From assembly GCA_009838195.1 (NCBI GenBank), contig VXSC01000011.1, positions 1 to 64,000 of the forward strand: a stretch of 64,000 nucleotides of DNA, read 5' to 3'. This stretch comes from Rhodothermaceae bacterium. Its GTDB lineage: Bacteria; Bacteroidota; Rhodothermia; Rhodothermales; Bin80. Below are positions 1 to 64,000 of the stretch, one piece after another. Position numbers and translations under genes: made by a program. Below the pieces are notes generated by a model, which saw nothing but the letters and a program-made list of their open reading frames with translations, was not told where the DNA came from and made no database searches. Each line of letters begins with the position of its first letter. The first letter of the stretch is position 1.

Positions 1-86
1 GATCGCGCTAAGGTAGCGCTAATCAGGCAGAACCGTCCTGCTATAAGATCTATATTGATATTTCAAGGGACTGTTGGACTTTTACC

Positions 87-2930
87 ATGAAATACTTGAC
101 AATCTACTCCATTGTCTCTCTGATTGTACTGTTTGCACCCGATGTGGGCGCCCAGGTAACCGTGCGGGGGACGGTAAGTGACGAAAGAACTGGTGAACCC
201 ATGGAGCTTGTAACAGTCGTCATTGAAGGGACCAGTATCGGAACTACTACTTCACCGGAAGGCACATTTGAACTTGAGCTTCGCGGAACTGGTGACATTC
301 TGGTATTCTCGTTTATTGGATATGTGACCCAGCGGATTACACCCCCGATGGATGGCACGGAACTGAATGTGGTCCTTGCTCCATCTATTGAGGACATTGA
401 AGGCTTGGTCGTTGTGGGAACGCGGCGACTCCCCCGGCTTGTGACAGACTCAGCTGTACCTATTGATGTAATCTCTCCCCGGGATCTGCAGAGCACAGCC
501 AGTACGGACATTGACGATATCCTTCGTTCCCAAATTCCCTCGTACAATGTTCAGAGACACGAGATAGATGGATCAACGACCTTTGTCAGGCCTCCAACAC
601 TGCGAGGGCTTTCACCTGATAACACGATTCTGCTCGTAAATGGAAAACGTTGCCACCGCTCTGGTTCTGTAGCTCTGTTCGGGAGCGCACTGATTCTCGG
701 TTCGCAGGGACCCGACATGAACATGATTCCGGCTATCGCAATGAAACAGTTCGAAGTACTGCGGGATGGTGCATCCGCTCAATATGGTGCAGATGCAGTT
801 GCGGGTGTTTTCAACCTGCAACTGCGGGATGCCAATCACGGAGTTTCGGTTCGTTCACGGGTAGGCCAATACCATCAAGGCGATGGACGCTATATCTCCA
901 TTGCAGCAAATGCGGGCTTCCCCCTGACCGAACAGGGCTTCGTGAACGTCAGTCTTGAGTACCGTGATATGGAACCCACAAATCGCTCTGTAGATCGGGC
1001 GGATGCGTTAGCGCTAATGAGTAAGGGCTTCCCAGTCGCCCGAACGGCTCAGGTCTGGGGAAACCCGGATATTGATGATGCCATTACAGGATTTTTCAAT
1101 GCTGGACTGGATTTGAGCGAATCCATACACCTGTATGCCTTTGGGGGATATGGTCGGCGTTCGGGCAATGGCAGCTACTACCTCAGAGCGCCAGGGGGCA
1201 GCACCGCACGGGCCAATGTCTTCAGGTTCGGATCCGGGGACAGTGCTACACGTGCGATTGCGGACCTTGATCCGAATGATGGGATTGATTGCCAGACTCT
1301 GAATGATTTACCCTCTCTAGACTCGGATTTCAATGCCGTACAGTCCTTCATCGCAAATTACCGGGGTACATGCTACCTGTTTAATGAGGATTACCCGGGT
1401 GGATTTACTCCACGGTTCGGTGCTGATATGTCAGATTTGAGTGCAGTTGCAGGGATACGCGGCGATAGCCCGTCTGGATTTCGATGGGATGTCAGCGCAG
1501 GTATGGGAAGAAGTCTCATGGACTACTTCATCCGAAACACCGTCAATGCCTCTTTGGGTCCCAATCAACCGTCTGAATTCCGCCAGCGTGATTTTCTGCA
1601 AGAAGAATACAGCGTGAACCTAGATGTATCCTATCCGGTGAACCTTGAAAGCTTTCACTCGCCGCTTAATATCGCGGGGGGAGTACAGTGGCGAACCGAA
1701 ATATTCGAAACCAAAGCGGGTGATACCAATTCATATTCCATCGGACCCTTCAAAGATCAGGGTTTTTCTGTGGGTTCCAATGGAGATCAGGGAATTCCCC
1801 CGGAGTACGCTGGACGCTGGGAGCGTCCGAATTATGCCGCCTATATTGACCTTGAGGCAGACGTCATTCGGACTTTACAGATCGGCATTGCTGGGCGTTA
1901 TGAAAACTTCTATCAGGACTTTGGAACCACACTCACCGGAAAGGTGGCTGCCTTGTGGCGTGCCACGCCGATATTGAGTTTTCGCGGATCTGTGAGTACG
2001 GGAGTTCGTGCACCCACGCCAGGACAAGCCAACCTTCAAAATATTCAGACGAATTTTGACTCCAAAGGGGGGCTGATTGATGCCGGACAGATTCCTTCAT
2101 ATCATCCGATTGCGGAGGCTTTAGGGGGAGAGCCCCTGACCGAAGAATCTGCGGTCAACTTGGCGTTGGGTACCATCCTTCGAATCTCACCAGACCTGGT
2201 CCTTACAGCGGATCTATTCAGTATCACTCTTCGCGACCGGATCGCACTCACAGGTAGCATTCCCTTGAATGATGAACTCGCCACAGTTCTCCGCGAATCT
2301 GGGCAACTCGCCGGGTTCGAAACACCGCGGGAGGTGAAGTTTTTCTCAAATGACTTTGATACCCGTCAATTTGGCATAGATGTCCTACTTTCCTACGATA
2401 AGGAACACAGCAGTGACCGTGCAACTATAGCCAGCATCGCTTACAATTGGACACGTCCTGAATTGCTGAAATTCTCTGATCCCACAACGATCAATTCTTT
2501 CTTGGGAAAGCCTCTGACTGAGTCCACTCAGGTCAGTATTCTCTCTCCCAGGCGAAGGATTGAAATGGAACATGTGAATCCTCGCCACCGGATCGTAGCG
2601 ATGGGTCGTCAAATTATGGGACCCTACCACGGTATGGTTCGTCTGCATTATTACAGCAGCTGGAAAGCATGTCTGTTCTTCAGTTTCTCGTGCACCATTG
2701 GCGGCCAGGATGCTCTGAGAACTTACGACGGAAGCTGGATCGTTGATGCAGAGGTAGGATACCGGATCAGTGATCGCTATACTGCCGCGTTTGGAGTCAA
2801 CAACATTTTTGCAACTGACCGCCCTGCGGATCCGATTGAACGTGACGGACAGGGTAACTCATATGTGCCCAGTACACCATGGGACCAGAACGGAGCCGCA
2901 TTATATCTGAGACTCTCGGCAGACTTTTAG
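87..2930 (+). CDS. TonB-dependent outer-membrane receptor with CarboxypepD_reg-like domain
   Basis: A 947-residue TonB-dependent transporter. Residues 1-22 form a signal peptide ending in GA before Gln. Residues about 23-105 match the carboxypeptidase-regulatory-like beta-sandwich that precedes the plug in Bacteroidota receptors. The plug follows at about 115-250 (TLRGL, LLVNGKR, LRDGASAQYGADAVAGV). The rest is a beta-barrel ending in a C-terminal Phe (LSADF), the usual outer-membrane assembly signal. The substrate cannot be read from the sequence: there is no SusD partner beside it, so a glycan role is not supported, and siderophore, cobalamin or peptide uptake remain open. The ATG at 87 directly precedes the signal peptide. 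It is monocistronic, with a 299-base gap after it. The family call is firm. Confidence 0.93.
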   Translation: MKYLTIYSIVSLIVLFAPDVGAQVTVRGTVSDERTGEPMELVTVVIEGTSIGTTTSPEGTFELELRGTGDILVFSFIGYVTQRITPPMDGTELNVVLAPSIEDIEGLVVVGTRRLPRLVTDSAVPIDVISPRDLQSTASTDIDDILRSQIPSYNVQRHEIDGSTTFVRPPTLRGLSPDNTILLVNGKRCHRSGSVALFGSALILGSQGPDMNMIPAIAMKQFEVLRDGASAQYGADAVAGVFNLQLRDANHGVSVRSRVGQYHQGDGRYISIAANAGFPLTEQGFVNVSLEYRDMEPTNRSVDRADALALMSKGFPVARTAQVWGNPDIDDAITGFFNAGLDLSESIHLYAFGGYGRRSGNGSYYLRAPGGSTARANVFRFGSGDSATRAIADLDPNDGIDCQTLNDLPSLDSDFNAVQSFIANYRGTCYLFNEDYPGGFTPRFGADMSDLSAVAGIRGDSPSGFRWDVSAGMGRSLMDYFIRNTVNASLGPNQPSEFRQRDFLQEEYSVNLDVSYPVNLESFHSPLNIAGGVQWRTEIFETKAGDTNSYSIGPFKDQGFSVGSNGDQGIPPEYAGRWERPNYAAYIDLEADVIRTLQIGIAGRYENFYQDFGTTLTGKVAALWRATPILSFRGSVSTGVRAPTPGQANLQNIQTNFDSKGGLIDAGQIPSYHPIAEALGGEPLTEESAVNLALGTILRISPDLVLTADLFSITLRDRIALTGSIPLNDELATVLRESGQLAGFETPREVKFFSNDFDTRQFGIDVLLSYDKEHSSDRATIASIAYNWTRPELLKFSDPTTINSFLGKPLTESTQVSILSPRRRIEMEHVNPRHRIVAMGRQIMGPYHGMVRLHYYSSWKACLFFSFSCTIGGQDALRTYDGSWIVDAEVGYRISDRYTAAFGVNNIFATDRPADPIERDGQGNSYVPSTPWDQNGAALYLRLSADF

Positions 2931-3229
2931 CCTAAATTCCCCCAAATTCAGTCTGGGAGGATCTCTGATCAAAGTACGCAGCGATCTTGGACACCACTAT
3001 GACACAAGTCATGGGGCCGCACCACTCCCTAACTCTACGTTGCTACGAAAGAGAATTACACTAATCCAATTATTTAGGCGATCGCATCGAAAACCACATC
3101 ATGTAAAAACGGAGTGGTTTTGTATACTTACACGTTGCAAATTGGCAATTCACGACGAACAGAAATTACCACAGGAATTGTGAAGCTACTGTTGAGCTGT
3201 GGATTCCGTCAGGTTAATCAGGAATACAG
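2931..3229. other. Intergenic region, no gene seen
   Basis: About 300 bases between the TonB receptor and the DUF262 gene. I see no open frame with a credible protein, no tRNA and no clear hairpin terminator. It is AT-richer than the receptor gene and presumably carries the promoter of the DUF262 gene, but no hexamer pair is convincing. Confidence 0.4.
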
Positions 3230-5044
3230 ATGACAACCTTTGATAGCACAAAAAAACAGCTCCCTGAGGTAATCCGGGAGATCACCTCAGGGAAGATTCA
3301 ATTGCCGAATTTTCAGCGTGGGTGGATCTGGGATGATGAACATATTCGTTCCCTTCTTATAAGCATTGGTCGTTCTTTCCCGGTTGGTGCAGTCATGCTG
3401 TTAAAAACAGGTGGTGATATTCGCTTTCAAGTAAGACCAATCGAAAATTTGGCACCCAATAAGAATTACCCCGACCCTGAACATCTGATTCTGGATGGTC
3501 AGCAACGTTTAACAACACTTACGCAGGTTCTTGCACTTGGACAACCTGTAAAAACGTTCAATAAAAAAGGAAGGCCGATTGAGCGGTTTTACTATGTTGA
3601 TATTGAGCGTGCACTAGAAGACGAAACTCTAGAGGATGCGTTCATCGCCGTCGGACCGGATCGGACAATTCGGACAAATTTCGGTCGTGACATAGAGTTG
3701 GACTTATCAACGCGAGAAAAGGAATGCACCTCCTTCTACTTCCCTTGCAATCAGATTCTAAGCGCCCTTAGCTGGACACTAGATCTTGTCAAATTCAATC
3801 CTAATCGCGCCGAGGATTTCACTACCTTTAGTAAAGTGTTTATTGAAGCATTTACGGCTTACGAATTGCCCGTGATTTCACTCGGGAAGAATACCACTCC
3901 AGAAGCGGTTTGCCTAATCTTTGAAAAGGTGAATACAGGTGGGGTAGACCTGTCCGTGTTTGAGCTTGTTACCGCCAGCTTTGCTGCTGATGGCTACAAT
4001 CTTCGTGAAGACTGGTATGGGGACGAATCCAAAGGACGTGAAGGTCGATCTACTAAACTGAAAAACGAGCCGATACTACGTGACATAAAATCCACTGATT
4101 TTTTGCAGGCTGTATCCATTCTACGAAGTTATGAAAAACGAAAACAAGACATCGAAGCGGGAAAGATCGGCAAAAGAATCTCTCCAGTTAGCGCAAAGCG
4201 AAGGACTGTTCTCTCTCTGAAGCTGAACGACTATAAGAAATGGGCTCCTGTGGTCGAAGACGGATTCCTTCTTGCCGCGAAGTTCATGCAAAGGCAATGT
4301 TTTTTTAATCCCAAAGAGCTTCCTTACCGAACACAACTAATCCCGCTTGCGACAGTACTTTCTCAAATCGGAAATGAACAGTGGCTCATACCAAATATCT
4401 ATGATCGCTTGTCACAATGGTTTTGGTGTGGAGTGCTGGGCGAACTCTATGGCGGAGCAGTTGAGACACGCATCGCGAATGATTTTGAACAATTGATGAG
4501 ATGGATCATGGGTGATCCCAAGGATACGACTATTGATTTGCCTCGCACAATCGTGGACGCGGCGTTCCAAGAAAGCCGCCTTGACACATTGCGTTCTCGA
4601 AATAGTGCCGCGTACAAGGGACTAAACGTTCTTGTGTTGCGGGAAGGTGCGAAGGATTTTTTCAAAAAAGCAACCGTTCAAGAACTCAACGCCTTGGGGT
4701 ATGACTTAGACATACACCACATATTCCCAAGAGCATGGTGCAAAGAAGAAGAAATCGAGCCAAAGACTTTCGACTCAATCGTTAATAAAACGATGATATC
4801 CTCACAGACCAATAGGATGATCGGTGGTAATGCACCATCAGAGTACCTGTCTTCTATTCAGACACACAAGCAAGTTTCGATCTCCGAGGAGAAAATGGAC
4901 GAGATATTGCTGACCCATTGCATACCTCCAAAATCGCTTAGAGATGATGACTTCGAATCCTTTATGGCAGGCCGCAAAAATAAGCTCATCAGGATCATAG
5001 AATCCGTAATGGTGAAATCGGTGCAAAGGGATCAATCACTGTGA
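3230..5044 (+). CDS. DUF262/DUF1524 (GmrSD-like) protein, possible anti-phage nuclease
   Basis: A 604-residue protein with the N-terminal DUF262 (GmrSD N-domain, ParB/Srx-like) signature: NFQRGWIW at about 27-34 and DGQQRLTTL at 89-97, the conserved nucleotide-handling motif. The C-terminal third holds HHIFPRAW near residue 496 and a downstream NRMIGGNAPSEYL segment, which fit the DUF1524/HNH nuclease half of the family. Known relatives with both halves include type IV restriction enzyme GmrSD, BrxU and SspE, which attack modified phage DNA or act with DNA phosphorothioation. Many other DUF262 proteins have no assigned role. Here it stands alone, with gaps of about 300 and 150 bases on either side and no modification genes beside it. 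The region looks AT-richer than its neighbours, which suggests but does not prove acquisition. The family call is strong; a defence role is inference. Confidence 0.82.
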   Translation: MTTFDSTKKQLPEVIREITSGKIQLPNFQRGWIWDDEHIRSLLISIGRSFPVGAVMLLKTGGDIRFQVRPIENLAPNKNYPDPEHLILDGQQRLTTLTQVLALGQPVKTFNKKGRPIERFYYVDIERALEDETLEDAFIAVGPDRTIRTNFGRDIELDLSTREKECTSFYFPCNQILSALSWTLDLVKFNPNRAEDFTTFSKVFIEAFTAYELPVISLGKNTTPEAVCLIFEKVNTGGVDLSVFELVTASFAADGYNLREDWYGDESKGREGRSTKLKNEPILRDIKSTDFLQAVSILRSYEKRKQDIEAGKIGKRISPVSAKRRTVLSLKLNDYKKWAPVVEDGFLLAAKFMQRQCFFNPKELPYRTQLIPLATVLSQIGNEQWLIPNIYDRLSQWFWCGVLGELYGGAVETRIANDFEQLMRWIMGDPKDTTIDLPRTIVDAAFQESRLDTLRSRNSAAYKGLNVLVLREGAKDFFKKATVQELNALGYDLDIHHIFPRAWCKEEEIEPKTFDSIVNKTMISSQTNRMIGGNAPSEYLSSIQTHKQVSISEEKMDEILLTHCIPPKSLRDDDFESFMAGRKNKLIRIIESVMVKSVQRDQSL

Positions 5045-5192
5045 GTATTGCACCAATCTCTCACGGCCTGAGAATTCCTGCCATATACTGAAGTGCTCAC
5101 CCTCTGGCCTGGAATAATTCACGATCTCTATTACTTAATCATAATTGAGTCCTCTCTCGCCTCAGCCCCAGAAACCAAAAGCCGAATCAAGT

Positions 5193-6002
5193 ATGGAGTA
5201 TGACTCAATTAAGGATCGGATCAGCCGCTGGCTCGACTCGTATCCGAAACTGCTCCCTCTGCTTTTTGCTGTACTGGATCTGTTGTTTCTCCGAACCTGG
5301 TACGTTCACCGGGCGCTCCGGGAAATGAAACTGGGACCAGATTCAAAGCTCCTAGATGCCGGGACCGGCTTTGGACAATATGCATGGCATACGTTGCGTA
5401 AATACCCCGGCGTCTTTGTTACGGCAACGGATCTCAAGGAAGATTATCTGGAGCGCGCCTCCAAATGTTTTGAAGCATTTGGACTTGCGGGTCGGATTGA
5501 ACTACAAGTTGAAGACCTCACAGATCCAAATGTAACCGGTCTCTTTGACTGTATTCTAGCGGTAGATGTCCTTGAGCACATTGAAGAGGATGAGGCAGCA
5601 ATTCATCATTTTGCCCAGCGCCTGCAACGCGAAGGATGCTTGATCATCAGCACTCCGAGCGATCAGGGAGGATCCGACGTCCATAACAAGGATCAGAAGA
5701 GCTTTATTGGTGAGCATGTCCGCGACGGCTATAACCTCAAGGGGCTCATGCAAATGCTCACACATGCCGGGCTCGAAATCGTTAATGCACAGTATAGCTA
5801 TGGAGCTTGGGGATCCCTGGCCTGGCGCCTACTGATCAAGTTCCCGATGCTGCTTCTTGGCAGGTCATTGTTTTTTGCGCCACTGGTTGCACTCTATTAC
5901 GTGCCCGTGCTGCCATTGGGCCTACTGATGAATACTCTTGACCTGCACAACGCAAATACGCGCGGAACGGGATTGATTGTCGTTGCACGCCAAAGTACCT
6001 GA
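5193..6002 (+). CDS. Class I SAM-dependent methyltransferase
   Basis: A Rossmann-fold methyltransferase of 269 residues from the ATG at 5193. A TTG at 5145 would add 16 residues that look non-coding (Pro/Ser/Lys rich). Motif I is LLDAGTGFGQYAW, the glycine-rich SAM loop. A later strand gives AVDVLEHIEEDE, typical of the Methyltransf_11/ubiE group. The C-terminal 60 residues carry two hydrophobic stretches (FPMLLLGRSLFF and YYVPVLPLGLLM) that could attach the enzyme to the membrane, which suggests a lipid, quinone or envelope substrate. The substrate is not determinable. It lies 47 bases upstream of pyrG in the same direction and could be co-transcribed with it. Confidence 0.8.
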   Translation: MEYDSIKDRISRWLDSYPKLLPLLFAVLDLLFLRTWYVHRALREMKLGPDSKLLDAGTGFGQYAWHTLRKYPGVFVTATDLKEDYLERASKCFEAFGLAGRIELQVEDLTDPNVTGLFDCILAVDVLEHIEEDEAAIHHFAQRLQREGCLIISTPSDQGGSDVHNKDQKSFIGEHVRDGYNLKGLMQMLTHAGLEIVNAQYSYGAWGSLAWRLLIKFPMLLLGRSLFFAPLVALYYVPVLPLGLLMNTLDLHNANTRGTGLIVVARQST

Positions 6003-6049
6003 GTCCAATCAAATGCTTTAACTTTAGGGAATCGTTCTTCTAATTCAGA

Positions 6050-7684
6050 GTGGCTGTGAGAAGTAAATATATATTCGTGACCGGCGGAGTTTCGTCTTCG
6101 CTCGGAAAAGGTATCTTCTGTGCATCTCTAGGCCGACTGCTCGAAGCCCATGGCCTTCGGGTCTCCATCCAAAAGTTGGACCCATACATTAATGTAGATC
6201 CGGGCACCATGAATCCCTATGAGCATGGGGAGGTGTTTGTTACTCATGACGGAGCCGAGACGGATCTGGATCTCGGGCATTACGAACGATTTCTCGGACA
6301 CGAAACCAGCCAGGCAAATAATGTTACCACCGGCCGCGTCTACAGCGAGGTGATTGGGAAAGAGCGCGCCGGCGAATATCTCGGAAAAACCGTCCAGATT
6401 GTCCCCCACATCATTGATGAAATTAAAGCGTGGATCGTGCGCCTTGCAGAGAGTGAAGAACTAGATGTCATCATCTCAGAGATTGGCGGCACAGTTGGGG
6501 ATATTGAAAGCCTGCCCTACCTCGAAGCGATTCGGCAGTTGCGCTACGAAATGGGATCCATCAATGCGCAGGTGGCACATCTAACGCTGGTACCTTACCT
6601 CGCAGCTGCGGGCGAACTGAAAACCAAGCCTACTCAGCATTCGGTAAAAACACTGCTCTCCTATGGCCTGCAGCCCGACCTCCTGGTCTGCCGCTCGGAG
6701 CGCTCGCTGGACAAAGAGTTGCGTGAAAAAATTGCCCGCTTCTGTAACGTGGAAACCCGTGGAGTGATAGAGGCAGCTGACGCCCGCTCCATCTACGAGG
6801 TCCCTCTTCAACTAGCCCGACAGGGAGTTGAGAAACTGGTTCTTGAACGACTGGGATTGGCAGATCCTCAAACACAAAAACCTATTACTAGTGAGCCCGA
6901 GCTGGCTGAATGGACTCGCTTTGTTCAGCGGTTGCATGCGCCGGACAAAGAAGTGCGCATCGCATTGGTCGGGAAATATGTAGCCCATCAGGATGCCTAC
7001 AAGTCCATCACCGAATCATTTATTCTGGCCGGTGCAAAGCTGTCTGCTCATGTGGATGTAAGCTTTGTTGAAAGTGAGGAGATCGATGAACACAACTGTG
7101 AGGCGATGCTCCAGGATGCAAAGGGAATTCTGGTGGCACCTGGTTTTGGCTCGCGTGGGATCGAGGGGAAGATCGCAACAGCTCGTTACGCCCGGATCAA
7201 TAAAGTCCCTTTCCTTGGAATCTGCCTGGGGCTTCAGTGTGCCATCATCGCATTTGCACGGGATGTCTGTGACCTGCAAGGAGCGCACTCGACCGAGTTT
7301 GACCCGAATTCGCCCTGGCCGGTCATTGATCTGATGGCGAGTCAGAAGAATATATCCGACAAGGGCGGAACGATGCGGCTTGGTGCATACAACTGCGAGA
7401 TCACAGAGGGCTCGCAGGTGCACTCTATTTATAACAAGACCCAAGTGCGTGAACGGCATCGCCACCGATACGAGGTCAATAATTCCATCAAACACCGCCT
7501 CGAAAAAAAAGGGCTGAGGTTCACCGGAATCAATCCGGAAAGTGGGCTCGTGGAAATTGCTGAACTGCCCACCCACCCCTGGTACATCGGCGTACAGTTC
7601 CATCCCGAGTACCGTTCCACCGTGGGCAATCCCCACCCCCTGTTTATGTCATTCGTCGCCGCCGCGCTCGAACACGAGGGGTAA
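6050..7684 (+). CDS. pyrG: CTP synthase
   Basis: A 544-residue CTP synthase, which aminates UTP to CTP with glutamine and ATP in the cytoplasm. The synthase domain begins at once with the P-loop-type VTGGVSSSLGKG (residues 10-21) and continues with KLDPYINVDPGTMNP and EIGGTVGDIES. The C-terminal class I glutamine amidotransferase domain carries the nucleophile Cys392 in GICLGLQC, and QFHPEYRS supplies the His/Glu of the triad. The length is normal for the family. The start is GTG at 6050, since the family N-terminus begins only a few residues before the P-loop. It lies 184 bases upstream of mraZ, from which it is separated by the mraZ control region. Confidence 0.97.
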   Translation: MAVRSKYIFVTGGVSSSLGKGIFCASLGRLLEAHGLRVSIQKLDPYINVDPGTMNPYEHGEVFVTHDGAETDLDLGHYERFLGHETSQANNVTTGRVYSEVIGKERAGEYLGKTVQIVPHIIDEIKAWIVRLAESEELDVIISEIGGTVGDIESLPYLEAIRQLRYEMGSINAQVAHLTLVPYLAAAGELKTKPTQHSVKTLLSYGLQPDLLVCRSERSLDKELREKIARFCNVETRGVIEAADARSIYEVPLQLARQGVEKLVLERLGLADPQTQKPITSEPELAEWTRFVQRLHAPDKEVRIALVGKYVAHQDAYKSITESFILAGAKLSAHVDVSFVESEEIDEHNCEAMLQDAKGILVAPGFGSRGIEGKIATARYARINKVPFLGICLGLQCAIIAFARDVCDLQGAHSTEFDPNSPWPVIDLMASQKNISDKGGTMRLGAYNCEITEGSQVHSIYNKTQVRERHRHRYEVNNSIKHRLEKKGLRFTGINPESGLVEIAELPTHPWYIGVQFHPEYRSTVGNPHPLFMSFVAAALEHEG

Positions 7685-7774
7685 CCCTGACCCCTGTACT
7701 CCGCTGAGCTTTGCCCTAGACTACACGGGAAAACCGTGCGGCTCATCGAAGGTAATTGGCGCCTTTTTCACGGT

Positions 7775-7823
7775 AATTTCCCACAAAATTTAATTTTGTG
7801 GGAAATTGTGGGAAATTGTGGGT
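7775..7823 (+). promoter_or_regulatory. Probable MraZ operator: three GTGGG boxes plus perfect palindrome
   Basis: Three direct repeats of GTGGG(A/T) start at 7798, 7808 and 7818, an exact 10-base spacing that puts them on one face of the helix. MraZ proteins are known to bind tandem TGGGN/GTGGG boxes upstream of their own operon. The first box is also the right arm of a perfect 33-base palindrome (7775-7807, arms of 16 bases around T7791), so a fourth box lies inverted on the opposite strand at 7780-7785. The array ends 45 bases before the mraZ ATG. A TATACT at 7851-7856 may be the -10 element. Autoregulation of the cluster by MraZ is inferred from these features. Confidence 0.85.
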
Positions 7824-7868
7824 AATTTTCCTTATCATTAATCAGGTAGCTATACTCAAGAGGTCCCC

Positions 7869-8312
7869 ATGCCTGGATTTAAGGGACAGGCGACGTATTC
7901 AGTTGATGGAAAAGGGCGCATCGCGATCCCCTCTAGAATGCGTGCGTGCATGAGCCCGGAGGCGCACAGCACCCTGGTGATCACGCGCGGATTTGAGCGT
8001 TGCATCTTTGCCTACCCGCTTGATGAATGGCTGGAGATTGAAGATCAGATCTCGAAACTCAACCCCTATAGCGAAAAACACAGATCATTCATTCGCCAAT
8101 TCATGAGATGGGCGGAAGAAGTAACCATAGATGCAAAGGGGCGAATCCCCCTTCAACGACCACTGCTTGAGTATGCAGGAATAGAAAAAACAAGTTTAAT
8201 TCTTGGAAGCCAGAAGTATCTCGAGGTCTGGGATCCCCAAAGATTCGAAGAATATCTGGCTGCCGAAGAAACGGATTATGAAACGCTTGCGGCGGAGGTT
8301 ATGGGAAGCTGA
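7869..8312 (+). CDS. mraZ: Transcriptional regulator MraZ
   Basis: A 147-residue MraZ, the DNA-binding regulator at the head of division and cell-wall clusters. It consists of two SpoVT-AbrB-type swapped-hairpin halves, seen as DGKGRIAIPSRMR near residue 14 and DAKGRIPLQRPL near residue 91. The protein forms a ring that contacts several GTGGG boxes, and such boxes lie directly upstream at 7780-7823. An AGAGG stretch sits just before the ATG. Its stop codon overlaps the rsmH start by one base (TGATG), which implies translational coupling. Length and order match the family. Confidence 0.97.
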   Translation: MPGFKGQATYSVDGKGRIAIPSRMRACMSPEAHSTLVITRGFERCIFAYPLDEWLEIEDQISKLNPYSEKHRSFIRQFMRWAEEVTIDAKGRIPLQRPLLEYAGIEKTSLILGSQKYLEVWDPQRFEEYLAAEETDYETLAAEVMGS

Positions 8313-9256
8313 TGTCTACCGTTCCTTATGCAACCGCCTACCATGCACCTGTTCTCTCACAAACTGTACTGAAATACTTGGTAACGGACATCAACGGCAC
8401 GTATGTCGATGCGACTGCGGGAGGCGGCGGGCATGTTGCTGCTATTCTCTCTGTGTTGTCGTCTAGAGGGAGGGTCGTTGCAGTTGATCGGGACGCGGAC
8501 GCGGTCCAAACCGTGGAAGCACGGCTGCCCGATGCTATCAAGATGAAGCAACTGGTCGTATATAAGGGGAGATTCAGCAACTTGCAGAACCTGATCCCAA
8601 ACCTTCTTCCCGTCACGGGGCTTTTACTGGACCTTGGCGTCTCCTCTCATCAACTGGACTCCGGTCAAAGGGGATTCAGCCATCGTCAACGTGCCCACCT
8701 GGACATGCGGATGGACACTGAATTCGATATCACTGCAGCAGATATCGTGAATGGATCGACTGAAGATGAACTGGTAAATATCCTCCGCTCCTGGGGAGAA
8801 GAGCCCTATGCACGGCGAATCGCCCGAGCGATCACTGCGAACCAGCCCGTTGAAACTACCACAGACCTGGCCCACATTGTGCGCGATGCAGTCCCGACCC
8901 GATGGGAGTCTCGGGCAGTTTCCCGCACATTCCAAGCCCTTCGCATTGCCGTCAATGGAGAATTGGATGAGCTGGCACAGCTTCTTGAATCCAGCCCGAA
9001 AATTGTGGCAGAAGGAGGCAGGATGGTCGTCATCAGCTATCACTCCCTTGAAGACCGGATGGTTAAGCGGATGCTGCGTGACGGGGTTCTGGAAGGAGAA
9101 TCGAGACGAGATCTCTACGGGAACCGACTTGTGCCTTGGAAACCAGTCACGCGCCGACCTGTCGTTCCTGATGCTGCAGAGATTGCGGCAAACCGCCGAT
9201 CCCGAAGTGCACGGCTGCGTGCAGGAGTTCGTTGTCCCGTACCTGTCAGTACATAA
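8312..9256 (+). CDS. rsmH: 16S rRNA (cytosine(1402)-N(4))-methyltransferase
   Basis: A 314-residue RsmH (MraW), which methylates N4 of C1402 in 16S rRNA using SAM. The N-terminus HAPVLSQTVL and the SAM loop DATAGGGGH (about residues 32-40) are diagnostic, as are LLLDLGVSSHQLD and the C-terminal ISYHSLEDRMVKR. It is the second gene of the cluster in nearly all bacteria. Its start overlaps the mraZ stop by one base, and a 9-base gap separates it from ftsL. Confidence 0.96.
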   Translation: MSTVPYATAYHAPVLSQTVLKYLVTDINGTYVDATAGGGGHVAAILSVLSSRGRVVAVDRDADAVQTVEARLPDAIKMKQLVVYKGRFSNLQNLIPNLLPVTGLLLDLGVSSHQLDSGQRGFSHRQRAHLDMRMDTEFDITAADIVNGSTEDELVNILRSWGEEPYARRIARAITANQPVETTTDLAHIVRDAVPTRWESRAVSRTFQALRIAVNGELDELAQLLESSPKIVAEGGRMVVISYHSLEDRMVKRMLRDGVLEGESRRDLYGNRLVPWKPVTRRPVVPDAAEIAANRRSRSARLRAGVRCPVPVST

Positions 9257-9265
9257 TATTCTCTG

Positions 9266-9688
9266 ATGTTTAAGCGCCGCAAATATGGACCTCCCAACCA
9301 GGCCACACGCAGACAGCGTGCGGTAGAACAGGCCATGACGACGGTTCGCAGTTGGCAAGAGTTAACGATCATTGATGAGTCTACACCGGAACGGAAAGTC
9401 ATTGCTCGTATCTCCACCCTGCAGTTCGGCCTGATCATCTTTCTCCTTGCAGGGATCCTGACCGGCTATATCGGTCATATTCATACATCACAGGATCTAT
9501 TGGCGGAAATCAATACCCAGCGGCGAGAGAATGTTCGCCTCCATCTGCAGCATAACCGGCTCGTAGCAGATTACAATGCCTTTGTTGGCCCTTCCGTTAT
9601 TTATGAGCGTGCCGAGGCGCTGGGGCTTCAGAGAGGGCACGAATATGCAGGATTCATCCAGAGCGGTGCTCAGCAAACCGAACCATGA
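9266..9688 (+). CDS. ftsL: FtsL-like cell division protein
   Basis: A 140-residue single-pass membrane protein in the ftsL position between rsmH and ftsI. A cytoplasmic segment of about 50 residues is followed by one membrane helix (about 52-71) and then a periplasmic coiled coil (heptad-like INTQRRENVRLHLQHNRL) that ends in ALGLQRG. That order is the FtsL/DivIC plan, in which the coiled coil pairs with FtsB and FtsQ to activate septal synthesis by FtsW-FtsI. Sequence identity within this family is very low, so the call rests on topology and position. Its last 4 bases overlap ftsI. Confidence 0.82.
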   Translation: MFKRRKYGPPNQATRRQRAVEQAMTTVRSWQELTIIDESTPERKVIARISTLQFGLIIFLLAGILTGYIGHIHTSQDLLAEINTQRRENVRLHLQHNRLVADYNAFVGPSVIYERAEALGLQRGHEYAGFIQSGAQQTEP

Positions 9689-11700
9689 AAATCCGGGATC
9701 AAATACTGGGGAGGATGTATGTCGTGCTGACCGGTTTGGCGCTCATGCCGCTGATCATTGCCGGACAGCTGATCTGGCTCAACGTTGAAGAGGGAGTTCA
9801 TCTGCGTGAGCTGGGTCGGCGTCAAGCAGAGTCCCAACAGTTGCTCCTGCCACAACGAGGAGAGATTCTTGACATTCATGGACGGGCTCTAGCCGTGAAT
9901 TCTCCACACTATAATCTCGCACTGGACCCCACTGTGCCCGAATTCACGGAGCAAAAACCCGCTTTCCTGGCTCGCCTGTCCGATTTAACCGATACCTCTA
10001 CAAGACAGCTTGAGTCACGAATCGAGAATCGGGCGAGTGCGCAATTTGTCCGACTCATCGATCTGACACCGGAGCAGCGAAGAGAGGTCGCCTCCTGGGA
10101 GATACCCGGCGTCATTCTCGAAGAACGCTCACAACGTAAGTATGTCTACGGAACAACGGCTGCCCATATCATCGGACATATAGATACAGACGGCGTAGGT
10201 AAAGCGGGTCTCGAGCTTGAATACAATGAGTACCTGAAAGGGCAGCCAGGACGGCGTACTCTTTTCAGAGATCGCCGCGGATACCTCCGCGTTGATGCGG
10301 AGGGGGTCGTCGTTCCGGCCACCGATGGAGAGACCCTCGTACTTACGATTGATCTCATCCGCCAGACAATTATGGAGGAAGAACTCGCGGCTGGTGTCGC
10401 GGAAGCCCGTGCAATTCGAGGAAGTGCGATTGCAGTGGACCCCAAAAGTGGAGCCGTTCTGGCCATGGCCAATTTTCCCACCTTTGATGCAAATATGCCG
10501 CTAGAGGCACCGGTATCCGCCTGGCGCAACCGCGCGGTCACCGACCGACTGGAACCTGGTTCCGCCTTCAAAATGATTGCGGCATCCGCAGCACTGGAAA
10601 CGGGCACCGTCTCCATGGATCAACTGGTTAACACCGGTGACGGAACAATTGAGGTATCTGGTTACACCTTGGACGATATCGCGAGATACGGGGAAATCAC
10701 CTTCAATGATGTGATCGTAAAGAGCAGCAACGTGGGAATGGCGCTCACCACGCGGCCCATGGCTCCAGAAGAGCTGTACCGGTACATACGCAACTTTGGA
10801 TTTGGGCAAAAAACCTGGATTGACCTGCCCGGGGAGGTCGGCGGACTCCTCAAGCGCACTAATCAATGGAGCAGGACCACGAAAACCGCACTCAGTATCG
10901 GGTACGAGATTGATGTGACCCCGATGCAGATGGTGATGGCATACGCGGCCCTCGCGAATGACGGTTTGTTGCGTCAGCCGTATATCGTGGCTGAACGACG
11001 GGACGTGACCGGACATGTGCTCTGGCGTGCAACCGATGATCCGGCCCGAGCCGACTCCATCCGAAGGGTCCTGAAGGAAGAAACCGTTGCCATGCTCCAG
11101 CCAGCTCTCATTGAGGTTGTTCAGAGAGGGACCGCAACGGATGCTCAGGTTGAAGGATTGACCATCGCGGGAAAGACCGGGACCGCCCGTAAAGTGGTCA
11201 ATGGTGCCTACGGCAGCGAGTACCGGGCAACGTTCGTTGGCTTCTATCCGGCCGAAAATCCACAAGTAGCCATGATCGTGATTTTGGATGAACCCGAAAC
11301 CAGTATTTATGGCGGTAGGGTCTCCGCCCCCATATTCAAGAGAATCGCAGAGCGATGGATCGCAACCTTCCCAGCATCTGGACTTCCCACTCCACAGGAA
11401 GGATGGAGGTTTCAGGTGCAACGAGACAGTCTTGCACCACGACCTAGCACCGTAGTGGTCTCCGAAGAATCTGCTCAGCGAAGCCGTGTGAAAGTTCAAA
11501 CTGCAACCGATAAGGCAGAGCTGACGGTGATGCCAGATGTTTTGGGGCTCGATGCTCGGACCGCATGGTTTTTGTTGAGCTCCAAAGGGCTGGATGTACA
11601 ACTGAATGGAACCGGCCTGGTAATCGGGCAATCTCCGGAGCCCGGAGCGGCCGTGGACACAGACGTAATCCTTCAATTACAGCACCATGAACTGGACTGA
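9685..11700 (+). CDS. ftsI: Septal peptidoglycan transpeptidase (PBP3 type) with C-terminal PASTA domain
   Basis: A 671-residue class B penicillin-binding protein that cross-links septal murein in the periplasm. One N-terminal membrane helix lies at about 11-33 and the dimerisation (pedestal) domain runs to about 230. The transpeptidase domain carries all three active-site motifs: S293-A-F-K296 with the nucleophile Ser293, S347-S-N349, and K497-T-G-T500. Residues about 610-671 form one PASTA repeat (VMPDVLGLDARTAW, then IGQSPEPGA). PASTA repeats are absent from the E. coli protein but occur in other class B enzymes. The start overlaps ftsL by 4 bases and the end overlaps murE by 14. Confidence 0.95.
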   Translation: MKIRDQILGRMYVVLTGLALMPLIIAGQLIWLNVEEGVHLRELGRRQAESQQLLLPQRGEILDIHGRALAVNSPHYNLALDPTVPEFTEQKPAFLARLSDLTDTSTRQLESRIENRASAQFVRLIDLTPEQRREVASWEIPGVILEERSQRKYVYGTTAAHIIGHIDTDGVGKAGLELEYNEYLKGQPGRRTLFRDRRGYLRVDAEGVVVPATDGETLVLTIDLIRQTIMEEELAAGVAEARAIRGSAIAVDPKSGAVLAMANFPTFDANMPLEAPVSAWRNRAVTDRLEPGSAFKMIAASAALETGTVSMDQLVNTGDGTIEVSGYTLDDIARYGEITFNDVIVKSSNVGMALTTRPMAPEELYRYIRNFGFGQKTWIDLPGEVGGLLKRTNQWSRTTKTALSIGYEIDVTPMQMVMAYAALANDGLLRQPYIVAERRDVTGHVLWRATDDPARADSIRRVLKEETVAMLQPALIEVVQRGTATDAQVEGLTIAGKTGTARKVVNGAYGSEYRATFVGFYPAENPQVAMIVILDEPETSIYGGRVSAPIFKRIAERWIATFPASGLPTPQEGWRFQVQRDSLAPRPSTVVVSEESAQRSRVKVQTATDKAELTVMPDVLGLDARTAWFLLSSKGLDVQLNGTGLVIGQSPEPGAAVDTDVILQLQHHELD

Positions 11701-13159
11701 TCTACATACCCGATTGGCCAGCGAGGGATTGCTCATGGACCCTGCTGCACCTGCACTGGACTTAACGGTCACCGGGGTCAGTCAGGACAGCCGCCATGTG
11801 CATCCAGGATACGTCTTCACCGCCGTACAAGGAACGCAGTTCGATGGACATGCTTACATCCAAAATGCACTGGATGCAGGTGCATACATCATTGTCTGCC
11901 AGGAGAAACCGGGCCAAGATCCACGCTTCGTTCAGGTGTCCAACACACGAAAAGCCGCTGCTGTGATCGCAGCAACTTTCTACGGCGATCCAGCTGCTTC
12001 CCTGCATCTCACAGGTGTAACCGGAACCAATGGAAAAACCACTACCGGAGCACTTGTACAACATGTTCTTGAGTGCACCGGAACCATGACAGGTCTGATT
12101 GGAACGGTATCCTACGTTACCGGGCAAACGACCTACCCTGCCCAACTCACGACCCCCGATGCAACGCAACTTCAGCCCATGCTGGCAGAGATGGTTCGCG
12201 CAGGCTGTCAAGCATGCGTGATTGAAGTTTCGTCTCATGCCCTAGATCAGTATCGAACTGCCACGCTGAACTTTTCGGTCGGCGTATTCACCAATTTGAT
12301 GCATGATCACCTGGACTACCATACGACTGCGGAGCAGTATCTCAAAAGCAAAAAACGCCTCTTTGATGACCTGAGCCCCGACGCAGTTGCGGTTTATAAT
12401 CAGGACGATCAGGCAGGCCGACGTATGGTGGAGAACACCCAGGCGACACAGTGCTCCTTCGGTCAGAATACCGACGCAGATATTCGATTCAGTATTGTGA
12501 AGGACAGCCCCAACGGCCTCCAATTGCGTCTGGATGGCCAAACCAGTACGTTTCGGCTGGCAGGAACATTCAATGCTTATAATCTGGCTGCTGCCTATGG
12601 AGCCGCACGTGCGAGTGGGCTGCCGCGCACAGATGTCATTGAGGCTCTGTCTGAGGCCCGCCCTGTCCCCGGCAGATTCGAGCAGTACCTGTGCGATGAT
12701 GCCACACGGATTGTCGTTGATTTTGCACATACACCGGACGCGCTGGAGCAGGTCCTTCGGTCACTGGCTCATGCCCGCCAAGAAACGGCTCGGCTGTGGT
12801 GCGTATTTGGATGCGGCGGCAACCGGGACACCATGAAGCGCCCCCTCATGGGCGCAGTCGCAGAGGAGCTGGCCGATCATGTGGTCGTTACGAATGATAA
12901 TCCGAGGACGGAACCTGCACAGGCAATCGCTGAAGACATCCTCCGTGGTATGAAAAAGCCCGAACGGGCACACCTGATTCTCTCAAGGACCGAAGCCGTG
13001 CAACATGTTGCACAAGCATGCAGCGCTGGAGACATTGTACTTGTTGCGGGCCGAGGGCACGAGTCTGCTCAGGACAAAAATGGGGTTCAGGTCAAATTAA
13101 AAGATCAGGACCTAGTCCTTGAGGCCTTTGCTTCACGCAACCCGAAACCCCTCATCTGA
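11687..13159 (+). CDS. murE: UDP-MurNAc-L-Ala-D-Glu:meso-DAP ligase
   Basis: A 490-residue Mur ligase that adds the third residue of the stem peptide with ATP in the cytoplasm. The P-loop is GVTGTNGKTTT, the central domain has EVSSHALDQYR and NLMHDHLDYH, and the C-terminal domain has the D404-N-P-R407 motif. DNPR marks meso-diaminopimelate rather than lysine specificity, which agrees with the fused DAP pathway gene at 48.5 kb. It starts 14 bases inside ftsI and is followed almost directly by mraY. murF is not next to it, as is usual in Bacteroidota clusters. Confidence 0.96.
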   Translation: MNWTDLHTRLASEGLLMDPAAPALDLTVTGVSQDSRHVHPGYVFTAVQGTQFDGHAYIQNALDAGAYIIVCQEKPGQDPRFVQVSNTRKAAAVIAATFYGDPAASLHLTGVTGTNGKTTTGALVQHVLECTGTMTGLIGTVSYVTGQTTYPAQLTTPDATQLQPMLAEMVRAGCQACVIEVSSHALDQYRTATLNFSVGVFTNLMHDHLDYHTTAEQYLKSKKRLFDDLSPDAVAVYNQDDQAGRRMVENTQATQCSFGQNTDADIRFSIVKDSPNGLQLRLDGQTSTFRLAGTFNAYNLAAAYGAARASGLPRTDVIEALSEARPVPGRFEQYLCDDATRIVVDFAHTPDALEQVLRSLAHARQETARLWCVFGCGGNRDTMKRPLMGAVAEELADHVVVTNDNPRTEPAQAIAEDILRGMKKPERAHLILSRTEAVQHVAQACSAGDIVLVAGRGHESAQDKNGVQVKLKDQDLVLEAFASRNPKPLI

Positions 13160-13163
13160 ATCC

Positions 13164-14324
13164 ATGCTTTACTATCTGTTACAGTGGTTGGAAGAGGCGT
13201 TTCATCCTCCGGGATTCCAGGTCGTGGAGTTCATCACAGTACGCGCGACGCTTTCTGCTATCACAGCATTCGTCATCGTGATGGTCATTGGGCCCTATGT
13301 GATTCGCTGGCTCGTACGCAATCAGCTCGGGGAAGAGGTACGCACAGAGCTGAGCGCTGGCGCCGTCGATCATTCACACAAACGTGGGACCCCCACGATG
13401 GGCGGATTGATTATTGTCAGTGCAATCATGATTGCAACGCTCCTATGGGGAGACCTGCGCGAGGTCTACGTCTGGCTCATCCTCATTTCGACCGCATGGA
13501 TGGCCGCGTTCGGGTTCGCAGATGATTACATCAAGACCGTTCACAAAGACAAAGCGGGCTTGGCGGCACGTATGAAGCTAACCGGCCAAATCGGACTGGG
13601 ACTGCTGGTGGGGCTCATTCTGTATTTCCATCCGCAATTTGAAGAGACGCGGTCCGTGACAGATCTGCCATTCGTTCAGAATTGGCATCTCGACTATAAC
13701 ATTCTGGGCAATACATTCCTGGGAGGGATGGATCTTGGATGGCTCTTATTCATCCCGATGACCATATTCATTGTTACGGCCACATCTAATGCAGTCAATT
13801 TGACGGACGGTCTCGATGGGCTGGCGGCAGGGGTCGCCGCGATCATCGCCCTAGGACTGGTCGTCCTCATCTATATCTCGGGACACGCAGGATTTTCCTC
13901 CTATCTGGGGGTGCTGCACCTGACAGGCGCAGGGGAATTGACCATCTTTGCATCCGCGATGTGTGTCGCATGCCTGGGGTTTCTGTGGTTTAACGGCTAT
14001 CCGGCGACTGTCTTTATGGGGGATACTGGATCGCTCTCCTTAGGAGCTGCCATTGCGGTCATCGCCGTGATGGTCAAAAAAGAGCTTCTGTTACCACTGC
14101 TCTGTGCCGTCTTTTTTGTCGAAACCCTATCGGTCATTCTGCAGACTGCTTATTTCCGCTATACCCGTCGCAAGACAGGCACGGGGAAGCGGATCTTTCG
14201 CATGGCACCCCTGCATCACCATTATGAGGCAAAAGGTATGCACGAGGTAAAAATTGTTACCCGTTTCTGCCTTGTGACCGTAATCACCATGTTGGCAACC
14301 CTACTCTCGCTCCGGATCCGATGA
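13164..14324 (+). CDS. mraY: Phospho-N-acetylmuramoyl-pentapeptide transferase
   Basis: A 386-residue polytopic membrane enzyme that transfers phospho-MurNAc-pentapeptide to undecaprenyl phosphate, forming lipid I. Diagnostic stretches are HKRGTPTMGG, the Asp-rich FADDYIK, SNAVNLTDGLDGLAAG and the C-terminal APLHHHYEAKG. I chose the ATG at 13164, which is 4 bases after the murE stop. A start at 13119 would lie inside murE and add a hydrophilic leader that the family lacks. The last 4 bases overlap murD. Confidence 0.97.
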   Translation: MLYYLLQWLEEAFHPPGFQVVEFITVRATLSAITAFVIVMVIGPYVIRWLVRNQLGEEVRTELSAGAVDHSHKRGTPTMGGLIIVSAIMIATLLWGDLREVYVWLILISTAWMAAFGFADDYIKTVHKDKAGLAARMKLTGQIGLGLLVGLILYFHPQFEETRSVTDLPFVQNWHLDYNILGNTFLGGMDLGWLLFIPMTIFIVTATSNAVNLTDGLDGLAAGVAAIIALGLVVLIYISGHAGFSSYLGVLHLTGAGELTIFASAMCVACLGFLWFNGYPATVFMGDTGSLSLGAAIAVIAVMVKKELLLPLLCAVFFVETLSVILQTAYFRYTRRKTGTGKRIFRMAPLHHHYEAKGMHEVKIVTRFCLVTVITMLATLLSLRIR

Positions 14325-15676
14325 TGCAGCCATACAACGTCCAGGGGAAACGCATTACCGTTTTGGGAGCTGCCCGGAGCGGCCGCGCAGTCGCGGATCT
14401 ATTGGCCCGTACTGGTGCCAAAGTATTGCTTTCCGATCATGGCCCTATTGATCCAGATACGCTGAAATGGTGCAAGAATCAGGGCATTGAAGTGGAAGCC
14501 CATGGGCATACAGAAGCAACACTGGCAGCAGATTTCCTGGTGATCAGTCCGGGAGTACCTACGACGGCTCAGCCTGTGCAGGCCGCCCTTGCCCGAGGAC
14601 TGCCCGTCTATTCGGAGCTTGAGGTTGCCTCCTGGTACGCAAAGGGACAGATTGTAGCAGTCACCGGAACCAATGGAAAGACCACGACAGCTTCACTTGT
14701 AGGACACATGATGAAGACTGCTGATCGGCATACCGTAGTCGCGGGCAACATTGGTAGCCCCTTGTCTGAACATATACAAAATTTACATGCAGACACGGTA
14801 GTCGTCCTTGAAGTATCCAGCTTCCAACTGGATCATATAGACACGTTCCGGCCGGACGTGAGTGTGATCCTGAATATCACACCAGATCATCTGGATCGCT
14901 ACGGTGGCAGCTTTGAACACTATGCCAAAAGTAAACTCCGCATCTATGAAAACCAGTCGGATGCAGACACAGTGATCTATAACTACGATGACACGCTGGT
15001 ACGGGAGCGCGTCGAGTACTTTATCTCCACCCATGATGTGCAGGGGCTCCCCTTCAGTAGCCAGGTAGAGCTTTCGAGCGGTGCGAGCGCAATTCGCGAC
15101 ATGATCCATCTGCAGAAGCACGCACTCTTACCCACGGAGAAATTGGGGATCCCGGGCCCACACAACATCAGTAATTCTCTGGCAGCTGCACTGGCAGGGC
15201 AGGCGGTTGGACTCACGAATGCGGTTCTGCGTGAAAGCCTGCAACGATTCACCGGAGTGGATCACCGACTGGAAGTCATCCGTCAATTGAGCGGGGTCAC
15301 CTATGTCAATGACTCGAAAGCGACTAATGTGAACGCACTCTGGTATGCGCTACTGAGTTTCCATGCACCGATTGTACTGCTCGCAGGTGGCCGGGACAAA
15401 GGGAATGATTATGAGATTATCAAGCCACTGATCTCCGAAAAAGTACATACCGTAGTTGCGTTCGGAGAAAGCGCACAAAAGGTGCTTAAAGAGCTTGGCC
15501 CTCATACCAAAAATGCATTGGCGGTCAAAACTCTGGACGAAGCCGTCCAGAGTGCACGAAGCTGTGCGAGTTCCGGGGATGTTGTACTGTTGAGCCCGGC
15601 GTGCGCCTCTTTTGACCTGTTTTCCAACTACGAAGAGCGGGGAGCACGATTTCGCCGCATCGTGGAGAGTTTCTAA
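14321..15676 (+). CDS. murD: UDP-MurNAc-L-alanine:D-glutamate ligase
   Basis: A 451-residue Mur ligase that adds D-glutamate to UDP-MurNAc-L-Ala with ATP. The N-terminal Rossmann part begins VLGAARSGRAVADLLARTG, the P-loop is VTGTNGKTTTASL, the central domain has NITPDHLDRYGG, and the C-terminal domain has NDSKATNVNAL and LLSPACASFD, both typical of MurD. It overlaps mraY by 4 bases and is followed 2 bases later by ftsW. Its substrate D-glutamate links it to the dgcN-dgcA pair at 33-35 kb, which would turn surplus D-Glu back to L-Glu. Confidence 0.96.
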   Translation: MMQPYNVQGKRITVLGAARSGRAVADLLARTGAKVLLSDHGPIDPDTLKWCKNQGIEVEAHGHTEATLAADFLVISPGVPTTAQPVQAALARGLPVYSELEVASWYAKGQIVAVTGTNGKTTTASLVGHMMKTADRHTVVAGNIGSPLSEHIQNLHADTVVVLEVSSFQLDHIDTFRPDVSVILNITPDHLDRYGGSFEHYAKSKLRIYENQSDADTVIYNYDDTLVRERVEYFISTHDVQGLPFSSQVELSSGASAIRDMIHLQKHALLPTEKLGIPGPHNISNSLAAALAGQAVGLTNAVLRESLQRFTGVDHRLEVIRQLSGVTYVNDSKATNVNALWYALLSFHAPIVLLAGGRDKGNDYEIIKPLISEKVHTVVAFGESAQKVLKELGPHTKNALAVKTLDEAVQSARSCASSGDVVLLSPACASFDLFSNYEERGARFRRIVESF

Positions 15677-15678
15677 CC

Positions 15679-16830
15679 ATGCCGAGACAGACCAACACCT
15701 TGTATCTGCAGGACCGAGCCCCGATGGATAGGTATATCCTCTGGATCGTGCTTGTCATCTCCGCGATTGGGGTTATGGCAGTCTACAGTGCAATCGCTTT
15801 TCTGGCTGAAGTGAAAGCAGATGGGGATACGGAGCAATTCCTTTTGCGTCACACACTCCGGGTGGGACTTGCACTCGTGACGATGATTGTCTTCAGTATG
15901 TTGGACTATCATCAGATTGCGCGCTGGTCGCGACTGTTTCTGGTAGGTTCTTTGTTCCTACTGGTGCTGGTGCGCATTTTTGGGGTCACGTACGGAGGCG
16001 CTACTCGTGCCTTCCAGGTTGGTCTTTTCAGCGTTCAACCATCAGATCTGGCTAAGATTGCGCTGATCCTGAACATCGCTGTACTCCTGGTACGTAAGCA
16101 GGAATACATCCATAACTTCACCAGGGGCGTCCTTCCGCTATTTTTCTGGACGTTTCTAACCGTCGTGTTGATCGGCCTGGAGGACCTGTCAACCGCCTTC
16201 CTCGTCCTGGTTTCTGTGATGCTGATGCTCTATGTCGGCCGTGTGAGCCTATTCCACATCGGAGGAGGTGTCGTCTTCAGCATTGCCTGCGTGTTATTGA
16301 TGCTCCTTTCTTCTCCAAACCGGGCTCAGCGGGTCGAATCCTACCTGAATCTGAAGATCTTCACGAATACGGAGGAAGCCGAAGTGTTCGACTTACAGGC
16401 AGAGGGCTATCAGGCACACCAGGCCAGGATTGCCCTTGCGATGGGCGGTTGGACCGGACGAGGACCGGGCAAAAGTATCCAACGGGATTTTCTGCCGACC
16501 CCCTATAATGACTTCATTTTTGCCATCATCTCGGAAGAGTATGGGGTCCTGGGAAGTCTTGTCCTCCTGGGACTGTTCGTGATGATTCTCTTGCGGGGCT
16601 TTCTGCGGATTGCGCGTGATGCAATAGATCCACTGGGCCTTTTCCTGGCAGTTGGCTGCACAACGATTTTGTTTTTGTACACTTTGGTCCACACAGGGGT
16701 CTCAGTGGGGATCTTGCCGGTAACGGGGCTCCCGCTTCCACTGATTTCCTATGGCGGAACCTCGATGCTTGCTGCAGGCATTCTGCTTGGAATTCTACTC
16801 AATATTTCCCGACAACTGGACCGCCGATGA
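15679..16830 (+). CDS. ftsW: Septal peptidoglycan glycosyltransferase FtsW
   Basis: A 383-residue SEDS-family membrane protein with about ten predicted helices, which polymerises septal lipid II together with FtsI. Family marks are TYGGATRAFQVG with QPSDLAKIAL, and near the C-terminus TGLPLPLISYGGTS. The length matches FtsW, and its place between murD and murG separates it from RodA. It begins 2 bases after murD, and its last 4 bases overlap murG. Confidence 0.95.
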   Translation: MPRQTNTLYLQDRAPMDRYILWIVLVISAIGVMAVYSAIAFLAEVKADGDTEQFLLRHTLRVGLALVTMIVFSMLDYHQIARWSRLFLVGSLFLLVLVRIFGVTYGGATRAFQVGLFSVQPSDLAKIALILNIAVLLVRKQEYIHNFTRGVLPLFFWTFLTVVLIGLEDLSTAFLVLVSVMLMLYVGRVSLFHIGGGVVFSIACVLLMLLSSPNRAQRVESYLNLKIFTNTEEAEVFDLQAEGYQAHQARIALAMGGWTGRGPGKSIQRDFLPTPYNDFIFAIISEEYGVLGSLVLLGLFVMILLRGFLRIARDAIDPLGLFLAVGCTTILFLYTLVHTGVSVGILPVTGLPLPLISYGGTSMLAAGILLGILLNISRQLDRR

Positions 16831-17930
16831 GACCACCTCGCATATTACTGGCTGGTGGCGGCACGGGCGGCCACGTATACCCGGCAATTGCCATTGCACA
16901 AGCAATCCGCTCGCTGGAGCCGATGAGTGCAATTGCATTTGCTGGAACGCGGGATCACCTAGAGTGGAACGCGGTCCCGGACGCAGGATTTGAAATTCAT
17001 CCAATTACGATCAGCGGGTTTCACCGTAGACAGCTCTTACGAAATGCTGGATTCCCATTTAAGCTGGCAACCGGGCTCTGGCAGAGTTATCAGTTGGTTC
17101 AGGACTTTGATGCGGATGTTGCTGTCGGGACAGGCGGTTATGTGTCAGGGCCGGTATTGTGGGCAGCCAGCATGCGTAAACGTCCAACGGTTGCCCAGGA
17201 GCAGAATGCCTACGCAGGTGTGACCAATCGTATTCTGGGACGCCGTGCAGCACAGGTACACATTGCTTTTGAAGAGGCAAAGAGCTGGTTCCCCGAGGGG
17301 CGTTGCCGTATCAGTGGCAACCCTGTACGCAAGGAGTTGGCGACGAAAATTACACGTGAAGCCGCCCGGAAAGCTCTAAAACTGCCACAGACCGCGAAGG
17401 TGCTTTTCGTGTTCGGGGGATCGCTGGGAAGTCAAGCCATTAATGAAGCGATGTGGCAGGTTTCGGATCAAATGCTCTCCGCCCCTGACCTTCATATCAT
17501 CTGGCAAACCGGCAACCTCTACTACGAGCGAATGCGGAAGAAGGAGCATGCAAGGCTTCGTGTTATGAAGTATGTGGACCGAATGGAGTTGTTTTATGCT
17601 GCCTGCGACCTTGTTCTGGCACGATCTGGAGCCCTCACATGCAGTGAGCTCTTGTGCACCTCGACTCCTGCGGTACTCGTGCCGTCCATACATGTAGCCG
17701 AGGATCACCAGACCAAAAATGCCCGCAGTATGGAGCGTATCGGTGCGGCGATGTTTGTGCCGGAAGAGGATCTTCTGAATGCACTCCTGATACAGGTCCC
17801 TGCCCTTTTGGCTGACCCCGAACGAAGAGGCAGGATGGCAGACAGAGCACGCAAAGCCGCAAAACCTCAAGCCGCCACGACCATCGCAAAAGATATTCTG
17901 GCATTGGTTGGATGGGAGGAATCAGCATGA
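16827..17930 (+). CDS. murG: Lipid II synthase (UDP-GlcNAc transferase)
   Basis: A 367-residue GT28-family enzyme that adds GlcNAc to lipid I at the inner face of the membrane to give lipid II. The N-terminal glycine-rich loop LLAGGGTGGHVYPA, the central GTGGYVSGP and EQNAYAG, and the C-terminal ARSGALTCSEL with PSIHVAEDHQ are all typical MurG motifs. Length is normal. It overlaps ftsW by 4 bases, and its last 4 bases overlap the murC ATG. Confidence 0.96.
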   Translation: MRPPRILLAGGGTGGHVYPAIAIAQAIRSLEPMSAIAFAGTRDHLEWNAVPDAGFEIHPITISGFHRRQLLRNAGFPFKLATGLWQSYQLVQDFDADVAVGTGGYVSGPVLWAASMRKRPTVAQEQNAYAGVTNRILGRRAAQVHIAFEEAKSWFPEGRCRISGNPVRKELATKITREAARKALKLPQTAKVLFVFGGSLGSQAINEAMWQVSDQMLSAPDLHIIWQTGNLYYERMRKKEHARLRVMKYVDRMELFYAACDLVLARSGALTCSELLCTSTPAVLVPSIHVAEDHQTKNARSMERIGAAMFVPEEDLLNALLIQVPALLADPERRGRMADRARKAAKPQAATTIAKDILALVGWEESA

Positions 17931-19339
17931 ACTCGCAACGTCGACAACCCTGGCTCGGACGAATCCGTCATGTACACATGGTCGGTATTGGCGGCATTGG
18001 AATGAGTTCAATCGCTTCCGTTCTTTTGGCGCGAGGATACCGGGTAACCGGCTCTGATCTGAGCCTGAGTGAACTGACCAACAAACTTGCAGATCAGGGA
18101 GCACACATTTACGAAGGACATGACAAAAAACATGTCGGTGGCGCAGATGTAGTCGTCTACTCGTCTGCGGTGGATGTGAATCAAAATGCCGAAACACAGG
18201 CCGCAGTTTCTCATCGTATCCCACTGATTTCCCGATCAGAGATGCTCGGCGAACTCATGCGTATGAAGTATGGTGTCGGTGTAGCCGGCACACACGGAAA
18301 AACAACGGCAACTAGCATGGTTGGGCGTGTGGTCGCAGAAGGTGGGTTTGATCCCACGGTCATCGTTGGAGGGAAAGTGACGGAACTCAACAGTAATGCC
18401 GTCAGTGGAGAGGGGGATATTATTGTGATTGAAGCAGATGAATATGATCGCGCCTTTCTGCGATTAACCCCCGCCCTGGCCGTAATCACGACCATTGAAG
18501 CAGATCATTTGGACATCTACGGCGACCTTGAAGAAGTCTATAAGGCCTTTACTGCGTTTGCCGTGAGTGTGCCCTTCTTCGGAGCAGCCATCGTCTGCCT
18601 GGATGATCCTGGTGTACAGGCAATCATTGACGGAATAGACCGCAGGCTGGTGACCTACGGCACCGCGCGGCAGGCGATGGTGCGGGCCGAAAGGGTGAGA
18701 CAAAAGGGGCAGTCTACTCATTTCGATGTGCTTGCGTCCGGTAAGCTACTCGGATCTATTAAATTACGAGCGCTCGGATTGCACAATGTACGCAATGCAC
18801 TGGCTGCAGTCGCCGTCGGGTTAGAGCTCGATATTGCTTTTGATTCCATTAAGTCGGGGCTGGAGCTCTTTTCCGGCGTCCAGCGGCGGTTTCAGGTTCT
18901 GGGGGAGAAGGATGAGATTCTGGTCATCGACGATTATGCCCATCATCCGACCGAAGTCCTTGCAACCCTTAAGGCTGCAAGCGAGGGATATCCGGATCGC
19001 AGGATTGTGGGGGTTTTTCAACCCCACCTATATTCGCGCACAAATGATTTCAAGGATCAGTTTGCCCGTTCATTTTTCAATGCGGACATCCTGATTGTGA
19101 CAGAGATCTATCCGGCCCGGGAAAAACCAATCCCTGGAGTCACCGGGAAGCTGATTGCGGAACTGGCTGCGGCCAGGGGTCATCGCGATGTTCGCTACGC
19201 GAAGCGGAAGGAGGATGTACTACCCATTTTGCGGGATACCTGTGAGTCTGGTGATGTAGTACTGTTCATGGGGGCAGGAGATATCTGGCGAACGGCTCGC
19301 GTGTACACCGAACAACTTTGTCGAAGCGTAGCCGCCTAA
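17927..19339 (+). CDS. murC: UDP-N-acetylmuramate:L-alanine ligase
   Basis: A 470-residue Mur ligase for the first stem-peptide residue. HMVGIGGIGMS gives the N-terminal nucleotide loop, GVAGTHGKTTATS is the P-loop with the His typical of MurC, then EADEYDRAFL and the C-terminal DDYAHHPTEV and FQPHLYSRT. I prefer the ATG at 17927 to the upstream start at 17912 because a GGAGG ribosome-binding site lies about 7 bases before it. The protein ends normally and is not fused to MurB or Ddl. Confidence 0.95.
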   Translation: MNSQRRQPWLGRIRHVHMVGIGGIGMSSIASVLLARGYRVTGSDLSLSELTNKLADQGAHIYEGHDKKHVGGADVVVYSSAVDVNQNAETQAAVSHRIPLISRSEMLGELMRMKYGVGVAGTHGKTTATSMVGRVVAEGGFDPTVIVGGKVTELNSNAVSGEGDIIVIEADEYDRAFLRLTPALAVITTIEADHLDIYGDLEEVYKAFTAFAVSVPFFGAAIVCLDDPGVQAIIDGIDRRLVTYGTARQAMVRAERVRQKGQSTHFDVLASGKLLGSIKLRALGLHNVRNALAAVAVGLELDIAFDSIKSGLELFSGVQRRFQVLGEKDEILVIDDYAHHPTEVLATLKAASEGYPDRRIVGVFQPHLYSRTNDFKDQFARSFFNADILIVTEIYPAREKPIPGVTGKLIAELAAARGHRDVRYAKRKEDVLPILRDTCESGDVVLFMGAGDIWRTARVYTEQLCRSVAA

Positions 19340-19343
19340 GATC

Positions 19344-20063
19344 ATGACACGTAGACAGAGACGCATTCTGACCTTTCTTGCAATCTCTCTCCTGATCTGT
19401 GTTGGAGCGAGCAGCGGGTGGTCCTACCTGTGGCAGCGCCCGTGTACCCAGATTACAATTACAGGCACTGATTACACAGATCCAGCTACCATGTATGGAC
19501 TGATTGATAGTACATTCAGTACCCAGTTGGTAGTTGACCGGCTACAACGGCATCCATGGGTCCAAGGAGCGCGCGCGATCTGTTATCCAACCGGCATGAT
19601 GCGGGTAGAGGTCCTGGAGCGTCGTCCACTTCTGTTGACCCTTAAGGAAACAGGAAGTCCGGCATACTATCTGGACGAGTTTGGCCACATGATGCCTGCC
19701 CATCCACAGGCAATCTTTGATGTGCCACTCTTGCGGGGGACTACGAATCCATATCGTGCACTATCTCCCGTGAAAAACCAAGCCGTACGGGACCTTCTAG
19801 CCCTTCTACCACGGCTTCCTGCTGAGATCGACTCCCTGATATCTGAATTTGAAGTAACAGAAAACGAATTGACCATGATTATGCGTGTTGCCGGTGCAGA
19901 CCAGATCATGTTAGTGCATCTAGGGGATACGGCATGGGAAGAGAGACTGCACAAGTTGTATGCATTCTGGGATCAGCAGATACGACCTCGCGAGGACCTG
20001 ATGGTCGAGGTCATTGACCTGCGGTTTCGAGGCCAAATCGTAACGAGAGAAAATCCGATATAG
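19344..20063 (+). CDS. ftsQ: Cell division protein FtsQ
   Basis: A 239-residue bitopic protein between murC and ftsA, the ftsQ position. A short basic N-terminus (TRRQRR) precedes one membrane helix at about 9-30. The periplasmic part has a POTRA-like segment (ITITGTDYTDP, then RHPWVQGARAICYPTGMMRVEVLERRP, split here by description only) and a FtsQ beta domain. FtsQ links FtsL-FtsB to the divisome. Sequence conservation is low outside the VQGA/VEVLERRP region, but topology and synteny make the call safe. It starts 4 bases after murC. Confidence 0.88.
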   Translation: MTRRQRRILTFLAISLLICVGASSGWSYLWQRPCTQITITGTDYTDPATMYGLIDSTFSTQLVVDRLQRHPWVQGARAICYPTGMMRVEVLERRPLLLTLKETGSPAYYLDEFGHMMPAHPQAIFDVPLLRGTTNPYRALSPVKNQAVRDLLALLPRLPAEIDSLISEFEVTENELTMIMRVAGADQIMLVHLGDTAWEERLHKLYAFWDQQIRPREDLMVEVIDLRFRGQIVTRENPI

Positions 20064-20079
20064 CTATACACCACGAACC

Positions 20080-21354
20080 ATGAGTGATCAAATTGTAGTC
20101 GGAATGGATATTGGCACCACGAAAGTGTGTGCTGTCGTAGCCGAATCCGATGAATTAGGCAAGATTAATGTGCTAGGGATCGGGATCGCCGAATCTGATG
20201 GTCTGAACCGGGGCGTTGTGGTTAATATTGATAAGACTGTAGCCTCTGTCCAGAAAGCGATCTCAGCAGCGGAGCGGGCAGCCGATGTAGAAGTTCAGAA
20301 TGTAATTGTAGGTATTGCCGGCGATCATATTCAAAGCTTCCAAAGTCGAGGGGTGGTTACGATTACCAACCGCGATCACTCAATTACGGAAAAAGATGTC
20401 AAGCGATTGATTGAGGATACGGCGCATGTGGCGATGCCCGCGGATCGGGAGATCCTGCACATTATCCCACAGGAATTCATCGTTGACGGTCAGGACGGGG
20501 TGTTAGATCCGGTCGGAATGAGCGGTGTACGCCTTGAAGCCAATGTGCATATCATCACAGGGTTGGTCTCTGCAGCAAGAAATATTTACAGGTGCATTGA
20601 GAAAGCCGGCTATCAGGTCACTGATGTCGTGCTTGAGCCACTGGCCAGTTCGTTCAGTGTGCTGCATCCAGATGAGAAGGAGGTTGGGGTGGTCCTGATT
20701 GATATTGGGGGCGGAACCACCGATGTTGCCGTCTTTGAAGATCGTACGATCCGGCACACTGCCGTCATCGCCGTAGCAGGCAACAATGTAACGGAGGATA
20801 TCCGGAAGGGGCTGGGGGTCATGCGCAATCATGCCGAGCAGTTGAAATGTCAATTTGGTTGTGCAATGGTTGATCTCACAGATGATGACAATCAGATCCG
20901 TATTCCCGGGTTGGGGGGCAGGCAGGAAAAAACGATCAGCTCCAGCACATTGGCCCAGATCATTCAACCTCGACTGGAGGAAATCCTGGAGATCGCCGCG
21001 ATTGAAATCCGACGCAGTGGATATGGCAAACATCTCTCCGCTGGTGCGGTCCTGACCGGTGGGGGCTCATTGATCCCCGGAACCAATGAATTGGCTAACG
21101 AAGTCCTTGGGCTCGAAACACGCGTTGGCTTTCCTACACATCGGGGAGGCGGGCTCTGGCAAGAGGTGTCGGACCCCAAGTTCGCCACAAGTATCGGCCT
21201 GGTTCTTTATGGACTGTCCCCGAAAATGATGAATTCTATCACGCAAGATGGCTCCGTCAGAAGACTGCCTGGTGCCATAGACGCTTCCGAAAAGGGAGGG
21301 GGCTCGTGGAGCAAAATCGTCGGCCGCATGAAGGGCTGGTTCGATGAACTTTAA
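20080..21354 (+). CDS. ftsA: Cell division protein FtsA
   Basis: A 424-residue actin-fold ATPase that tethers FtsZ filaments to the membrane. VGMDIGTTKVCAVV is the phosphate-1 loop, the SHS2 insertion follows, then LIDIGGGTTDVAVF (phosphate 2) and LTGGGSLIPG (adenosine site). The C-terminal helix SWSKIVGRMKGWFDEL is amphipathic and matches the FtsA membrane-targeting sequence. It is 16 bases downstream of ftsQ and 26 bases upstream of the ftsZ start. Confidence 0.96.
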   Translation: MSDQIVVGMDIGTTKVCAVVAESDELGKINVLGIGIAESDGLNRGVVVNIDKTVASVQKAISAAERAADVEVQNVIVGIAGDHIQSFQSRGVVTITNRDHSITEKDVKRLIEDTAHVAMPADREILHIIPQEFIVDGQDGVLDPVGMSGVRLEANVHIITGLVSAARNIYRCIEKAGYQVTDVVLEPLASSFSVLHPDEKEVGVVLIDIGGGTTDVAVFEDRTIRHTAVIAVAGNNVTEDIRKGLGVMRNHAEQLKCQFGCAMVDLTDDDNQIRIPGLGGRQEKTISSSTLAQIIQPRLEEILEIAAIEIRRSGYGKHLSAGAVLTGGGSLIPGTNELANEVLGLETRVGFPTHRGGGLWQEVSDPKFATSIGLVLYGLSPKMMNSITQDGSVRRLPGAIDASEKGGGSWSKIVGRMKGWFDEL

Positions 21355-21380
21355 AACAACTCATTTCCTTTTTGATCAAA

Positions 21381-22625
21381 ATGAAAACTAACGAGATCAT
21401 GGAAAAACAGAAAAAAACTCGGTTCAAGTTTGATGCTGAATACCAAGGCATTGCAAAAATTTGCGTTGTCGGTATAGGCGGAGGTGGCGGCAATGCCGTC
21501 AACAGTATGATTGAACATGGCTTGGAATCCGTAGAATTTATGGTCATCAACACAGATGCCCAGGATCTAAAGAAGAGCTTGGCGAAGCATAAAATTCAAG
21601 CTGGTCGGGAGCTGACCAAGGGCCTAGGTGCAGGAGCGAGACCCGATGTGGGTGTGCAGGCTATGATGGAATGCATTGACGAGATCGAAACCGCCTTGCA
21701 CGGGTTCGATATGGTCTTTGTGACTGCCGGTATGGGGGGAGGAACTGGAACCGGCGGAGTCAGCATCGTTTCCGACATTGCACGGCGGCTGGGAATCCTA
21801 GTGGTAGCGATCGTCACTAAGCCCTTTGAGTTCGAAAACAAGCAACGGATGCAATATGCTCTGGCGGGGATTGATCGCCTCCGGAATAATGTTGACACCT
21901 TGATTATAATTCCGAATGAGCGGCTACTGGATATCGCAGATGAGACAACGAATCTTGCCGAGGCATTCCAGCGGGCAGATAATGTCCTGTCGGATGCCAC
22001 CCGTGGAATTAGCGATCTAATCACGAAGACCGGCTTGATTAACCTGGATTTTGCAGATGTACGCACGACGATCAAGGATAGTGGCACTGCGATCATGGGG
22101 GTTGAAACGGGTGATATAAAAACCGGTGCCGCCACGATCACGCTTGACGCGATTTCAAGCTCGCTTATGGACGGTGTATCTATCGCGGGTGCTCGGAACG
22201 TACTGGTCAATCTCACCGCCGGGTCTATACCGATTAAGGAGGTAAACGCAGCAATGGCCGTCATCAAGGATGAAGCCGGCACAGATGCAGAGATCATCAC
22301 GGGCGTGGTCGTTGATCCTGAGATGGAGGGTAAGATGCGGATTACTGTCATTGCGACTGGTTTTGATCGAGTGAAAACACCGAAGGGACGGGAGAGCAAG
22401 AAATTACGTCTGGAGGACGATGACTTTGGCTACAAAGGTGAGGACAACCTTAAGGTATTGGATAAACCCGCATGGGAGCGTCGTGGATTAGCTGAGCCTA
22501 AGAAGAATATCACCTTGGGAGAGCAAAAAATCAGGTACCTGAGTGAGGACGATGCTCCATCAAAAAAGAAAGAGCCCTCCCCTTCGGATAAGGTCCCTGC
22601 TTTTTTGCGAAAAATGATGGATTAG
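21381..22625 (+). CDS. ftsZ: Cell division GTPase FtsZ
   Basis: A 414-residue tubulin-like GTPase that forms the division ring. The GTP site is clear: VGIGGGGGNAVNSM, VINTDAQDL, and the tubulin signature GMGGGTGTGG near residue 120. A variable charged linker (rich in Lys/Glu) leads to the conserved C-terminal peptide VPAFLRKMMD, which binds FtsA. The ATG at 21381 is chosen over the TTG at 21372, and the ATG at 21399 is also possible. It is the last gene of the cluster. A TAAATTTG (22639-22646) downstream may belong to rpsT transcription. Confidence 0.97.
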   Translation: MKTNEIMEKQKKTRFKFDAEYQGIAKICVVGIGGGGGNAVNSMIEHGLESVEFMVINTDAQDLKKSLAKHKIQAGRELTKGLGAGARPDVGVQAMMECIDEIETALHGFDMVFVTAGMGGGTGTGGVSIVSDIARRLGILVVAIVTKPFEFENKQRMQYALAGIDRLRNNVDTLIIIPNERLLDIADETTNLAEAFQRADNVLSDATRGISDLITKTGLINLDFADVRTTIKDSGTAIMGVETGDIKTGAATITLDAISSSLMDGVSIAGARNVLVNLTAGSIPIKEVNAAMAVIKDEAGTDAEIITGVVVDPEMEGKMRITVIATGFDRVKTPKGRESKKLRLEDDDFGYKGEDNLKVLDKPAWERRGLAEPKKNITLGEQKIRYLSEDDAPSKKKEPSPSDKVPAFLRKMMD

Positions 22626-22680
22626 GAACATTCATATGTAAATTTGGTAGCAGGTGTATTCGTAAAATCACATTTATGCT

Positions 22681-22938
22681 ATGCCCCAACACGCTTCAGC
22701 AGTCAAGCGGGTACGCCAGAGTGCGGCACGTCGCCTTCGTAACCGCGAACACCGTAGCCGGATGCGAACCATGGTCAAGAGACTCTTGCAAACCGAGGAC
22801 GCTTCTGTTGCAAAAGACCTTTACCCTGAGACCCAGGCATATCTGGATAGACTTGTTACAAAGGGGATTATTCACCGCAATAAGTCTGCGCATTACAAAT
22901 CTCAGATTTCATTACACTTGAACAAAGTCGCGCGTTAG
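22681..22938 (+). CDS. rpsT: 30S ribosomal protein bS20
   Basis: An 85-residue, strongly basic, all-helical protein matching bS20, which binds the 5' and 3' minor domains of 16S rRNA during early 30S assembly. Typical features are the N-terminal SAVKRVRQSAARRLRNR and the C-terminal GIIHRNKSAHYKSQ. I used the ATG at 22681; a second reading frame starting at 22676 is a shadow. No good Shine-Dalgarno sequence is present, as is common in Bacteroidota. It is monocistronic as far as can be seen. Confidence 0.95.
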   Translation: MPQHASAVKRVRQSAARRLRNREHRSRMRTMVKRLLQTEDASVAKDLYPETQAYLDRLVTKGIIHRNKSAHYKSQISLHLNKVAR

Positions 22939-22986
22939 ATTCGTGGAATCAACGCAATTCACGCAAAATTTTATGCAAGAAGTACA

Positions 22987-24540
22987 ATGAGCCTCTCATC
23001 AAATCTTTTTCGGACAGCCGTAAAATTCCTCTCACTGGGACTCCTTCTGACAATCCTGCCAAGTGCAGTCGCACAGGATTATATGAAGAATTTGCGCCCG
23101 GAAGGTAATATCTTTGTGAAACCCAGACTTGGGTTTTCATCATACCTTGGCGACAATGAACAATCGCCATTCAATTTTAATGGGGATGCTTTCGATGTGG
23201 GTATCCCTTGGAATGTCGGCCTTGAGCTTGGGTATCAGCTCTCCGTCCCATTCTCAATCAGTCTCGCATACGTTGCTGGAGAATATCCCGTGATCACACA
23301 ATTCCCGGCCAGGGTTGACGACACGGATGGAGTAGCAAATGACGATGCGATGCGTAGTTCGATTCAGGCGATTGGTCGATACACTTTCGCAGAGGCACCG
23401 ACGCGCACGGCTCTGTACCTCAATTTTGGCTTGTCGTACTCGTTTGGAAATGTGACTCAGGATCAGGCACCCTATACAACGGAAGAGAGTGGGAGTGCAT
23501 TCGGCCCTCTTGCCGGGGTAGGAGTGGACATCGCGCTTAATCCACGTACGTCATTCTTCGCAGAACTCAACGGAGGATTTCATTTCGGTGATGAAGCACT
23601 GGACGGCACATCGGAATACGGATATGGTGGGGTGGATGTACTTACCGCCCTAGGCATTGGTCTAAAAATTAATTTTGCGGCTGCGGTCACTCCGCCTGAG
23701 GTTGGTGCGCTTACCTGCCCGACCACGATGGTCGTGACAGATACTCCTGCAAATTTCTCTGCGGTCACGAACATGGAGGTTGCGACGCAACCGACTGAAT
23801 TGCGCTGGGAATTCGGTGATGGCGGGACAGCCGCGGGAGACTCCGGTACTCACACCTACACAGAGGCGGGAACGTACGAGGTGATGTTTTTTGCAACGAA
23901 CGAAGGCGGTACGGCTACTGGTGCATGTAGTGTCACCGTCATCGCTCCTGCCGAAATTCTTGCACTCACTACCAACAAGGAGAGTGTCAGTATATGCGAC
24001 GAGGATCCAAGTGTGACCTTTACAGCCAACACGGGCGGATCCGAGCCATTCAGCTATCAGTGGGACTTCGGTGATGGCCAAGGTAGCACAGAGGCCAGCC
24101 CGTCTCATACGTATGCGCAAATGGGCACTTACACCGTAACCTTAACCCTGACCAATGATGCGGGCAGTGACAGCCGAACGACTACCGTGAATGTGACGGA
24201 GGAAGGTTGCTTCGACTGTGACATTTCAGAAATGAACACGGTGTTCTTTGATCGTAACTCATCCGTCCTCACCGATGCTGGTCGCACGCAGCTCATGGAA
24301 AACTTGGAAATCCTCCAGAACTGCGAACTGAATGTGCGCATTGAAGGCTATGCATCCCGAGACGAGCGGAATGCACAGCAGTTGAGTGAGGACCGTGCAG
24401 CAGCGGTCAGACAGTACTACGTTGACAACGGCATTGATGAGTCCCGTATGTCTGACATGGGCATGGGAGCAGCGGGACAGATAACCAAGAAAGGGGCAGC
24501 GGGTCAATTCCGACGGGTTGACACGATCCCCGTGAACTAA
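22987..24540 (+). CDS. OmpA-family outer-membrane protein with two PKD domains
   Basis: A 517-residue envelope protein. Residues 1-29 are a signal peptide ending SAVA before Gln. Residues about 30-230 look like an eight-strand-type beta-barrel (alternating aromatic strands, LGFSSYLGD, LYLNFGLSYSFG, FFAELNGGFHFG). Two PKD domains follow at about 240-320 and 325-405, each with the FGDG...HTY signature. The C-terminal OmpA domain (about 412-510) has TVFFDRNSSVLT, IEGYASRDERNAQQLS and the helix EDRAAAVRQYY, expected to hold DAP-containing peptidoglycan. It therefore probably ties outer membrane to cell wall, while the PKD modules may mediate contact outside or within the periplasm. It ends at a strong terminator. 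Confidence 0.88.
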   Translation: MSLSSNLFRTAVKFLSLGLLLTILPSAVAQDYMKNLRPEGNIFVKPRLGFSSYLGDNEQSPFNFNGDAFDVGIPWNVGLELGYQLSVPFSISLAYVAGEYPVITQFPARVDDTDGVANDDAMRSSIQAIGRYTFAEAPTRTALYLNFGLSYSFGNVTQDQAPYTTEESGSAFGPLAGVGVDIALNPRTSFFAELNGGFHFGDEALDGTSEYGYGGVDVLTALGIGLKINFAAAVTPPEVGALTCPTTMVVTDTPANFSAVTNMEVATQPTELRWEFGDGGTAAGDSGTHTYTEAGTYEVMFFATNEGGTATGACSVTVIAPAEILALTTNKESVSICDEDPSVTFTANTGGSEPFSYQWDFGDGQGSTEASPSHTYAQMGTYTVTLTLTNDAGSDSRTTTVNVTEEGCFDCDISEMNTVFFDRNSSVLTDAGRTQLMENLEILQNCELNVRIEGYASRDERNAQQLSEDRAAAVRQYYVDNGIDESRMSDMGMGAAGQITKKGAAGQFRRVDTIPVN

Positions 24541-24557
24541 AAACTTTCCGTTCCTCT

Positions 24558-24600
24558 AAAAAGGTGCTCCGTCAGGTCTATGTCGGGGCACCTTTTTTTT
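24558..24600 (+). terminator. Rho-independent terminator after the PKD/OmpA gene
   Basis: A stem with left arm AAAAAGGTGCTCCG (24558-24571) pairs with CGGGGCACCTTTTT (from about 24584), allowing one T-G wobble, and runs into a tract of eight T residues (24593-24600). This is the clearest intrinsic terminator in the window and closes the transcript of the gene ending at 24540. Confidence 0.9.
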
Positions 24601-24909
24601 GCCCGCACAGGCTTCTGTGTACCTGAGTCGAACAACAACCGGAGGTCTGCCCCGATACGGATTTGTATCTTCGGCGTTTACTCCTGCCCCAAGGCAACAA
24701 CGAGAAGATTGTGCGTTCCGATTGAGCTAGTCCACATGATCGGAATATGTACATGAGCAAACCTTCCTTTCTCTGAACACAAAGAGGCAGACTTTCTTTG
24801 TGAGTAAATTGCCCTTATTTTGAGCACTCTGAGCTGAACGCCGTCTATCGGGAAATTGTCCTAGACTTGGCTCTTCTGGTGATCAATCCTGCGGGATTCC
24901 AATACTCCA
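24601..24909. other. Intergenic region, no gene seen
   Basis: About 310 bases between the terminator and queG. Short frames here run antisense across the terminator and show no recognisable protein. I see no tRNA fold or repeat. It probably carries the queG promoter, but no element stands out. Confidence 0.4.
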
Positions 24910-25875
24910 ATGCCTGTATTTGACCATAATCAACAGTCTCAACTGGCAAAACAACTCAAGCTTGAAGCTGCAAGACTCGGCTTTGTGGCATGCGGAATTG
25001 CGGAGGCGCGGCAATTGGATGACGAGGCAAAACGCCTTGAAGTCTGGCTTGCGAACGGGCAACATGCATCCATGGCTTACATGACCCGGAACTTCGAAAA
25101 ACGGGTAGACCCCCGAAAACTGGTCCCGGGTGCGAAGCGGGTTGTAACAGTGTTATATAACTACTGGCAGGGAGGTACCCATGCAGAAGATGCAGGAAAA
25201 ATCAGTCGCTACGCATGGGGAGATGACTACCATCAAGTCATGAAGGAGCGCCTCTACGAACTGTATTCATGGCTGGAGGGGGAAGTTAAAACCCTTTCCG
25301 GCCGCGTTTTTGTTGATTCTGCTCCCGTGATGGACAAGGTTTGGGCACAGCGTAGTGGATTGGGATGGATTGCAAAAAACACCAACCTGATCAATCCCCG
25401 CATTGGGTCCTGGTTTTTTATCGGGACGCTGATCATTGATGTGCCGCTTACCTGTGATGATCCCGCTACGTACGATCATTGTGGATCCTGTACCCGATGC
25501 ATTGATGCATGTCCAACGGATGCGATCTATCAGCCGTACGTAGTGGATTCGAACCGCTGCATTTCGTACTGGACTATCGAGCACCGCGGGGATTCATTGC
25601 CCGAGGAAATCATGTCGCAGCAGGAAGACTGGATTTTTGGATGCGATATATGCCAGGATGTATGTCCCTGGAATAAATTCAGTCGCCAAACGAAGGATTC
25701 CCGATTCCTACCCCGGGAAGGAATCCAGGATACCCCGCTTGAAGAATGGGAAGAACTGGATCTTGAAGCCTTTCGAAAACGCTTCAGAGGAAGTGCCGTG
25801 AAACGGGCTAAGTATGAAGGCTTTAAGCGCAACGTACGGGCAGCCAAACGATCCCGTGTCCTTCGCAGGGATTAG
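24910..25875 (+). CDS. queG: Epoxyqueuosine reductase
   Basis: A 321-residue QueG, the cobalamin- and iron-sulfur-dependent enzyme that reduces epoxyqueuosine to queuosine in tRNA, the last step of queuosine synthesis. The N-terminal region has GFVACGIAEA and the family stretch MAYMTRNFEKRVDPRKLVPGAK (quoted in part), then WIAKNTNLINPRIGSWFF. Two 4Fe-4S clusters are supplied by CGSCTRCIDACPTDAI and CDICQDVCPW. Length is slightly short of the E. coli enzyme, which has extra C-terminal repeats. It stands alone and faces lysS tail to tail. Confidence 0.95.
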   Translation: MPVFDHNQQSQLAKQLKLEAARLGFVACGIAEARQLDDEAKRLEVWLANGQHASMAYMTRNFEKRVDPRKLVPGAKRVVTVLYNYWQGGTHAEDAGKISRYAWGDDYHQVMKERLYELYSWLEGEVKTLSGRVFVDSAPVMDKVWAQRSGLGWIAKNTNLINPRIGSWFFIGTLIIDVPLTCDDPATYDHCGSCTRCIDACPTDAIYQPYVVDSNRCISYWTIEHRGDSLPEEIMSQQEDWIFGCDICQDVCPWNKFSRQTKDSRFLPREGIQDTPLEEWEELDLEAFRKRFRGSAVKRAKYEGFKRNVRAAKRSRVLRRD

Positions 25876-25928
25876 GTCCAGGCCAAAGATCTGACTAGAA
25901 CCATTGTTAATCCCGGCCGCAGAAGGTT

Positions 25929-27431
25929 TTAGTCGGGGCGCATCAGCGGAAACAAGATCACGTCACGGATACTCCTTTGATTGGTCATCAACATGGCCAG
26001 TCGGTCAACCCCCACACCCAATCCGGCATTGGGGGGCATACCATATTCAAGCGCACGTAGGTAATCATGGTCCATTTGCATTGCCTCGAGGTCTCCTCCT
26101 TTTCGAAGACGAAGCTGCTCTTCAAAACGCCTTCGCTGGTCGTCTGGGTCGTTGAGTTCGCTGAACGCGTTACACAACTCTTTCCCACCTGCGAACATTT
26201 CAAATCGCTCGACCAAGCCCTCCTGGCTCCGGTGCCGCTTGGCAAGGGGGCTTAACTCAAGTGGATAATCCGTAATGAATGCAGGTTGAATCAGATCAGG
26301 TTCAACCGCAGCACCAAAAATTTCGTCCAGCAATTTACCAATCCCCATTGAGGATGAGGTTTCTATATCCAGAGAGTCGGCCACCTCTAAAATCGTGTCC
26401 CGGCTTTGTTGATACAGATTATGTCCGGTTTTTTTCTCGATTGCTTCAAAGAACGGAATGCGCGGCCATGGCCGTTCAAACGAAATCTCTTCTTCCCCCC
26501 ACTGCACACGAGTAGAGCCGTGCAGAGTCGTGGCAACCGATTCAATCAGCTCTTCCACTAGGTCCATCATCCAAACGTAATCCTTGAACGCGACATATAA
26601 CTCCAGCATGGTAAACTCTGGGTTGTGGAATCGACTCAAACCCTCATTCCTGAAGTCTTTGGCAATCTCATAGACCCCATCAAACCCGCCAGCGATACAC
26701 CGTTTCAGGTACAACTCGTCGGCAATGCGCATGTAGAGTGGCATGTCCAGCGCATTATGATGCGTCTTAAACGGCCGTGCAGATGCTCCACCGTAGACTG
26801 GTTGCAAAACGGGAGTTTCAACTTCGATGAAGCCTTGCTCATCAAGAAACTTTCGAATAGCTGTAATCATTCGTGCGCGCTGGACGAAGACTTCCCGTAC
26901 ATGTGGATTGACAGTTAAGTCTACGTAGCGCTGCCGGTACCGAAATTCCTTTTCGGTGACCTCATCAAATACAGTCCCTTCCTGCTCTTTGACGATGGGA
27001 AGCGGGCGCAGTGCCTTGGCGAGAAGTTCTAGCTTCGATGCATGCACGGTAACCTCACCCATGCGTGTCCGAAATACGTGCCCTTCAACCCCAACAATGT
27101 CACCAATATGAATATGACGTTTGAAGATCTCGTTATAGAACCCGTCTGGCATGTCGTCCCTTCGAACATAGACCTGCATTCGTCCTGTTGCATCCTGGAG
27201 ATCAAAAAAGGATGCTTTTCCCATGATCCGCCGACTCATCAGGCGACCTGCCATGAACACGACTTTCGTGGGAGCAGTTTCATCGAATCCCTCCACTACA
27301 GGAGCAACATGGTCACTCACCGGCCATGCATACGGGTACGGATTGATTCCGCTGGCTTCTAGGGCCTCCCTTGACTGCCGACGCACCTGCTCCTGATCTG
27401 AAAACTGGCGTGGTTGAGAACTATCTGTCAT
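25929..27431 (-). CDS. lysS: Lysyl-tRNA synthetase, class II
   Basis: A 500-residue class II LysRS that charges tRNA-Lys. The N-terminal OB fold (VFMAGRLMSRRIMGK) binds the anticodon. The catalytic core has motif 1 (FIEVETPVLQP, with YGGASARPF), motif 2 (FRNEGLSRFHNPEFTMLE) and motif 3 (GLGVGVDRLAML). The class II form rather than the archaeal class I form is clear. It is the last gene of a three-gene reverse operon; the cyclophilin gene upstream overlaps its start by 11 bases. Confidence 0.96.
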   Translation of the reverse strand: MTDSSQPRQFSDQEQVRRQSREALEASGINPYPYAWPVSDHVAPVVEGFDETAPTKVVFMAGRLMSRRIMGKASFFDLQDATGRMQVYVRRDDMPDGFYNEIFKRHIHIGDIVGVEGHVFRTRMGEVTVHASKLELLAKALRPLPIVKEQEGTVFDEVTEKEFRYRQRYVDLTVNPHVREVFVQRARMITAIRKFLDEQGFIEVETPVLQPVYGGASARPFKTHHNALDMPLYMRIADELYLKRCIAGGFDGVYEIAKDFRNEGLSRFHNPEFTMLELYVAFKDYVWMMDLVEELIESVATTLHGSTRVQWGEEEISFERPWPRIPFFEAIEKKTGHNLYQQSRDTILEVADSLDIETSSSMGIGKLLDEIFGAAVEPDLIQPAFITDYPLELSPLAKRHRSQEGLVERFEMFAGGKELCNAFSELNDPDDQRRRFEEQLRLRKGGDLEAMQMDHDYLRALEYGMPPNAGLGVGVDRLAMLMTNQRSIRDVILFPLMRPD

Positions 27432-28161
27432 AACCGGGCAACGGACGAACCTCCATTTTAACCTCTACCATGGGCATGTCACCCATAGGGCTACCTCGCT
27501 GGCCAGCTCGATTCGGAGTCAGCACTCGCGTGATTCGATCCAGCACTTCGTAGCCCTCAACCAACTCGCCAAAAACCGTATACATGCCATCAAGCATGGG
27601 CGCACCTCCCTCATTCATGTAGGTTGCTCTAGCCTCGGCAGAGTATTCAAATGTTGAGTCTGGAATCATCTGCTGTGCTCGACTCTGCAATTGGTCCAGG
27701 AATTCTTCGGGATAAATACTGCCGTGAACAATATAAAACTGACTCCCATTGGACTCTCGCTCCGGGTTCATATTATCCCCCGACCGTGCAGTTGCAAGTG
27801 CACCTCGCTTATGGTAACGCCCTGGAAGGATCTCTGCAGGAAGAGTATAGCCGGGCCCCCCCGACCCATCATTCGTGGGATCGTCATCCTTCGAATTTGG
27901 ATCCCCTCCCTGGATCATGAATCCGCCAATCACGCGGTGGAACGTGGTTCCGTCAAAGAATCCCTCGTTCGCGAGCTTTTTGAAGTTATCCCTGTGAACT
28001 GGAGTATCATCATAGAGCTCAATCACCATTGTCCCCATGGAAGTGGAGATCTCGAAGAAATTGGTCGAGGGCAGTCCATTAACGGTCTGCGTCTGACAGC
28101 TGCTGGTAGTCATCATCGCGAGTATAAACAGGGGGAAGAATGAAAATTGGATGAATTTCAT
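27421..28161 (-). CDS. Cyclophilin-type peptidylprolyl isomerase, probable lipoprotein
   Basis: A 246-residue exported cyclophilin. The first 22 residues form a signal sequence ending TTSSC, a relaxed lipobox, so it is probably a lipidated periplasmic protein. The catalytic fold is clear from FEISTSMGTMVIELYDD, FHRVIGGFMIQGGDP with the active-site Arg, and ESNGSQFYIV. An insertion around residues 145-190 (FLDQLQSRAQQMIPD) is longer than in minimal bacterial cyclophilins. It would speed proline isomerisation in envelope protein folding. It overlaps lysS by 11 bases and its upstream neighbour by 4. Confidence 0.93.
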   Translation of the reverse strand: MKFIQFSFFPLFILAMMTTSSCQTQTVNGLPSTNFFEISTSMGTMVIELYDDTPVHRDNFKKLANEGFFDGTTFHRVIGGFMIQGGDPNSKDDDPTNDGSGGPGYTLPAEILPGRYHKRGALATARSGDNMNPERESNGSQFYIVHGSIYPEEFLDQLQSRAQQMIPDSTFEYSAEARATYMNEGGAPMLDGMYTVFGELVEGYEVLDRITRVLTPNRAGQRGSPMGDMPMVEVKMEVRPLPGYDR

Positions 28162-28628
28162 GGATTCAGATAATGGTCAAAATAGCGGAGAATACCTGCG
28201 CGTAGCAGCAAGTCCTGCTCTGTGGAACTCATGTCTTCTGGCAAATCTTCATGGGGCTCCCAAATCCAGTAGCCGTCCACTTCCTGTCCCACCCTCTCAA
28301 AACATCCCAGACATTCCAAAACACAATAAGTCCCTTCATTGACCAGACGCTGTTTTGATGCTTTGTCCAAATTAGGTTCGAATTCCCGCCCTGATTCATG
28401 TAGACCGACCAGAAATAGTATCCCTTCAAGGTCATCCGAGCACCCAAGAGTGCTGTCTAGCCATGCCTTGAGTTTCGGCCATGCCTCAGCGACTGCAGCC
28501 TGATCTAGTTCAAAAATGTGCGCCACGGCAGTGCTAATTATAGAACCTCTGCCAACAAGAGCGCGAATTTCTTGTTCCGTGTAACCATCTGTGAAGGTTA
28601 TGGTATATAGTGCCTTGGCATAAAACAT
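28158..28628 (-). CDS. Conserved-looking hypothetical protein, first gene of the lysS operon
   Basis: A 156-residue soluble acidic protein that I do not recognise. The ATG at 28628 is preferred; a TTG nine bases upstream is also in frame. No signal peptide or membrane helix is seen. Features are a TFTDGYTEQEIRALVGRG segment near the N-terminus, predicted helices through the middle, and two Cys close together in VLECLGCFE. Its last 4 bases overlap the cyclophilin start, and that gene overlaps lysS, so coding potential and co-expression are well supported. A role in tRNA charging or envelope folding is possible from context only. Confidence 0.65.
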   Translation of the reverse strand: MFYAKALYTITFTDGYTEQEIRALVGRGSIISTAVAHIFELDQAAVAEAWPKLKAWLDSTLGCSDDLEGILFLVGLHESGREFEPNLDKASKQRLVNEGTYCVLECLGCFERVGQEVDGYWIWEPHEDLPEDMSSTEQDLLLRAGILRYFDHYLNP

Positions 28629-28637
28629 CTTGAGCAA

Positions 28638-31028
28638 ATGAACCGCACTCTACTTCTGTTATGTACCGGCTTGTTGATTGCTTCTTCCGCTGAAGCTCAG
28701 TCTTTTGGTGGCACAATCGCGGTGACTGATCATCACGTATTCGTTGGAGAAACGGGAAATGTAGCTTTCCCTGGGGAAGTATATATCTATACTCTTGGTG
28801 ACCTTGCAGCTGAACCCGTTATCCTGTCTGTAAATCAGGAACTGGAACGATTTGGCCGAGCAATTGCAGCTCATGGTGAGACGTTATTCGTCGGAGCCAG
28901 CGATGCAGATGAGAGCCGGGGAACCGTCTATGTGTTCCGCTACAACAGCGCCCGGGAACAGATTGACAGGCCCGAAGAAGTGCCGGAATGGCTGGATGCC
29001 GACGCTTGGTTTCGCCAAAACAGCGCTTGGGAACCGATTGCCCGTCTTACTGCATCCGATGCGACCCCCGGTGATCGGTTTGGAGACTTCATTGCACTGG
29101 ACGAAAAGAAAATCCTGGTTGGCGCACCTGGCCGTATGGAGTCAGCCGGGGCGGTTTATGTGATTACAGAAAATGCTGATGGCTCATTCTCGGAAACTGC
29201 TACCCTGACCGCTAGTGATGCCGGAGGCGGAGACGGTTTTGGAGCTACCTTGGCCATCGAAAAGAATCTGGCTATTGTCGGTGCACCGACAAAATCTGAA
29301 AATAGGGGAGCCGTCTACGCGTTCCTGCATGGATCAGAAGGCTGGACCCAGGTCGGTAAACTGGCACCGGATTTTCTAACAGAGCGAAGCAGGATGGGAG
29401 GCTCGGTAGTAATCCACCAAGGACGCGTGTACGCAGGAGCACCCATGCAGGAAAGAGGCCAGGGGATCGTTTTGGAGTATGAGTGGGATCCTGAGTCAAC
29501 CCAATTGCGCATGCGGGATCAACTGCAATCCTTCGATCAACAACGCTCCTCTCAGTTCGGGGCTGCTCTGGCAGCCAGCGGCAATGAAATCTGGATCGGG
29601 GCTCATCGCAGCAATCGAGGTAGAGGGATTGTCCACCGATTCATCTCCGATGAAAATGGATGGGTCGGTGCTATGAAGCTGCTGCCGGATGAATCGATTG
29701 GCCGGGCAGCGTTCGGAAGCCGTATTGTTGTTCGGGGAGATGTTGCTGTCATAGGAGCTGTACGTATGGATTCCAGGGCCGGAGGAGCGATCCTCTTAAA
29801 GAGAGAAGAGAATGGTGACTGGGTGACAAAGGCGACCCTGGTCAATAAAGTGAAGGGACATGAAGCGATCACCGGAGGGGAAATCCGCTGCACCGAGGGT
29901 ATGGTGTCCAGGTGGCCCTGCAAGGACGTAGATATGACTGCATTCCTACCCCTTCCAGAAATGGGAGGAGGCCGGGGTTCCAGGCTTAATGATATCTGGG
30001 GATGGACGGATCCTAATACCTCCCAGGAATATGCCTTAGTCGGACGCAACGATGGCACCTCTTTTGTGGATGTTACCGATCCTGAGTACCCACGCTACGT
30101 CGGGGATCTGCCCATGACAGACGGATCGGTCGCAAATGTATGGCGGGACATTAAAGTGTATGCTGATCATGCCTTTATCGTCGCAGATGGTGCTGGACAA
30201 CATGGTGTGCAGATTTTTGATTTGGCGCAGTTGCGTGAAGTTGAAGGGCAGCCGGTGACGTTCAACGAAACCGCACTCTACACAGGTATTGCCAGTGCAC
30301 ATAATATTGTTATTAACGAAGAGACCGGGTTCGGCTTTGTTGTCGGTGCCAGCGGAGGCGGTGAGACCTGCGGTGGCGGCTTACACATGCTTGACCTGCG
30401 TGAACCAGCCAATGTGACGTTTGCAGGTTGCTTTGCTGATCCGAATACCGGAAGGCGCAAGACAGGCTACTCACATGATGCGCAATGCGTCATCTATTCC
30501 GGTCCGGACCTGACCTACAGTGGTAAAGAAATCTGTCTTGGATCCAATGAAACCGCACTCAGCATCGCAGACGTAACCGACAAGGAAAATCCGGTAACCA
30601 TCTCTATGGCCGTTTATCCCAAAGTGGCTTATGCACATCAGGGTTGGCTAACCGAGGATCATCGGTACTTCTACATGAATGATGAAGGCGATGAGCCGCA
30701 GGGATTGGTTGAGGGGACTCGCACCTTGGTCTGGGACGTTTCGGATCTGGATGATCCGGTACTGGTCAGTGAATATGTTGCCAGTACTCCCGACACGGAT
30801 CACAATCTCTATATCAAGGGCAATCTGATGTATCAATCAAATTACGGTGCCGGGCTACGGATTCTTGATATCACGAATCCCGAAACGCCCATGGAGATTG
30901 GCTTTTTTGAGCCTGGTCCCGGTTCCACCTCATGGAGTAATTATCCTTATTTCAAGAGCGGCACCCTGATCGTCACGAGCGGATCCGAGGGGCTCTTTGT
31001 TCTCAAGAAGCGCAATCTGGACATTTAG
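28638..31028 (+). CDS. Secreted beta-propeller protein: FG-GAP-like repeats plus choice-of-anchor B domain
   Basis: A 796-residue exported protein with a signal peptide ending AEA before Gln (about residue 21). Residues about 25-395 hold at least five related repeats with the pattern FG..LA....ILVGAP......G.VY, an FG-GAP/integrin-alpha-like beta-propeller. Residues about 425-796 match the choice-of-anchor B family (GSRLNDIWGWTDP, FVDVTDPEYP, SHDAQCVIYSGPD, HNLYIKGN), a second propeller. Despite the family name no C-terminal sorting signal is visible; it ends VLKKRNLDI. Such proteins are surface or periplasmic and their ligands are mostly unknown. It is divergent from the lysS operon, with start codons only a few bases apart, so promoters must lie inside the opposite gene. 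Confidence 0.85.
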   Translation: MNRTLLLLCTGLLIASSAEAQSFGGTIAVTDHHVFVGETGNVAFPGEVYIYTLGDLAAEPVILSVNQELERFGRAIAAHGETLFVGASDADESRGTVYVFRYNSAREQIDRPEEVPEWLDADAWFRQNSAWEPIARLTASDATPGDRFGDFIALDEKKILVGAPGRMESAGAVYVITENADGSFSETATLTASDAGGGDGFGATLAIEKNLAIVGAPTKSENRGAVYAFLHGSEGWTQVGKLAPDFLTERSRMGGSVVIHQGRVYAGAPMQERGQGIVLEYEWDPESTQLRMRDQLQSFDQQRSSQFGAALAASGNEIWIGAHRSNRGRGIVHRFISDENGWVGAMKLLPDESIGRAAFGSRIVVRGDVAVIGAVRMDSRAGGAILLKREENGDWVTKATLVNKVKGHEAITGGEIRCTEGMVSRWPCKDVDMTAFLPLPEMGGGRGSRLNDIWGWTDPNTSQEYALVGRNDGTSFVDVTDPEYPRYVGDLPMTDGSVANVWRDIKVYADHAFIVADGAGQHGVQIFDLAQLREVEGQPVTFNETALYTGIASAHNIVINEETGFGFVVGASGGGETCGGGLHMLDLREPANVTFAGCFADPNTGRRKTGYSHDAQCVIYSGPDLTYSGKEICLGSNETALSIADVTDKENPVTISMAVYPKVAYAHQGWLTEDHRYFYMNDEGDEPQGLVEGTRTLVWDVSDLDDPVLVSEYVASTPDTDHNLYIKGNLMYQSNYGAGLRILDITNPETPMEIGFFEPGPGSTSWSNYPYFKSGTLIVTSGSEGLFVLKKRNLDI

Positions 31029-31317
31029 GTGACATTCCACACTTTCGGCGTTCAGTTTGCACGGGCCTAGAATTCCTTCGGCGTCGGTAAAGCCAGCATA
31101 GATCCCTTGCGGGGAGATCTCGCTTGGGCTGGATAGGCAGGGCATTGCACTCTATTCATAGCGCATGGAAATGCACATCCTGCCAGGGATCACATACCTA
31201 TGTACCCACAACGACTTGATCGAGTTTTCGGATTATTGTAACTTTTTGTAAGGCTCTGTATGATTTTCACCGGTAGGCGGATAGGGCTATACGCGACATT
31301 CAGATATGTTTTGATAG

Positions 31318-31815
31318 ATGTTTTGGAGGACACTGAATAGAAAGACGGTCAAGTTCTTCCAGAACAAGCACGTTGCAAGGGTTGGCTTCTCCGCGGTTTA
31401 TCCTTTGATTTCGTTATGGACTTACTGGAGAGCTTTTGACGGTAATTACACCGGAACGGACATATTGTGGGGCGTAGCTGTTACGATCATCTTAGCCTCT
31501 GCCATCTACCTGTATTTGCCCATCGCAAAAAAGGTCGAGCGCGGGAGCATTATATGGTTCTTGGGACTACTCACCATTTTCGGCATTTTCACTTTTGGAA
31601 CGGTATTGGCTGGATTCTGGACCCACTGGATTATTAGGATCCCTGTCGAACAGCAAGCCTGGGGAGAGTACATCACGTACTCTGCAATTTGGATTCCGGC
31701 AATCCATACGATTGCCAAGAATAAGAACAAGCTTCAGCTTCAACCCCACGAAATTATTCCCCGCGTAATTCCGCTATTCAAAGGGCCGGCCGCATGGAAT
31801 AAGGCAGAGAGGTAG
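31318..31815 (+). CDS. Hypothetical polytopic membrane protein
   Basis: A 165-residue protein with about four hydrophobic segments (near residues 24-40, 50-68, 80-101 and 118-130) and basic loops. I recognise no family. The C-terminal 35 residues are soluble and basic. Start at ATG 31318, with 289 non-coding bases before it and 414 after it, so it is probably transcribed alone. Codon usage looks similar to the neighbours. It could be a small transporter-like or stress-induced membrane protein; no function can be given. Confidence 0.55.
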   Translation: MFWRTLNRKTVKFFQNKHVARVGFSAVYPLISLWTYWRAFDGNYTGTDILWGVAVTIILASAIYLYLPIAKKVERGSIIWFLGLLTIFGIFTFGTVLAGFWTHWIIRIPVEQQAWGEYITYSAIWIPAIHTIAKNKNKLQLQPHEIIPRVIPLFKGPAAWNKAER

Positions 31816-32110
31816 GTAGACGGGGGATTGATTCGGCTGCGGGGTAGGTGTTGTACTGCAGATGACAACAAGCGTCTACACTTCCGATCCGACGGATACA
31901 CAGGTATATAACCCCCCATTTTAAACTGCCGTCGATTTCATTCACTCAAATACCGTTGGACAACAAGTGCACAAAAAATCAGCACTTAAATGCCCCCCTT
32001 GATCGGTTGCTACGGATAGATCGGATTGGCTAGGAATAGGGGATCGAATTTGCAAGAATAGCACCTCAAATCCAGCAAACGAGACGAAAAGTCAGCTGAA
32101 AATGGGAGAA

Positions 32111-32128
32111 TTGTGAAGAAATTGTGAA
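32111..32128 (+). repeat. Direct repeat TTGTGAA, possible operator
   Basis: TTGTGAA occurs at 32111 and again at 32122, an 11-base spacing, ending 8 bases before the -35 element at 32136. A helical-turn spacing upstream of a promoter is typical of an activator or repressor site. The surrounding letters resemble the mraZ box array but lack its GGG core. A regulatory role is inference. Confidence 0.3.
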
Positions 32129-32135
32129 TTTTCCC

Positions 32136-32164
32136 TTGACTTTTTGTAAAAAAAGTGTTATCTA
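32136..32164 (+). promoter_or_regulatory. Sigma70-like promoter TTGACT-N17-TATCTA
   Basis: TTGACT at 32136-32141 and TATCTA at 32159-32164 are separated by exactly 17 bases. Transcription would start near 32171 and give a leader of about 60 bases before the ATG at 32230. It fits the canonical sigma70 layout better than the TAnnTTTG element of many Bacteroidota. Confidence 0.5.
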
Positions 32165-32229
32165 CCAATAGCGCTCGACAATTTAGTCTCGTGCGCTGCC
32201 TACTTCCACTCACCAAATAAAATGTAATC

Positions 32230-32553
32230 ATGCTAAGAAAAGTTTTAATAGTCGTAATGGTCGTTTTGGCCGTCGTTCACGGCCTAGCGCCTGATATGAT
32301 TGCCTCGGGGGTCGTTCCTTTGCTGCTGGTCTTATCGGGTCTTGCATATGGAGTTGTGGCAACGGACGCGGAAAATCCAACCACCTACTTAGTGGTTGTG
32401 TTAGCAGTCGGAGCTGCGGCCGGTGCAGATGTGCTGTCCCATATACAGAGCATCGGAGGACATCTTGATGCGATATTGGACGCCGCGGTGGTTGCTCTAT
32501 TTTCTTCCGTAGTCACCATCCTAGTTTTACGGACCTATAATCGCCTCAAATAG
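32230..32553 (+). CDS. Hypothetical small membrane protein
   Basis: A 107-residue, very hydrophobic protein with three to four predicted membrane helices (about 5-20, 27-43, 52-66 and 84-100) and the soluble loop DVLSHIQSIGGHLDAI between the last two. There is no Cys and few charges until the C-terminal RTYNRLK. I do not recognise the family. A good promoter lies 66 bases upstream of the start. The next frame downstream also encodes a small membrane protein, so the two may belong together. Confidence 0.6.
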   Translation: MLRKVLIVVMVVLAVVHGLAPDMIASGVVPLLLVLSGLAYGVVATDAENPTTYLVVVLAVGAAAGADVLSHIQSIGGHLDAILDAAVVALFSSVVTILVLRTYNRLK

Positions 32554-32829
32554 CAGAAGACGGTTGGACAGTCCTTGTTGATCTGTCGCTGGGACAATTG
32601 TCTTCCATACGGCTAGGATTGCCGCGCAGATAACGGTTATTGAGATCGTTTTTGCGGGCTGGCCCCAAGGCGGTCCATCTGATGATGGCTCGCCTTGGTT
32701 CTGTTGGCTTCAAATTGGGGTGGTTGCATTGCTGGTCTCGGGGCACCATTTTTATACGGGCGGGTATGAGAGTTGAGTTCTATTTTTCCCGCTCCTGCTT
32801 CGGCCTGCAGGGTTTCTACCCTGAGGACT

Positions 32830-33117
32830 ATGGGTCACGTTTTCGTTTCCATTCTGGCTTTCGCTCTCATGTTGATGGGGGTGTTGGCACTCTGGTTTTT
32901 GCATCGCCATGGGTTAAAGAAACTTTACCCTCGAGCTAGCTTCTGGCTAATGCTTGGTGCTGGAGTGGGCATGGCGTTAATGTTTATCCCCGTAGATCGA
33001 GAGCGTGTGTTGTGGATCGCACCTGTCATAACAACCCTGCTTACACTGGGTTTTGCTGCGAAATACAGAGATCTTAACCAATCCAGCACTTACAAACCTC
33101 CTGAGGCAGCACAATAG
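32830..33117 (+). CDS. Hypothetical small membrane protein
   Basis: A 95-residue protein from the ATG at 32830. A TTG at 32773 would add 19 residues of low plausibility. Three membrane helices are predicted (about 2-20, 36-50 and 60-76), followed by a short polar tail (YRDLNQSSTYKPPEAAQ). No family is recognised. It lies 276 bases after the preceding membrane gene; in between is a stop-free frame of about 57 codons with no normal start codon, which may be decayed coding sequence. Confidence 0.5.
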   Translation: MGHVFVSILAFALMLMGVLALWFLHRHGLKKLYPRASFWLMLGAGVGMALMFIPVDRERVLWIAPVITTLLTLGFAAKYRDLNQSSTYKPPEAAQ

Positions 33118-33293
33118 CTGCTTACTTGCTTGCCTCCAACCATATTCACCGACAACTCATCGTAGATATTCGGCGACTGCAACCCTGTCAGTCCCGTTAT
33201 GAGATGTAAAGCACCCATCAGACGTCCGCTGGGATTGCATACAGAGCCATGTGCAAGAAAGCAGAACATCAGGAAGTAATTGAACCTCGTCAA

Positions 33294-34358
33294 TTAGTCG
33301 GCAAGTGTCACGCCAAGCCCCGGTTCCTCTAGAAGGTGCAGGGATCCATTCAACAGGGCGAATCCACCTCGTGCCACATCCCTCGAAAGATCAAAACTTC
33401 CATCAAGGTCCAAGTACCGTGTCTGGGGACACGCATAAGCCGTGTGCAAGGCGGCCGCTATACTGATTACGCTCTCATCCATACAACCCCACATCAGGTC
33501 AATCCCTGCTAATGCTGCCAGATCTGCGATATCCAGGGCGCCTGTGATGCCGGCGCATTTCATGAGCTTGATATTCCAAATCCCGAATGGCTTATTTACC
33601 GTCAGTTGGAGAGCATCCATAGGACCATGTAAGCTTTCGTCAGCTGCCATAAGACGTTGAGCCTCCCCTGACAATTTGAGCATATCCTCCTCTGCCCCTC
33701 TGGCTAAAGGCTGTTCGATGAGTTCCAAGTCCAATGCGTGTGCCTCACGAAAGAGATCCCTAGTCTGTTCAATGGTATACCCCTGATTCGCATCAACACG
33801 GATATGGACGCTCCCTGGACATACCAATCGCAGGGCCCGCAGACGTTCAAGATCCTCGTCGTAATCCAGCCCAAGCTTGACCTTCAGGCAATTGAATCCA
33901 CGTGCAAGATACTCACGGGCTTCCTTCAGCGTTTCTTCCAAGGGGAGAATTCCGATCGTAATTGAGGTGGGGAGCGGCTTCATTGATGAACCGAGCATGG
34001 CAACTACCGGAACATTCATACTTCGACCCAACAGATCATAGAGTGCCATATCCAGGGCTGCCACCGCGGAGGGGTATTGCGAACATTCCGATTGCAATTG
34101 CCTTGCCAATGTCCGAAACAGTCTAGGGTCCCGTCCTTTCAAGATATCATGTGCGGCGGCATCCATTGCCCCAAGGCAGTCCTCTGCATTTTCGGAAGTG
34201 ACCGCCGTCGGGGCCGCACATCCCAGACCTGAAACACCGAGACTGCTTTCTAGGCGAACAAAATGTAAATCAACCGTGCTGACCTCTCGTGTCGCAATCA
34301 CATAGGGACGGGTCAAAGGAAGGCGCTCCGTCCAAGTCTCCACACCGCGAATGATCAT
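33294..34358 (-). CDS. dgcA: Enolase-superfamily racemase, N-acetyl-D-glutamate racemase / dipeptide epimerase type
   Basis: A 354-residue member of the dipeptide epimerase branch of the muconate-lactonizing enzyme subgroup. Catalytic and metal residues are all present: K159-V-K161, D189 in IRVDANQGY, E215 in LIEQP, D240 in MAADESL and K264/K267 in NIKLMKCAG. By sequence alone it could be an L-Ala-D/L-Glu epimerase of murein recycling. The overlapping upstream gene is a DUF1611 protein, and that pair corresponds to DgcN-DgcA, reported to convert D-glutamate to L-glutamate through N-acetyl-D-glutamate. I therefore prefer N-acetyl-D-Glu racemase. Start overlaps dgcN by 4 bases. Confidence 0.85.
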   Translation of the reverse strand: MIIRGVETWTERLPLTRPYVIATREVSTVDLHFVRLESSLGVSGLGCAAPTAVTSENAEDCLGAMDAAAHDILKGRDPRLFRTLARQLQSECSQYPSAVAALDMALYDLLGRSMNVPVVAMLGSSMKPLPTSITIGILPLEETLKEAREYLARGFNCLKVKLGLDYDEDLERLRALRLVCPGSVHIRVDANQGYTIEQTRDLFREAHALDLELIEQPLARGAEEDMLKLSGEAQRLMAADESLHGPMDALQLTVNKPFGIWNIKLMKCAGITGALDIADLAALAGIDLMWGCMDESVISIAAALHTAYACPQTRYLDLDGSFDLSRDVARGGFALLNGSLHLLEEPGLGVTLAD

Positions 34359-35398
34359 GAGGGTAGCCTTTGCCGGATTATATGCACCAGCCGCTCACCC
34401 CCCTCTTCCAGTGGCCTCACCACCGGAATCCCGTGCTGTGCTTCCAACTCTGTGGCAATCTGCAAAGATTGCGCATCATCAAGCCCACGCGTAAACAGCG
34501 AAATCCCCCATACCTCTGAGCCCAGAAGACGGATGATTTCAAGCTCCTCTGACAATGGGGGGATCCTGCAGTCCAGGTCTTCAAAACCTTCAAAGTGAAG
34601 ACGTGCAGGAGCGTGTTGTAGGACGACCCCCGCTGCCCGTGCAGAGCAAATCAGCTCCGGTCCAGCTGGTCCGGCTGGATTCCGCAGAGCAGACTGCCCC
34701 TCGAGGAGAATCACCTCCGGTCTTTCCTCCCGATAGCATTCCACGATGGCACGCTCCAACTCTCCTGATACAAAATCATTCAGAGTTGCATCGAAAACAA
34801 ATCCGTACTTCAATCCCTGTAACCAACCCGTTTGCCCCGTATAGATTACCTCTGAGCGCACGCCCTGCTCGCGAAGCCCATCTCGCAAGATCATTGCGGT
34901 AGTCCGCTTGCCGATCGCACAATCCATTCCAAGAACTGCGACACGTGGTGCGGGCACGAGAAGAATTTCACCAGACCAGAATTGCAACTCGGACGTAGGG
35001 CGAGGTTTGCGCAAATCAATAATTCTTCCTTTGGCCAGACTCACAAGTTCATCGTCGTCCGAAAGCAGTTGATGAAGCCCATTCACCAACTGCAGGCCGG
35101 CAGATGCCGCTGTCAATAAATCCACGCGAAGCGCATCTGGAAGCACCCCCCCAACCGTTGCGACTCCGATTATGCAGTGCGTTGGAGTCTGATGCACCAA
35201 CGCCTCTGAAACAGAACTGTAGAAGGGAATTCCACGATTGCGACCGTCCAGTATATAGCCTGCGTCCTGGCCTGTGTAGTCCGGGTCCACCACTCCCAAA
35301 ATCTTGTACCGGCTGGGACCACGTAGTAGGCCATGTGTCGTTTTTGCGAAAACGCTATCAAATAGCCCGTTCGCAAGTATAAGCGCACTTTCCTTCAT
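34355..35398 (-). CDS. dgcN: DUF1611 protein, D-glutamate N-acetyltransferase type
   Basis: A 347-residue DUF1611 protein with an N-terminal Rossmann-like half (ILGVVDPDYTGQDAG) and a C-terminal P-loop half containing VLGMDCAIGKRTTAM. DUF1611 proteins next to a dipeptide-epimerase-type racemase have been described as DgcN, which acetylates D-glutamate before DgcA racemises it. This is the first gene of the reverse pair, and its ATGA overlap with dgcA supports coupled translation. The intergenic region to the divergent glycogen phosphorylase is 118 bases and must hold both promoters. The family is certain; the reaction is inferred from the pairing. Confidence 0.83.
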   Translation of the reverse strand: MKESALILANGLFDSVFAKTTHGLLRGPSRYKILGVVDPDYTGQDAGYILDGRNRGIPFYSSVSEALVHQTPTHCIIGVATVGGVLPDALRVDLLTAASAGLQLVNGLHQLLSDDDELVSLAKGRIIDLRKPRPTSELQFWSGEILLVPAPRVAVLGMDCAIGKRTTAMILRDGLREQGVRSEVIYTGQTGWLQGLKYGFVFDATLNDFVSGELERAIVECYREERPEVILLEGQSALRNPAGPAGPELICSARAAGVVLQHAPARLHFEGFEDLDCRIPPLSEELEIIRLLGSEVWGISLFTRGLDDAQSLQIATELEAQHGIPVVRPLEEGGERLVHIIRQRLPS

Positions 35399-35516
35399 AA
35401 ATTCCTTAAGTCAACCCGCGGCATTTACCGTGAGCATAATGGATTTTCCCATTCGCGAGCAGTCGGTCTCGCGTTTATATGACTCATAATTCGCTGACTG
35501 TATTACAAAATAAAAC

Positions 35517-38093
35517 ATGATTCCCAAACCCGTCCGCATCTTTACCAGTGCTCCATCTTTACCCTCCGCTCTTGAGAGACTGCAGGAACTGGCATATAAC
35601 GTCCGATGGGCCTGGGATGAGGATACCATTTCTCTCTTCCAAAGGCTCGACGCAGACCTCTGGGAAAGTTCAGGCCATAACCCGGTGCGGATGCTGGCCG
35701 AAGTATCTGCGACCCGGCTGGAAGAACTCGCAAAGGATGAAGGGTTCGTCGCTCAATTGAACGAGGTGTGTGGCTCCTTTGACACCTATATGCAGGCAGG
35801 CTCAACCTGGTACTCCCGCACCCATGAGTCAGATGGATTATTGGCAGCCTACTTCTCCGCCGAGTTTGGGATTACAGAATGTCTCTCGATATTTGCTGGA
35901 GGGCTTGGGGTCCTGGCGGGTGATCACCTAAAAAGTGCAAGTGACCTCGGAGTTCCCATCGTTGGCGTTGGCCTGATGTACCAACAGGGATACTTCAGCC
36001 AGTATCTGGATGCCGACGGCTGGCAGAAAGAATCGTATATAGAGAATGACTTTACCAGCCTTCCGTTGACCCTCGAGCGTGGAGAACATGGGATACCCCT
36101 GCAGGTGGATATCGAAATCGACAATCGTACAGTATACGCCCGGATCTGGCGGCTACAAGTTGGACGTATTCCATTGTACTTACTGGATACCAACTTCAAT
36201 GCAAATGAACACGATGAGGATCGGAATCTGACAGACTACCTCTATGGGGGAGGGAACGAACTCCGTATCCGGCAAGAGATTATTCTGGGGATTGGCGGCT
36301 ATCGGGCACTGCAATTACTGGGACTCAAGCCTCAGGTTTTTCATCTTAATGAAGGACACTCTGCATTTCTGACGCTGGACCGTACCAGGCAGTTGATGCA
36401 GGAGCATAACTTGTCTTTCCATGAAGCTCGAATTGCTACCGCAGCGAGCGTCGTATTCACGACACATACACCAGTCGAAGCTGGTCACGATCGTTTTTCA
36501 CCGGAATTAATGGATCGCTATATGGTATCCTACGCCAAAAAATCACTGGGCCTCGAGCGCCGTGAGTTTTTGGCGCTCGGGCGGGAACATGCAGATAATG
36601 ATCAGGAGCTGTTTGGCATGACTAAGCTTGCTCTGCGTATGAGCAGTGCTTGTAACGGGGTCGCAAAATTACATGGACAAGTGAGCCGCGCAATGTGGCA
36701 AAATCTTTGGCCCGCAGTACCGGAAAATGAAGTGCCCATCCGTCATGTGACCAACGGTATTCATATTTCTTCCTGGATTTCAAGCTCGCTCAAGCGACAT
36801 GTTGACCGATATGTTGGTCCGCGGTGGAGAGAAGAAGCCATCAGTGAGTCCCAATGGAAGCATGCAGAGCAAATCCCGGATGATATGCTCTGGCACACAC
36901 ATTCAGTGCGTAAAGAGCGTTTGATCCTACGGGCCCGTAGGTCATTGCAATCCCGACTGGAGCGACTGGAAGCGCCGGCAAGAGAGATTGCCCGGGCAAA
37001 GAAAGTTCTCAATCCCGAGGCACTTACCATTGGATTCGCACGCCGATTTGCCACCTACAAACGTGCAACGCTCCTGTTTCGGAACCTAGAGAGGCTGACC
37101 CAAATTCTAACTAACTCTGGCTGCCCGGTTCAGATCATTTTTGCGGGGAAAGCACATCCCCGTGATCAACCTGGAAAAGAACTGATCCAGAAAATTGTTG
37201 CTGCTTCCAGTACCGAAGCCCTGTGTAACCATATCGTTTTTCTTGAAGATTATGACATGGCTATTGCACGTGATCTGGTACAGGGCGTAGATCTGTGGTT
37301 AAACACTCCTCGGCGCCCAAGGGAGGCCAGCGGCACCAGTGGAATGAAAGCCGCCGCAAATGGTGGACTCAACCTCAGTATCCTGGATGGATGGTGGGAT
37401 GAAGGGTATGATCCCGCGATCGGCTGGGCGATTGGCAATGGTGAAATCATGGAGAACCATGCCTACCAGGATGAACGAGAGGCTGAACAGCTCTATGATC
37501 AATTGGAGCATGAGATTGTGCCGCTATTTTATGAGCGCTCTTCCGAAGGACTGCCTCTTGAATGGATCGCCCGCATGAAGCGATCCATTGCGACCCACAG
37601 CAGCTTCTTTAACACTCATCGTATGGTTCAGGAATACACCGAAACGACCTACCTGACCGCAGCCACGCGCGCAAAAGCACTCTATGACAAGAATCTGCAA
37701 GGTGCCAGGGCATTGTCAAGCCAGCAGCAAAAGGTACAAGAGGCCTGGCCCAAAGTCCAGGTCCGTGTTGACGAAAATGCTCCTCAAGGTCATCTACAGG
37801 TCGGAGCTCCCTTCACGATCAAGGCCGATGTAACGCTAGGACCCTTGTCACCAGATGATGTAGAGGTCCAGCTATACTTGGGACGGATCGCACAGAAGGG
37901 AGAGATCATAGACGCAACAATCACGTCCATGAAATTGGTCAAAACCAACCAGAAGAACACCCCGTACCTCTATGAGGCGAAAAATGTCGTCTGTACCAAG
38001 AGCGGATCCGTTGGATACACGGTACGTGTTCTCCCAAAACGTGAGGACCAGCCCCTATTGCAGTCCTCCCGTCTGATGACCTGGGCTCAGTAG
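35517..38093 (+). CDS. glgP: Alpha-glucan (glycogen/maltodextrin) phosphorylase with DUF3417 domain
   Basis: An 858-residue GT35 phosphorylase that releases glucose-1-phosphate from alpha-1,4-glucans in the cytoplasm. The N-terminal 110 residues are the DUF3417 domain typical of the short archaeal/bacterial phosphorylase branch (LQELAYNVRWAWDED). Then AYFSAEFGITECLSIFAGGLGVLAGDH, shown here in part, FHLNEGHSAF, FARRFATYKR, and the PLP-binding Lys in GTSGMKAAANGG. It stands divergent from dgcN. Its 3' end overlaps the convergent gene by 7 bases. No other glycogen gene is nearby. Confidence 0.94.
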   Translation: MIPKPVRIFTSAPSLPSALERLQELAYNVRWAWDEDTISLFQRLDADLWESSGHNPVRMLAEVSATRLEELAKDEGFVAQLNEVCGSFDTYMQAGSTWYSRTHESDGLLAAYFSAEFGITECLSIFAGGLGVLAGDHLKSASDLGVPIVGVGLMYQQGYFSQYLDADGWQKESYIENDFTSLPLTLERGEHGIPLQVDIEIDNRTVYARIWRLQVGRIPLYLLDTNFNANEHDEDRNLTDYLYGGGNELRIRQEIILGIGGYRALQLLGLKPQVFHLNEGHSAFLTLDRTRQLMQEHNLSFHEARIATAASVVFTTHTPVEAGHDRFSPELMDRYMVSYAKKSLGLERREFLALGREHADNDQELFGMTKLALRMSSACNGVAKLHGQVSRAMWQNLWPAVPENEVPIRHVTNGIHISSWISSSLKRHVDRYVGPRWREEAISESQWKHAEQIPDDMLWHTHSVRKERLILRARRSLQSRLERLEAPAREIARAKKVLNPEALTIGFARRFATYKRATLLFRNLERLTQILTNSGCPVQIIFAGKAHPRDQPGKELIQKIVAASSTEALCNHIVFLEDYDMAIARDLVQGVDLWLNTPRRPREASGTSGMKAAANGGLNLSILDGWWDEGYDPAIGWAIGNGEIMENHAYQDEREAEQLYDQLEHEIVPLFYERSSEGLPLEWIARMKRSIATHSSFFNTHRMVQEYTETTYLTAATRAKALYDKNLQGARALSSQQQKVQEAWPKVQVRVDENAPQGHLQVGAPFTIKADVTLGPLSPDDVEVQLYLGRIAQKGEIIDATITSMKLVKTNQKNTPYLYEAKNVVCTKSGSVGYTVRVLPKREDQPLLQSSRLMTWAQ

Positions 38094-38869
38094 GTACCTG
38101 TTTCTGTCAGCGAGGCGAGGGAAATCTGGTTTGGATCTTCAAACACCGAATCCGGCAAATCAGAGTACACTCCCAGATTCGAAACTTTTCGGACGTTTGA
38201 ATCGCTGTTGACAACGGCTCTGGTATCGGCAAGCATGATGCCCCCGTAGCTTTCATACCCTTCCCAGGTCGTGGTAAAGCGGGGCTGCTCATCCGCATCG
38301 GCGTCTGCGTAGTAGGACCATTGTTCAACCAGATTCAGTTCCTTGTTAACATACACATCATACCCGTTGTCTGGGGTGAGCCCCACCCCATCAAATCTGA
38401 GTGTCAGAACATGTGCCTCGTGGCCATCGGCCATGGTCTCTTCTCCTTTGTACCCTAATGTGACCCCTGAGTCTTTGAGTTTATACGGCATCAGTAACCA
38501 GTAGCCTGCATTAATCCAGTCTCTATAGGCACCTGCCAATAATTCATCTGCGGGGGTGATTTCATGACCATCCTTGAAGGCGCGTCCTTCCATGGTATGG
38601 ATATTCATGAGTACAACGGTACTGTCCCCCTGCCACCGAAACCTGCCCGTCCATTTGTCCCACACATGATCTTCTCCGAAGATGGTCCAACTCAGGTAGC
38701 GGGCATTATCCCACGCGGCACGTCCCCCCATACTGGCCATCACCTGATCTGCAATCTCAATCGCCTGTGGGTGAGAATCATCCGCGTTGAATCCCTCCAT
38801 CGGGGGATTTGAATCTTGCTGAGCATATACCAGCCCAGGGAAAAGTAAGAGTAATGTTAAGTATTTCAC
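38087..38869 (-). CDS. Exported protein of unknown function
   Basis: A 260-residue protein with a GTG start and a signal peptide ending VYA before Gln (residue 17). The mature part begins with a helix containing ADQVMASMGGRAAW and continues as beta-rich sequence (LSWTIFGEDHVWDKWTGRFRW, quoted in short), then VLTLRFDGVG and DVYVNKELNLVEQW. This layout, with a helix, antiparallel sheet and a residue pair like LNL-EQW, resembles outer-membrane lipoprotein carrier/sorting (LolA-like) folds seen in Bacteroidota DUF6503-type proteins. The match is by general appearance only. It stands convergent to glgP and divergent to the peptidase gene. Confidence 0.6.
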   Translation of the reverse strand: MKYLTLLLLFPGLVYAQQDSNPPMEGFNADDSHPQAIEIADQVMASMGGRAAWDNARYLSWTIFGEDHVWDKWTGRFRWQGDSTVVLMNIHTMEGRAFKDGHEITPADELLAGAYRDWINAGYWLLMPYKLKDSGVTLGYKGEETMADGHEAHVLTLRFDGVGLTPDNGYDVYVNKELNLVEQWSYYADADADEQPRFTTTWEGYESYGGIMLADTRAVVNSDSNVRKVSNLGVYSDLPDSVFEDPNQISLASLTETGTY

Positions 38870-38953
38870 GAGAGTGAGGGTTTTAAGTTATGGGATCCCG
38901 ACGCGCCAGATCGTAGTTTGCCGGGACAGTTACTTTAGTTAAGCAATCACGCA

Positions 38954-41278
38954 ATGCCTATAAAGATCGTAGCCCTCATTTTGTTTCTGACGTATTCCGT
39001 AGAGGCCAGTGCACAAATTACCATCTCTGAAGATGACTATGCACATGCGGAGTCAATGCTCTCGACGACAACCCGGAGCATGGTCTACCACACAACACTA
39101 CGCCCCAACTGGCTGGATGAGGATCGGTTCTGGTACCTTCACGCATCGCCGGAAGGATCCGAATTCATTCTTGTTGACCCCGGCCAGGGACAGCAAAGCC
39201 CTCTTTTTGAACATGCACGCATGACAGAGGCCATCTCCGACTATCTGGAATCTCCCGAAGCTGAGGTGGATTTTTCACGCTTCTCATTTGATCCGGAATC
39301 GGAGCAGATACGCTCCTTGGGGGGGCGAGATAAAAGCATGGCCTGTAGCATCGTCACCTATGTGTGTGAGCCTGTTAACGAGATAAGCACCAGTGGCATC
39401 CGCCCCACCGCAGCTGTTTCTCCTGATGGAAAATATGAAGCCTTCCGAAGGGAAAACAATCTGTGGATCCGAGTCATTGATACCGATGAGGAACAGCAAC
39501 TGACCTTCGATGGCGCGGAAGATTTTGGATATGCGACCAATAACGCGGGCTGGGTCAGAAGCGACCGTCCGGTTCTGCTCTGGTCGCCTGATTCAAAAAA
39601 GATTGCAACATTTCAGCACGATGGGCGCAGCGTTGGTGAAATGTATATGATCTCAACGCAGATTGGTCACTCTGAGTTGGAAGCATGGAAGTATCCCCTG
39701 CCGCAGGACAGTGCCGTCTTTATGATTCACCGTGTGATTGTCCATGTAGAAGAAAAAGAAACCGTGCGACTGGATATGCCACCAGACTATCATCGCGGAA
39801 CCACCACGGACCATGTAGCTGACTGGGATGGCACCTTTCTAGACGTGCGCTGGAGTCCTGACAGTCAGCAACTGGCCTTCGTATCCTCATCCAGAGATCA
39901 CAAAGATGCCTGGCTTCGAGTCGCCAATGCGGAAACGGGGGAAGTCCGGGAAATTCTTCATGAACGGGTGCCTACCTACTATGAATCCGGTGTGAATGCT
40001 GAAAATTGGCAGGTATTTTTTGAAACGAATGAGGTCCTCTGGTATTCAGAGCGATCGAACTGGGGACACCTCTACCTCTATGACCTTACCACAGGAGATC
40101 TCAAACATTCAATCACATCTGGGGACTGGGTTGTTCTGCAGCTACGCCATGCGGACCTGGATGAACGTATGTTGTATTTCACCGGCGCAGGCAGAGATGG
40201 CCCTGATCCATACTTCCAATACCTGTACCGTGTGAGTATGGATGGCAGCGAGCCCGAATTACTCACGCCGGAAGAAGCCCACCATGTCGTGTCTCTCTCC
40301 CCGCAGAAGAAATATCTCCTGGATTCCTGGTCACGACCGGATGTACCTCAGCAGCACGCCGTCCGGAATCTTGACGGTACGATTGCTGTCGATCTCGGGA
40401 CGGCAGATATTTCCGAACTTCTGAAAACCGACTGGCAACCGCCACAGCCATTCTCCGTGAAGGCACGTGACAACGAGACAGATCTTCACGGCCTACTCTA
40501 TAAACCCAGTAATTTCGATCCATCCAAAAGCTATCCCATCCTGAATTACCTCTATCCGGGACCACAGAGCGGTAGTGTCGGAACGAGAAGCTTTGTACCG
40601 TCCCGCGGAGACAAGCAAGCCCTTGCAGAGCTGGGGTTTATCGTAGTGGAAGTGGATGCCATGGGGACACCAGGCCGCTCCAAATCCTTCCATGATGCAT
40701 ATTATGGCAATATGGGAGATAACGGGCTGCCAGACCAAATCACCACAATCCGCCAACTTGCGGCCCGGAACCCATGGATGGACTTGGACCGCGTGGGGAT
40801 CTGGGGACATTCCGGGGGCGGCTATGCCTCCACCGGGGCCATTTTGCGCTACCCCGATTTCTACAAGGTCGCCGTCAGTGGTGCAGGGAACCATGACAAT
40901 CGTAATTACGAAGATGACTGGGCTGAAAAATGGCAGGGGCTCTTCATAGAGAATCCAGACGGGACGACGAATTACGATAACCAGTCCAATATTCTACTGG
41001 CAGGAAATCTGAAGGGAAAACTTCTTCTTGCACATGGACTGATGGACGACAATGTACCTGCCTCCAATACACTCCTCTTAGTAGAAGCTTTAGTAGAGGC
41101 CAATAAGGACTTTGATCTGGTGGTTTTTCCCAATGAAGGGCATGGGTTCGGGCGGGGACGAACCTATTGGATGCGCCGCAGGTGGGATTACTTTGTTGAG
41201 CATCTCTTAGGGGCTGTCCCCCCGAGGGAATACGAGTTTGGTCGGGACCGCGTCCAGATCGGGCGACCCACCGGCTGA
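38954..41278 (+). CDS. S9 family dipeptidyl peptidase IV-like serine peptidase
   Basis: A 774-residue exported peptidase with a signal peptide ending ASA before Gln (about residue 22). The N-terminal DPPIV beta-propeller spans about 60-500 (AVSPDGKYEAFRRENNLW, VRWSPDSQQLAFVS in part). The C-terminal alpha/beta hydrolase has the nucleophile Ser620 in GHSGGG, the Asp in HGLMDDNVP (residues 698/699) and the His in NEGHGFG. It should trim dipeptides from the N-termini of peptides in the periplasm. It begins an operon: the deacylase-like gene starts 4 bases after its stop. Confidence 0.93.
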   Translation: MPIKIVALILFLTYSVEASAQITISEDDYAHAESMLSTTTRSMVYHTTLRPNWLDEDRFWYLHASPEGSEFILVDPGQGQQSPLFEHARMTEAISDYLESPEAEVDFSRFSFDPESEQIRSLGGRDKSMACSIVTYVCEPVNEISTSGIRPTAAVSPDGKYEAFRRENNLWIRVIDTDEEQQLTFDGAEDFGYATNNAGWVRSDRPVLLWSPDSKKIATFQHDGRSVGEMYMISTQIGHSELEAWKYPLPQDSAVFMIHRVIVHVEEKETVRLDMPPDYHRGTTTDHVADWDGTFLDVRWSPDSQQLAFVSSSRDHKDAWLRVANAETGEVREILHERVPTYYESGVNAENWQVFFETNEVLWYSERSNWGHLYLYDLTTGDLKHSITSGDWVVLQLRHADLDERMLYFTGAGRDGPDPYFQYLYRVSMDGSEPELLTPEEAHHVVSLSPQKKYLLDSWSRPDVPQQHAVRNLDGTIAVDLGTADISELLKTDWQPPQPFSVKARDNETDLHGLLYKPSNFDPSKSYPILNYLYPGPQSGSVGTRSFVPSRGDKQALAELGFIVVEVDAMGTPGRSKSFHDAYYGNMGDNGLPDQITTIRQLAARNPWMDLDRVGIWGHSGGGYASTGAILRYPDFYKVAVSGAGNHDNRNYEDDWAEKWQGLFIENPDGTTNYDNQSNILLAGNLKGKLLLAHGLMDDNVPASNTLLLVEALVEANKDFDLVVFPNEGHGFGRGRTYWMRRRWDYFVEHLLGAVPPREYEFGRDRVQIGRPTG

Positions 41279-41282
41279 CCAA

Positions 41283-42983
41283 ATGAGACCTCTACTTGTA
41301 TCTCTGTTGCTGATTTGTGGGTGTACCCACGGGCCCGACTACAATCTAATTCTCCGTGGTGGTACCATCTACGACGGATCGGGAACTGCTCCCTACATTG
41401 CGGACATTGCAGTTGATGGGGACAGTATTGCGGCAATTGGGGACCTTGCGGATGTCCGTGGCATTCTGGAAATCAATGTCGAAGGGTTCGCTGTATCTCC
41501 TGGATTCATCAACATGCTGAGTTGGGCAACCGAAAGCCTGATTGTCGACGGGAGGTCACTGAGCGATATCAGCCAGGGCGTGACCTTGGAGGTATTTGGA
41601 GAGGGGGTTTCCAATGGGCCGCTGAATGAGGTCATGAAAGAAGAGCTCTGGGGCTGGGTAGTCCAGCAGGCTGGATCAGAGGAAGCAGCAGAAGATCTCC
41701 TGGGAGGGACCGATGTCCCTTGGACCACACTGGACGAATATTTATCCTTCCTCGAGTCCAAAGGCGTCTCACCAAATGTTGCCTCGCTTATTGGCGCGGC
41801 AACCGTCCGTCAATATGTGCTTGGTGAAAATGATCGCGTACCAACTCCTGAAGAGTTGGAACGCATGCAGAATCTGGTACGGGAAGCCATGGCGGATGGT
41901 GCACTGGGCGTGGGCTCTTCACTTATCTATGTTCCGGGTACTTTTGCAAGTACGCAAGAGTTGATTGCGCTGGCCTCCGTTGCTGGAGAATTTGGTGGTG
42001 TCTATACGTCGCATATTCGGAGTGAAGGAGGGCGTCTTCTTGAATCTGTGGAAGAATTGATCCAAATTGCACAGGATGCAGATGTGCGAGGGCACATTTA
42101 TCACCTCAAAGCCGCCGGGAAAAATAACTGGCATAAAATGGAAGCGGTCATCGACCGGATTGAGGAAGTACGTGCGGAAGGGCTTGAGATTACAGCGGAC
42201 ATCTATACCTATGTTGCAGGGGCTACAGGTCTGGATGCCGCCATGCCCCCTGATGTAAGGGAGGGGGGAATGATGGCTTGGCATGCGAGGCTGCAGGATC
42301 CCGCCATTCGGGCCCGGATGGAAACAGAATTAATGACTCCCTCTGAAAACTGGGAAAACCTCATGCTTGAAGCAGGTCCTGAAAATGTCATGCTAGTGGG
42401 GTTCAGAACCGCCCCGCTGCGTCAGTATATGGGCCTGAGGCTCACGGAAGTCGCGGAATTACGAGGAACATCCATCCCCGCAGCCGTAATGGATCTGATT
42501 CTGGAGGATACCAGCAGGGTCGGAGCGATCTATTTTCTGATGGATGAGGCGAATGTGCGCCAGAAACTTCGGCAGCCGTGGGTTGCCATTGATTCTGATG
42601 CGACCTCCATCGCACCGGAGGGGCACGCCCTGAATTCCATGGTTCATCCTCGTACGTATGGCTCCTTTGCCCGCCTACTTGCCAAGTACGTGCGTCAGGA
42701 ACAGGTACTTTTACTCGAAGAAGCGGTCCGGAGGATGACATCGCTGCCAGCATCCATCTTGGCGATCAACCGGAGAGGGATGCTCAAGCAGGGATATTTT
42801 GCAGACATTGCCATCTTTGACCCACAAAGGATACAGGACCATGCTACATTCGAAGACCCGCATCAACTTGCTACGGGGATGCACTACGTATTCGTCAATG
42901 GCACGATGGTGCTGGACCAAGGGGAGCATACCGGTGTAATGCCCGGTCGTGTAGTTAGAAGATCAACTCAAGCAAACCAATGA
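41283..42983 (+). CDS. N-acyl-D-amino-acid deacylase-like lipoprotein with altered metal site
   Basis: A 566-residue amidohydrolase-superfamily protein of the D-aminoacylase type. The ATG at 41283 gives a lipoprotein signal (LLLICGC, Cys14), so it acts in the periplasm. Family marks are [31 protein letters not shown] and IYHLKAAG (two metal-binding His), AIDSDAT (Asp), and the C-terminal [11 protein letters not shown]. The usual His-x-His after PGFID is missing: the segment reads [10 protein letters not shown]. The Cys that normally bridges the metals appears to be Glu (LEVFGEG). The tightly bound metal site may survive without the second one. Substrate and activity are open. It is followed by a 4-base overlap with the carboxylase gene. 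Confidence 0.82.
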
Positions 42984-44524
42984 CAGACAGGCATTCGGAT
43001 CTGGAGCATCGTCGCCACAAAGCAAAGATGGGTGGCGGTCAATCCCGTATTGATCGGCAGCATGACCAAGGAAAACTCACCGCTCGTGAGCGTGTAACGG
43101 TTCTCCTGGATGAAGATTCATTTGTAGAGCTTGGGCAGCTGGTGCGACATCAATCCACCGACTATGGCCTCGCCGACCAGCGCCCTTATGGGGATGGGGT
43201 CGTGACCGGGTACGGTACGATTCATGGTCGTCTGGTTTACGTGTATGCACAGGATTTTACGGTTTTCGGAGGATCTCTGGGACGCGCACACGCGTCTAAA
43301 ATCGTACAGGTACTGGATCTGGCACTTCAAAATGGTGCACCGGTCATTGGACTCAGTGATTCAGGTGGCGCACGGATCCAAGAGGGAGTGGTCTCCTTAG
43401 GGGGCTACGCAGACATTTTCCTCAAAAACACCCTGGCATCCGGGGTTATCCCCCAGATCTCTGCGATCATGGGGCCTTGTGCGGGTGGTGCGGTCTACAG
43501 CCCAGCCATTACGGATCTTGTCTTTATGGTGCAGGGAACCAGCTACATGTTCGTGACCGGACCGGACGTTGTGCACAGTGTAACACAGGAGGAGGTTACC
43601 GCGGAGGATTTAGGCGGGGCCGAAGCACATGCGCAGCGAAGTGGTGTCGCACATGCAGTGTACCCGAATGATGTTGCCTGCCTGGAAGCAATTCGAACCG
43701 TACTGAATTATTTGCCTCAAAACTGCGAAGAACAACCGGCAGTCCACTCTGGATATCCATCTCCCACAGGAAATCCGGCTGATCTGAACGAATTCGTTCC
43801 AGAGAACCCAAATAAACCCTACGATATGCATGAAATTATCCATTTTCTGGTAGATAGGGATTCGTTCTTCCCCGTTCATGATCGCTTTGCCCGCAACCTG
43901 ATTTGTGGTTTTGCACGTATAGGTGGTCATGCGGTAGGAATCGTAGCCAATCAACCAGCCCACTTGGCTGGGGTCCTGGATATTGATGCCTCCATAAAAG
44001 GTGCCCGGTTCGTCCGATTCTGTGATGCGTTCAATCTTCCCTTGGTTACACTTGAAGATGTCCCTGGCTTTTTGCCTGGAACGGATCAGGAGTGGCGCGG
44101 AATCATCCGCCACGGTGCAAAATTACTCTATGCTTTTTGTGAGGCAACGGTCCCAAAACTCACGGTGATCACTCGAAAAGCCTATGGAGGTGCCTACGAC
44201 GTCATGAGTTCAAAACATATCCGAGGGGATTTGAACTATGCATGGCCCGGCGCAGAAATTGCAGTCATGGGAGCAAAGGGGGCCATCAGAATTCTACATC
44301 GTTCCGAACTAAAACATGCCACGGACCGGGCATCCCTTGAGGAAGAATTCACCCGCGACTACAGGGAACGGTTTTCCAATCCCTACATCGCTGCAGAGCG
44401 TGGCTATATTGACGAAGTAATTTATCCCCAGGAAACCCGGGAGCGTTTGATCAAGGGCCTAGAGATGCTAAGGAACAAGGTTCAGACAAACCCACGAAAA
44501 AAACATGGAAATCTCCCGCTTTGA
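42980..44524 (+). CDS. Acyl-CoA (propionyl/methylmalonyl-type) carboxylase beta subunit
   Basis: A 514-residue carboxyltransferase of the PccB/MmdA type. It has the crotonase-like N- and C-halves: [39 protein letters not shown], then [32 protein letters not shown] (in part) and the C-terminal [13 protein letters not shown] with [15 protein letters not shown]. It moves the carboxyl group from biotin to propionyl- or acetyl-CoA. The biotin carboxylase and carrier subunits are not here and must be elsewhere. Its start overlaps the deacylase-like gene by 4 bases, so an acyl group released upstream may feed this step, but that is speculation. Confidence 0.93.
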
Positions 44525-44723
44525 CAAGAAATTGTTGATGGCAGCTTTCCCGAATCTCTTATCTTCTCGCGTTCGAGTGGACGGGATTATTACTTTTTTG
44601 TATATAATAGTTTATATTGATGATCCCAACAGTCCATTTTTTGGGAACCTACCGATCTGTATTTGAGAATAAGCTTTAAGTTGAAGGGTAAATTTCTACT
44701 TTCCACTGACCTTTGCCAATGTC

Positions 44724-46682
44724 ATGAAAAACCAGTTACTAACCCTATTTGCTGCAACGACGCTTTTGATTACGCCCTGTCTTGCGCAGCAGTTAATGCC
44801 TCCTGAGGCAATCCCGGTTGAGGATTTGCGGGGGTATGATCGGTATTCCATGGTTGAAGACTATGGCGATCCTAGAGATGAGCTGACTGAAAGGCAGATC
44901 ATGAACCGTATCAGTCGTGCCTATCTGCTCCAGTCACGGATCATTAAGGCTCAAACCAACGGGGATTGGCGTTCTGCAGAGTATTATCTGGACCAGGCGA
45001 TGTCGGAAGTCAGCGTTCTGGCGGATCAGTCGAGTTTGGCGAATGAGCCCCAGTTCCGGGAGCTATTCAGGACGATTGTGACGGAGCATGAGGCATATTT
45101 CGGCACGGACCCCGCGGAGCGTCAGGAATATGGGTCTATTTTTGCTCTTCGAAGCGCCATGTTTGACGTGCAGGCACTGGTAGAGAACCCCACCGCTGAA
45201 GCAACCGGGCTACCTAAAATTGAACCGGTCGTAACCACTGTGCCCATGCCCCAGAATCGGGCGGTGGAAAATTCGATCCAGTGGCTCTTGGCGAACCGAA
45301 GAGAAACCGTCATCCGATGGATGAATCGTTCGGACACTTATTTCCCAATGATTGAGCAGATCTTCAAAGAAGAGGGGGTCCCGGAAGAGCTCAAATACCT
45401 CGCAGTCGGTGAGAGTGGTTTGAACCCGCGTGCACGCAGTAGTGCAAGCGCGGTTGGAATGTGGCAGTTTATGGCTCCTACGGGGCGGGCGATGGGGCTC
45501 CGAATTGACTCCTATGTTGATGAACGCATGGACCCTGTCAAATCGACCCGCGCAGCTGCACGCCATCTCAAAGAGCTCTACGAGTACTATGCAAGCGACT
45601 GGCATTTGGCACTGGCTGGCTATAATTGCAGCCCCCGATGCATCCGACGCGCAATTTCGCGGGGTGGCGGGACCCTCCAGAACCCACCTTCCTACTGGGC
45701 AATTTCACGGTATTTACCTCGTCAGACTTCTGGGTATGTGCCGCAATTCATCGCATTTGCTTTGATAATGTCCAACCCTTCGGAGTTCGGATTGCCAGCA
45801 ACTTCGAATGGGCCGGAGTTTGCCTATGATGAGATCAAGGTTAGTGGAGTTCTATCTCTGGAAACCATCGCGACCATGGTGGGCACGACGACCGAACACA
45901 TCCAGTCGCTAAACCCGGAACTTCGACGTGGTACACTTCCACCCGACAGAAGCCCGTACACACTGCGGATTCCCATAAACACATTCGCCCGCTTTGCCGA
46001 CGCATTTGAGCAACTCCCGGAGAAAGAAAAAACAATGCCTGGAGAACACCGCGTACGCAGAGGGGACAATCTCGGTAAAATTGCACGAAGATATGGGACC
46101 ACCGTGAAGGCGATCCAAAACGCCAATCGGCTCAGAACCACCGTCATTCACCCCGGGCAGATGCTTGTGGTGCCTGGGTTGGCGGGTACCATCGTGGCAA
46201 AGCTTGAAAGTACTGGTGCGAGATCGGTGGGATGGGGAAGCCGTACCAATAAACCCATTGTGTTTGACCAAAAAGTGGCCGAGAATGCGCGGCAGACGAC
46301 GGTCACCGTTGCCAACACTTCTACGACCCGTTCTCCGAACACCTCTGATCAGACTACCAACTCTTCGAACTCACCCAGCGAGAATCGACCGAATCAGGTT
46401 CACAGGGTTCGTCGTGGAGATACCCTTTCAGAGCTTGCAAACCAATACGGAACGACAGTTCGGGCAATTCAGCAAGCAAACGGACTTCGAAATACTCGAA
46501 TCAAGCGTGGTCAGCGGCTTCAAATCCCTCAGGGAGGACGTACGATCCATACGGTCCGACGAGGCGAAAACCTGACAAAGATTGCCCAACACTACGGGAC
46601 GACGGTGCAGAGCATTAAGACCAATAACAACCTGCGCTCCAACACCATTCATCCTGGGCAAAAACTTTCGATTACCTTCTGA
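44724..46682 (+). CDS. mltD: Membrane-bound-type lytic murein transglycosylase with LysM repeats
   Basis: A 652-residue exported muramidase with a signal peptide ending CLA before Gln (residue 22). The GH23 lytic transglycosylase domain lies at about 205-330, with the catalytic Glu in AVGESGLNP, then SASAVGMWQFM and AGYNCSP. Three clear LysM domains follow near residues 440-485, 555-600 and 608-652 (RVRRGD.L..IA..YGTTV pattern), and a weaker one precedes them at about 372-415. Between them is a Ser/Thr/Asn-rich linker. It cleaves glycan strands with anhydro-muramyl formation. The signal lacks a lipobox Cys at the cleavage site, unlike E. coli MltD, so it may be soluble in the periplasm. Confidence 0.93.
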   Translation: MKNQLLTLFAATTLLITPCLAQQLMPPEAIPVEDLRGYDRYSMVEDYGDPRDELTERQIMNRISRAYLLQSRIIKAQTNGDWRSAEYYLDQAMSEVSVLADQSSLANEPQFRELFRTIVTEHEAYFGTDPAERQEYGSIFALRSAMFDVQALVENPTAEATGLPKIEPVVTTVPMPQNRAVENSIQWLLANRRETVIRWMNRSDTYFPMIEQIFKEEGVPEELKYLAVGESGLNPRARSSASAVGMWQFMAPTGRAMGLRIDSYVDERMDPVKSTRAAARHLKELYEYYASDWHLALAGYNCSPRCIRRAISRGGGTLQNPPSYWAISRYLPRQTSGYVPQFIAFALIMSNPSEFGLPATSNGPEFAYDEIKVSGVLSLETIATMVGTTTEHIQSLNPELRRGTLPPDRSPYTLRIPINTFARFADAFEQLPEKEKTMPGEHRVRRGDNLGKIARRYGTTVKAIQNANRLRTTVIHPGQMLVVPGLAGTIVAKLESTGARSVGWGSRTNKPIVFDQKVAENARQTTVTVANTSTTRSPNTSDQTTNSSNSPSENRPNQVHRVRRGDTLSELANQYGTTVRAIQQANGLRNTRIKRGQRLQIPQGGRTIHTVRRGENLTKIAQHYGTTVQSIKTNNNLRSNTIHPGQKLSITF

Positions 46683-47014
46683 CTTTCGCCGGACAATTTA
46701 GCTTTATCCATGTTTGAGCCAAGATTCGGCGACGTACCGCCAGCAGTGCGGGACGCAGAATCAGTGACTTGCCAGAGCGAGTAACCGGGGAGTAACAGGC
46801 ACCGCGCGTCAGCCCATACAGATACCCTCCACACGCACGAAAGAACCCGTGCTCATGGGCTTTCTGGAAAGGCCTTCTATGTGGGGACATGTTGTTCTTG
46901 CGATTGTATTCTGCCTTCCATCCGGTACCGAAACGATCTTCGCACATTCACTCCAATGTCTCCCAGTTTAGCTGGAATGCATAGATTTGCGGTATTCATT
47001 GATTCTGTGTCTCC
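46683..47014. other. Intergenic region with a possible decayed gene remnant
   Basis: 332 bases without an intact gene. On the minus strand from 46947 downward a frame begins MCEDRFGTGW, similar to the C-terminal region of formylglycine-generating-enzyme-like proteins, and continues in more than one frame as if broken by frameshifts. No other element is visible. The 3' part must carry the promoter of the alditol oxidase-like gene. Confidence 0.3.
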
Positions 47015-48361
47015 ATGGATAAGCGTACATTCTTAAAGACTTCCTCTGCTCTTGTGTTGGGCTCTATGCTTGCACCCCTCGCGGGCTGCAGGCACCAGGA
47101 ATCGCTAGCTCCGCTGCGGACCAACTGGGCCGGAAACCTGACGTATGGCACCAACCGTTTGCTACTTCCGAGATCAATGGAGGAGTTGCAGGACATGGTA
47201 CGCAACCATCATAGCGTACGTCCGCTGGGATCACGGCATTGTTTTAACTCAATTGCCGACAGCTCCGAGGCGCAGTTGTCGCTGAGCGCAATGCCGCAAA
47301 CGGTCACCTTCGGCTCTGATACTGTAACCGTGCCGGGTGCGATGCGCTACGGTGACCTAGTGCCTCATCTGGATGAGCGGGGCCTAGCACTTCATAACTT
47401 GGCGTCGCTGCCCCATATATCCGTCGCAGGGGCGCTGGCGACCGCAACTCATGGCTCAGGCGTAATCAACGGCAATTTGGCCACCGCCGCAGTTGGACTG
47501 GAACTGGTTGTAGCTTCGGGAGAGCAGATTACGATCACCCCAAAGGATGATTTACTGTTCAGGGCCGCTGTTGTTGGCCTGGGGTGCTTTGGGATGGTCA
47601 CATCCGTTACGCTCAAGGTGGAGCCCATTTATGATATGGTGCAGCATGTTTACTTGAATTTGCCCCTGACCTCTATGGATACGCAATTCGAAACCATTAT
47701 GAATCTTGGTTACAGTGTGAGCTTTTTTACCGATTGGCGTACACCGGAATCTACACAGATCTGGATTAAGCGACGTATAACAGATGAGCTGACAGACCTG
47801 CCCACCGAGTTGTATGGGGCAAGACTGGCAGATCGTAACGTGCACCCGGTATTGGCTCTATCCGCTGAGGCTTGCACAGAGCAGATGGGCGTACCGGGTG
47901 CTTGGCATGCACGGCTGCCTCATTTCAAGATGGACTTCACGCCCAGCAGTGGAGAAGAGCTCCAGAGCGAGTTTTTCGTTGACCGGCAACATGCGCCAGA
48001 AGTAATTGGCGTGTTGCGCGATATGGCCGATCAGCTTAATCCGTTGTTGATGATCAGTGAGGTGCGTACGATTGCGGCGGACAATTTATTGATGAGTACT
48101 GCCAGCGGCCGTGATTCGGTGGCATTTCACTTTACCTGGCATCAAGACTGGGAAGCTTTGCAAGCGGTACTTCCAGTACTGGAGGCACGTCTGGCACCAT
48201 TTGAGCCTCGGCCACATTGGGGTAAGAATTTTCTGATGACTGCTGAAGAACTCCGATCCCGCTATCCGGGACATACTCAATTCCAGGAGCTAGTCCTGAC
48301 TCATGATCCGGAAGGCAAATTCCGCAATGACTTTATAAACGAAAAAGTCATACGCGGGTAG
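47015..48361 (+). CDS. FAD-linked alditol oxidase-like lipoprotein
   Basis: A 448-residue flavoprotein of the VAO family that resembles actinobacterial alditol/xylitol oxidase (AldO) along its length: NWAGNLTYGT, PLGSRHCFN, NLASLPHISVAGALATATHGSG, shown in part, SVSFFTDWR, HPV, TEQMGVPGAWHARLPHF and RPHWGKNF. The His in GSRHCFN is the residue that links FAD covalently in AldO. Unlike the cytoplasmic Streptomyces enzyme, this one begins KRTFLKTSS and has a lipobox LAGC (Cys25), so a Tat-like export and lipid anchor are likely. It would oxidise polyols such as xylitol or sorbitol to aldoses with O2 or another acceptor. Confidence 0.85.
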   Translation: MDKRTFLKTSSALVLGSMLAPLAGCRHQESLAPLRTNWAGNLTYGTNRLLLPRSMEELQDMVRNHHSVRPLGSRHCFNSIADSSEAQLSLSAMPQTVTFGSDTVTVPGAMRYGDLVPHLDERGLALHNLASLPHISVAGALATATHGSGVINGNLATAAVGLELVVASGEQITITPKDDLLFRAAVVGLGCFGMVTSVTLKVEPIYDMVQHVYLNLPLTSMDTQFETIMNLGYSVSFFTDWRTPESTQIWIKRRITDELTDLPTELYGARLADRNVHPVLALSAEACTEQMGVPGAWHARLPHFKMDFTPSSGEELQSEFFVDRQHAPEVIGVLRDMADQLNPLLMISEVRTIAADNLLMSTASGRDSVAFHFTWHQDWEALQAVLPVLEARLAPFEPRPHWGKNFLMTAEELRSRYPGHTQFQELVLTHDPEGKFRNDFINEKVIRG

Positions 48362-48432
48362 GAAGGGTCCGTGCGGGCAGATGCCGCTTGGCCAGCACCC
48401 GGAACACGACTGATGAAAACACCAAAAAGAAT

Positions 48433-48453
48433 TTAAGTGCTTCGTGCACTTAA
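48433..48453 (+). other. Hairpin in the leader of the lysC-lysA fusion gene
   Basis: A perfect 8-bp stem, TTAAGTGC (48433-48440) with GCACTTAA (48446-48453), closes a TTCGT loop. It is not followed by a T-tract, so it is not an intrinsic terminator. It lies 36 bases before the likely GTG start and overlaps a less likely upstream GTG (48444). It could affect translation or mRNA stability. Confidence 0.4.
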
Positions 48454-48488
48454 GAGCATATCATCCCCAATTAATAACCTGCTGTAAA

Positions 48489-51050
48489 GTGAGTCCCTGG
48501 GTCGTACTTAAGTTCGGTGGCACAAGTGTCTCCTCAAGAGAGAGCTGGGATACGATCGCTCGCATTATCCGGGCGCGCCGGGCAGATGGAGAGCGGGTAT
48601 GCGTGGTGTGCTCGGCAGCCTCGGGCACCTCACGCGCACTGGAAGGATTGATTGATGCGGCCCTGCACGGAAACTACGAAGAGCCTCTGACAGCTATCGG
48701 TAAACGACATCTCGCACTGGCACACCAGCTCGGACTTGATGGCGAAGTGCTGCTTCAGGAATTACTTCAGGAATTGGAACGGCTTGCCTATGGAGCTTCG
48801 CTGACCCGTGATGTCGGACCGCCCCTGCATGCACGGATTTTATCAATGGGTGAGCTCATGCTCACCACATTGGGGACTGCATTCCTCAAAACGCAGGATT
48901 TTCAAATCCACTGGATGGATGCACGTACAATCCTGAAATCCGAACCCATCCCGCGCATTCCTCCTCATGAAGAGTTTCTGTCTGCTCAATGCAACCATGA
49001 TCCAGATCCTGAACTCCAGCAGGTTGATGCAGACATCTTCATCACACAGGGCTTTATTGCCAGTGATGCACAGGATCGGACCGTATTGACCGGATGGGGA
49101 GGTTCTGATACATCGGCCGCCTACTTTGCAAGTAAGCTGGAAGCCATACGACTGGAGATTTGGACCGATGTCCCGGGCATGTTCACTGCCAACCCAGGGC
49201 ACGTTCCGGGTGCACGCCTATTGAAACAACTTGAATACAGTGAAGCCCAGGAGCTTGCCAGCTCTGGGGCCGAAGTCCTTCATCCGCGCTGTATTGAGCC
49301 GCTGCGTCCTCAAAAAATCCCTCTCCATGTGCGTTCGACGGCAAACCCCGATCTGGATGGAACTGTAATCAGTGCAGAGACACATAGCTATGGTGCCCAA
49401 GTTAAGGCTATTGCCGCATGCACTGATCTGATCCTCATTGCCGTTGAAACTCCACGTATGTGGCACTCCGTTGGGTTTCTGGCAAAGATTTGTACAGCAT
49501 TTGAGCGGCATGGCCTTTCAATTGGAATGGTCGCCACCTCAGAAACAAACGTGACCCTTTCCATTGATCCGGTCTATGGGTTTTCCCTCGAGGAATCTGT
49601 GATTGAAGCACTGCTGGCCGATTTGAATGAGTTCTGTCAGGCAAAATGTATCAACGGATGCGCTGCGGTCAGCATGGTCGGGCAGAATATCCGCAGTGTT
49701 CTGCACGAACTGGGCCCTGCACTTGAGGTCCTGGATGAGCAAAAAATTTACCTGGTAACACAGGCCGCCAGTGACTTGAATTTCACCTTCGTCGTTGACA
49801 ACCTGCATGCACAGCGGCTGACCAATAAGCTACACAGCCAGATCTTTAGCCAAATTGGGCCAGATGATCTCTTCGGAGCCACCTATCGTGAGTTATTCGA
49901 CGCACCAGACATCTCATTACCGACATCCTGGTGGAAAACGCGGCGCGATCAGCTACTCGAATTAGCGGCTGAGTCATCTCCCTGTTACGTATATGATCGG
50001 GAGAGCTTAGATCATACCATATCCCACATGCAGACCCTCCAAAGCGCTGACCGATCCTTTTATGCCATGAAGGCATGCTGGAATCCAGAAGTGCTACAAG
50101 TAATTTATGAACATGGGATTGGCTTCGAATGTGTATCCCCAGGGGAGTTGCATTATATCAGGCATCTTTTCCCTGATATTGATCCTGACCGAATTCTCTT
50201 TACCCCCAACTTCGTCCCCAAAGAAGAATTTTCGCTGGGATATGAGTTGGCTGGTCATGTGACGGTCGGCAATGTGAGGGCCCTCGAACTTTGGCCGGAA
50301 GTCTTTCGGGATCGTGCGGTGATCCTCCGGGTCGATCCGGGGCATGGTCGCGGGCATCACAAGTATGTACGTACAGCCGGATCTGCATCAAAATTTGGGA
50401 TTGCTCCAGAAGATCTGCCTTTGCTTCAGAACATTGCGAAAGAGCATAACATTCAGATTACAGGCCTGCATGCGCATGTGGGCAGTGGCATCTTGACGCC
50501 AGACACATGGAGCTCTATCGCGTATGCTCTGGCTTCAATCGCAGAAAAATTCCCCCACGTTACCCACTTGAATGTCGGCGGAGGGTTTGGGGTACCAGAA
50601 AAGCCAGGAGCAATCCCACTGAACCTGACAGTCCTAGAAGAGAGCCTGCAGCAATTCCGTGAAACCTACTCCCAATTTGAACTGTGGATCGAGCCAGGGA
50701 GATACCTTGTTGCAGGGAGCGGTGTACTTTTAGTACGTGTCACACAGGTTAAGCGTAAAGGATCGACATACTACATCGGGGTGGAAACTGGAATGAACTC
50801 TTTGATCCGTCCCGCACTCTACGGATCGTATCACAGTATTGTTAACCTGAGCAAACTGGGTGAAACTCCAAGCATGACGGCAGATATCGTTGGACCTATT
50901 TGTGAAACCGGCGACATCCTGGGACGCGCACGCAGACTTCCCGAGACGAAAGAAGGTGATATCCTGCTGATCACGACGACCGGCGCGTATGGCCGGGTGA
51001 TGTCGTCGAGCTATAATATGCGCGACCCGGCGGCCGAAGTGGTCATCTAG
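48489..51050 (+). CDS. Bifunctional aspartate kinase / diaminopimelate decarboxylase
   Basis: A fusion of the first and last enzymes of the lysine branch (LysC-LysA), 853 residues from GTG 48489. Residues 1-about 290 are aspartokinase (VLKFGGTSVSS, TGWGGSDTSAAYFA, WTDVPGMFTANP). Residues about 300-440 are ACT regulatory domains. Residues about 465-853 are the PLP enzyme with the Schiff-base Lys in FYAMKACWN, HAHVGSGI, LNVGGGFG, EPGRYLVAGSG and CETGDIL. Such fusions are known in Xanthomonadaceae and some other groups. An upstream GTG at 48444 would add 15 residues that lie in a hairpin, so I reject it. The fusion probably lets lysine or DAP demand control both ends of the route. Confidence 0.93.
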   Translation: MSPWVVLKFGGTSVSSRESWDTIARIIRARRADGERVCVVCSAASGTSRALEGLIDAALHGNYEEPLTAIGKRHLALAHQLGLDGEVLLQELLQELERLAYGASLTRDVGPPLHARILSMGELMLTTLGTAFLKTQDFQIHWMDARTILKSEPIPRIPPHEEFLSAQCNHDPDPELQQVDADIFITQGFIASDAQDRTVLTGWGGSDTSAAYFASKLEAIRLEIWTDVPGMFTANPGHVPGARLLKQLEYSEAQELASSGAEVLHPRCIEPLRPQKIPLHVRSTANPDLDGTVISAETHSYGAQVKAIAACTDLILIAVETPRMWHSVGFLAKICTAFERHGLSIGMVATSETNVTLSIDPVYGFSLEESVIEALLADLNEFCQAKCINGCAAVSMVGQNIRSVLHELGPALEVLDEQKIYLVTQAASDLNFTFVVDNLHAQRLTNKLHSQIFSQIGPDDLFGATYRELFDAPDISLPTSWWKTRRDQLLELAAESSPCYVYDRESLDHTISHMQTLQSADRSFYAMKACWNPEVLQVIYEHGIGFECVSPGELHYIRHLFPDIDPDRILFTPNFVPKEEFSLGYELAGHVTVGNVRALELWPEVFRDRAVILRVDPGHGRGHHKYVRTAGSASKFGIAPEDLPLLQNIAKEHNIQITGLHAHVGSGILTPDTWSSIAYALASIAEKFPHVTHLNVGGGFGVPEKPGAIPLNLTVLEESLQQFRETYSQFELWIEPGRYLVAGSGVLLVRVTQVKRKGSTYYIGVETGMNSLIRPALYGSYHSIVNLSKLGETPSMTADIVGPICETGDILGRARRLPETKEGDILLITTTGAYGRVMSSSYNMRDPAAEVVI

Positions 51051-51865
51051 TGCTGGTGGAATTTATGTCCACAGTACTTGCAGAATTCAGACCCTTTCTC
51101 CAGCCTCGTCTCCCGGCAGCGTACGCACGGAGTCGTTCGTTTGAAATGGCGATGCGATAAGCTAATGGACATCACAATAATCGCATAGCCGATCACCATT
51201 ACCATCGCCGCAACGAACTTCCCCAAAGGTGTCTGAGGAGAAATATCTCCGTACCCAACCGTGGTCAATGTTACCACCGCCCAGTACATGCTCAGGGGAA
51301 TGCTGGCAAATCCATTTTCGGGCCCCTCAATCAGATAGATCATTGAGCCCAGGGTGGTGACAAGCAGCGACAGTGCGAGTACGAACACCCATATTCGCTG
51401 CCAACTCTCCTGGAGCAGATAGAGTAAGTGAAGCCCGGCTCTGGTGTACTGTACCAGTTTTAGAACACGAAATACCCGCAACAGGCGAAGAATTCGGATA
51501 ACAATCAATGCCTGGGCACCGGGAAGTAACAGGCTCACGTACGTTGGAATCACTGCAATCAGGTCCACTACCCCAAAAAAGCTGCGAGCATACCCCAAGG
51601 GATTCCGGGAACAGTACAACCGTAGGACGTACTCAACGGTGAAGACCACCGTAAAGAACCACTCCAAGCCGATTAGTAGAGTCCCGTGGACAGCTCTTAC
51701 CTGATCAATACTCTCCAGCATGACCGCAACCACACTGGCGACAATGATAATAAAGAGCGCAATATCGCTTCCCCGTCCCAGCGGAGTCGTAGATTCAAAC
51801 AGAATCTTGTTGAGCAACTCGCGCCGTGAGCCCCATGAAGTCTGATGTTCTTTATGCTCTTCCAC
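51047..51865 (-). CDS. Voltage-gated potassium-type ion channel with C-terminal zinc ribbon
   Basis: A 272-residue six-helix channel (ion_trans family) from a GTG start. Helices S1-S4 occupy about 30-145, with the voltage-sensor-like RILRLLRVFRVLKLVQ carrying Arg/Lys every third residue. The pore loop has TVGYGDISP, a K+ selectivity filter, flanked by S5 and S6. The last 35 residues are unusual: CVRC at about 248 and CKYC about 17 residues later form a zinc-ribbon-like knuckle ending HKFHQH. It is the last gene of a reverse operon and its start overlaps the Nudix gene by 14 bases. Its 3' end overlaps the convergent lysC-lysA stop. Confidence 0.9.
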   Translation of the reverse strand: MEEHKEHQTSWGSRRELLNKILFESTTPLGRGSDIALFIIIVASVVAVMLESIDQVRAVHGTLLIGLEWFFTVVFTVEYVLRLYCSRNPLGYARSFFGVVDLIAVIPTYVSLLLPGAQALIVIRILRLLRVFRVLKLVQYTRAGLHLLYLLQESWQRIWVFVLALSLLVTTLGSMIYLIEGPENGFASIPLSMYWAVVTLTTVGYGDISPQTPLGKFVAAMVMVIGYAIIVMSISLSHRHFKRTTPCVRCRETRLEKGSEFCKYCGHKFHQH

Positions 51866-52403
51866 TTTTTAGATACAAGTCGTAGTAGTGAAGTGCTGCT
51901 ATAATAATACCATGACGCAGTGTTTCATCGGCAATCAGCTTCGGGATCATGGATTGATCAATCAGAACAGGATCTATCTCCTCTGCTGAATCAAGTTCTT
52001 GCTGTCCCTGAGGGACTGCATCACTGGCCAGAAAAAAATGGCACCGGTTTGTGAGGATCGCGGGGTTCGGAGACATAGAGCCCAGCCGAATGAGTGTCTT
52101 GGCTGCATAGCCGGTTTCTTCACGCAGTTCACGGGCAGCTGCCTCCTCGGGGAGTTCACCCTGATCTACGATCCCTCCGGGCAACTCTAGTTCAACGGCC
52201 GAAGTCCCCGGCCGCCACTGCCGGATACAAACAAACTTACCCTCTGGAGTTACAGGAACGATCGTGACCCAGTCAGAGGCCTCCAGTACATAAAACGAAT
52301 GGACTTGGCCGGTTCGTGGGGATTCACAATCGTCCTGGCGCACCGTGAACACCTTGAAATCCCCACGATCCTGGCGCTGTTTACACTTCCATGATTGACC
52401 CAT
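51852..52403 (-). CDS. Nudix hydrolase, ADP-ribose pyrophosphatase-like
   Basis: A 183-residue Nudix enzyme. The signature is perfect: G-x5-E-x7-REUxEExGU seen as GIVDQGELPEEAAARELREETGY. Context strands such as VTIVPVTPEGKFVCIRQWRPG (in part) and GSMSPNPAILTNRCHFFLA resemble ADP-ribose/nucleoside diphosphate-sugar pyrophosphatases (NudF-like). It would hydrolyse an NDP-X substrate with Mg2+. It starts one base inside the roxA stop (TAATG), a tight coupling, and overlaps the channel gene by 14 bases. Confidence 0.92.
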   Translation of the reverse strand: MGQSWKCKQRQDRGDFKVFTVRQDDCESPRTGQVHSFYVLEASDWVTIVPVTPEGKFVCIRQWRPGTSAVELELPGGIVDQGELPEEAAARELREETGYAAKTLIRLGSMSPNPAILTNRCHFFLASDAVPQGQQELDSAEEIDPVLIDQSMIPKLIADETLRHGIIIAALHYYDLYLKSGRA

Positions 52404-53587
52404 TAATTCGATCCTTCTACCCTGATCAGGACCATAGAATCAAGTAAAAGCTGCATGAGTTCCAGAGCCTCCTGATCCCAAAGATAGGACTTGAGGGAGT
52501 CAAAATTGAGTATCTCTGTTCCGGTTAACAATTGTGCAAATGGTTTCGACTCGAGCTTTAGCTGGCATTCAATTCCAAGCGCATAGATCCGAATACAGTC
52601 ATCAAATTCCCGATAGACCATGCACGACGGAGTAAGCCGCACATACGTACTACCTTGCCGAAGATCATCCGGAATCTCTTCAGCAGAGGGTACCGGATCC
52701 TTCGCCATTCCAGGCCAGTTTTCCCGAACGGGATGCGTCATCGCACTACAAAAGACTCGTGCAAGACTTTCCCGATCCTCCGCAAGCCGTCGCATTTCGT
52801 TCTGAAACCAGTCCAGAGGCGTGTCGCTGACTCGACCAGGATCGCCCGTTCGCAGCTCAACCGGATCCACAAAATTGCTTGGGGTATGGATATGTCCAAC
52901 CCCTTCTGTCATTTCTGAGAAAGCCGTCTGCAACATACCCGTTTCGGGAGCCTTGAATCCGATACTTGCCGTGATGCATGTCCCTTCAGCAATCCCCCAA
53001 TGAGGGAGTTTAGGTGGCAAATAGAGCATATCTCCTGGCTTGGCAACGAATTCCTGATCTGGATGAAGCTCTTTCAGGAGTTGCATTGATGCATCCTCTC
53101 TCATCGGACGATCATCAGTGACCGGAGAATTTTCGATTTTCCAGCGCCGCTCACCGCTGAGCTGAATAAGAAAGACGTCGTAACTGTCCACATGGGGACC
53201 TACGCTCCCTCCTGGAGCCGCGTAGCTCAGCTGAACATCATCCAGACGCCAGTTGGGGATAAACCGAAATAATTCGAGCAGCTGGCGCATCTGATCAAGT
53301 TCCCGCTCTGTATCCTGCACCAGTAATGTCCAGTATGAGAGCTCCTCGAAACTCTCAAGCTCTTCCCATTCAAATGGTCCGGTAAATAATTCCCATGACT
53401 GGTCCACGGTGTCTTCTTCAATCAGGCGCGAATCGAATTCAGCGCTGACCGCCATCCGAAATATGTCACTCCGAGTAATATCGAAACTGGATTTTTCAAA
53501 CGCATCCTGCAGGATCAGCGGACGTTTCTGCCAATAATCACGCATAAAGACGTCAAGGGAGTACTGTCCGCGGAAAGGACGAACCAT
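52403..53587 (-). CDS. roxA: RoxA-like ribosomal oxygenase (uL16 arginine hydroxylase family)
   Basis: A 394-residue JmjC-cupin oxygenase. DYWQKRPLILQDAF at the N-terminus and PGGSVGPHVDSYDVFLIQ with the iron ligands His and Asp (HVD), then LPPKLPHWGIAEG with the distal His, are typical of the YcfD/RoxA group, which uses iron, O2 and 2-oxoglutarate to hydroxylate Arg81 of ribosomal protein uL16 in E. coli. The C-terminal winged-helix region is present (residues about 330-394). Size fits the family. Its ATG overlaps the stop of the small zinc-ribbon gene upstream by one base. The target in this organism is inferred from the family. Confidence 0.88.
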   Translation of the reverse strand: MVRPFRGQYSLDVFMRDYWQKRPLILQDAFEKSSFDITRSDIFRMAVSAEFDSRLIEEDTVDQSWELFTGPFEWEELESFEELSYWTLLVQDTERELDQMRQLLELFRFIPNWRLDDVQLSYAAPGGSVGPHVDSYDVFLIQLSGERRWKIENSPVTDDRPMREDASMQLLKELHPDQEFVAKPGDMLYLPPKLPHWGIAEGTCITASIGFKAPETGMLQTAFSEMTEGVGHIHTPSNFVDPVELRTGDPGRVSDTPLDWFQNEMRRLAEDRESLARVFCSAMTHPVRENWPGMAKDPVPSAEEIPDDLRQGSTYVRLTPSCMVYREFDDCIRIYALGIECQLKLESKPFAQLLTGTEILNFDSLKSYLWDQEALELMQLLLDSMVLIRVEGSN

Positions 53588-53754
53588 CAGAAGATCAGTT
53601 TTATGAGTTCGAATAAAGGCCAGATTAAAAGCAATGCCATTATCCAGGCCATGGCCGTTCGGCTGCGGGTCTGACGCGGAAATTCATAGGCGCAATACGG
53701 ACATACGTCCAGGGTGCGGTCCACTTCCAGGGCACATGATGGGCATTCTTGCAT
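53587..53754 (-). CDS. Small zinc-ribbon, single-helix membrane protein (55 aa), coupled to roxA
   Basis: This short frame starts at an ATG (53754) and reads to a TGA whose last base is shared with the roxA ATG (TGATG at 53587). The product has CPSC at residues 4-7 and CPYC at 18-21, a four-Cys zinc-ribbon knuckle 10 residues apart, followed by a basic stretch RQTRSRT (27-33) and one hydrophobic helix (about 34-54) ending LIF. The gene is plausible because its motif, membrane segment and one-base overlap agree, and because the channel at the other end of the operon also carries a zinc ribbon. No known family is claimed. No Shine-Dalgarno sequence is obvious. Confidence 0.7.
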   Translation of the reverse strand: MQECPSCALEVDRTLDVCPYCAYEFPRQTRSRTAMAWIMALLLIWPLFELIKLIF

Positions 53755-53826
53755 TGGTCGCAGACAAAGTTCGACCTATCAACGCGCCGCATCCCAAATA
53801 CGTTCAATGGAACAGCTTTCTGTTTT

Positions 53827-54459
53827 ATGCTTACACGCCGAGCTAGCACAAAATTATTTTTCTCAGTGCTCCTATACACTCCCATAGCGCTCCCGATTGT
53901 AGACGCTTCGGCATCTGTCGAAATTGTCATTGCAACGACTGACCATTTTCGGTTCGCGGACGAAATCTGTCACCTAATCAAAACGGCAGCAGCGCAACGA
54001 GGTACCGGCATTGCCGAACGTGCCCCCGAATATATTCGCACCAAAATGGAAGAGGGAAAGGCCGTAATTGCACTCGGTACACATGATCAGGTGGCTGGTT
54101 TCTGCTACATTGAAACATGGGACCACGGGAAGTACGCGGTCAACTCGGGGCTCATTATCTCTCCTGCTTTTCGTAGGCAGGGGCTTGCACGCCGGATCAA
54201 GCGCCGGGCGTTTGAGCTTTCAAGAACTCTCTACCCCGAAGCCAAACTGTTCGGCATTACGACCAGTCTTGCTGTGATGAAAATCAACTCTGAGCTTGGC
54301 TACAAGCCGGTAACATTCAGTGAGCTCACGGATGATGATGAGTTCTGGCAGGGATGTCAGAGCTGCCCCAACTATGATGTGCTGACACGAATGAAGCGAA
54401 AAATGTGTCTCTGCACAGGTATGCTCTACGATCCGGGAGAGACTCCTTCCTCAGAATAG
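53827..54459 (+). CDS. GNAT N-acetyltransferase of the Bacteroidota arginine-locus type
   Basis: A 210-residue acetyltransferase. The GNAT core begins with EIVIATTDHFRFADEI and has the acetyl-CoA loop SPAFRRQGLARRIKR. The C-terminus GCQSCPNYDVLTR and MCLCTGMLYDP is typical of a GNAT protein encoded at the head of arginine operons in Bacteroidota, where it is thought to make N-acetylglutamate. No arg gene is adjacent here. The start is uncertain: the only ATG ahead of the core is at 53827, and the leader it implies is hydrophobic and may be untranslated. The gene is divergent from the zinc-ribbon operon and 8 bases upstream of priA. Confidence 0.78.
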   Translation: MLTRRASTKLFFSVLLYTPIALPIVDASASVEIVIATTDHFRFADEICHLIKTAAAQRGTGIAERAPEYIRTKMEEGKAVIALGTHDQVAGFCYIETWDHGKYAVNSGLIISPAFRRQGLARRIKRRAFELSRTLYPEAKLFGITTSLAVMKINSELGYKPVTFSELTDDDEFWQGCQSCPNYDVLTRMKRKMCLCTGMLYDPGETPSSE

Positions 54460-54467
54460 CGCCGAAA

Positions 54468-56936
54468 ATGTCGCGCGCCATTGGTGTTGCCTTGCCGATT
54501 CCTGTGGACAAGGTATATGCCTATGAGCTACCCGGTGAGCTTGAGGAATCCGTACAGATAGGATCCCTGGTCCTGGTTCCAGTGCGTAACCGTACCTATA
54601 CAGGGGTTGTTACGGAACTGGACGTACAAGTCCGTGAAGGCATAAGACTCCGAACCGTGCGTGCCGCCGTGAGTCATGAACCCTTATTTGACCCAGAACT
54701 CCTTCAACTTACCCGCTGGATATCACGGTACTATGTTTGTGCCTGGGGAGAAGTACTCAGCGCAGCACTCCCGGCGGGGATGCAGACAAAAGAGCGGATC
54801 GTGTACTATCTGGCTTCCGAGTCAGACCTCCACTGGGTGGGAATTTCTCCTGAACTGCAAGTGCACCTGATGAAGCATCGCCGAACGACTCCTGCCAAGC
54901 TGAAACGCGTTGGCCTTCGTATTTCCGAACAGGAGATCATCAGAGCGGAATCTCAGGGAGCGCTTCGGAAAACCGTCGAACTCCAAGAACCAACGGTGGG
55001 CATGAAGACCGGAGAGTTTATCTCTCTTGCGCCCGCATTTCGCTCAGTTGATGCCCTGCGTGACTTGAAGCCGCAGTTTCGGGGAATTAAACAGAAGGAG
55101 GTCATTGACCAGCTCATCTCTTCTATTGAACCCGGCCAGTATGAGATTTCGCTGCCGGAGATTCGGAAGGCTTGTAGTGCAAGTCGGCAAACGGTTCGAT
55201 CCCTTGAAAAGCGGGGAATTTTTTCAATCATCGAAAAGCAGGTATTCCGGATCCCGGAATGGATGCGCTCAAAAGCAACCCCGTCTAGCAAAGCCCCAAA
55301 TTTTCATCCATTTCAGGCCGTGGCTGCGAAGGCACTTCAGGATGCAGTCAAATCAAAAATCTATAAAACTTTCGCGCTTCATGGCGTGACCGGGAGCGGG
55401 AAAACGGAGGTCTATCTATCCGCACTGGAAACCTCGCTCTCTCTTGGCAGGACAGCCATCGTACTTGTACCTGAAATCTCCCTCACCCCGCAAACAGTAC
55501 ATCGCTTTCGGGCCCGCTTTGGAGATACCGTTGCAGTTCTCCATTCCCGCATGGCGCAGGGAGAGCGTCATGATGTCTGGCAACAAACTCGTGCGGGCCG
55601 ATATCGTGTGGTCATAGGACCAAGGTCTGCGATCCTAGCCCCGTTAAAAAATCTTGGGCTCATCATTGTAGATGAAGAGCACGACGGCTCCTATAAGCAG
55701 AGAGAAACTGCTCCCCGATACCATGCCAGAGATGTTGCCGTCATGCGTGCGACGATGGCAAAATGCACCTGTGTATTGGGTTCTGCAACCCTATCACTGG
55801 AGACCCTGGTGAACGCACAGCAGGGCAAGTATACGCTCTTGTCTATGCCAGAGCGTGCTCCGACGAAGGACCGATCCGCCGCTTCTCTTCCTGCAATTCG
55901 AATCATTGATCTTTGCCATGAACGCGAAGAAAATGGGCTGAGTGGCCCCTTGTCCACCCCTCTGCTTGAAGCGATTGAATCTCGCCTGGAACGAAAAGAG
56001 CAGGTGATTCTTCTACAAAACCGCCGTGGATATGCACCCATCCTAGAGTGTCAGAGCTGTGGTTTTGTGCCGCAGTGCATCGCCTGCAGTGTATCGATGA
56101 CTTATCACCAGGGAGAGAATCGGCTCCGGTGTCATTACTGCGGATACGTGCGTAACCTTCCAGATGATTGTCCCAAATGCGAAACACCAGCATTTGCACC
56201 GCTTGGCAGCGGGACTCAGCGCGTTTCCGAGGAACTTGGCGAATTGTTTCGAACGGCCAGAATTCTTCGAATGGACCGTGACAGCACTCGAACCAAGGAT
56301 GCTCACCACGAAATCCTTAGCATTTTCGCAGAGGGTGGGGCAGATATTCTGATTGGCACGCAAATGGTTGCCAAGGGGCTCGACTTCGGCCGAGTGACAC
56401 TGGTGGGCGTTATCAGCTGTGATCTAGGGCTTCGGCTGCCTGATTTTCGGAGTGAGGAACGAACCTTTCAACTGCTTATGCAGGTTGCGGGGAGAGCAGG
56501 TAGAGCAGACCTGCCTGGAGAGGTCTTACTCCAGACGCGACGCCCATCCCACCCGATCTTTTCCTTCCTGCAGGCGCATGACTTTCATGGCTACGCTCAG
56601 ATTCTTGCGCAGCACCGGCAAAAATTGAACTACCCCCCATTTGGCCGCATCGTCGGGATCCAAGTCCGGGGTGCACCACAGCCGGCGGTCGCGGACCTTG
56701 CAAATGAATGGAAGACCCTGCTGCTTGATCAGCTGCCCTCTACCGTTTCAGTATTGGGCCCGGAGCAGCCGTACATCAAACGCGTGGAGCATCAGTACCG
56801 CTATTTTCTCATCATCAAGGCACCAAAGACTTATCACTCTCTTCAAGAAGACATCCGTTCGATCCTCCGAATGGCTCCCTCAACCGGGCGTGAACTTCAT
56901 GTATCCGTCAATGTGGACGGACTTGAGCAGGCGTGA
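54468..56936 (+). CDS. priA: Primosomal protein N' (replication restart helicase PriA)
   Basis: An 822-residue superfamily-2 helicase that reloads the replisome at collapsed forks. It has the N-terminal 3'-DNA-binding domain (VALPIPVDKVYAYELP), Walker A HGVTGSGKTEVYL, the DEEHD box, and a zinc-binding insertion of eight Cys (CQSCGFVPQCIAC, then CHYCG and CPKC). Motifs V and VI are GTQMVAKGLDF and QVAGRAGRA. I start at ATG 54468 because family proteins begin near VALPIPVD; an in-frame start at 54405 would lie inside the GNAT gene. The gene ends 21 bases before the SRP RNA. Confidence 0.95.
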   Translation: MSRAIGVALPIPVDKVYAYELPGELEESVQIGSLVLVPVRNRTYTGVVTELDVQVREGIRLRTVRAAVSHEPLFDPELLQLTRWISRYYVCAWGEVLSAALPAGMQTKERIVYYLASESDLHWVGISPELQVHLMKHRRTTPAKLKRVGLRISEQEIIRAESQGALRKTVELQEPTVGMKTGEFISLAPAFRSVDALRDLKPQFRGIKQKEVIDQLISSIEPGQYEISLPEIRKACSASRQTVRSLEKRGIFSIIEKQVFRIPEWMRSKATPSSKAPNFHPFQAVAAKALQDAVKSKIYKTFALHGVTGSGKTEVYLSALETSLSLGRTAIVLVPEISLTPQTVHRFRARFGDTVAVLHSRMAQGERHDVWQQTRAGRYRVVIGPRSAILAPLKNLGLIIVDEEHDGSYKQRETAPRYHARDVAVMRATMAKCTCVLGSATLSLETLVNAQQGKYTLLSMPERAPTKDRSAASLPAIRIIDLCHEREENGLSGPLSTPLLEAIESRLERKEQVILLQNRRGYAPILECQSCGFVPQCIACSVSMTYHQGENRLRCHYCGYVRNLPDDCPKCETPAFAPLGSGTQRVSEELGELFRTARILRMDRDSTRTKDAHHEILSIFAEGGADILIGTQMVAKGLDFGRVTLVGVISCDLGLRLPDFRSEERTFQLLMQVAGRAGRADLPGEVLLQTRRPSHPIFSFLQAHDFHGYAQILAQHRQKLNYPPFGRIVGIQVRGAPQPAVADLANEWKTLLLDQLPSTVSVLGPEQPYIKRVEHQYRYFLIIKAPKTYHSLQEDIRSILRMAPSTGRELHVSVNVDGLEQA

Positions 56937-56957
56937 GTGCGGAACCGTCACTGCATA

Positions 56958-57077
56958 GAAGGGTAGACGGGGCCGAAGGGTGAGTCCCGTACGGTCAGCT
57001 CCCTCTGAACCCCGTCAGGGCCGGAAGGCAGCAGCGGTAGGAGGTCGAAGCGACGCGATGCGGTTAGCTTACCCTTC
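56958..57077 (+). ncRNA. ffs: Bacterial signal recognition particle (4.5S) RNA
   Basis: The segment holds the conserved SRP RNA apical loop: GTCAGGGCCGGAAGG at about 57014 followed by CAGCAGCGG, the Ffh-binding helix 8 with the GGAA tetraloop. The two ends pair: GAAGGGTA (56958-56965) with TACCCTTC (57070-57077), and inner complementary segments allow one long hairpin of about 120 bases. This is the small SRP type. It recruits Ffh to nascent membrane proteins. It lies between priA and yajC; the SRP and YajC act in the same export route, which may explain their closeness. Ends are estimated from pairing. Confidence 0.93.
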
Positions 57078-57112
57078 TTTATTATATCCAATTCCTTGAT
57101 CCCTTGATACTG

Positions 57113-57424
57113 ATGTACTGGCCCTTTGCACTCCTGCTTCAAGAGGCAACCTCTCCAGGTTTTGGAGGATTAGGCATGTTCTTGCCGCTTATCCTCATTT
57201 TCGTTGTATTCTATTTCTTCATTATCCGCCCGCAGCAAAAGCGTGAGAAAAAGCGCAAAGCAATGATTGAGGCGGTCCGAAAAGGAGACCGCGTCGTAAC
57301 CGCCGGTGGAATCCACGGGAAGGTTCACCAAGTGGAGAGTGGGGCCACGAGTGTCTTACTGGACGTAGATGGAGGGATTAAGCTCCGAGTTGAAAAGCAA
57401 TCGCTTGCGTCCGTTAAGGAGTGA
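57113..57424 (+). CDS. yajC: Preprotein translocase subunit YajC
   Basis: A 103-residue single-pass inner-membrane protein. It has one membrane helix (MFLPLILIFVVFYFFII) followed at once by the family stretch RPQQKREKKRK, then a cytoplasmic beta domain (KGDRVVTAGGIHGKVHQV). YajC associates with SecDF at the SecYEG channel. I take the ATG at 57113 rather than the TTG at 57104. The SRP RNA gene ends 36 bases upstream and ribBA begins 10 bases downstream, so yajC and ribBA probably share a transcript. Confidence 0.94.
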   Translation: MYWPFALLLQEATSPGFGGLGMFLPLILIFVVFYFFIIRPQQKREKKRKAMIEAVRKGDRVVTAGGIHGKVHQVESGATSVLLDVDGGIKLRVEKQSLASVKE

Positions 57425-57433
57425 AGCGCCTGA

Positions 57434-58678
57434 ATGGGAGTCCCAGGTACGGAAACCTTCGACTCAATTGAGTCTGCCATCGAAGCGATACGCGCTGGTC
57501 GCCTGGTAATCGTAGTAGACGACGAAGACCGCGAAAACGAGGGTGACTTTGTCGGGGCGGCATCTACAGTTACACCCGAGTTGGTCAACTTCATGGCCCA
57601 TGAGGGTCGCGGGTTGATTTGTGTCCCGATGGCTCCAGAGCGTGCTGCTGCCCTTGATCTCAACCTTATGGTTGAGGAAAACACCAGTCTATACAGTACT
57701 CCCTTTACGATACCGGTGGACTATAGCCATGGCACATCAACCGGCATCAGCGCGTCTGATCGCGCAGCAACCATCCAAGCTCTTGCCAGCGACACATCGA
57801 AAGCGGACGATTTTGCACGCCCTGGACATGTCTTCCCGCTGATTGCACGCGAAGGGGGGGTGCTCCGAAGAACCGGGCACACCGAAGCCACGGTGGATCT
57901 CGTGCGTCTTGCCGACCTCGCACCGGTTGGAGTGCTCGTCGAGATCATGAATGCAGATGGTACGATGGCGCGGACTCCCGAGCTATTCAAGATTGCCCGT
58001 GAACACGACATGCGGATCATTACAATCAGCGATCTGGTCGCTTTTCGTATGTCACGGCGGTCTCTGATTAAACGTGTGGCATCCGTCCGGCTTCCGACGC
58101 GATATGGCCTGTTTAACCTTGTTGCCTACGAAGATGAGTCCAACGGTGACACCCATCTGGCACTGTGCATGGGGGAATGGACGGAAGATGATCCCGTTTT
58201 GACACGGGTACATTCCCAGTGCGTGACGGGGGACCTGTTTGGGTCCATTCGCTGTGATTGTGGGGATCAGTTGCATACAGCGATGCAACGTGTCGCGGAG
58301 GAGGGAAGAGGAGTTGTATTATACATGAAGCAGGAAGGGCGTGGAATCGGACTTCTGAATAAATTGCGCGCCTACGAATTACAGGATCAGCAGGGACTGG
58401 ACACAGTGGAGGCGAATAAAGCATTGGGCTTTGATATGGATCACCGGGACTATGGCATCGGATGTCAGATCCTTCGCGACCTGGGAATACGAAAACTGAA
58501 ATTATTGACCAATAACCCGACCAAGCGTGTCGGATTGGACGGGTATGGGCTGGAAATCACCGAAAGCGTAGCAATTGAGATCCCACCCAATCAGGAGAAC
58601 GCCGGCTATTTGCGTACAAAGCGGGATCGTATGGGACATGTTTTACCCAACCTCGACTCACCCCAACGTAAGCTCTAA
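57434..58678 (+). CDS. ribBA: Bifunctional 3,4-dihydroxy-2-butanone 4-phosphate synthase / GTP cyclohydrolase II
   Basis: A 414-residue fusion enzyme that supplies both precursors of riboflavin. The N-terminal RibB half (about 1-205) has VDDEDRENEGDFVGAA, SATD-like SASDRAATI and GHTEATVDL. The C-terminal RibA half (about 210-414) has the zinc ligands in HSQCVTGDLFGSIRCDCG and the GTP-binding MKQEGRGIGLLNK, with YGIGCQILRDLG near the end. Both catalytic halves look complete. It is 10 bases after yajC and 18 bases before the HAD gene's likely ATG. Confidence 0.96.
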   Translation: MGVPGTETFDSIESAIEAIRAGRLVIVVDDEDRENEGDFVGAASTVTPELVNFMAHEGRGLICVPMAPERAAALDLNLMVEENTSLYSTPFTIPVDYSHGTSTGISASDRAATIQALASDTSKADDFARPGHVFPLIAREGGVLRRTGHTEATVDLVRLADLAPVGVLVEIMNADGTMARTPELFKIAREHDMRIITISDLVAFRMSRRSLIKRVASVRLPTRYGLFNLVAYEDESNGDTHLALCMGEWTEDDPVLTRVHSQCVTGDLFGSIRCDCGDQLHTAMQRVAEEGRGVVLYMKQEGRGIGLLNKLRAYELQDQQGLDTVEANKALGFDMDHRDYGIGCQILRDLGIRKLKLLTNNPTKRVGLDGYGLEITESVAIEIPPNQENAGYLRTKRDRMGHVLPNLDSPQRKL

Positions 58679-58696
58679 GGGTTGGCGAACTCAGCA

Positions 58697-59431
58697 ATGG
58701 ATCAAGAGTGTTTGAAGAGGCTACGATCATTCAAGGCTTTGACGTTTGATGTATACGGAACTTTGATTGATTGGGAAACGGGTATCTCAAATGCTTTACA
58801 GCCCTTGACCGACCAAGTTGACCGGAACCTGTCGCGTGATGAAGTTCTGGAGGCACATGCCCGGTACGAGTCATATCAGCAAGCTCTCACACCCTCAAAG
58901 TTGTACCGGGATGTTTTGGCAGTGGTATATCGTCGACTTGCAGAACATTGGCAAATTAATGTGACTTGGGGGGAGTGTTTGCGATATGGCCATTCCGTAC
59001 GCGAGTGGCCGGTTTTTTCTGATTCGGTTGAGTCTTTACAATATTTGAAGGATCATTACCAGCTGTTCGTACTCAGTAATGTCGATAACGATAGTTTTGC
59101 ATGGAGTAACGAAAAACTCGGTGTATCCTTTGATGGGATCTATTTAGCCGAGGATATTGGTAGTTACAAACCGCAGGATCGTAATTTTAATTTTTTGATT
59201 GATCAACTGGCGACACTTGGAATCAATAAGGACGAGATTCTTCACACTGCGGAGAGCATGTTCCACGATCACCTGCCCGCTAACCGTGCAGGGATTGCCA
59301 GCTGTCACATTTACCGGCGATCGAAACAGGATGGATACGGAGCAACCATGCCCCCAACCTCAAAACCGCATTATGATTTCCGATTTACTTCAATGGCAGC
59401 GTTCGTCCGAGCACACCAAGGGGCCACCTAA
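58697..59431 (+). CDS. HAD-superfamily hydrolase, haloacid dehalogenase type II-like
   Basis: A 244-residue HAD enzyme. Motif I is ALTFDVYGTLIDWE with the nucleophilic Asp, motif II LSNVDNDSF, motif III the Lys in YKPQDRNF, and motif IV HTAESMFHDHLPA. A helical cap lies at about 20-90. The subgroup contains 2-haloacid dehalogenases and many phosphatases; the substrate is not evident. A phosphatase step for the riboflavin pathway is missing in many genomes and HAD enzymes can fill it, so its place 18 bases after ribBA is suggestive only. Start at ATG 58697; a TTG at 58682 is in frame. It may be co-transcribed with ribBA. Confidence 0.85.
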   Translation: MDQECLKRLRSFKALTFDVYGTLIDWETGISNALQPLTDQVDRNLSRDEVLEAHARYESYQQALTPSKLYRDVLAVVYRRLAEHWQINVTWGECLRYGHSVREWPVFSDSVESLQYLKDHYQLFVLSNVDNDSFAWSNEKLGVSFDGIYLAEDIGSYKPQDRNFNFLIDQLATLGINKDEILHTAESMFHDHLPANRAGIASCHIYRRSKQDGYGATMPPTSKPHYDFRFTSMAAFVRAHQGAT

Positions 59432-59812
59432 CTTAAGGGATCGGATTTGTTGTAGTGTGCTGTCTGTCAGGGTGCCATCGTTGGGAAAAACCTGATTGGC
59501 TTTAGCTTCCTGGATATAGAGCCGTTGTCATCGATATGAGCTTGTTCAAGAAGCATCTGGCTGTTCATGTCTTCGATACTTAAGTAAACATGTTATTTGA
59601 GGTCGGAGACCTTCCGCCTTCAAGTGCAGTGAGATATTCATGGTGCGTTTACTCAGAAAATCTCCGTGTGAGTTCTGAAATGGGGCCCACCGTCCCAACA
59701 AGAAACTGCCTCAAGTAGAGTATATTAGCAAAATCAATCTCTATCCCTGCTGTACGAGACCTTCTTGCAACGGGCCTCGCTTTTTGAACATCCATTTTCA
59801 AGAATCTGCGCC
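59432..59812. other. Intergenic region, no gene seen
   Basis: About 380 bases between the HAD gene and the gamma-glutamyltransferase gene. A stop-free stretch of some 40 codons on the minus strand (about 59480-59600) has no start codon and may be an old gene fragment, but nothing in it is recognisable. No tRNA or terminator is seen. It must carry the promoter of the next gene. Confidence 0.4.
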
Positions 59813-61645
59813 ATGTTTATTCGCCAAATCCAGTTACTCCTTCTCTGCTGCCTGATTGCCACATCTGCGCAAGCACAACGCACCGCTAAACCAGTGCTGC
59901 ATGGTCGTCACTGGGTTGCAATCACAGGGAAACCGCTCGGAGCCACCGCAGGGGCCATGATGTTTGCAAAAGGAGGAAATGCCGTTGACGCAGCCTGTGC
60001 GATGCTCGGAGCAACGAGCACGATGTGGGATGTACTGAGCTGGGGTGGTGAAACTCAGGCATTGATTTACGATCCGAATCAGAAGAAAGTGGTTGGCATT
60101 AACGCCCTAGGGGCCGCTCCAACGGGGGCAACCACCGAGTTTTATAAAGATCAGGACCTCAAGTATCCCCCCGAATACGGTCCGCTAGCAGCGGTCACAC
60201 CGGGCACGCCTGGGGGACTCATGGTCATGCTCGCAGAATATGGTACGCTGAGCCTCAAGGATGTCTTAGAACCCAGCATTCAAATGGCTGAAGGGTACCC
60301 AATTGAACGATCTGCAGTGCGATCTATCGAGAATCACGCCGAACGCATTGCTGACTGGCCCTACTCAAAACCAGTTTATTTGCCAAACACGGATGATGAG
60401 AACCCTGCCCCAAGAGAGGGTCAGCTTTTCGTGCAGACTGATCTGGCAGAGACACTGCGCAAGCTGGTTGAAGCGGAATCAGCCGCTCTTGAGGCAGGAA
60501 AATCTCGCAAAGAAGCTATCTATGCCGCCTATGACCGTTTCTACAGAGGTGATATAGCTGAAGAGATCGTTCGTGGAACCCAAGAGCAAGGAGGTCTCAT
60601 CACAATGGAGGACTTGGATCAGTGGCAGGTATATGTTGAAGAGCCGGTGGTGACGGATTACAAAGGAATCCAGGTTTACAAGCTTACGTCATGGGTACAG
60701 GGGCCTGTGATGCTACAGGCGTTGAACATGCTTGAAACCATGGACCTTAAGGCAATGGGCTACAACAGTACGCGCTACGTCCATGCGCTGTACCAAGTTA
60801 TGAACATGGCCTTTGCCGACCGCGACTTCTACTATGGAGATCCATACTACCCACCTGCCGAACCAATGGAAGGGCTCCTTTCCAAGGAGTATGCCAACGC
60901 CCGTGTACAGACAATCAATTGGAACGAGAACGACCCGAAGGTCAAACCCGGGGATCCGTATCCGTTTCAGGGAGAGGAAAACCCGTATCTGAATTACCTG
61001 GACCAGTGGCCAGCGGATAGTAGCGATTATGGAAGCGAGATCTCCTACGAGTCTGATTTTTATGCGGGAACCACCTCCATTCAGGCAGCTGATGCGGAAG
61101 GATGGGTTGTCTCAATCACGCCAAGCGGTGGCTGGATCCCCGCGGTCATTGCCGGTGAAACTGGAGTTGGGTTAAGTCAGCGGATGCAAAGTTTTGTGTT
61201 GGATCCCTCCGAGAACCCATTCAACCTGCCCGAGCCGGGCAAGCGGCCACGTGCAACACTGACTCCAGGAATGGCACTCAAAGACGGGCTCCCCTATCTA
61301 TCCTTTGCTGTCCAGGGCGGCGACGGTCAGGACCAGAACCTGCTCCAGTTTTTCCTGAACATCGTTGAATTCGGCATGAATGTACAGGAAGCCGTCGAGG
61401 CGGCCAACATCAACAGCTTTCAGTTAAGGGGCTCCTTTGGTGACCATGAGATCCGCCCGGGACGCCTTTTACTGAATAATGAAGTCCCTAACTGGGTTCG
61501 ACAGGAGCTCCGGGACATGAATTACAGCCTCACGTTTGGTGCACGCACCAGTGGGCCGATTACGGCAATCCAATTTGACCGAAAGCACGGTACGCTATGG
61601 GGTGGTGCGAGCGACCATGGAGATGACTATGGGATTGCGTGGTGA
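59813..61645 (+). CDS. Gamma-glutamyltransferase-family Ntn hydrolase, exported
   Basis: A 610-residue exported enzyme. The ATG at 59813 gives a signal peptide ending AQA before Gln. An in-frame start at 59765 adds 16 residues without purpose. The N-terminal GGNAVDAACAM and the central GTTSIQAADAEG match the gamma-glutamyltransferase fold; the Thr at about 420 in GTTS is expected to be the autocatalytic nucleophile that starts the small subunit. Later marks are GGDGQDQNLLQFFLNI and the terminal TAIQFDR. It differs from E. coli Ggt around the substrate Arg region, so glutathione may not be the substrate; it may process gamma-glutamyl or other peptides in the periplasm. Its last 222 bases are repeated at 63701. 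Confidence 0.85.
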   Translation: MFIRQIQLLLLCCLIATSAQAQRTAKPVLHGRHWVAITGKPLGATAGAMMFAKGGNAVDAACAMLGATSTMWDVLSWGGETQALIYDPNQKKVVGINALGAAPTGATTEFYKDQDLKYPPEYGPLAAVTPGTPGGLMVMLAEYGTLSLKDVLEPSIQMAEGYPIERSAVRSIENHAERIADWPYSKPVYLPNTDDENPAPREGQLFVQTDLAETLRKLVEAESAALEAGKSRKEAIYAAYDRFYRGDIAEEIVRGTQEQGGLITMEDLDQWQVYVEEPVVTDYKGIQVYKLTSWVQGPVMLQALNMLETMDLKAMGYNSTRYVHALYQVMNMAFADRDFYYGDPYYPPAEPMEGLLSKEYANARVQTINWNENDPKVKPGDPYPFQGEENPYLNYLDQWPADSSDYGSEISYESDFYAGTTSIQAADAEGWVVSITPSGGWIPAVIAGETGVGLSQRMQSFVLDPSENPFNLPEPGKRPRATLTPGMALKDGLPYLSFAVQGGDGQDQNLLQFFLNIVEFGMNVQEAVEAANINSFQLRGSFGDHEIRPGRLLLNNEVPNWVRQELRDMNYSLTFGARTSGPITAIQFDRKHGTLWGGASDHGDDYGIAW

Positions 61646-61723
61646 TCTCTCGGTTTTGGCGGACCTATTTTGACGCTCAGACGACTTCTTGATTTTCGAG
61701 CGGCTCTGCTTTGGCACGATAGT
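61424..61723. repeat. Left copy of a 300-base direct repeat (3' end of the GGT gene and beyond)
   Basis: From TTAAGGGGCTCC at 61424 the sequence matches 63701 onward with roughly 90 percent identity by eye and no visible indel, up to the window end. The repeat includes the last 222 bases of the GGT-family gene and the 3' end of the convergent membrane gene. The offset between copies is 2,277 bases. Confidence 0.9.
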
Positions 61724-62027
61724 ACAAAATTGTCTTCCTAGATAACACGACAATCACAAAAACAACCAGCGGCCACTTCATTGAATCAAGTGTAAATAGC
61801 GTATGTGATAGAGTTATTATTTGAATGCCGGCGGCGATATGGATGATCAAACTACTTAAGGAATTGGGACCATTCCTATTATGATATTCGCCAAAATAAT
61901 GTGACCCCCCAAACAGAACAGCGATCAACAGAACAGCCAATGCAATTTCAAATGCAATTAAATCAGATTTATGCGAAATCGCCGGATAAAATTCGATCGG
62001 TATCGGGCTATAGCTTGGATAGTGCAA
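61677..62027 (-). CDS. Hypothetical small membrane protein, convergent to the GGT gene
   Basis: A 116-residue frame with three predicted helices (about 22-41, 56-78 and 84-100) and a short polar C-terminus. No family is recognised. The last 16 codons lie in the duplicated segment, and in the second copy at the window end the reading frame and stop codon remain in register despite many substitutions, which argues that the frame is real. Its 5' third overlaps a plus-strand frame starting at 61901, so one of the two may be shorter than drawn. The start at 62027 is provisional. Confidence 0.5.
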   Translation of the reverse strand: MHYPSYSPIPIEFYPAISHKSDLIAFEIALAVLLIAVLFGGSHYFGEYHNRNGPNSLSSLIIHIAAGIQIITLSHTLFTLDSMKWPLVVFVIVVLSRKTILYYRAKAEPLENQEVV

Positions 62028-62260
62028 ATGATAGCCTGGCGATAGAGTTTAATTTGTCCTATGCCGCGATTGCTTTTCCCATTTTTTATGAAGAAAGAGT
62101 AAGGGATCACTTTGGCCCAAGTCTGGGACAGACTCCAGTTTTGTTTGTCGTTAATTCGCATACAAGCAAGATAATGGATGTTCACAGGCCAATTCCTACC
62201 GACAGTCAAAATCTGAATGCATTCTTCACGCGATGGCACAGAATTCTAGAAATTCAATGA
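61901..62260 (+). CDS. Short unknown protein coupled to the propeller lipoprotein, possibly truncated
   Basis: A 119-residue frame with a GTG start whose TGA overlaps the next ATG (ATGA at 62257-62260), the usual sign of coupled genes. The second half (AAIAFPIFYEERVRDHFG, then TPVLFVVNSHTSKIMDVHRP) resembles the C-terminal part of a thioredoxin-fold protein of the TlpA/AhpC type, but no Cys pair is present and the N-terminal half of that fold is missing. The first 40 residues overlap the minus-strand membrane gene and look unlike coding sequence. It may be the surviving tail of a longer gene. Confidence is limited. Confidence 0.4.
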   Translation: MTPQTEQRSTEQPMQFQMQLNQIYAKSPDKIRSVSGYSLDSANDSLAIEFNLSYAAIAFPIFYEERVRDHFGPSLGQTPVLFVVNSHTSKIMDVHRPIPTDSQNLNAFFTRWHRILEIQ

Positions 62261-63396
62261 AACAATGGCCGATTCACAAAACTTGTGTTGCAGTTATCCT
62301 TTTTTTGGTTCTTGCAAGTTGTCGTGAGAATAATCCTCGAAATAAATCAGCTCGTGTCAATGGTGATTCAGACTCACAGGTCACATTTGAAGAACGAGAG
62401 TTCTCAACGTATGAAAACTGCTCATTTGAGCTTACGTTTCGCGACAGTATTCTATTTGATACACCCTCGGAATTACCTATCGGATATCTGAGTATGGTCA
62501 GTCAGGATGCTTCGAATAATTTCGTAGTTGGCGGCTTAGGACAGCATGTGTTGGTCTTTGATTCTCTTGGCTCCTTCCTGTGGTCTGCGGGTCAGTTTGG
62601 AGGTGGACCAGGGGAGTATTCCTCAAACTATGTTTTTGATACAGATCCTAATGGAACACTCTACATCGTAGATAATGTCACCCGAAGAATCCACCAATAT
62701 GCAGACAGTAAAGAATATGTTAGATCCGCTGCATTGCCCCACAAGTCATCAATAAGGAATATTTCTGCATTTGGTGAGAATCACATCTTCTTGTTGAATG
62801 AGGATTATAGGTTACGAGACTTGCAGCCTTATTCGATACTTCGTTTTAGTTTAGCCGAAGAGAGATTCATTACCTGGGGGAAAATTGATGCAATTTCAAT
62901 CCTTCAGACATTTTTGCAAGGAGGGGGTGTGTCTATTGATCCCAATCGAAAAAAAATTTACTATGGCTATATGGGGGATTATCTAATCCATTCGGCAACG
63001 TTTGATGGAACACATATAGGCGTACTCAACAGTAAACCGAAATATTTCGTCAAAGCCGAAAAGGATCTATTGTTAGAATATTTTGATCAGGATCCGTCCG
63101 AATTTCCTCAATCAGTTAATGGGTATTCAATTGGGGTTTCGTGGGTTATAGCACTTGAGGTTTCATCTACGGGGTTCATCTTTCAACAAATTCTCAAAAA
63201 ATTAGATGAAGATCCCGTAGAAATGTATTTAGAGGTGTGGGATGCTGATGGTCGTAAAGTAACTTCTCAAGTGGAAACACCCGACGAATTACTCCATGTA
63301 GATACAAATACTCTGTACTTTAGGATTGATCTAGAGGAGGAAAACGACAGATATGGGGTAGCAAAGTATACTTCCAGCTTAATTTGTGAATCATAG
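62257..63396 (+). CDS. Lipoprotein with six-bladed beta-propeller
   Basis: A 379-residue lipoprotein from ATG 62257, with signal and lipobox LVLASC (Cys22). The mature chain has repeated short strands of the NHL/6-bladed propeller type: VLVFDSLGSFLWSAGQFG, GGGPGEYS, DPNGTLYIVDNVTRRIHQY (in part) and later LDEDPVEMYLEVWDADG. Similar lipoproteins are numerous in Bacteroidota and related groups and are thought to bind ligands in the periplasm or at the surface, with no assigned reaction. It is AT-richer than the upstream housekeeping genes. An in-frame start at 62233 exists, but the ATGA overlap with the preceding frame favours 62257. It lies inside the presumed duplicated unit. Confidence 0.75.
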   Translation: MKQWPIHKTCVAVILFLVLASCRENNPRNKSARVNGDSDSQVTFEEREFSTYENCSFELTFRDSILFDTPSELPIGYLSMVSQDASNNFVVGGLGQHVLVFDSLGSFLWSAGQFGGGPGEYSSNYVFDTDPNGTLYIVDNVTRRIHQYADSKEYVRSAALPHKSSIRNISAFGENHIFLLNEDYRLRDLQPYSILRFSLAEERFITWGKIDAISILQTFLQGGGVSIDPNRKKIYYGYMGDYLIHSATFDGTHIGVLNSKPKYFVKAEKDLLLEYFDQDPSEFPQSVNGYSIGVSWVIALEVSSTGFIFQQILKKLDEDPVEMYLEVWDADGRKVTSQVETPDELLHVDTNTLYFRIDLEEENDRYGVAKYTSSLICES

Positions 63397-63700
63397 GGAT
63401 TTACGACCGCCACAGAGCAGCACTTTCTGCATGGCACGCGTTCATCTGGGATTTCGGAAAGTCAATGTGTGTTGCAATGAAGATTGAATTATCGAAATCT
63501 GATCGCCAGAAGTTAGAGCCGTTGTCCAACTTCTGGAGCGTTGACCAAAGGGGTTCGTCAGCGTTCACGGATGACTGTAATGGCGGTTAAGGGAATGACG
63601 AAAAGGCACCTGCCGAGGTGTCAGGTCAAGGTTGGGTGCTGATGTCGTCGGTTAGCTCATCTTTAACATGCCGAGATACGGACGACATGTTAAAGATGGG
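63397..63700. other. Intergenic region before the duplication boundary
   Basis: 304 bases with no complete gene. A short plus-strand frame from 63478 (MKIELSKSDRQKLEPL) recalls the first residues of some transposase and regulator N-termini but stops after about 43 codons, so at best it is a remnant. The segment ends in a strong inverted repeat at the boundary of the second repeat copy. Confidence 0.35.
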
Positions 63701-63704
63701 TTAA
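63652..63704. repeat. 19-bp inverted repeat at the duplication boundary
   Basis: The arms 63652-63670 and 63686-63704 pair over 19 positions: 13 perfect pairs nearest the loop (CATCTTTAACATG against CATGTTAAAGATG), then six more including two G-T pairs. The loop is 15 bases. The right arm runs into the first four bases of the second repeat copy (63701). There is no T-tract. It may be the end of a lost mobile element or a structure that favoured the duplication. Confidence 0.7.
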
Positions 63705-63922
63705 GGGGCTCCTTCGGTGAGCATGAGATCCGCCCCGGACGCCTCTTACTGAATAATGAAGTCCCTAACTGGGTTCGACAGGAGCTCCGGGAAACGAATT
63801 ACAGCCTCACGTTTGGTGCACGCACCAGTGGGCCGATTACGGCAATTCAGTTTGACCGGAAGCGCGGTACGCTATGGGGTAGTGCAAGCGATCATGGAGA
63901 TGACTACGGGATTGCGTGGTGA
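63701..63922 (+). pseudogene. 3' fragment of a second gamma-glutamyltransferase-family gene
   Basis: The frame encodes the last 73 residues of the GGT-family protein, nearly identical to the copy ending at 61645 (differences such as D to E, DM to ET, H to R), and ends at the same stop codon. There is no promoter, signal peptide or catalytic Thr, and the frame is preceded by an unrelated inverted repeat. The frame can be read from an ATG at 63668 within that repeat, but a functional protein is very unlikely. Confidence 0.85.
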
Positions 63923-63953
63923 TCTCCCGGTTTTAGCGGGCCTGCATTGACAC

Positions 63954-64000
63954 TCAGGCGACTTCGTGATTTTCGAACAGTTCTGTTTTGGTACGATAAT
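63954..64000 (-). CDS. Second copy of the small membrane gene, C-terminal end only
   Basis: On the minus strand the last 15 codons and stop of a protein homologous to the one at 61677-62027 are visible. The frame is intact relative to that copy, although most codons that differ change the residue (for example Ala to Thr twice, Pro to Leu, Gln to His). The rest lies outside the window. The call rests only on homology to the first copy. Confidence 0.45.
   Translation of the reverse strand, partial: YRTKTELFENHEVA

Follow-up and report, generated by a model that had tools for sequence, protein, structure and literature searches.

The locus studied here raises two questions: whether a 55-residue frame that opens directly ahead of roxA is a gene, and, if so, what its product has to do with RoxA. 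The window is the whole stretch of 64,000 nucleotides that was analysed; it is part of a 3.0-Mb genome assembly, and the named contigs closest to it are Rhodothermales or Rhodothermaceae metagenome bins. An earlier note, made from the DNA letters, had pointed to this minus-strand frame, called zrm below, and described it as encoding CPSC, CPYC, a basic stretch and one membrane helix. All of these were seen in the translation of 53587-53754, minus strand, which is MQECPSCALEVDRTLDVCPYCAYEFPRQTRSRTAMAWIMALLLIWPLFELIKLIF followed by the stop codon. The features of the locus are collected in Table 1.

Table 1. Features of the zrm-roxA locus; positions are those of the window.
Feature	Position	Strand	Remarks
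zrm	53587..53754	-	Gene for a 55-aa predicted zinc-ribbon, C-tail-anchored membrane protein; ATG start, TGA stop
First knuckle CPSC	53734..53745	-	Residues 4-7 (C4PSC7); Cys and Pro invariant in 45 homologues
Second knuckle CPYC	53692..53703	-	Residues 18-21 (C18PYC21); followed by conserved YEFP
Basic linker RQTRSR	53659..53676	-	Residues 27-32 of the zrm product
Single transmembrane helix (predicted)	53593..53655	-	About residues 34-54, to the C-terminus; hydropathy and AlphaFold2
Shared base	53587..53587	-	Last base of the zrm stop TGA and first base of the roxA ATG
roxA	52403..53587	-	JmjC/YcfD-type uL16 arginine hydroxylase (predicted); PF08007 7.7e-34, 4csw 4.8e-74
Nudix hydrolase	51852..52403	-	NudE-like, below the NudE cut-off
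Voltage-gated K+-type channel	51047..51865	-	C-terminal CxxC...CxxC ribbon

Conservation of the zrm frame

A 55-residue frame is by itself no proof of a gene, because 80 ORFs of 40 aa or longer reach into positions 48000-57000, and it is conservation that decides. Matches to zrm were obtained at E<=1 in 57 of 59 related genomes, and 51 of these matches reached 1e-7 or better; the identity within the genus was 73-91%. Seven columns were invariant in 45 aligned homologues, namely the four Cys, Pro5, Tyr23 and Pro26. The dN/dS ratio (Nei-Gojobori) was 0.04-0.17 in eleven congeneric comparisons, none of them near neutral, and these ratios are rough, since in some comparisons dS is above 1 and thus saturated. 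Compared with genome G005, zrm differed by 17 synonymous and 5 non-synonymous codons. The earlier note had named absence of the Cys pairs or of the frame from relatives, and near-neutral ratios, as signs against a gene; both the Cys pairs and the frame were present in relatives, and the ratios were not neutral. Although short ORFs are numerous in this region, a chance ORF has practically no probability left, since the frame is conserved across the order and further, with invariant Cys and low dN/dS. Judged by this conservation, zrm is a real gene under purifying selection.

Predicted structure and topology of the zrm product

The AlphaFold2 model of the zrm product (mean pLDDT 87.6) consists of a compact small ribbon and a helix at residues 30-54. 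The homologues conserve two CxxC knuckles with about 10 residues between them, which is the pattern of a C4 zinc ribbon with predicted zinc binding. In Pfam, the product reached 28.9 bits against DUF7575 (PF24460), only 0.4 bits above the cut-off of 28.5, and it scored below the cut-off of the other ribbon models. UPF0547 (PF10571) was matched by 41 of the 45 homologues at E<=0.01. Like zrm, these two families and Zn_ribbon_3 (PF13248) have one C-P-x-C...C-P-x-C ribbon of about 25 residues. Their models cover the ribbon only, whereas zrm adds a tail anchor, giving a protein of 50-60 residues, and the link to roxA.

The top Foldseek matches of the model were NZF/RanBP2-type ribbons, on which the predicted zrm ribbon superposes with an rmsd of 1.1-1.3 Å over about 25 residues; none of the matches was significant (best E 0.27), and no sequence relationship with these ribbons was shown. 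Known ribbons of the NZF/RanBP2 type dock proteins such as ubiquitin or Ran. A PDB sequence search with the zrm family profile gave no match below E 0.15, and literature searches for the zrm protein found nothing.

The 45 aligned homologues had 49-58 residues when the count began immediately ahead of the first Cys pair. The best 17-residue hydrophobic window ended 0-9 residues before the C-terminus in all of them, and every one had one or more K/R in the stretch that joins ribbon and helix (mean 2.1). Because basic residues precede the helix, the positive-inside rule favours an N-in/C-out orientation with the ribbon in the cytoplasm. The layout therefore favours a C-tail-anchored protein with a cytoplasmic ribbon, a predicted topology resting on a rule rather than a measurement. 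YqjD and ElaB of E. coli (DUF883) likewise have a small portion in the cytoplasm and are anchored in the membrane by their C-terminus, and a passage of PMC5525287 that cites Yoshida 2012 reports YqjD as ribosome-associated at the inner membrane. They differ from zrm, whose cytoplasmic part is a predicted zinc ribbon and whose product had no DUF883 match in Pfam at E<=1, and the analogy concerns a possible mode of action only.

roxA and the surrounding operon

The roxA product was matched by JmjC_2 (PF08007) with 116 bits, and its translation contains the HVD and PHW motifs, corresponding to the HxD...H iron ligands of that family. The ROXA-like winged helix (PF20514) scored 21.8 bits at a cut-off of 22. 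The match to the R. marinus YcfD structure 4csw identifies roxA, by similarity, as an orthologue-like relative of R. marinus YcfD. That protein is an oxygen-dependent uL16 arginine hydroxylase, which hydroxylates a uL16 peptide as a purified recombinant enzyme (PMC5862935). The target motif VRMGKGKG (RMGKGKG) was present in the uL16 of the window's genome, and equally in congeners without roxA. The likeness to YcfD/RoxA concerns the roxA neighbour only, and the uL16 Arg is also found in genomes that lack roxA.

The genes on the minus strand are tightly packed. The sharing of a base between the zrm stop and the roxA start, which the earlier note had read from the letters, was confirmed; the roxA and Nudix frames have one base in common (52403), and the Nudix and channel frames overlap by 14 bases. 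In all six roxA-bearing congeners compared, the zrm stop and the roxA start overlap as TGATG, TAATG or ATGA. These arrangements suggest translational coupling of zrm and roxA, at least in the window's genus. Several genera of the window's family, and family f6 as well, share the order zrm-roxA-Nudix-channel. The earlier picture of a small membrane protein with a predicted zinc ribbon at the head of a conserved roxA operon was supported. Neither an Rfam search over the operon nor a plasmid search with the operon DNA gave a match. Promoter-like sites (sigma-70 scan, 3 versus 2.8 in shuffled sequence) and terminator-like sites (6 versus 2.9, mostly inside genes) came from scans that are not informative for this phylum.

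Two plus-strand frames border the operon. The listed TTG start of the GNAT frame (53749-54459) overlaps the zrm start; the true start is probably further in, because homology in most relatives begins at about residue 36-54. At 48444-51050, facing the channel gene, lies an 868-aa fusion of an aspartate kinase (ACT domains) with a diaminopimelate/ornithine-type decarboxylase, and a similar gene was seen near roxA in family f15.

Linkage of zrm to roxA

Among the 81 Rhodothermales genomes with listed positions for both genes, zrm lay upstream of roxA, adjacent and on the same strand, in 71, which represent eight families. The genes were apart in the other ten. One of these, G052, has only a divergent JmjC protein, whose lone JmjC_2 match was not found with RoxA as the query. 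In family f3, probably Rhodothermus, both genes were present and far apart. GNAT and priA stand beside zrm in the window's own family only and roxA stays there outside the family too, so the zrm-roxA pair is held tighter than its surroundings. In some families the gap between the two genes is longer than an overlap.

The earlier note had asked whether zrm is always next to roxA, and the answer is no. Besides the ten genomes just mentioned, zrm occurs in about 20 Rhodothermales genomes that have no JmjC_2 gene, among them all three of family f10 and most of f13. JmjC_2 was found in 87 genomes, all of them Rhodothermales; of the 131 genomes of the class outside that order, 74 have zrm and none has roxA. 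Where roxA is absent or elsewhere, the neighbours of zrm vary widely. By these gene positions the linkage is real, and it is not obligatory. In four genomes (G031, G041, G050 and G025), roxA and a ribbon-tailed channel are close together on the same strand though zrm is elsewhere or absent.

The zrm profile matched 178 of the 245 genomes of the class, a count that includes a weak match to another protein in G056. About 103 of 114 Rhodothermales genomes were among them, three of which (G201, G204 and G196) have zrm at positions not listed in the linkage count. Nearly every genome carried a single strong copy. Outside the class, in an even draw from the phylum Bacteroidota, strong matches came from family f39 only, which is probably Cyclobacteriaceae because contigs titled Cyclobacteriaceae carry zrm. 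There were also scattered matches on contigs labelled KSB1 and Verrucomicrobia. As far as this distribution tells, zrm is older and wider than its linkage to roxA.

Loss of roxA in one clade

Four genomes of the window's genus (G004, G007, G008 and G009; L036-L039) lack roxA altogether. In three of them the vacant site still lies between zrm on one side and the Nudix and channel genes on the other, and the gap between zrm and Nudix holds no conserved frame; in G009 the genes downstream are absent from this site as well. The idea that another oxygenase has taken the place of roxA was rejected, since the gap lacks a conserved frame. In a GNAT and PriA tree the four genomes form one clade (support 100/99), which implies a single loss of roxA. 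The zrm dN/dS ratio within this clade was 0.08-0.17. Selection on zrm has thus continued after roxA was lost, and its selected role is therefore independent of RoxA. The uL16 target arginine is kept in the clade, which forms a natural roxA-minus group.

Possible functions of zrm

Our best reading, which we consider about evenly balanced (probability roughly 0.5), is that zrm encodes a minimal tail-anchored zinc-ribbon adaptor at the cytoplasmic face of the inner membrane, coupled to roxA and with a broader role. A single C4 zinc ribbon would be held on the cytoplasmic face by a C-terminal helix ending a few residues from the C-terminus, and its most likely task would be the docking of a protein (or RNA) at the membrane. 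In Rhodothermales, zrm would have joined roxA early, and translational coupling, at least in the window's genus, would let the two proteins be made together. zrm would have a selected function without need of RoxA, and roxA would be a frequent but optional operon mate. Against this adaptor reading, the fold matches are not significant, and the conserved adjacency could indicate a closer tie to RoxA than it allows.

Such a closer tie would exist if the zrm product were a dedicated partner that either regulates RoxA or keeps it, alone or together with ribosomes, at the membrane, and if this were the purpose of the operon. The adjacency with zrm first in 71 of 81 genomes from eight families and the stop/start overlaps in six of six congeners speak for this. 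We nevertheless regard it as unlikely, because zrm occurs without roxA both within Rhodothermales and outside the order, stays under selection in the roxA-less clade and lies far from roxA in f3. Moreover, recombinant R. marinus enzyme, once purified, hydroxylates its uL16 peptide (PMC5862935).

It is also rather unlikely that zrm is a general membrane protein functionally unrelated to RoxA, and that an inherited operon is kept because coupling provides roxA with translation initiation. The overlaps in the congeners, the greater age and breadth of zrm compared with its linkage, and its widely differing neighbours where roxA is absent or elsewhere agree with this explanation. However, the link persists in families with a gap longer than an overlap, so its preservation is not due to strict coupling.

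Translation genes stand near zrm in four contexts. Same-strand neighbours in other lineages, where roxA is not adjacent, include MnmA, an RF-1-domain (ArfB-like) protein and YceD (L063 4243-5355; L108 5173-5580; L067 5984-6511); MnmA acts in tRNA modification and YceD in rRNA accumulation. No translation theme was seen, judged by eye, among the zrm neighbours in Balneolales, and the enrichment is suggestive, a lead only. That zrm keeps ribosomes or translation factors tethered at the inner membrane, with RoxA as one of several linked translation proteins, seems improbable to us; if true, it would provide a bacterial link between ribosome modification and the membrane. In G302 of family f39 (L109), a GNAT-like protein without a Pfam match at E<=1e-4 is encoded about 1.8 kb downstream of zrm, ahead of arginine-biosynthesis-like genes.

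The earlier note had further proposed a linked sensing or regulatory unit, in which two membrane proteins with zinc knuckles surround a ribosomal oxygenase and a Nudix enzyme. The voltage-gated channel at the other end of the operon does carry its own CxxC...CxxC tail, and its C-terminus is CVRCRETRLEKGSEFCKYCGHKF. Across Bacteroidota, homologous channels could be read in 26 cases, and 24 of these had the same kind of tail; many tail-bearing channels sit in genomes without zrm or roxA. On this comparison the zinc tail is a generic feature of the channel family, so the argument from two zinc knuckles to one unit fails; the channel ribbon as a co-evolved partner of zrm was rejected on the same count. 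The kept four-gene order and the persistence of a roxA-channel neighbourhood without adjacent zrm in f3 and f11 would fit a sensing unit. However, the order is mostly limited to one family, neither a signalling domain (Pfam) nor an RNA family element (Rfam) was found, and zrm remains under purifying selection where roxA has been lost. We therefore find this proposal very improbable.

In conclusion, the roxA-less congeners are a clean natural experiment on guilt by association: one clade lost the operon partner and kept zrm. Our results point to zrm as an uncharacterised yet strongly conserved family of small membrane proteins of Rhodothermia, in a size class that is often missed by annotation.
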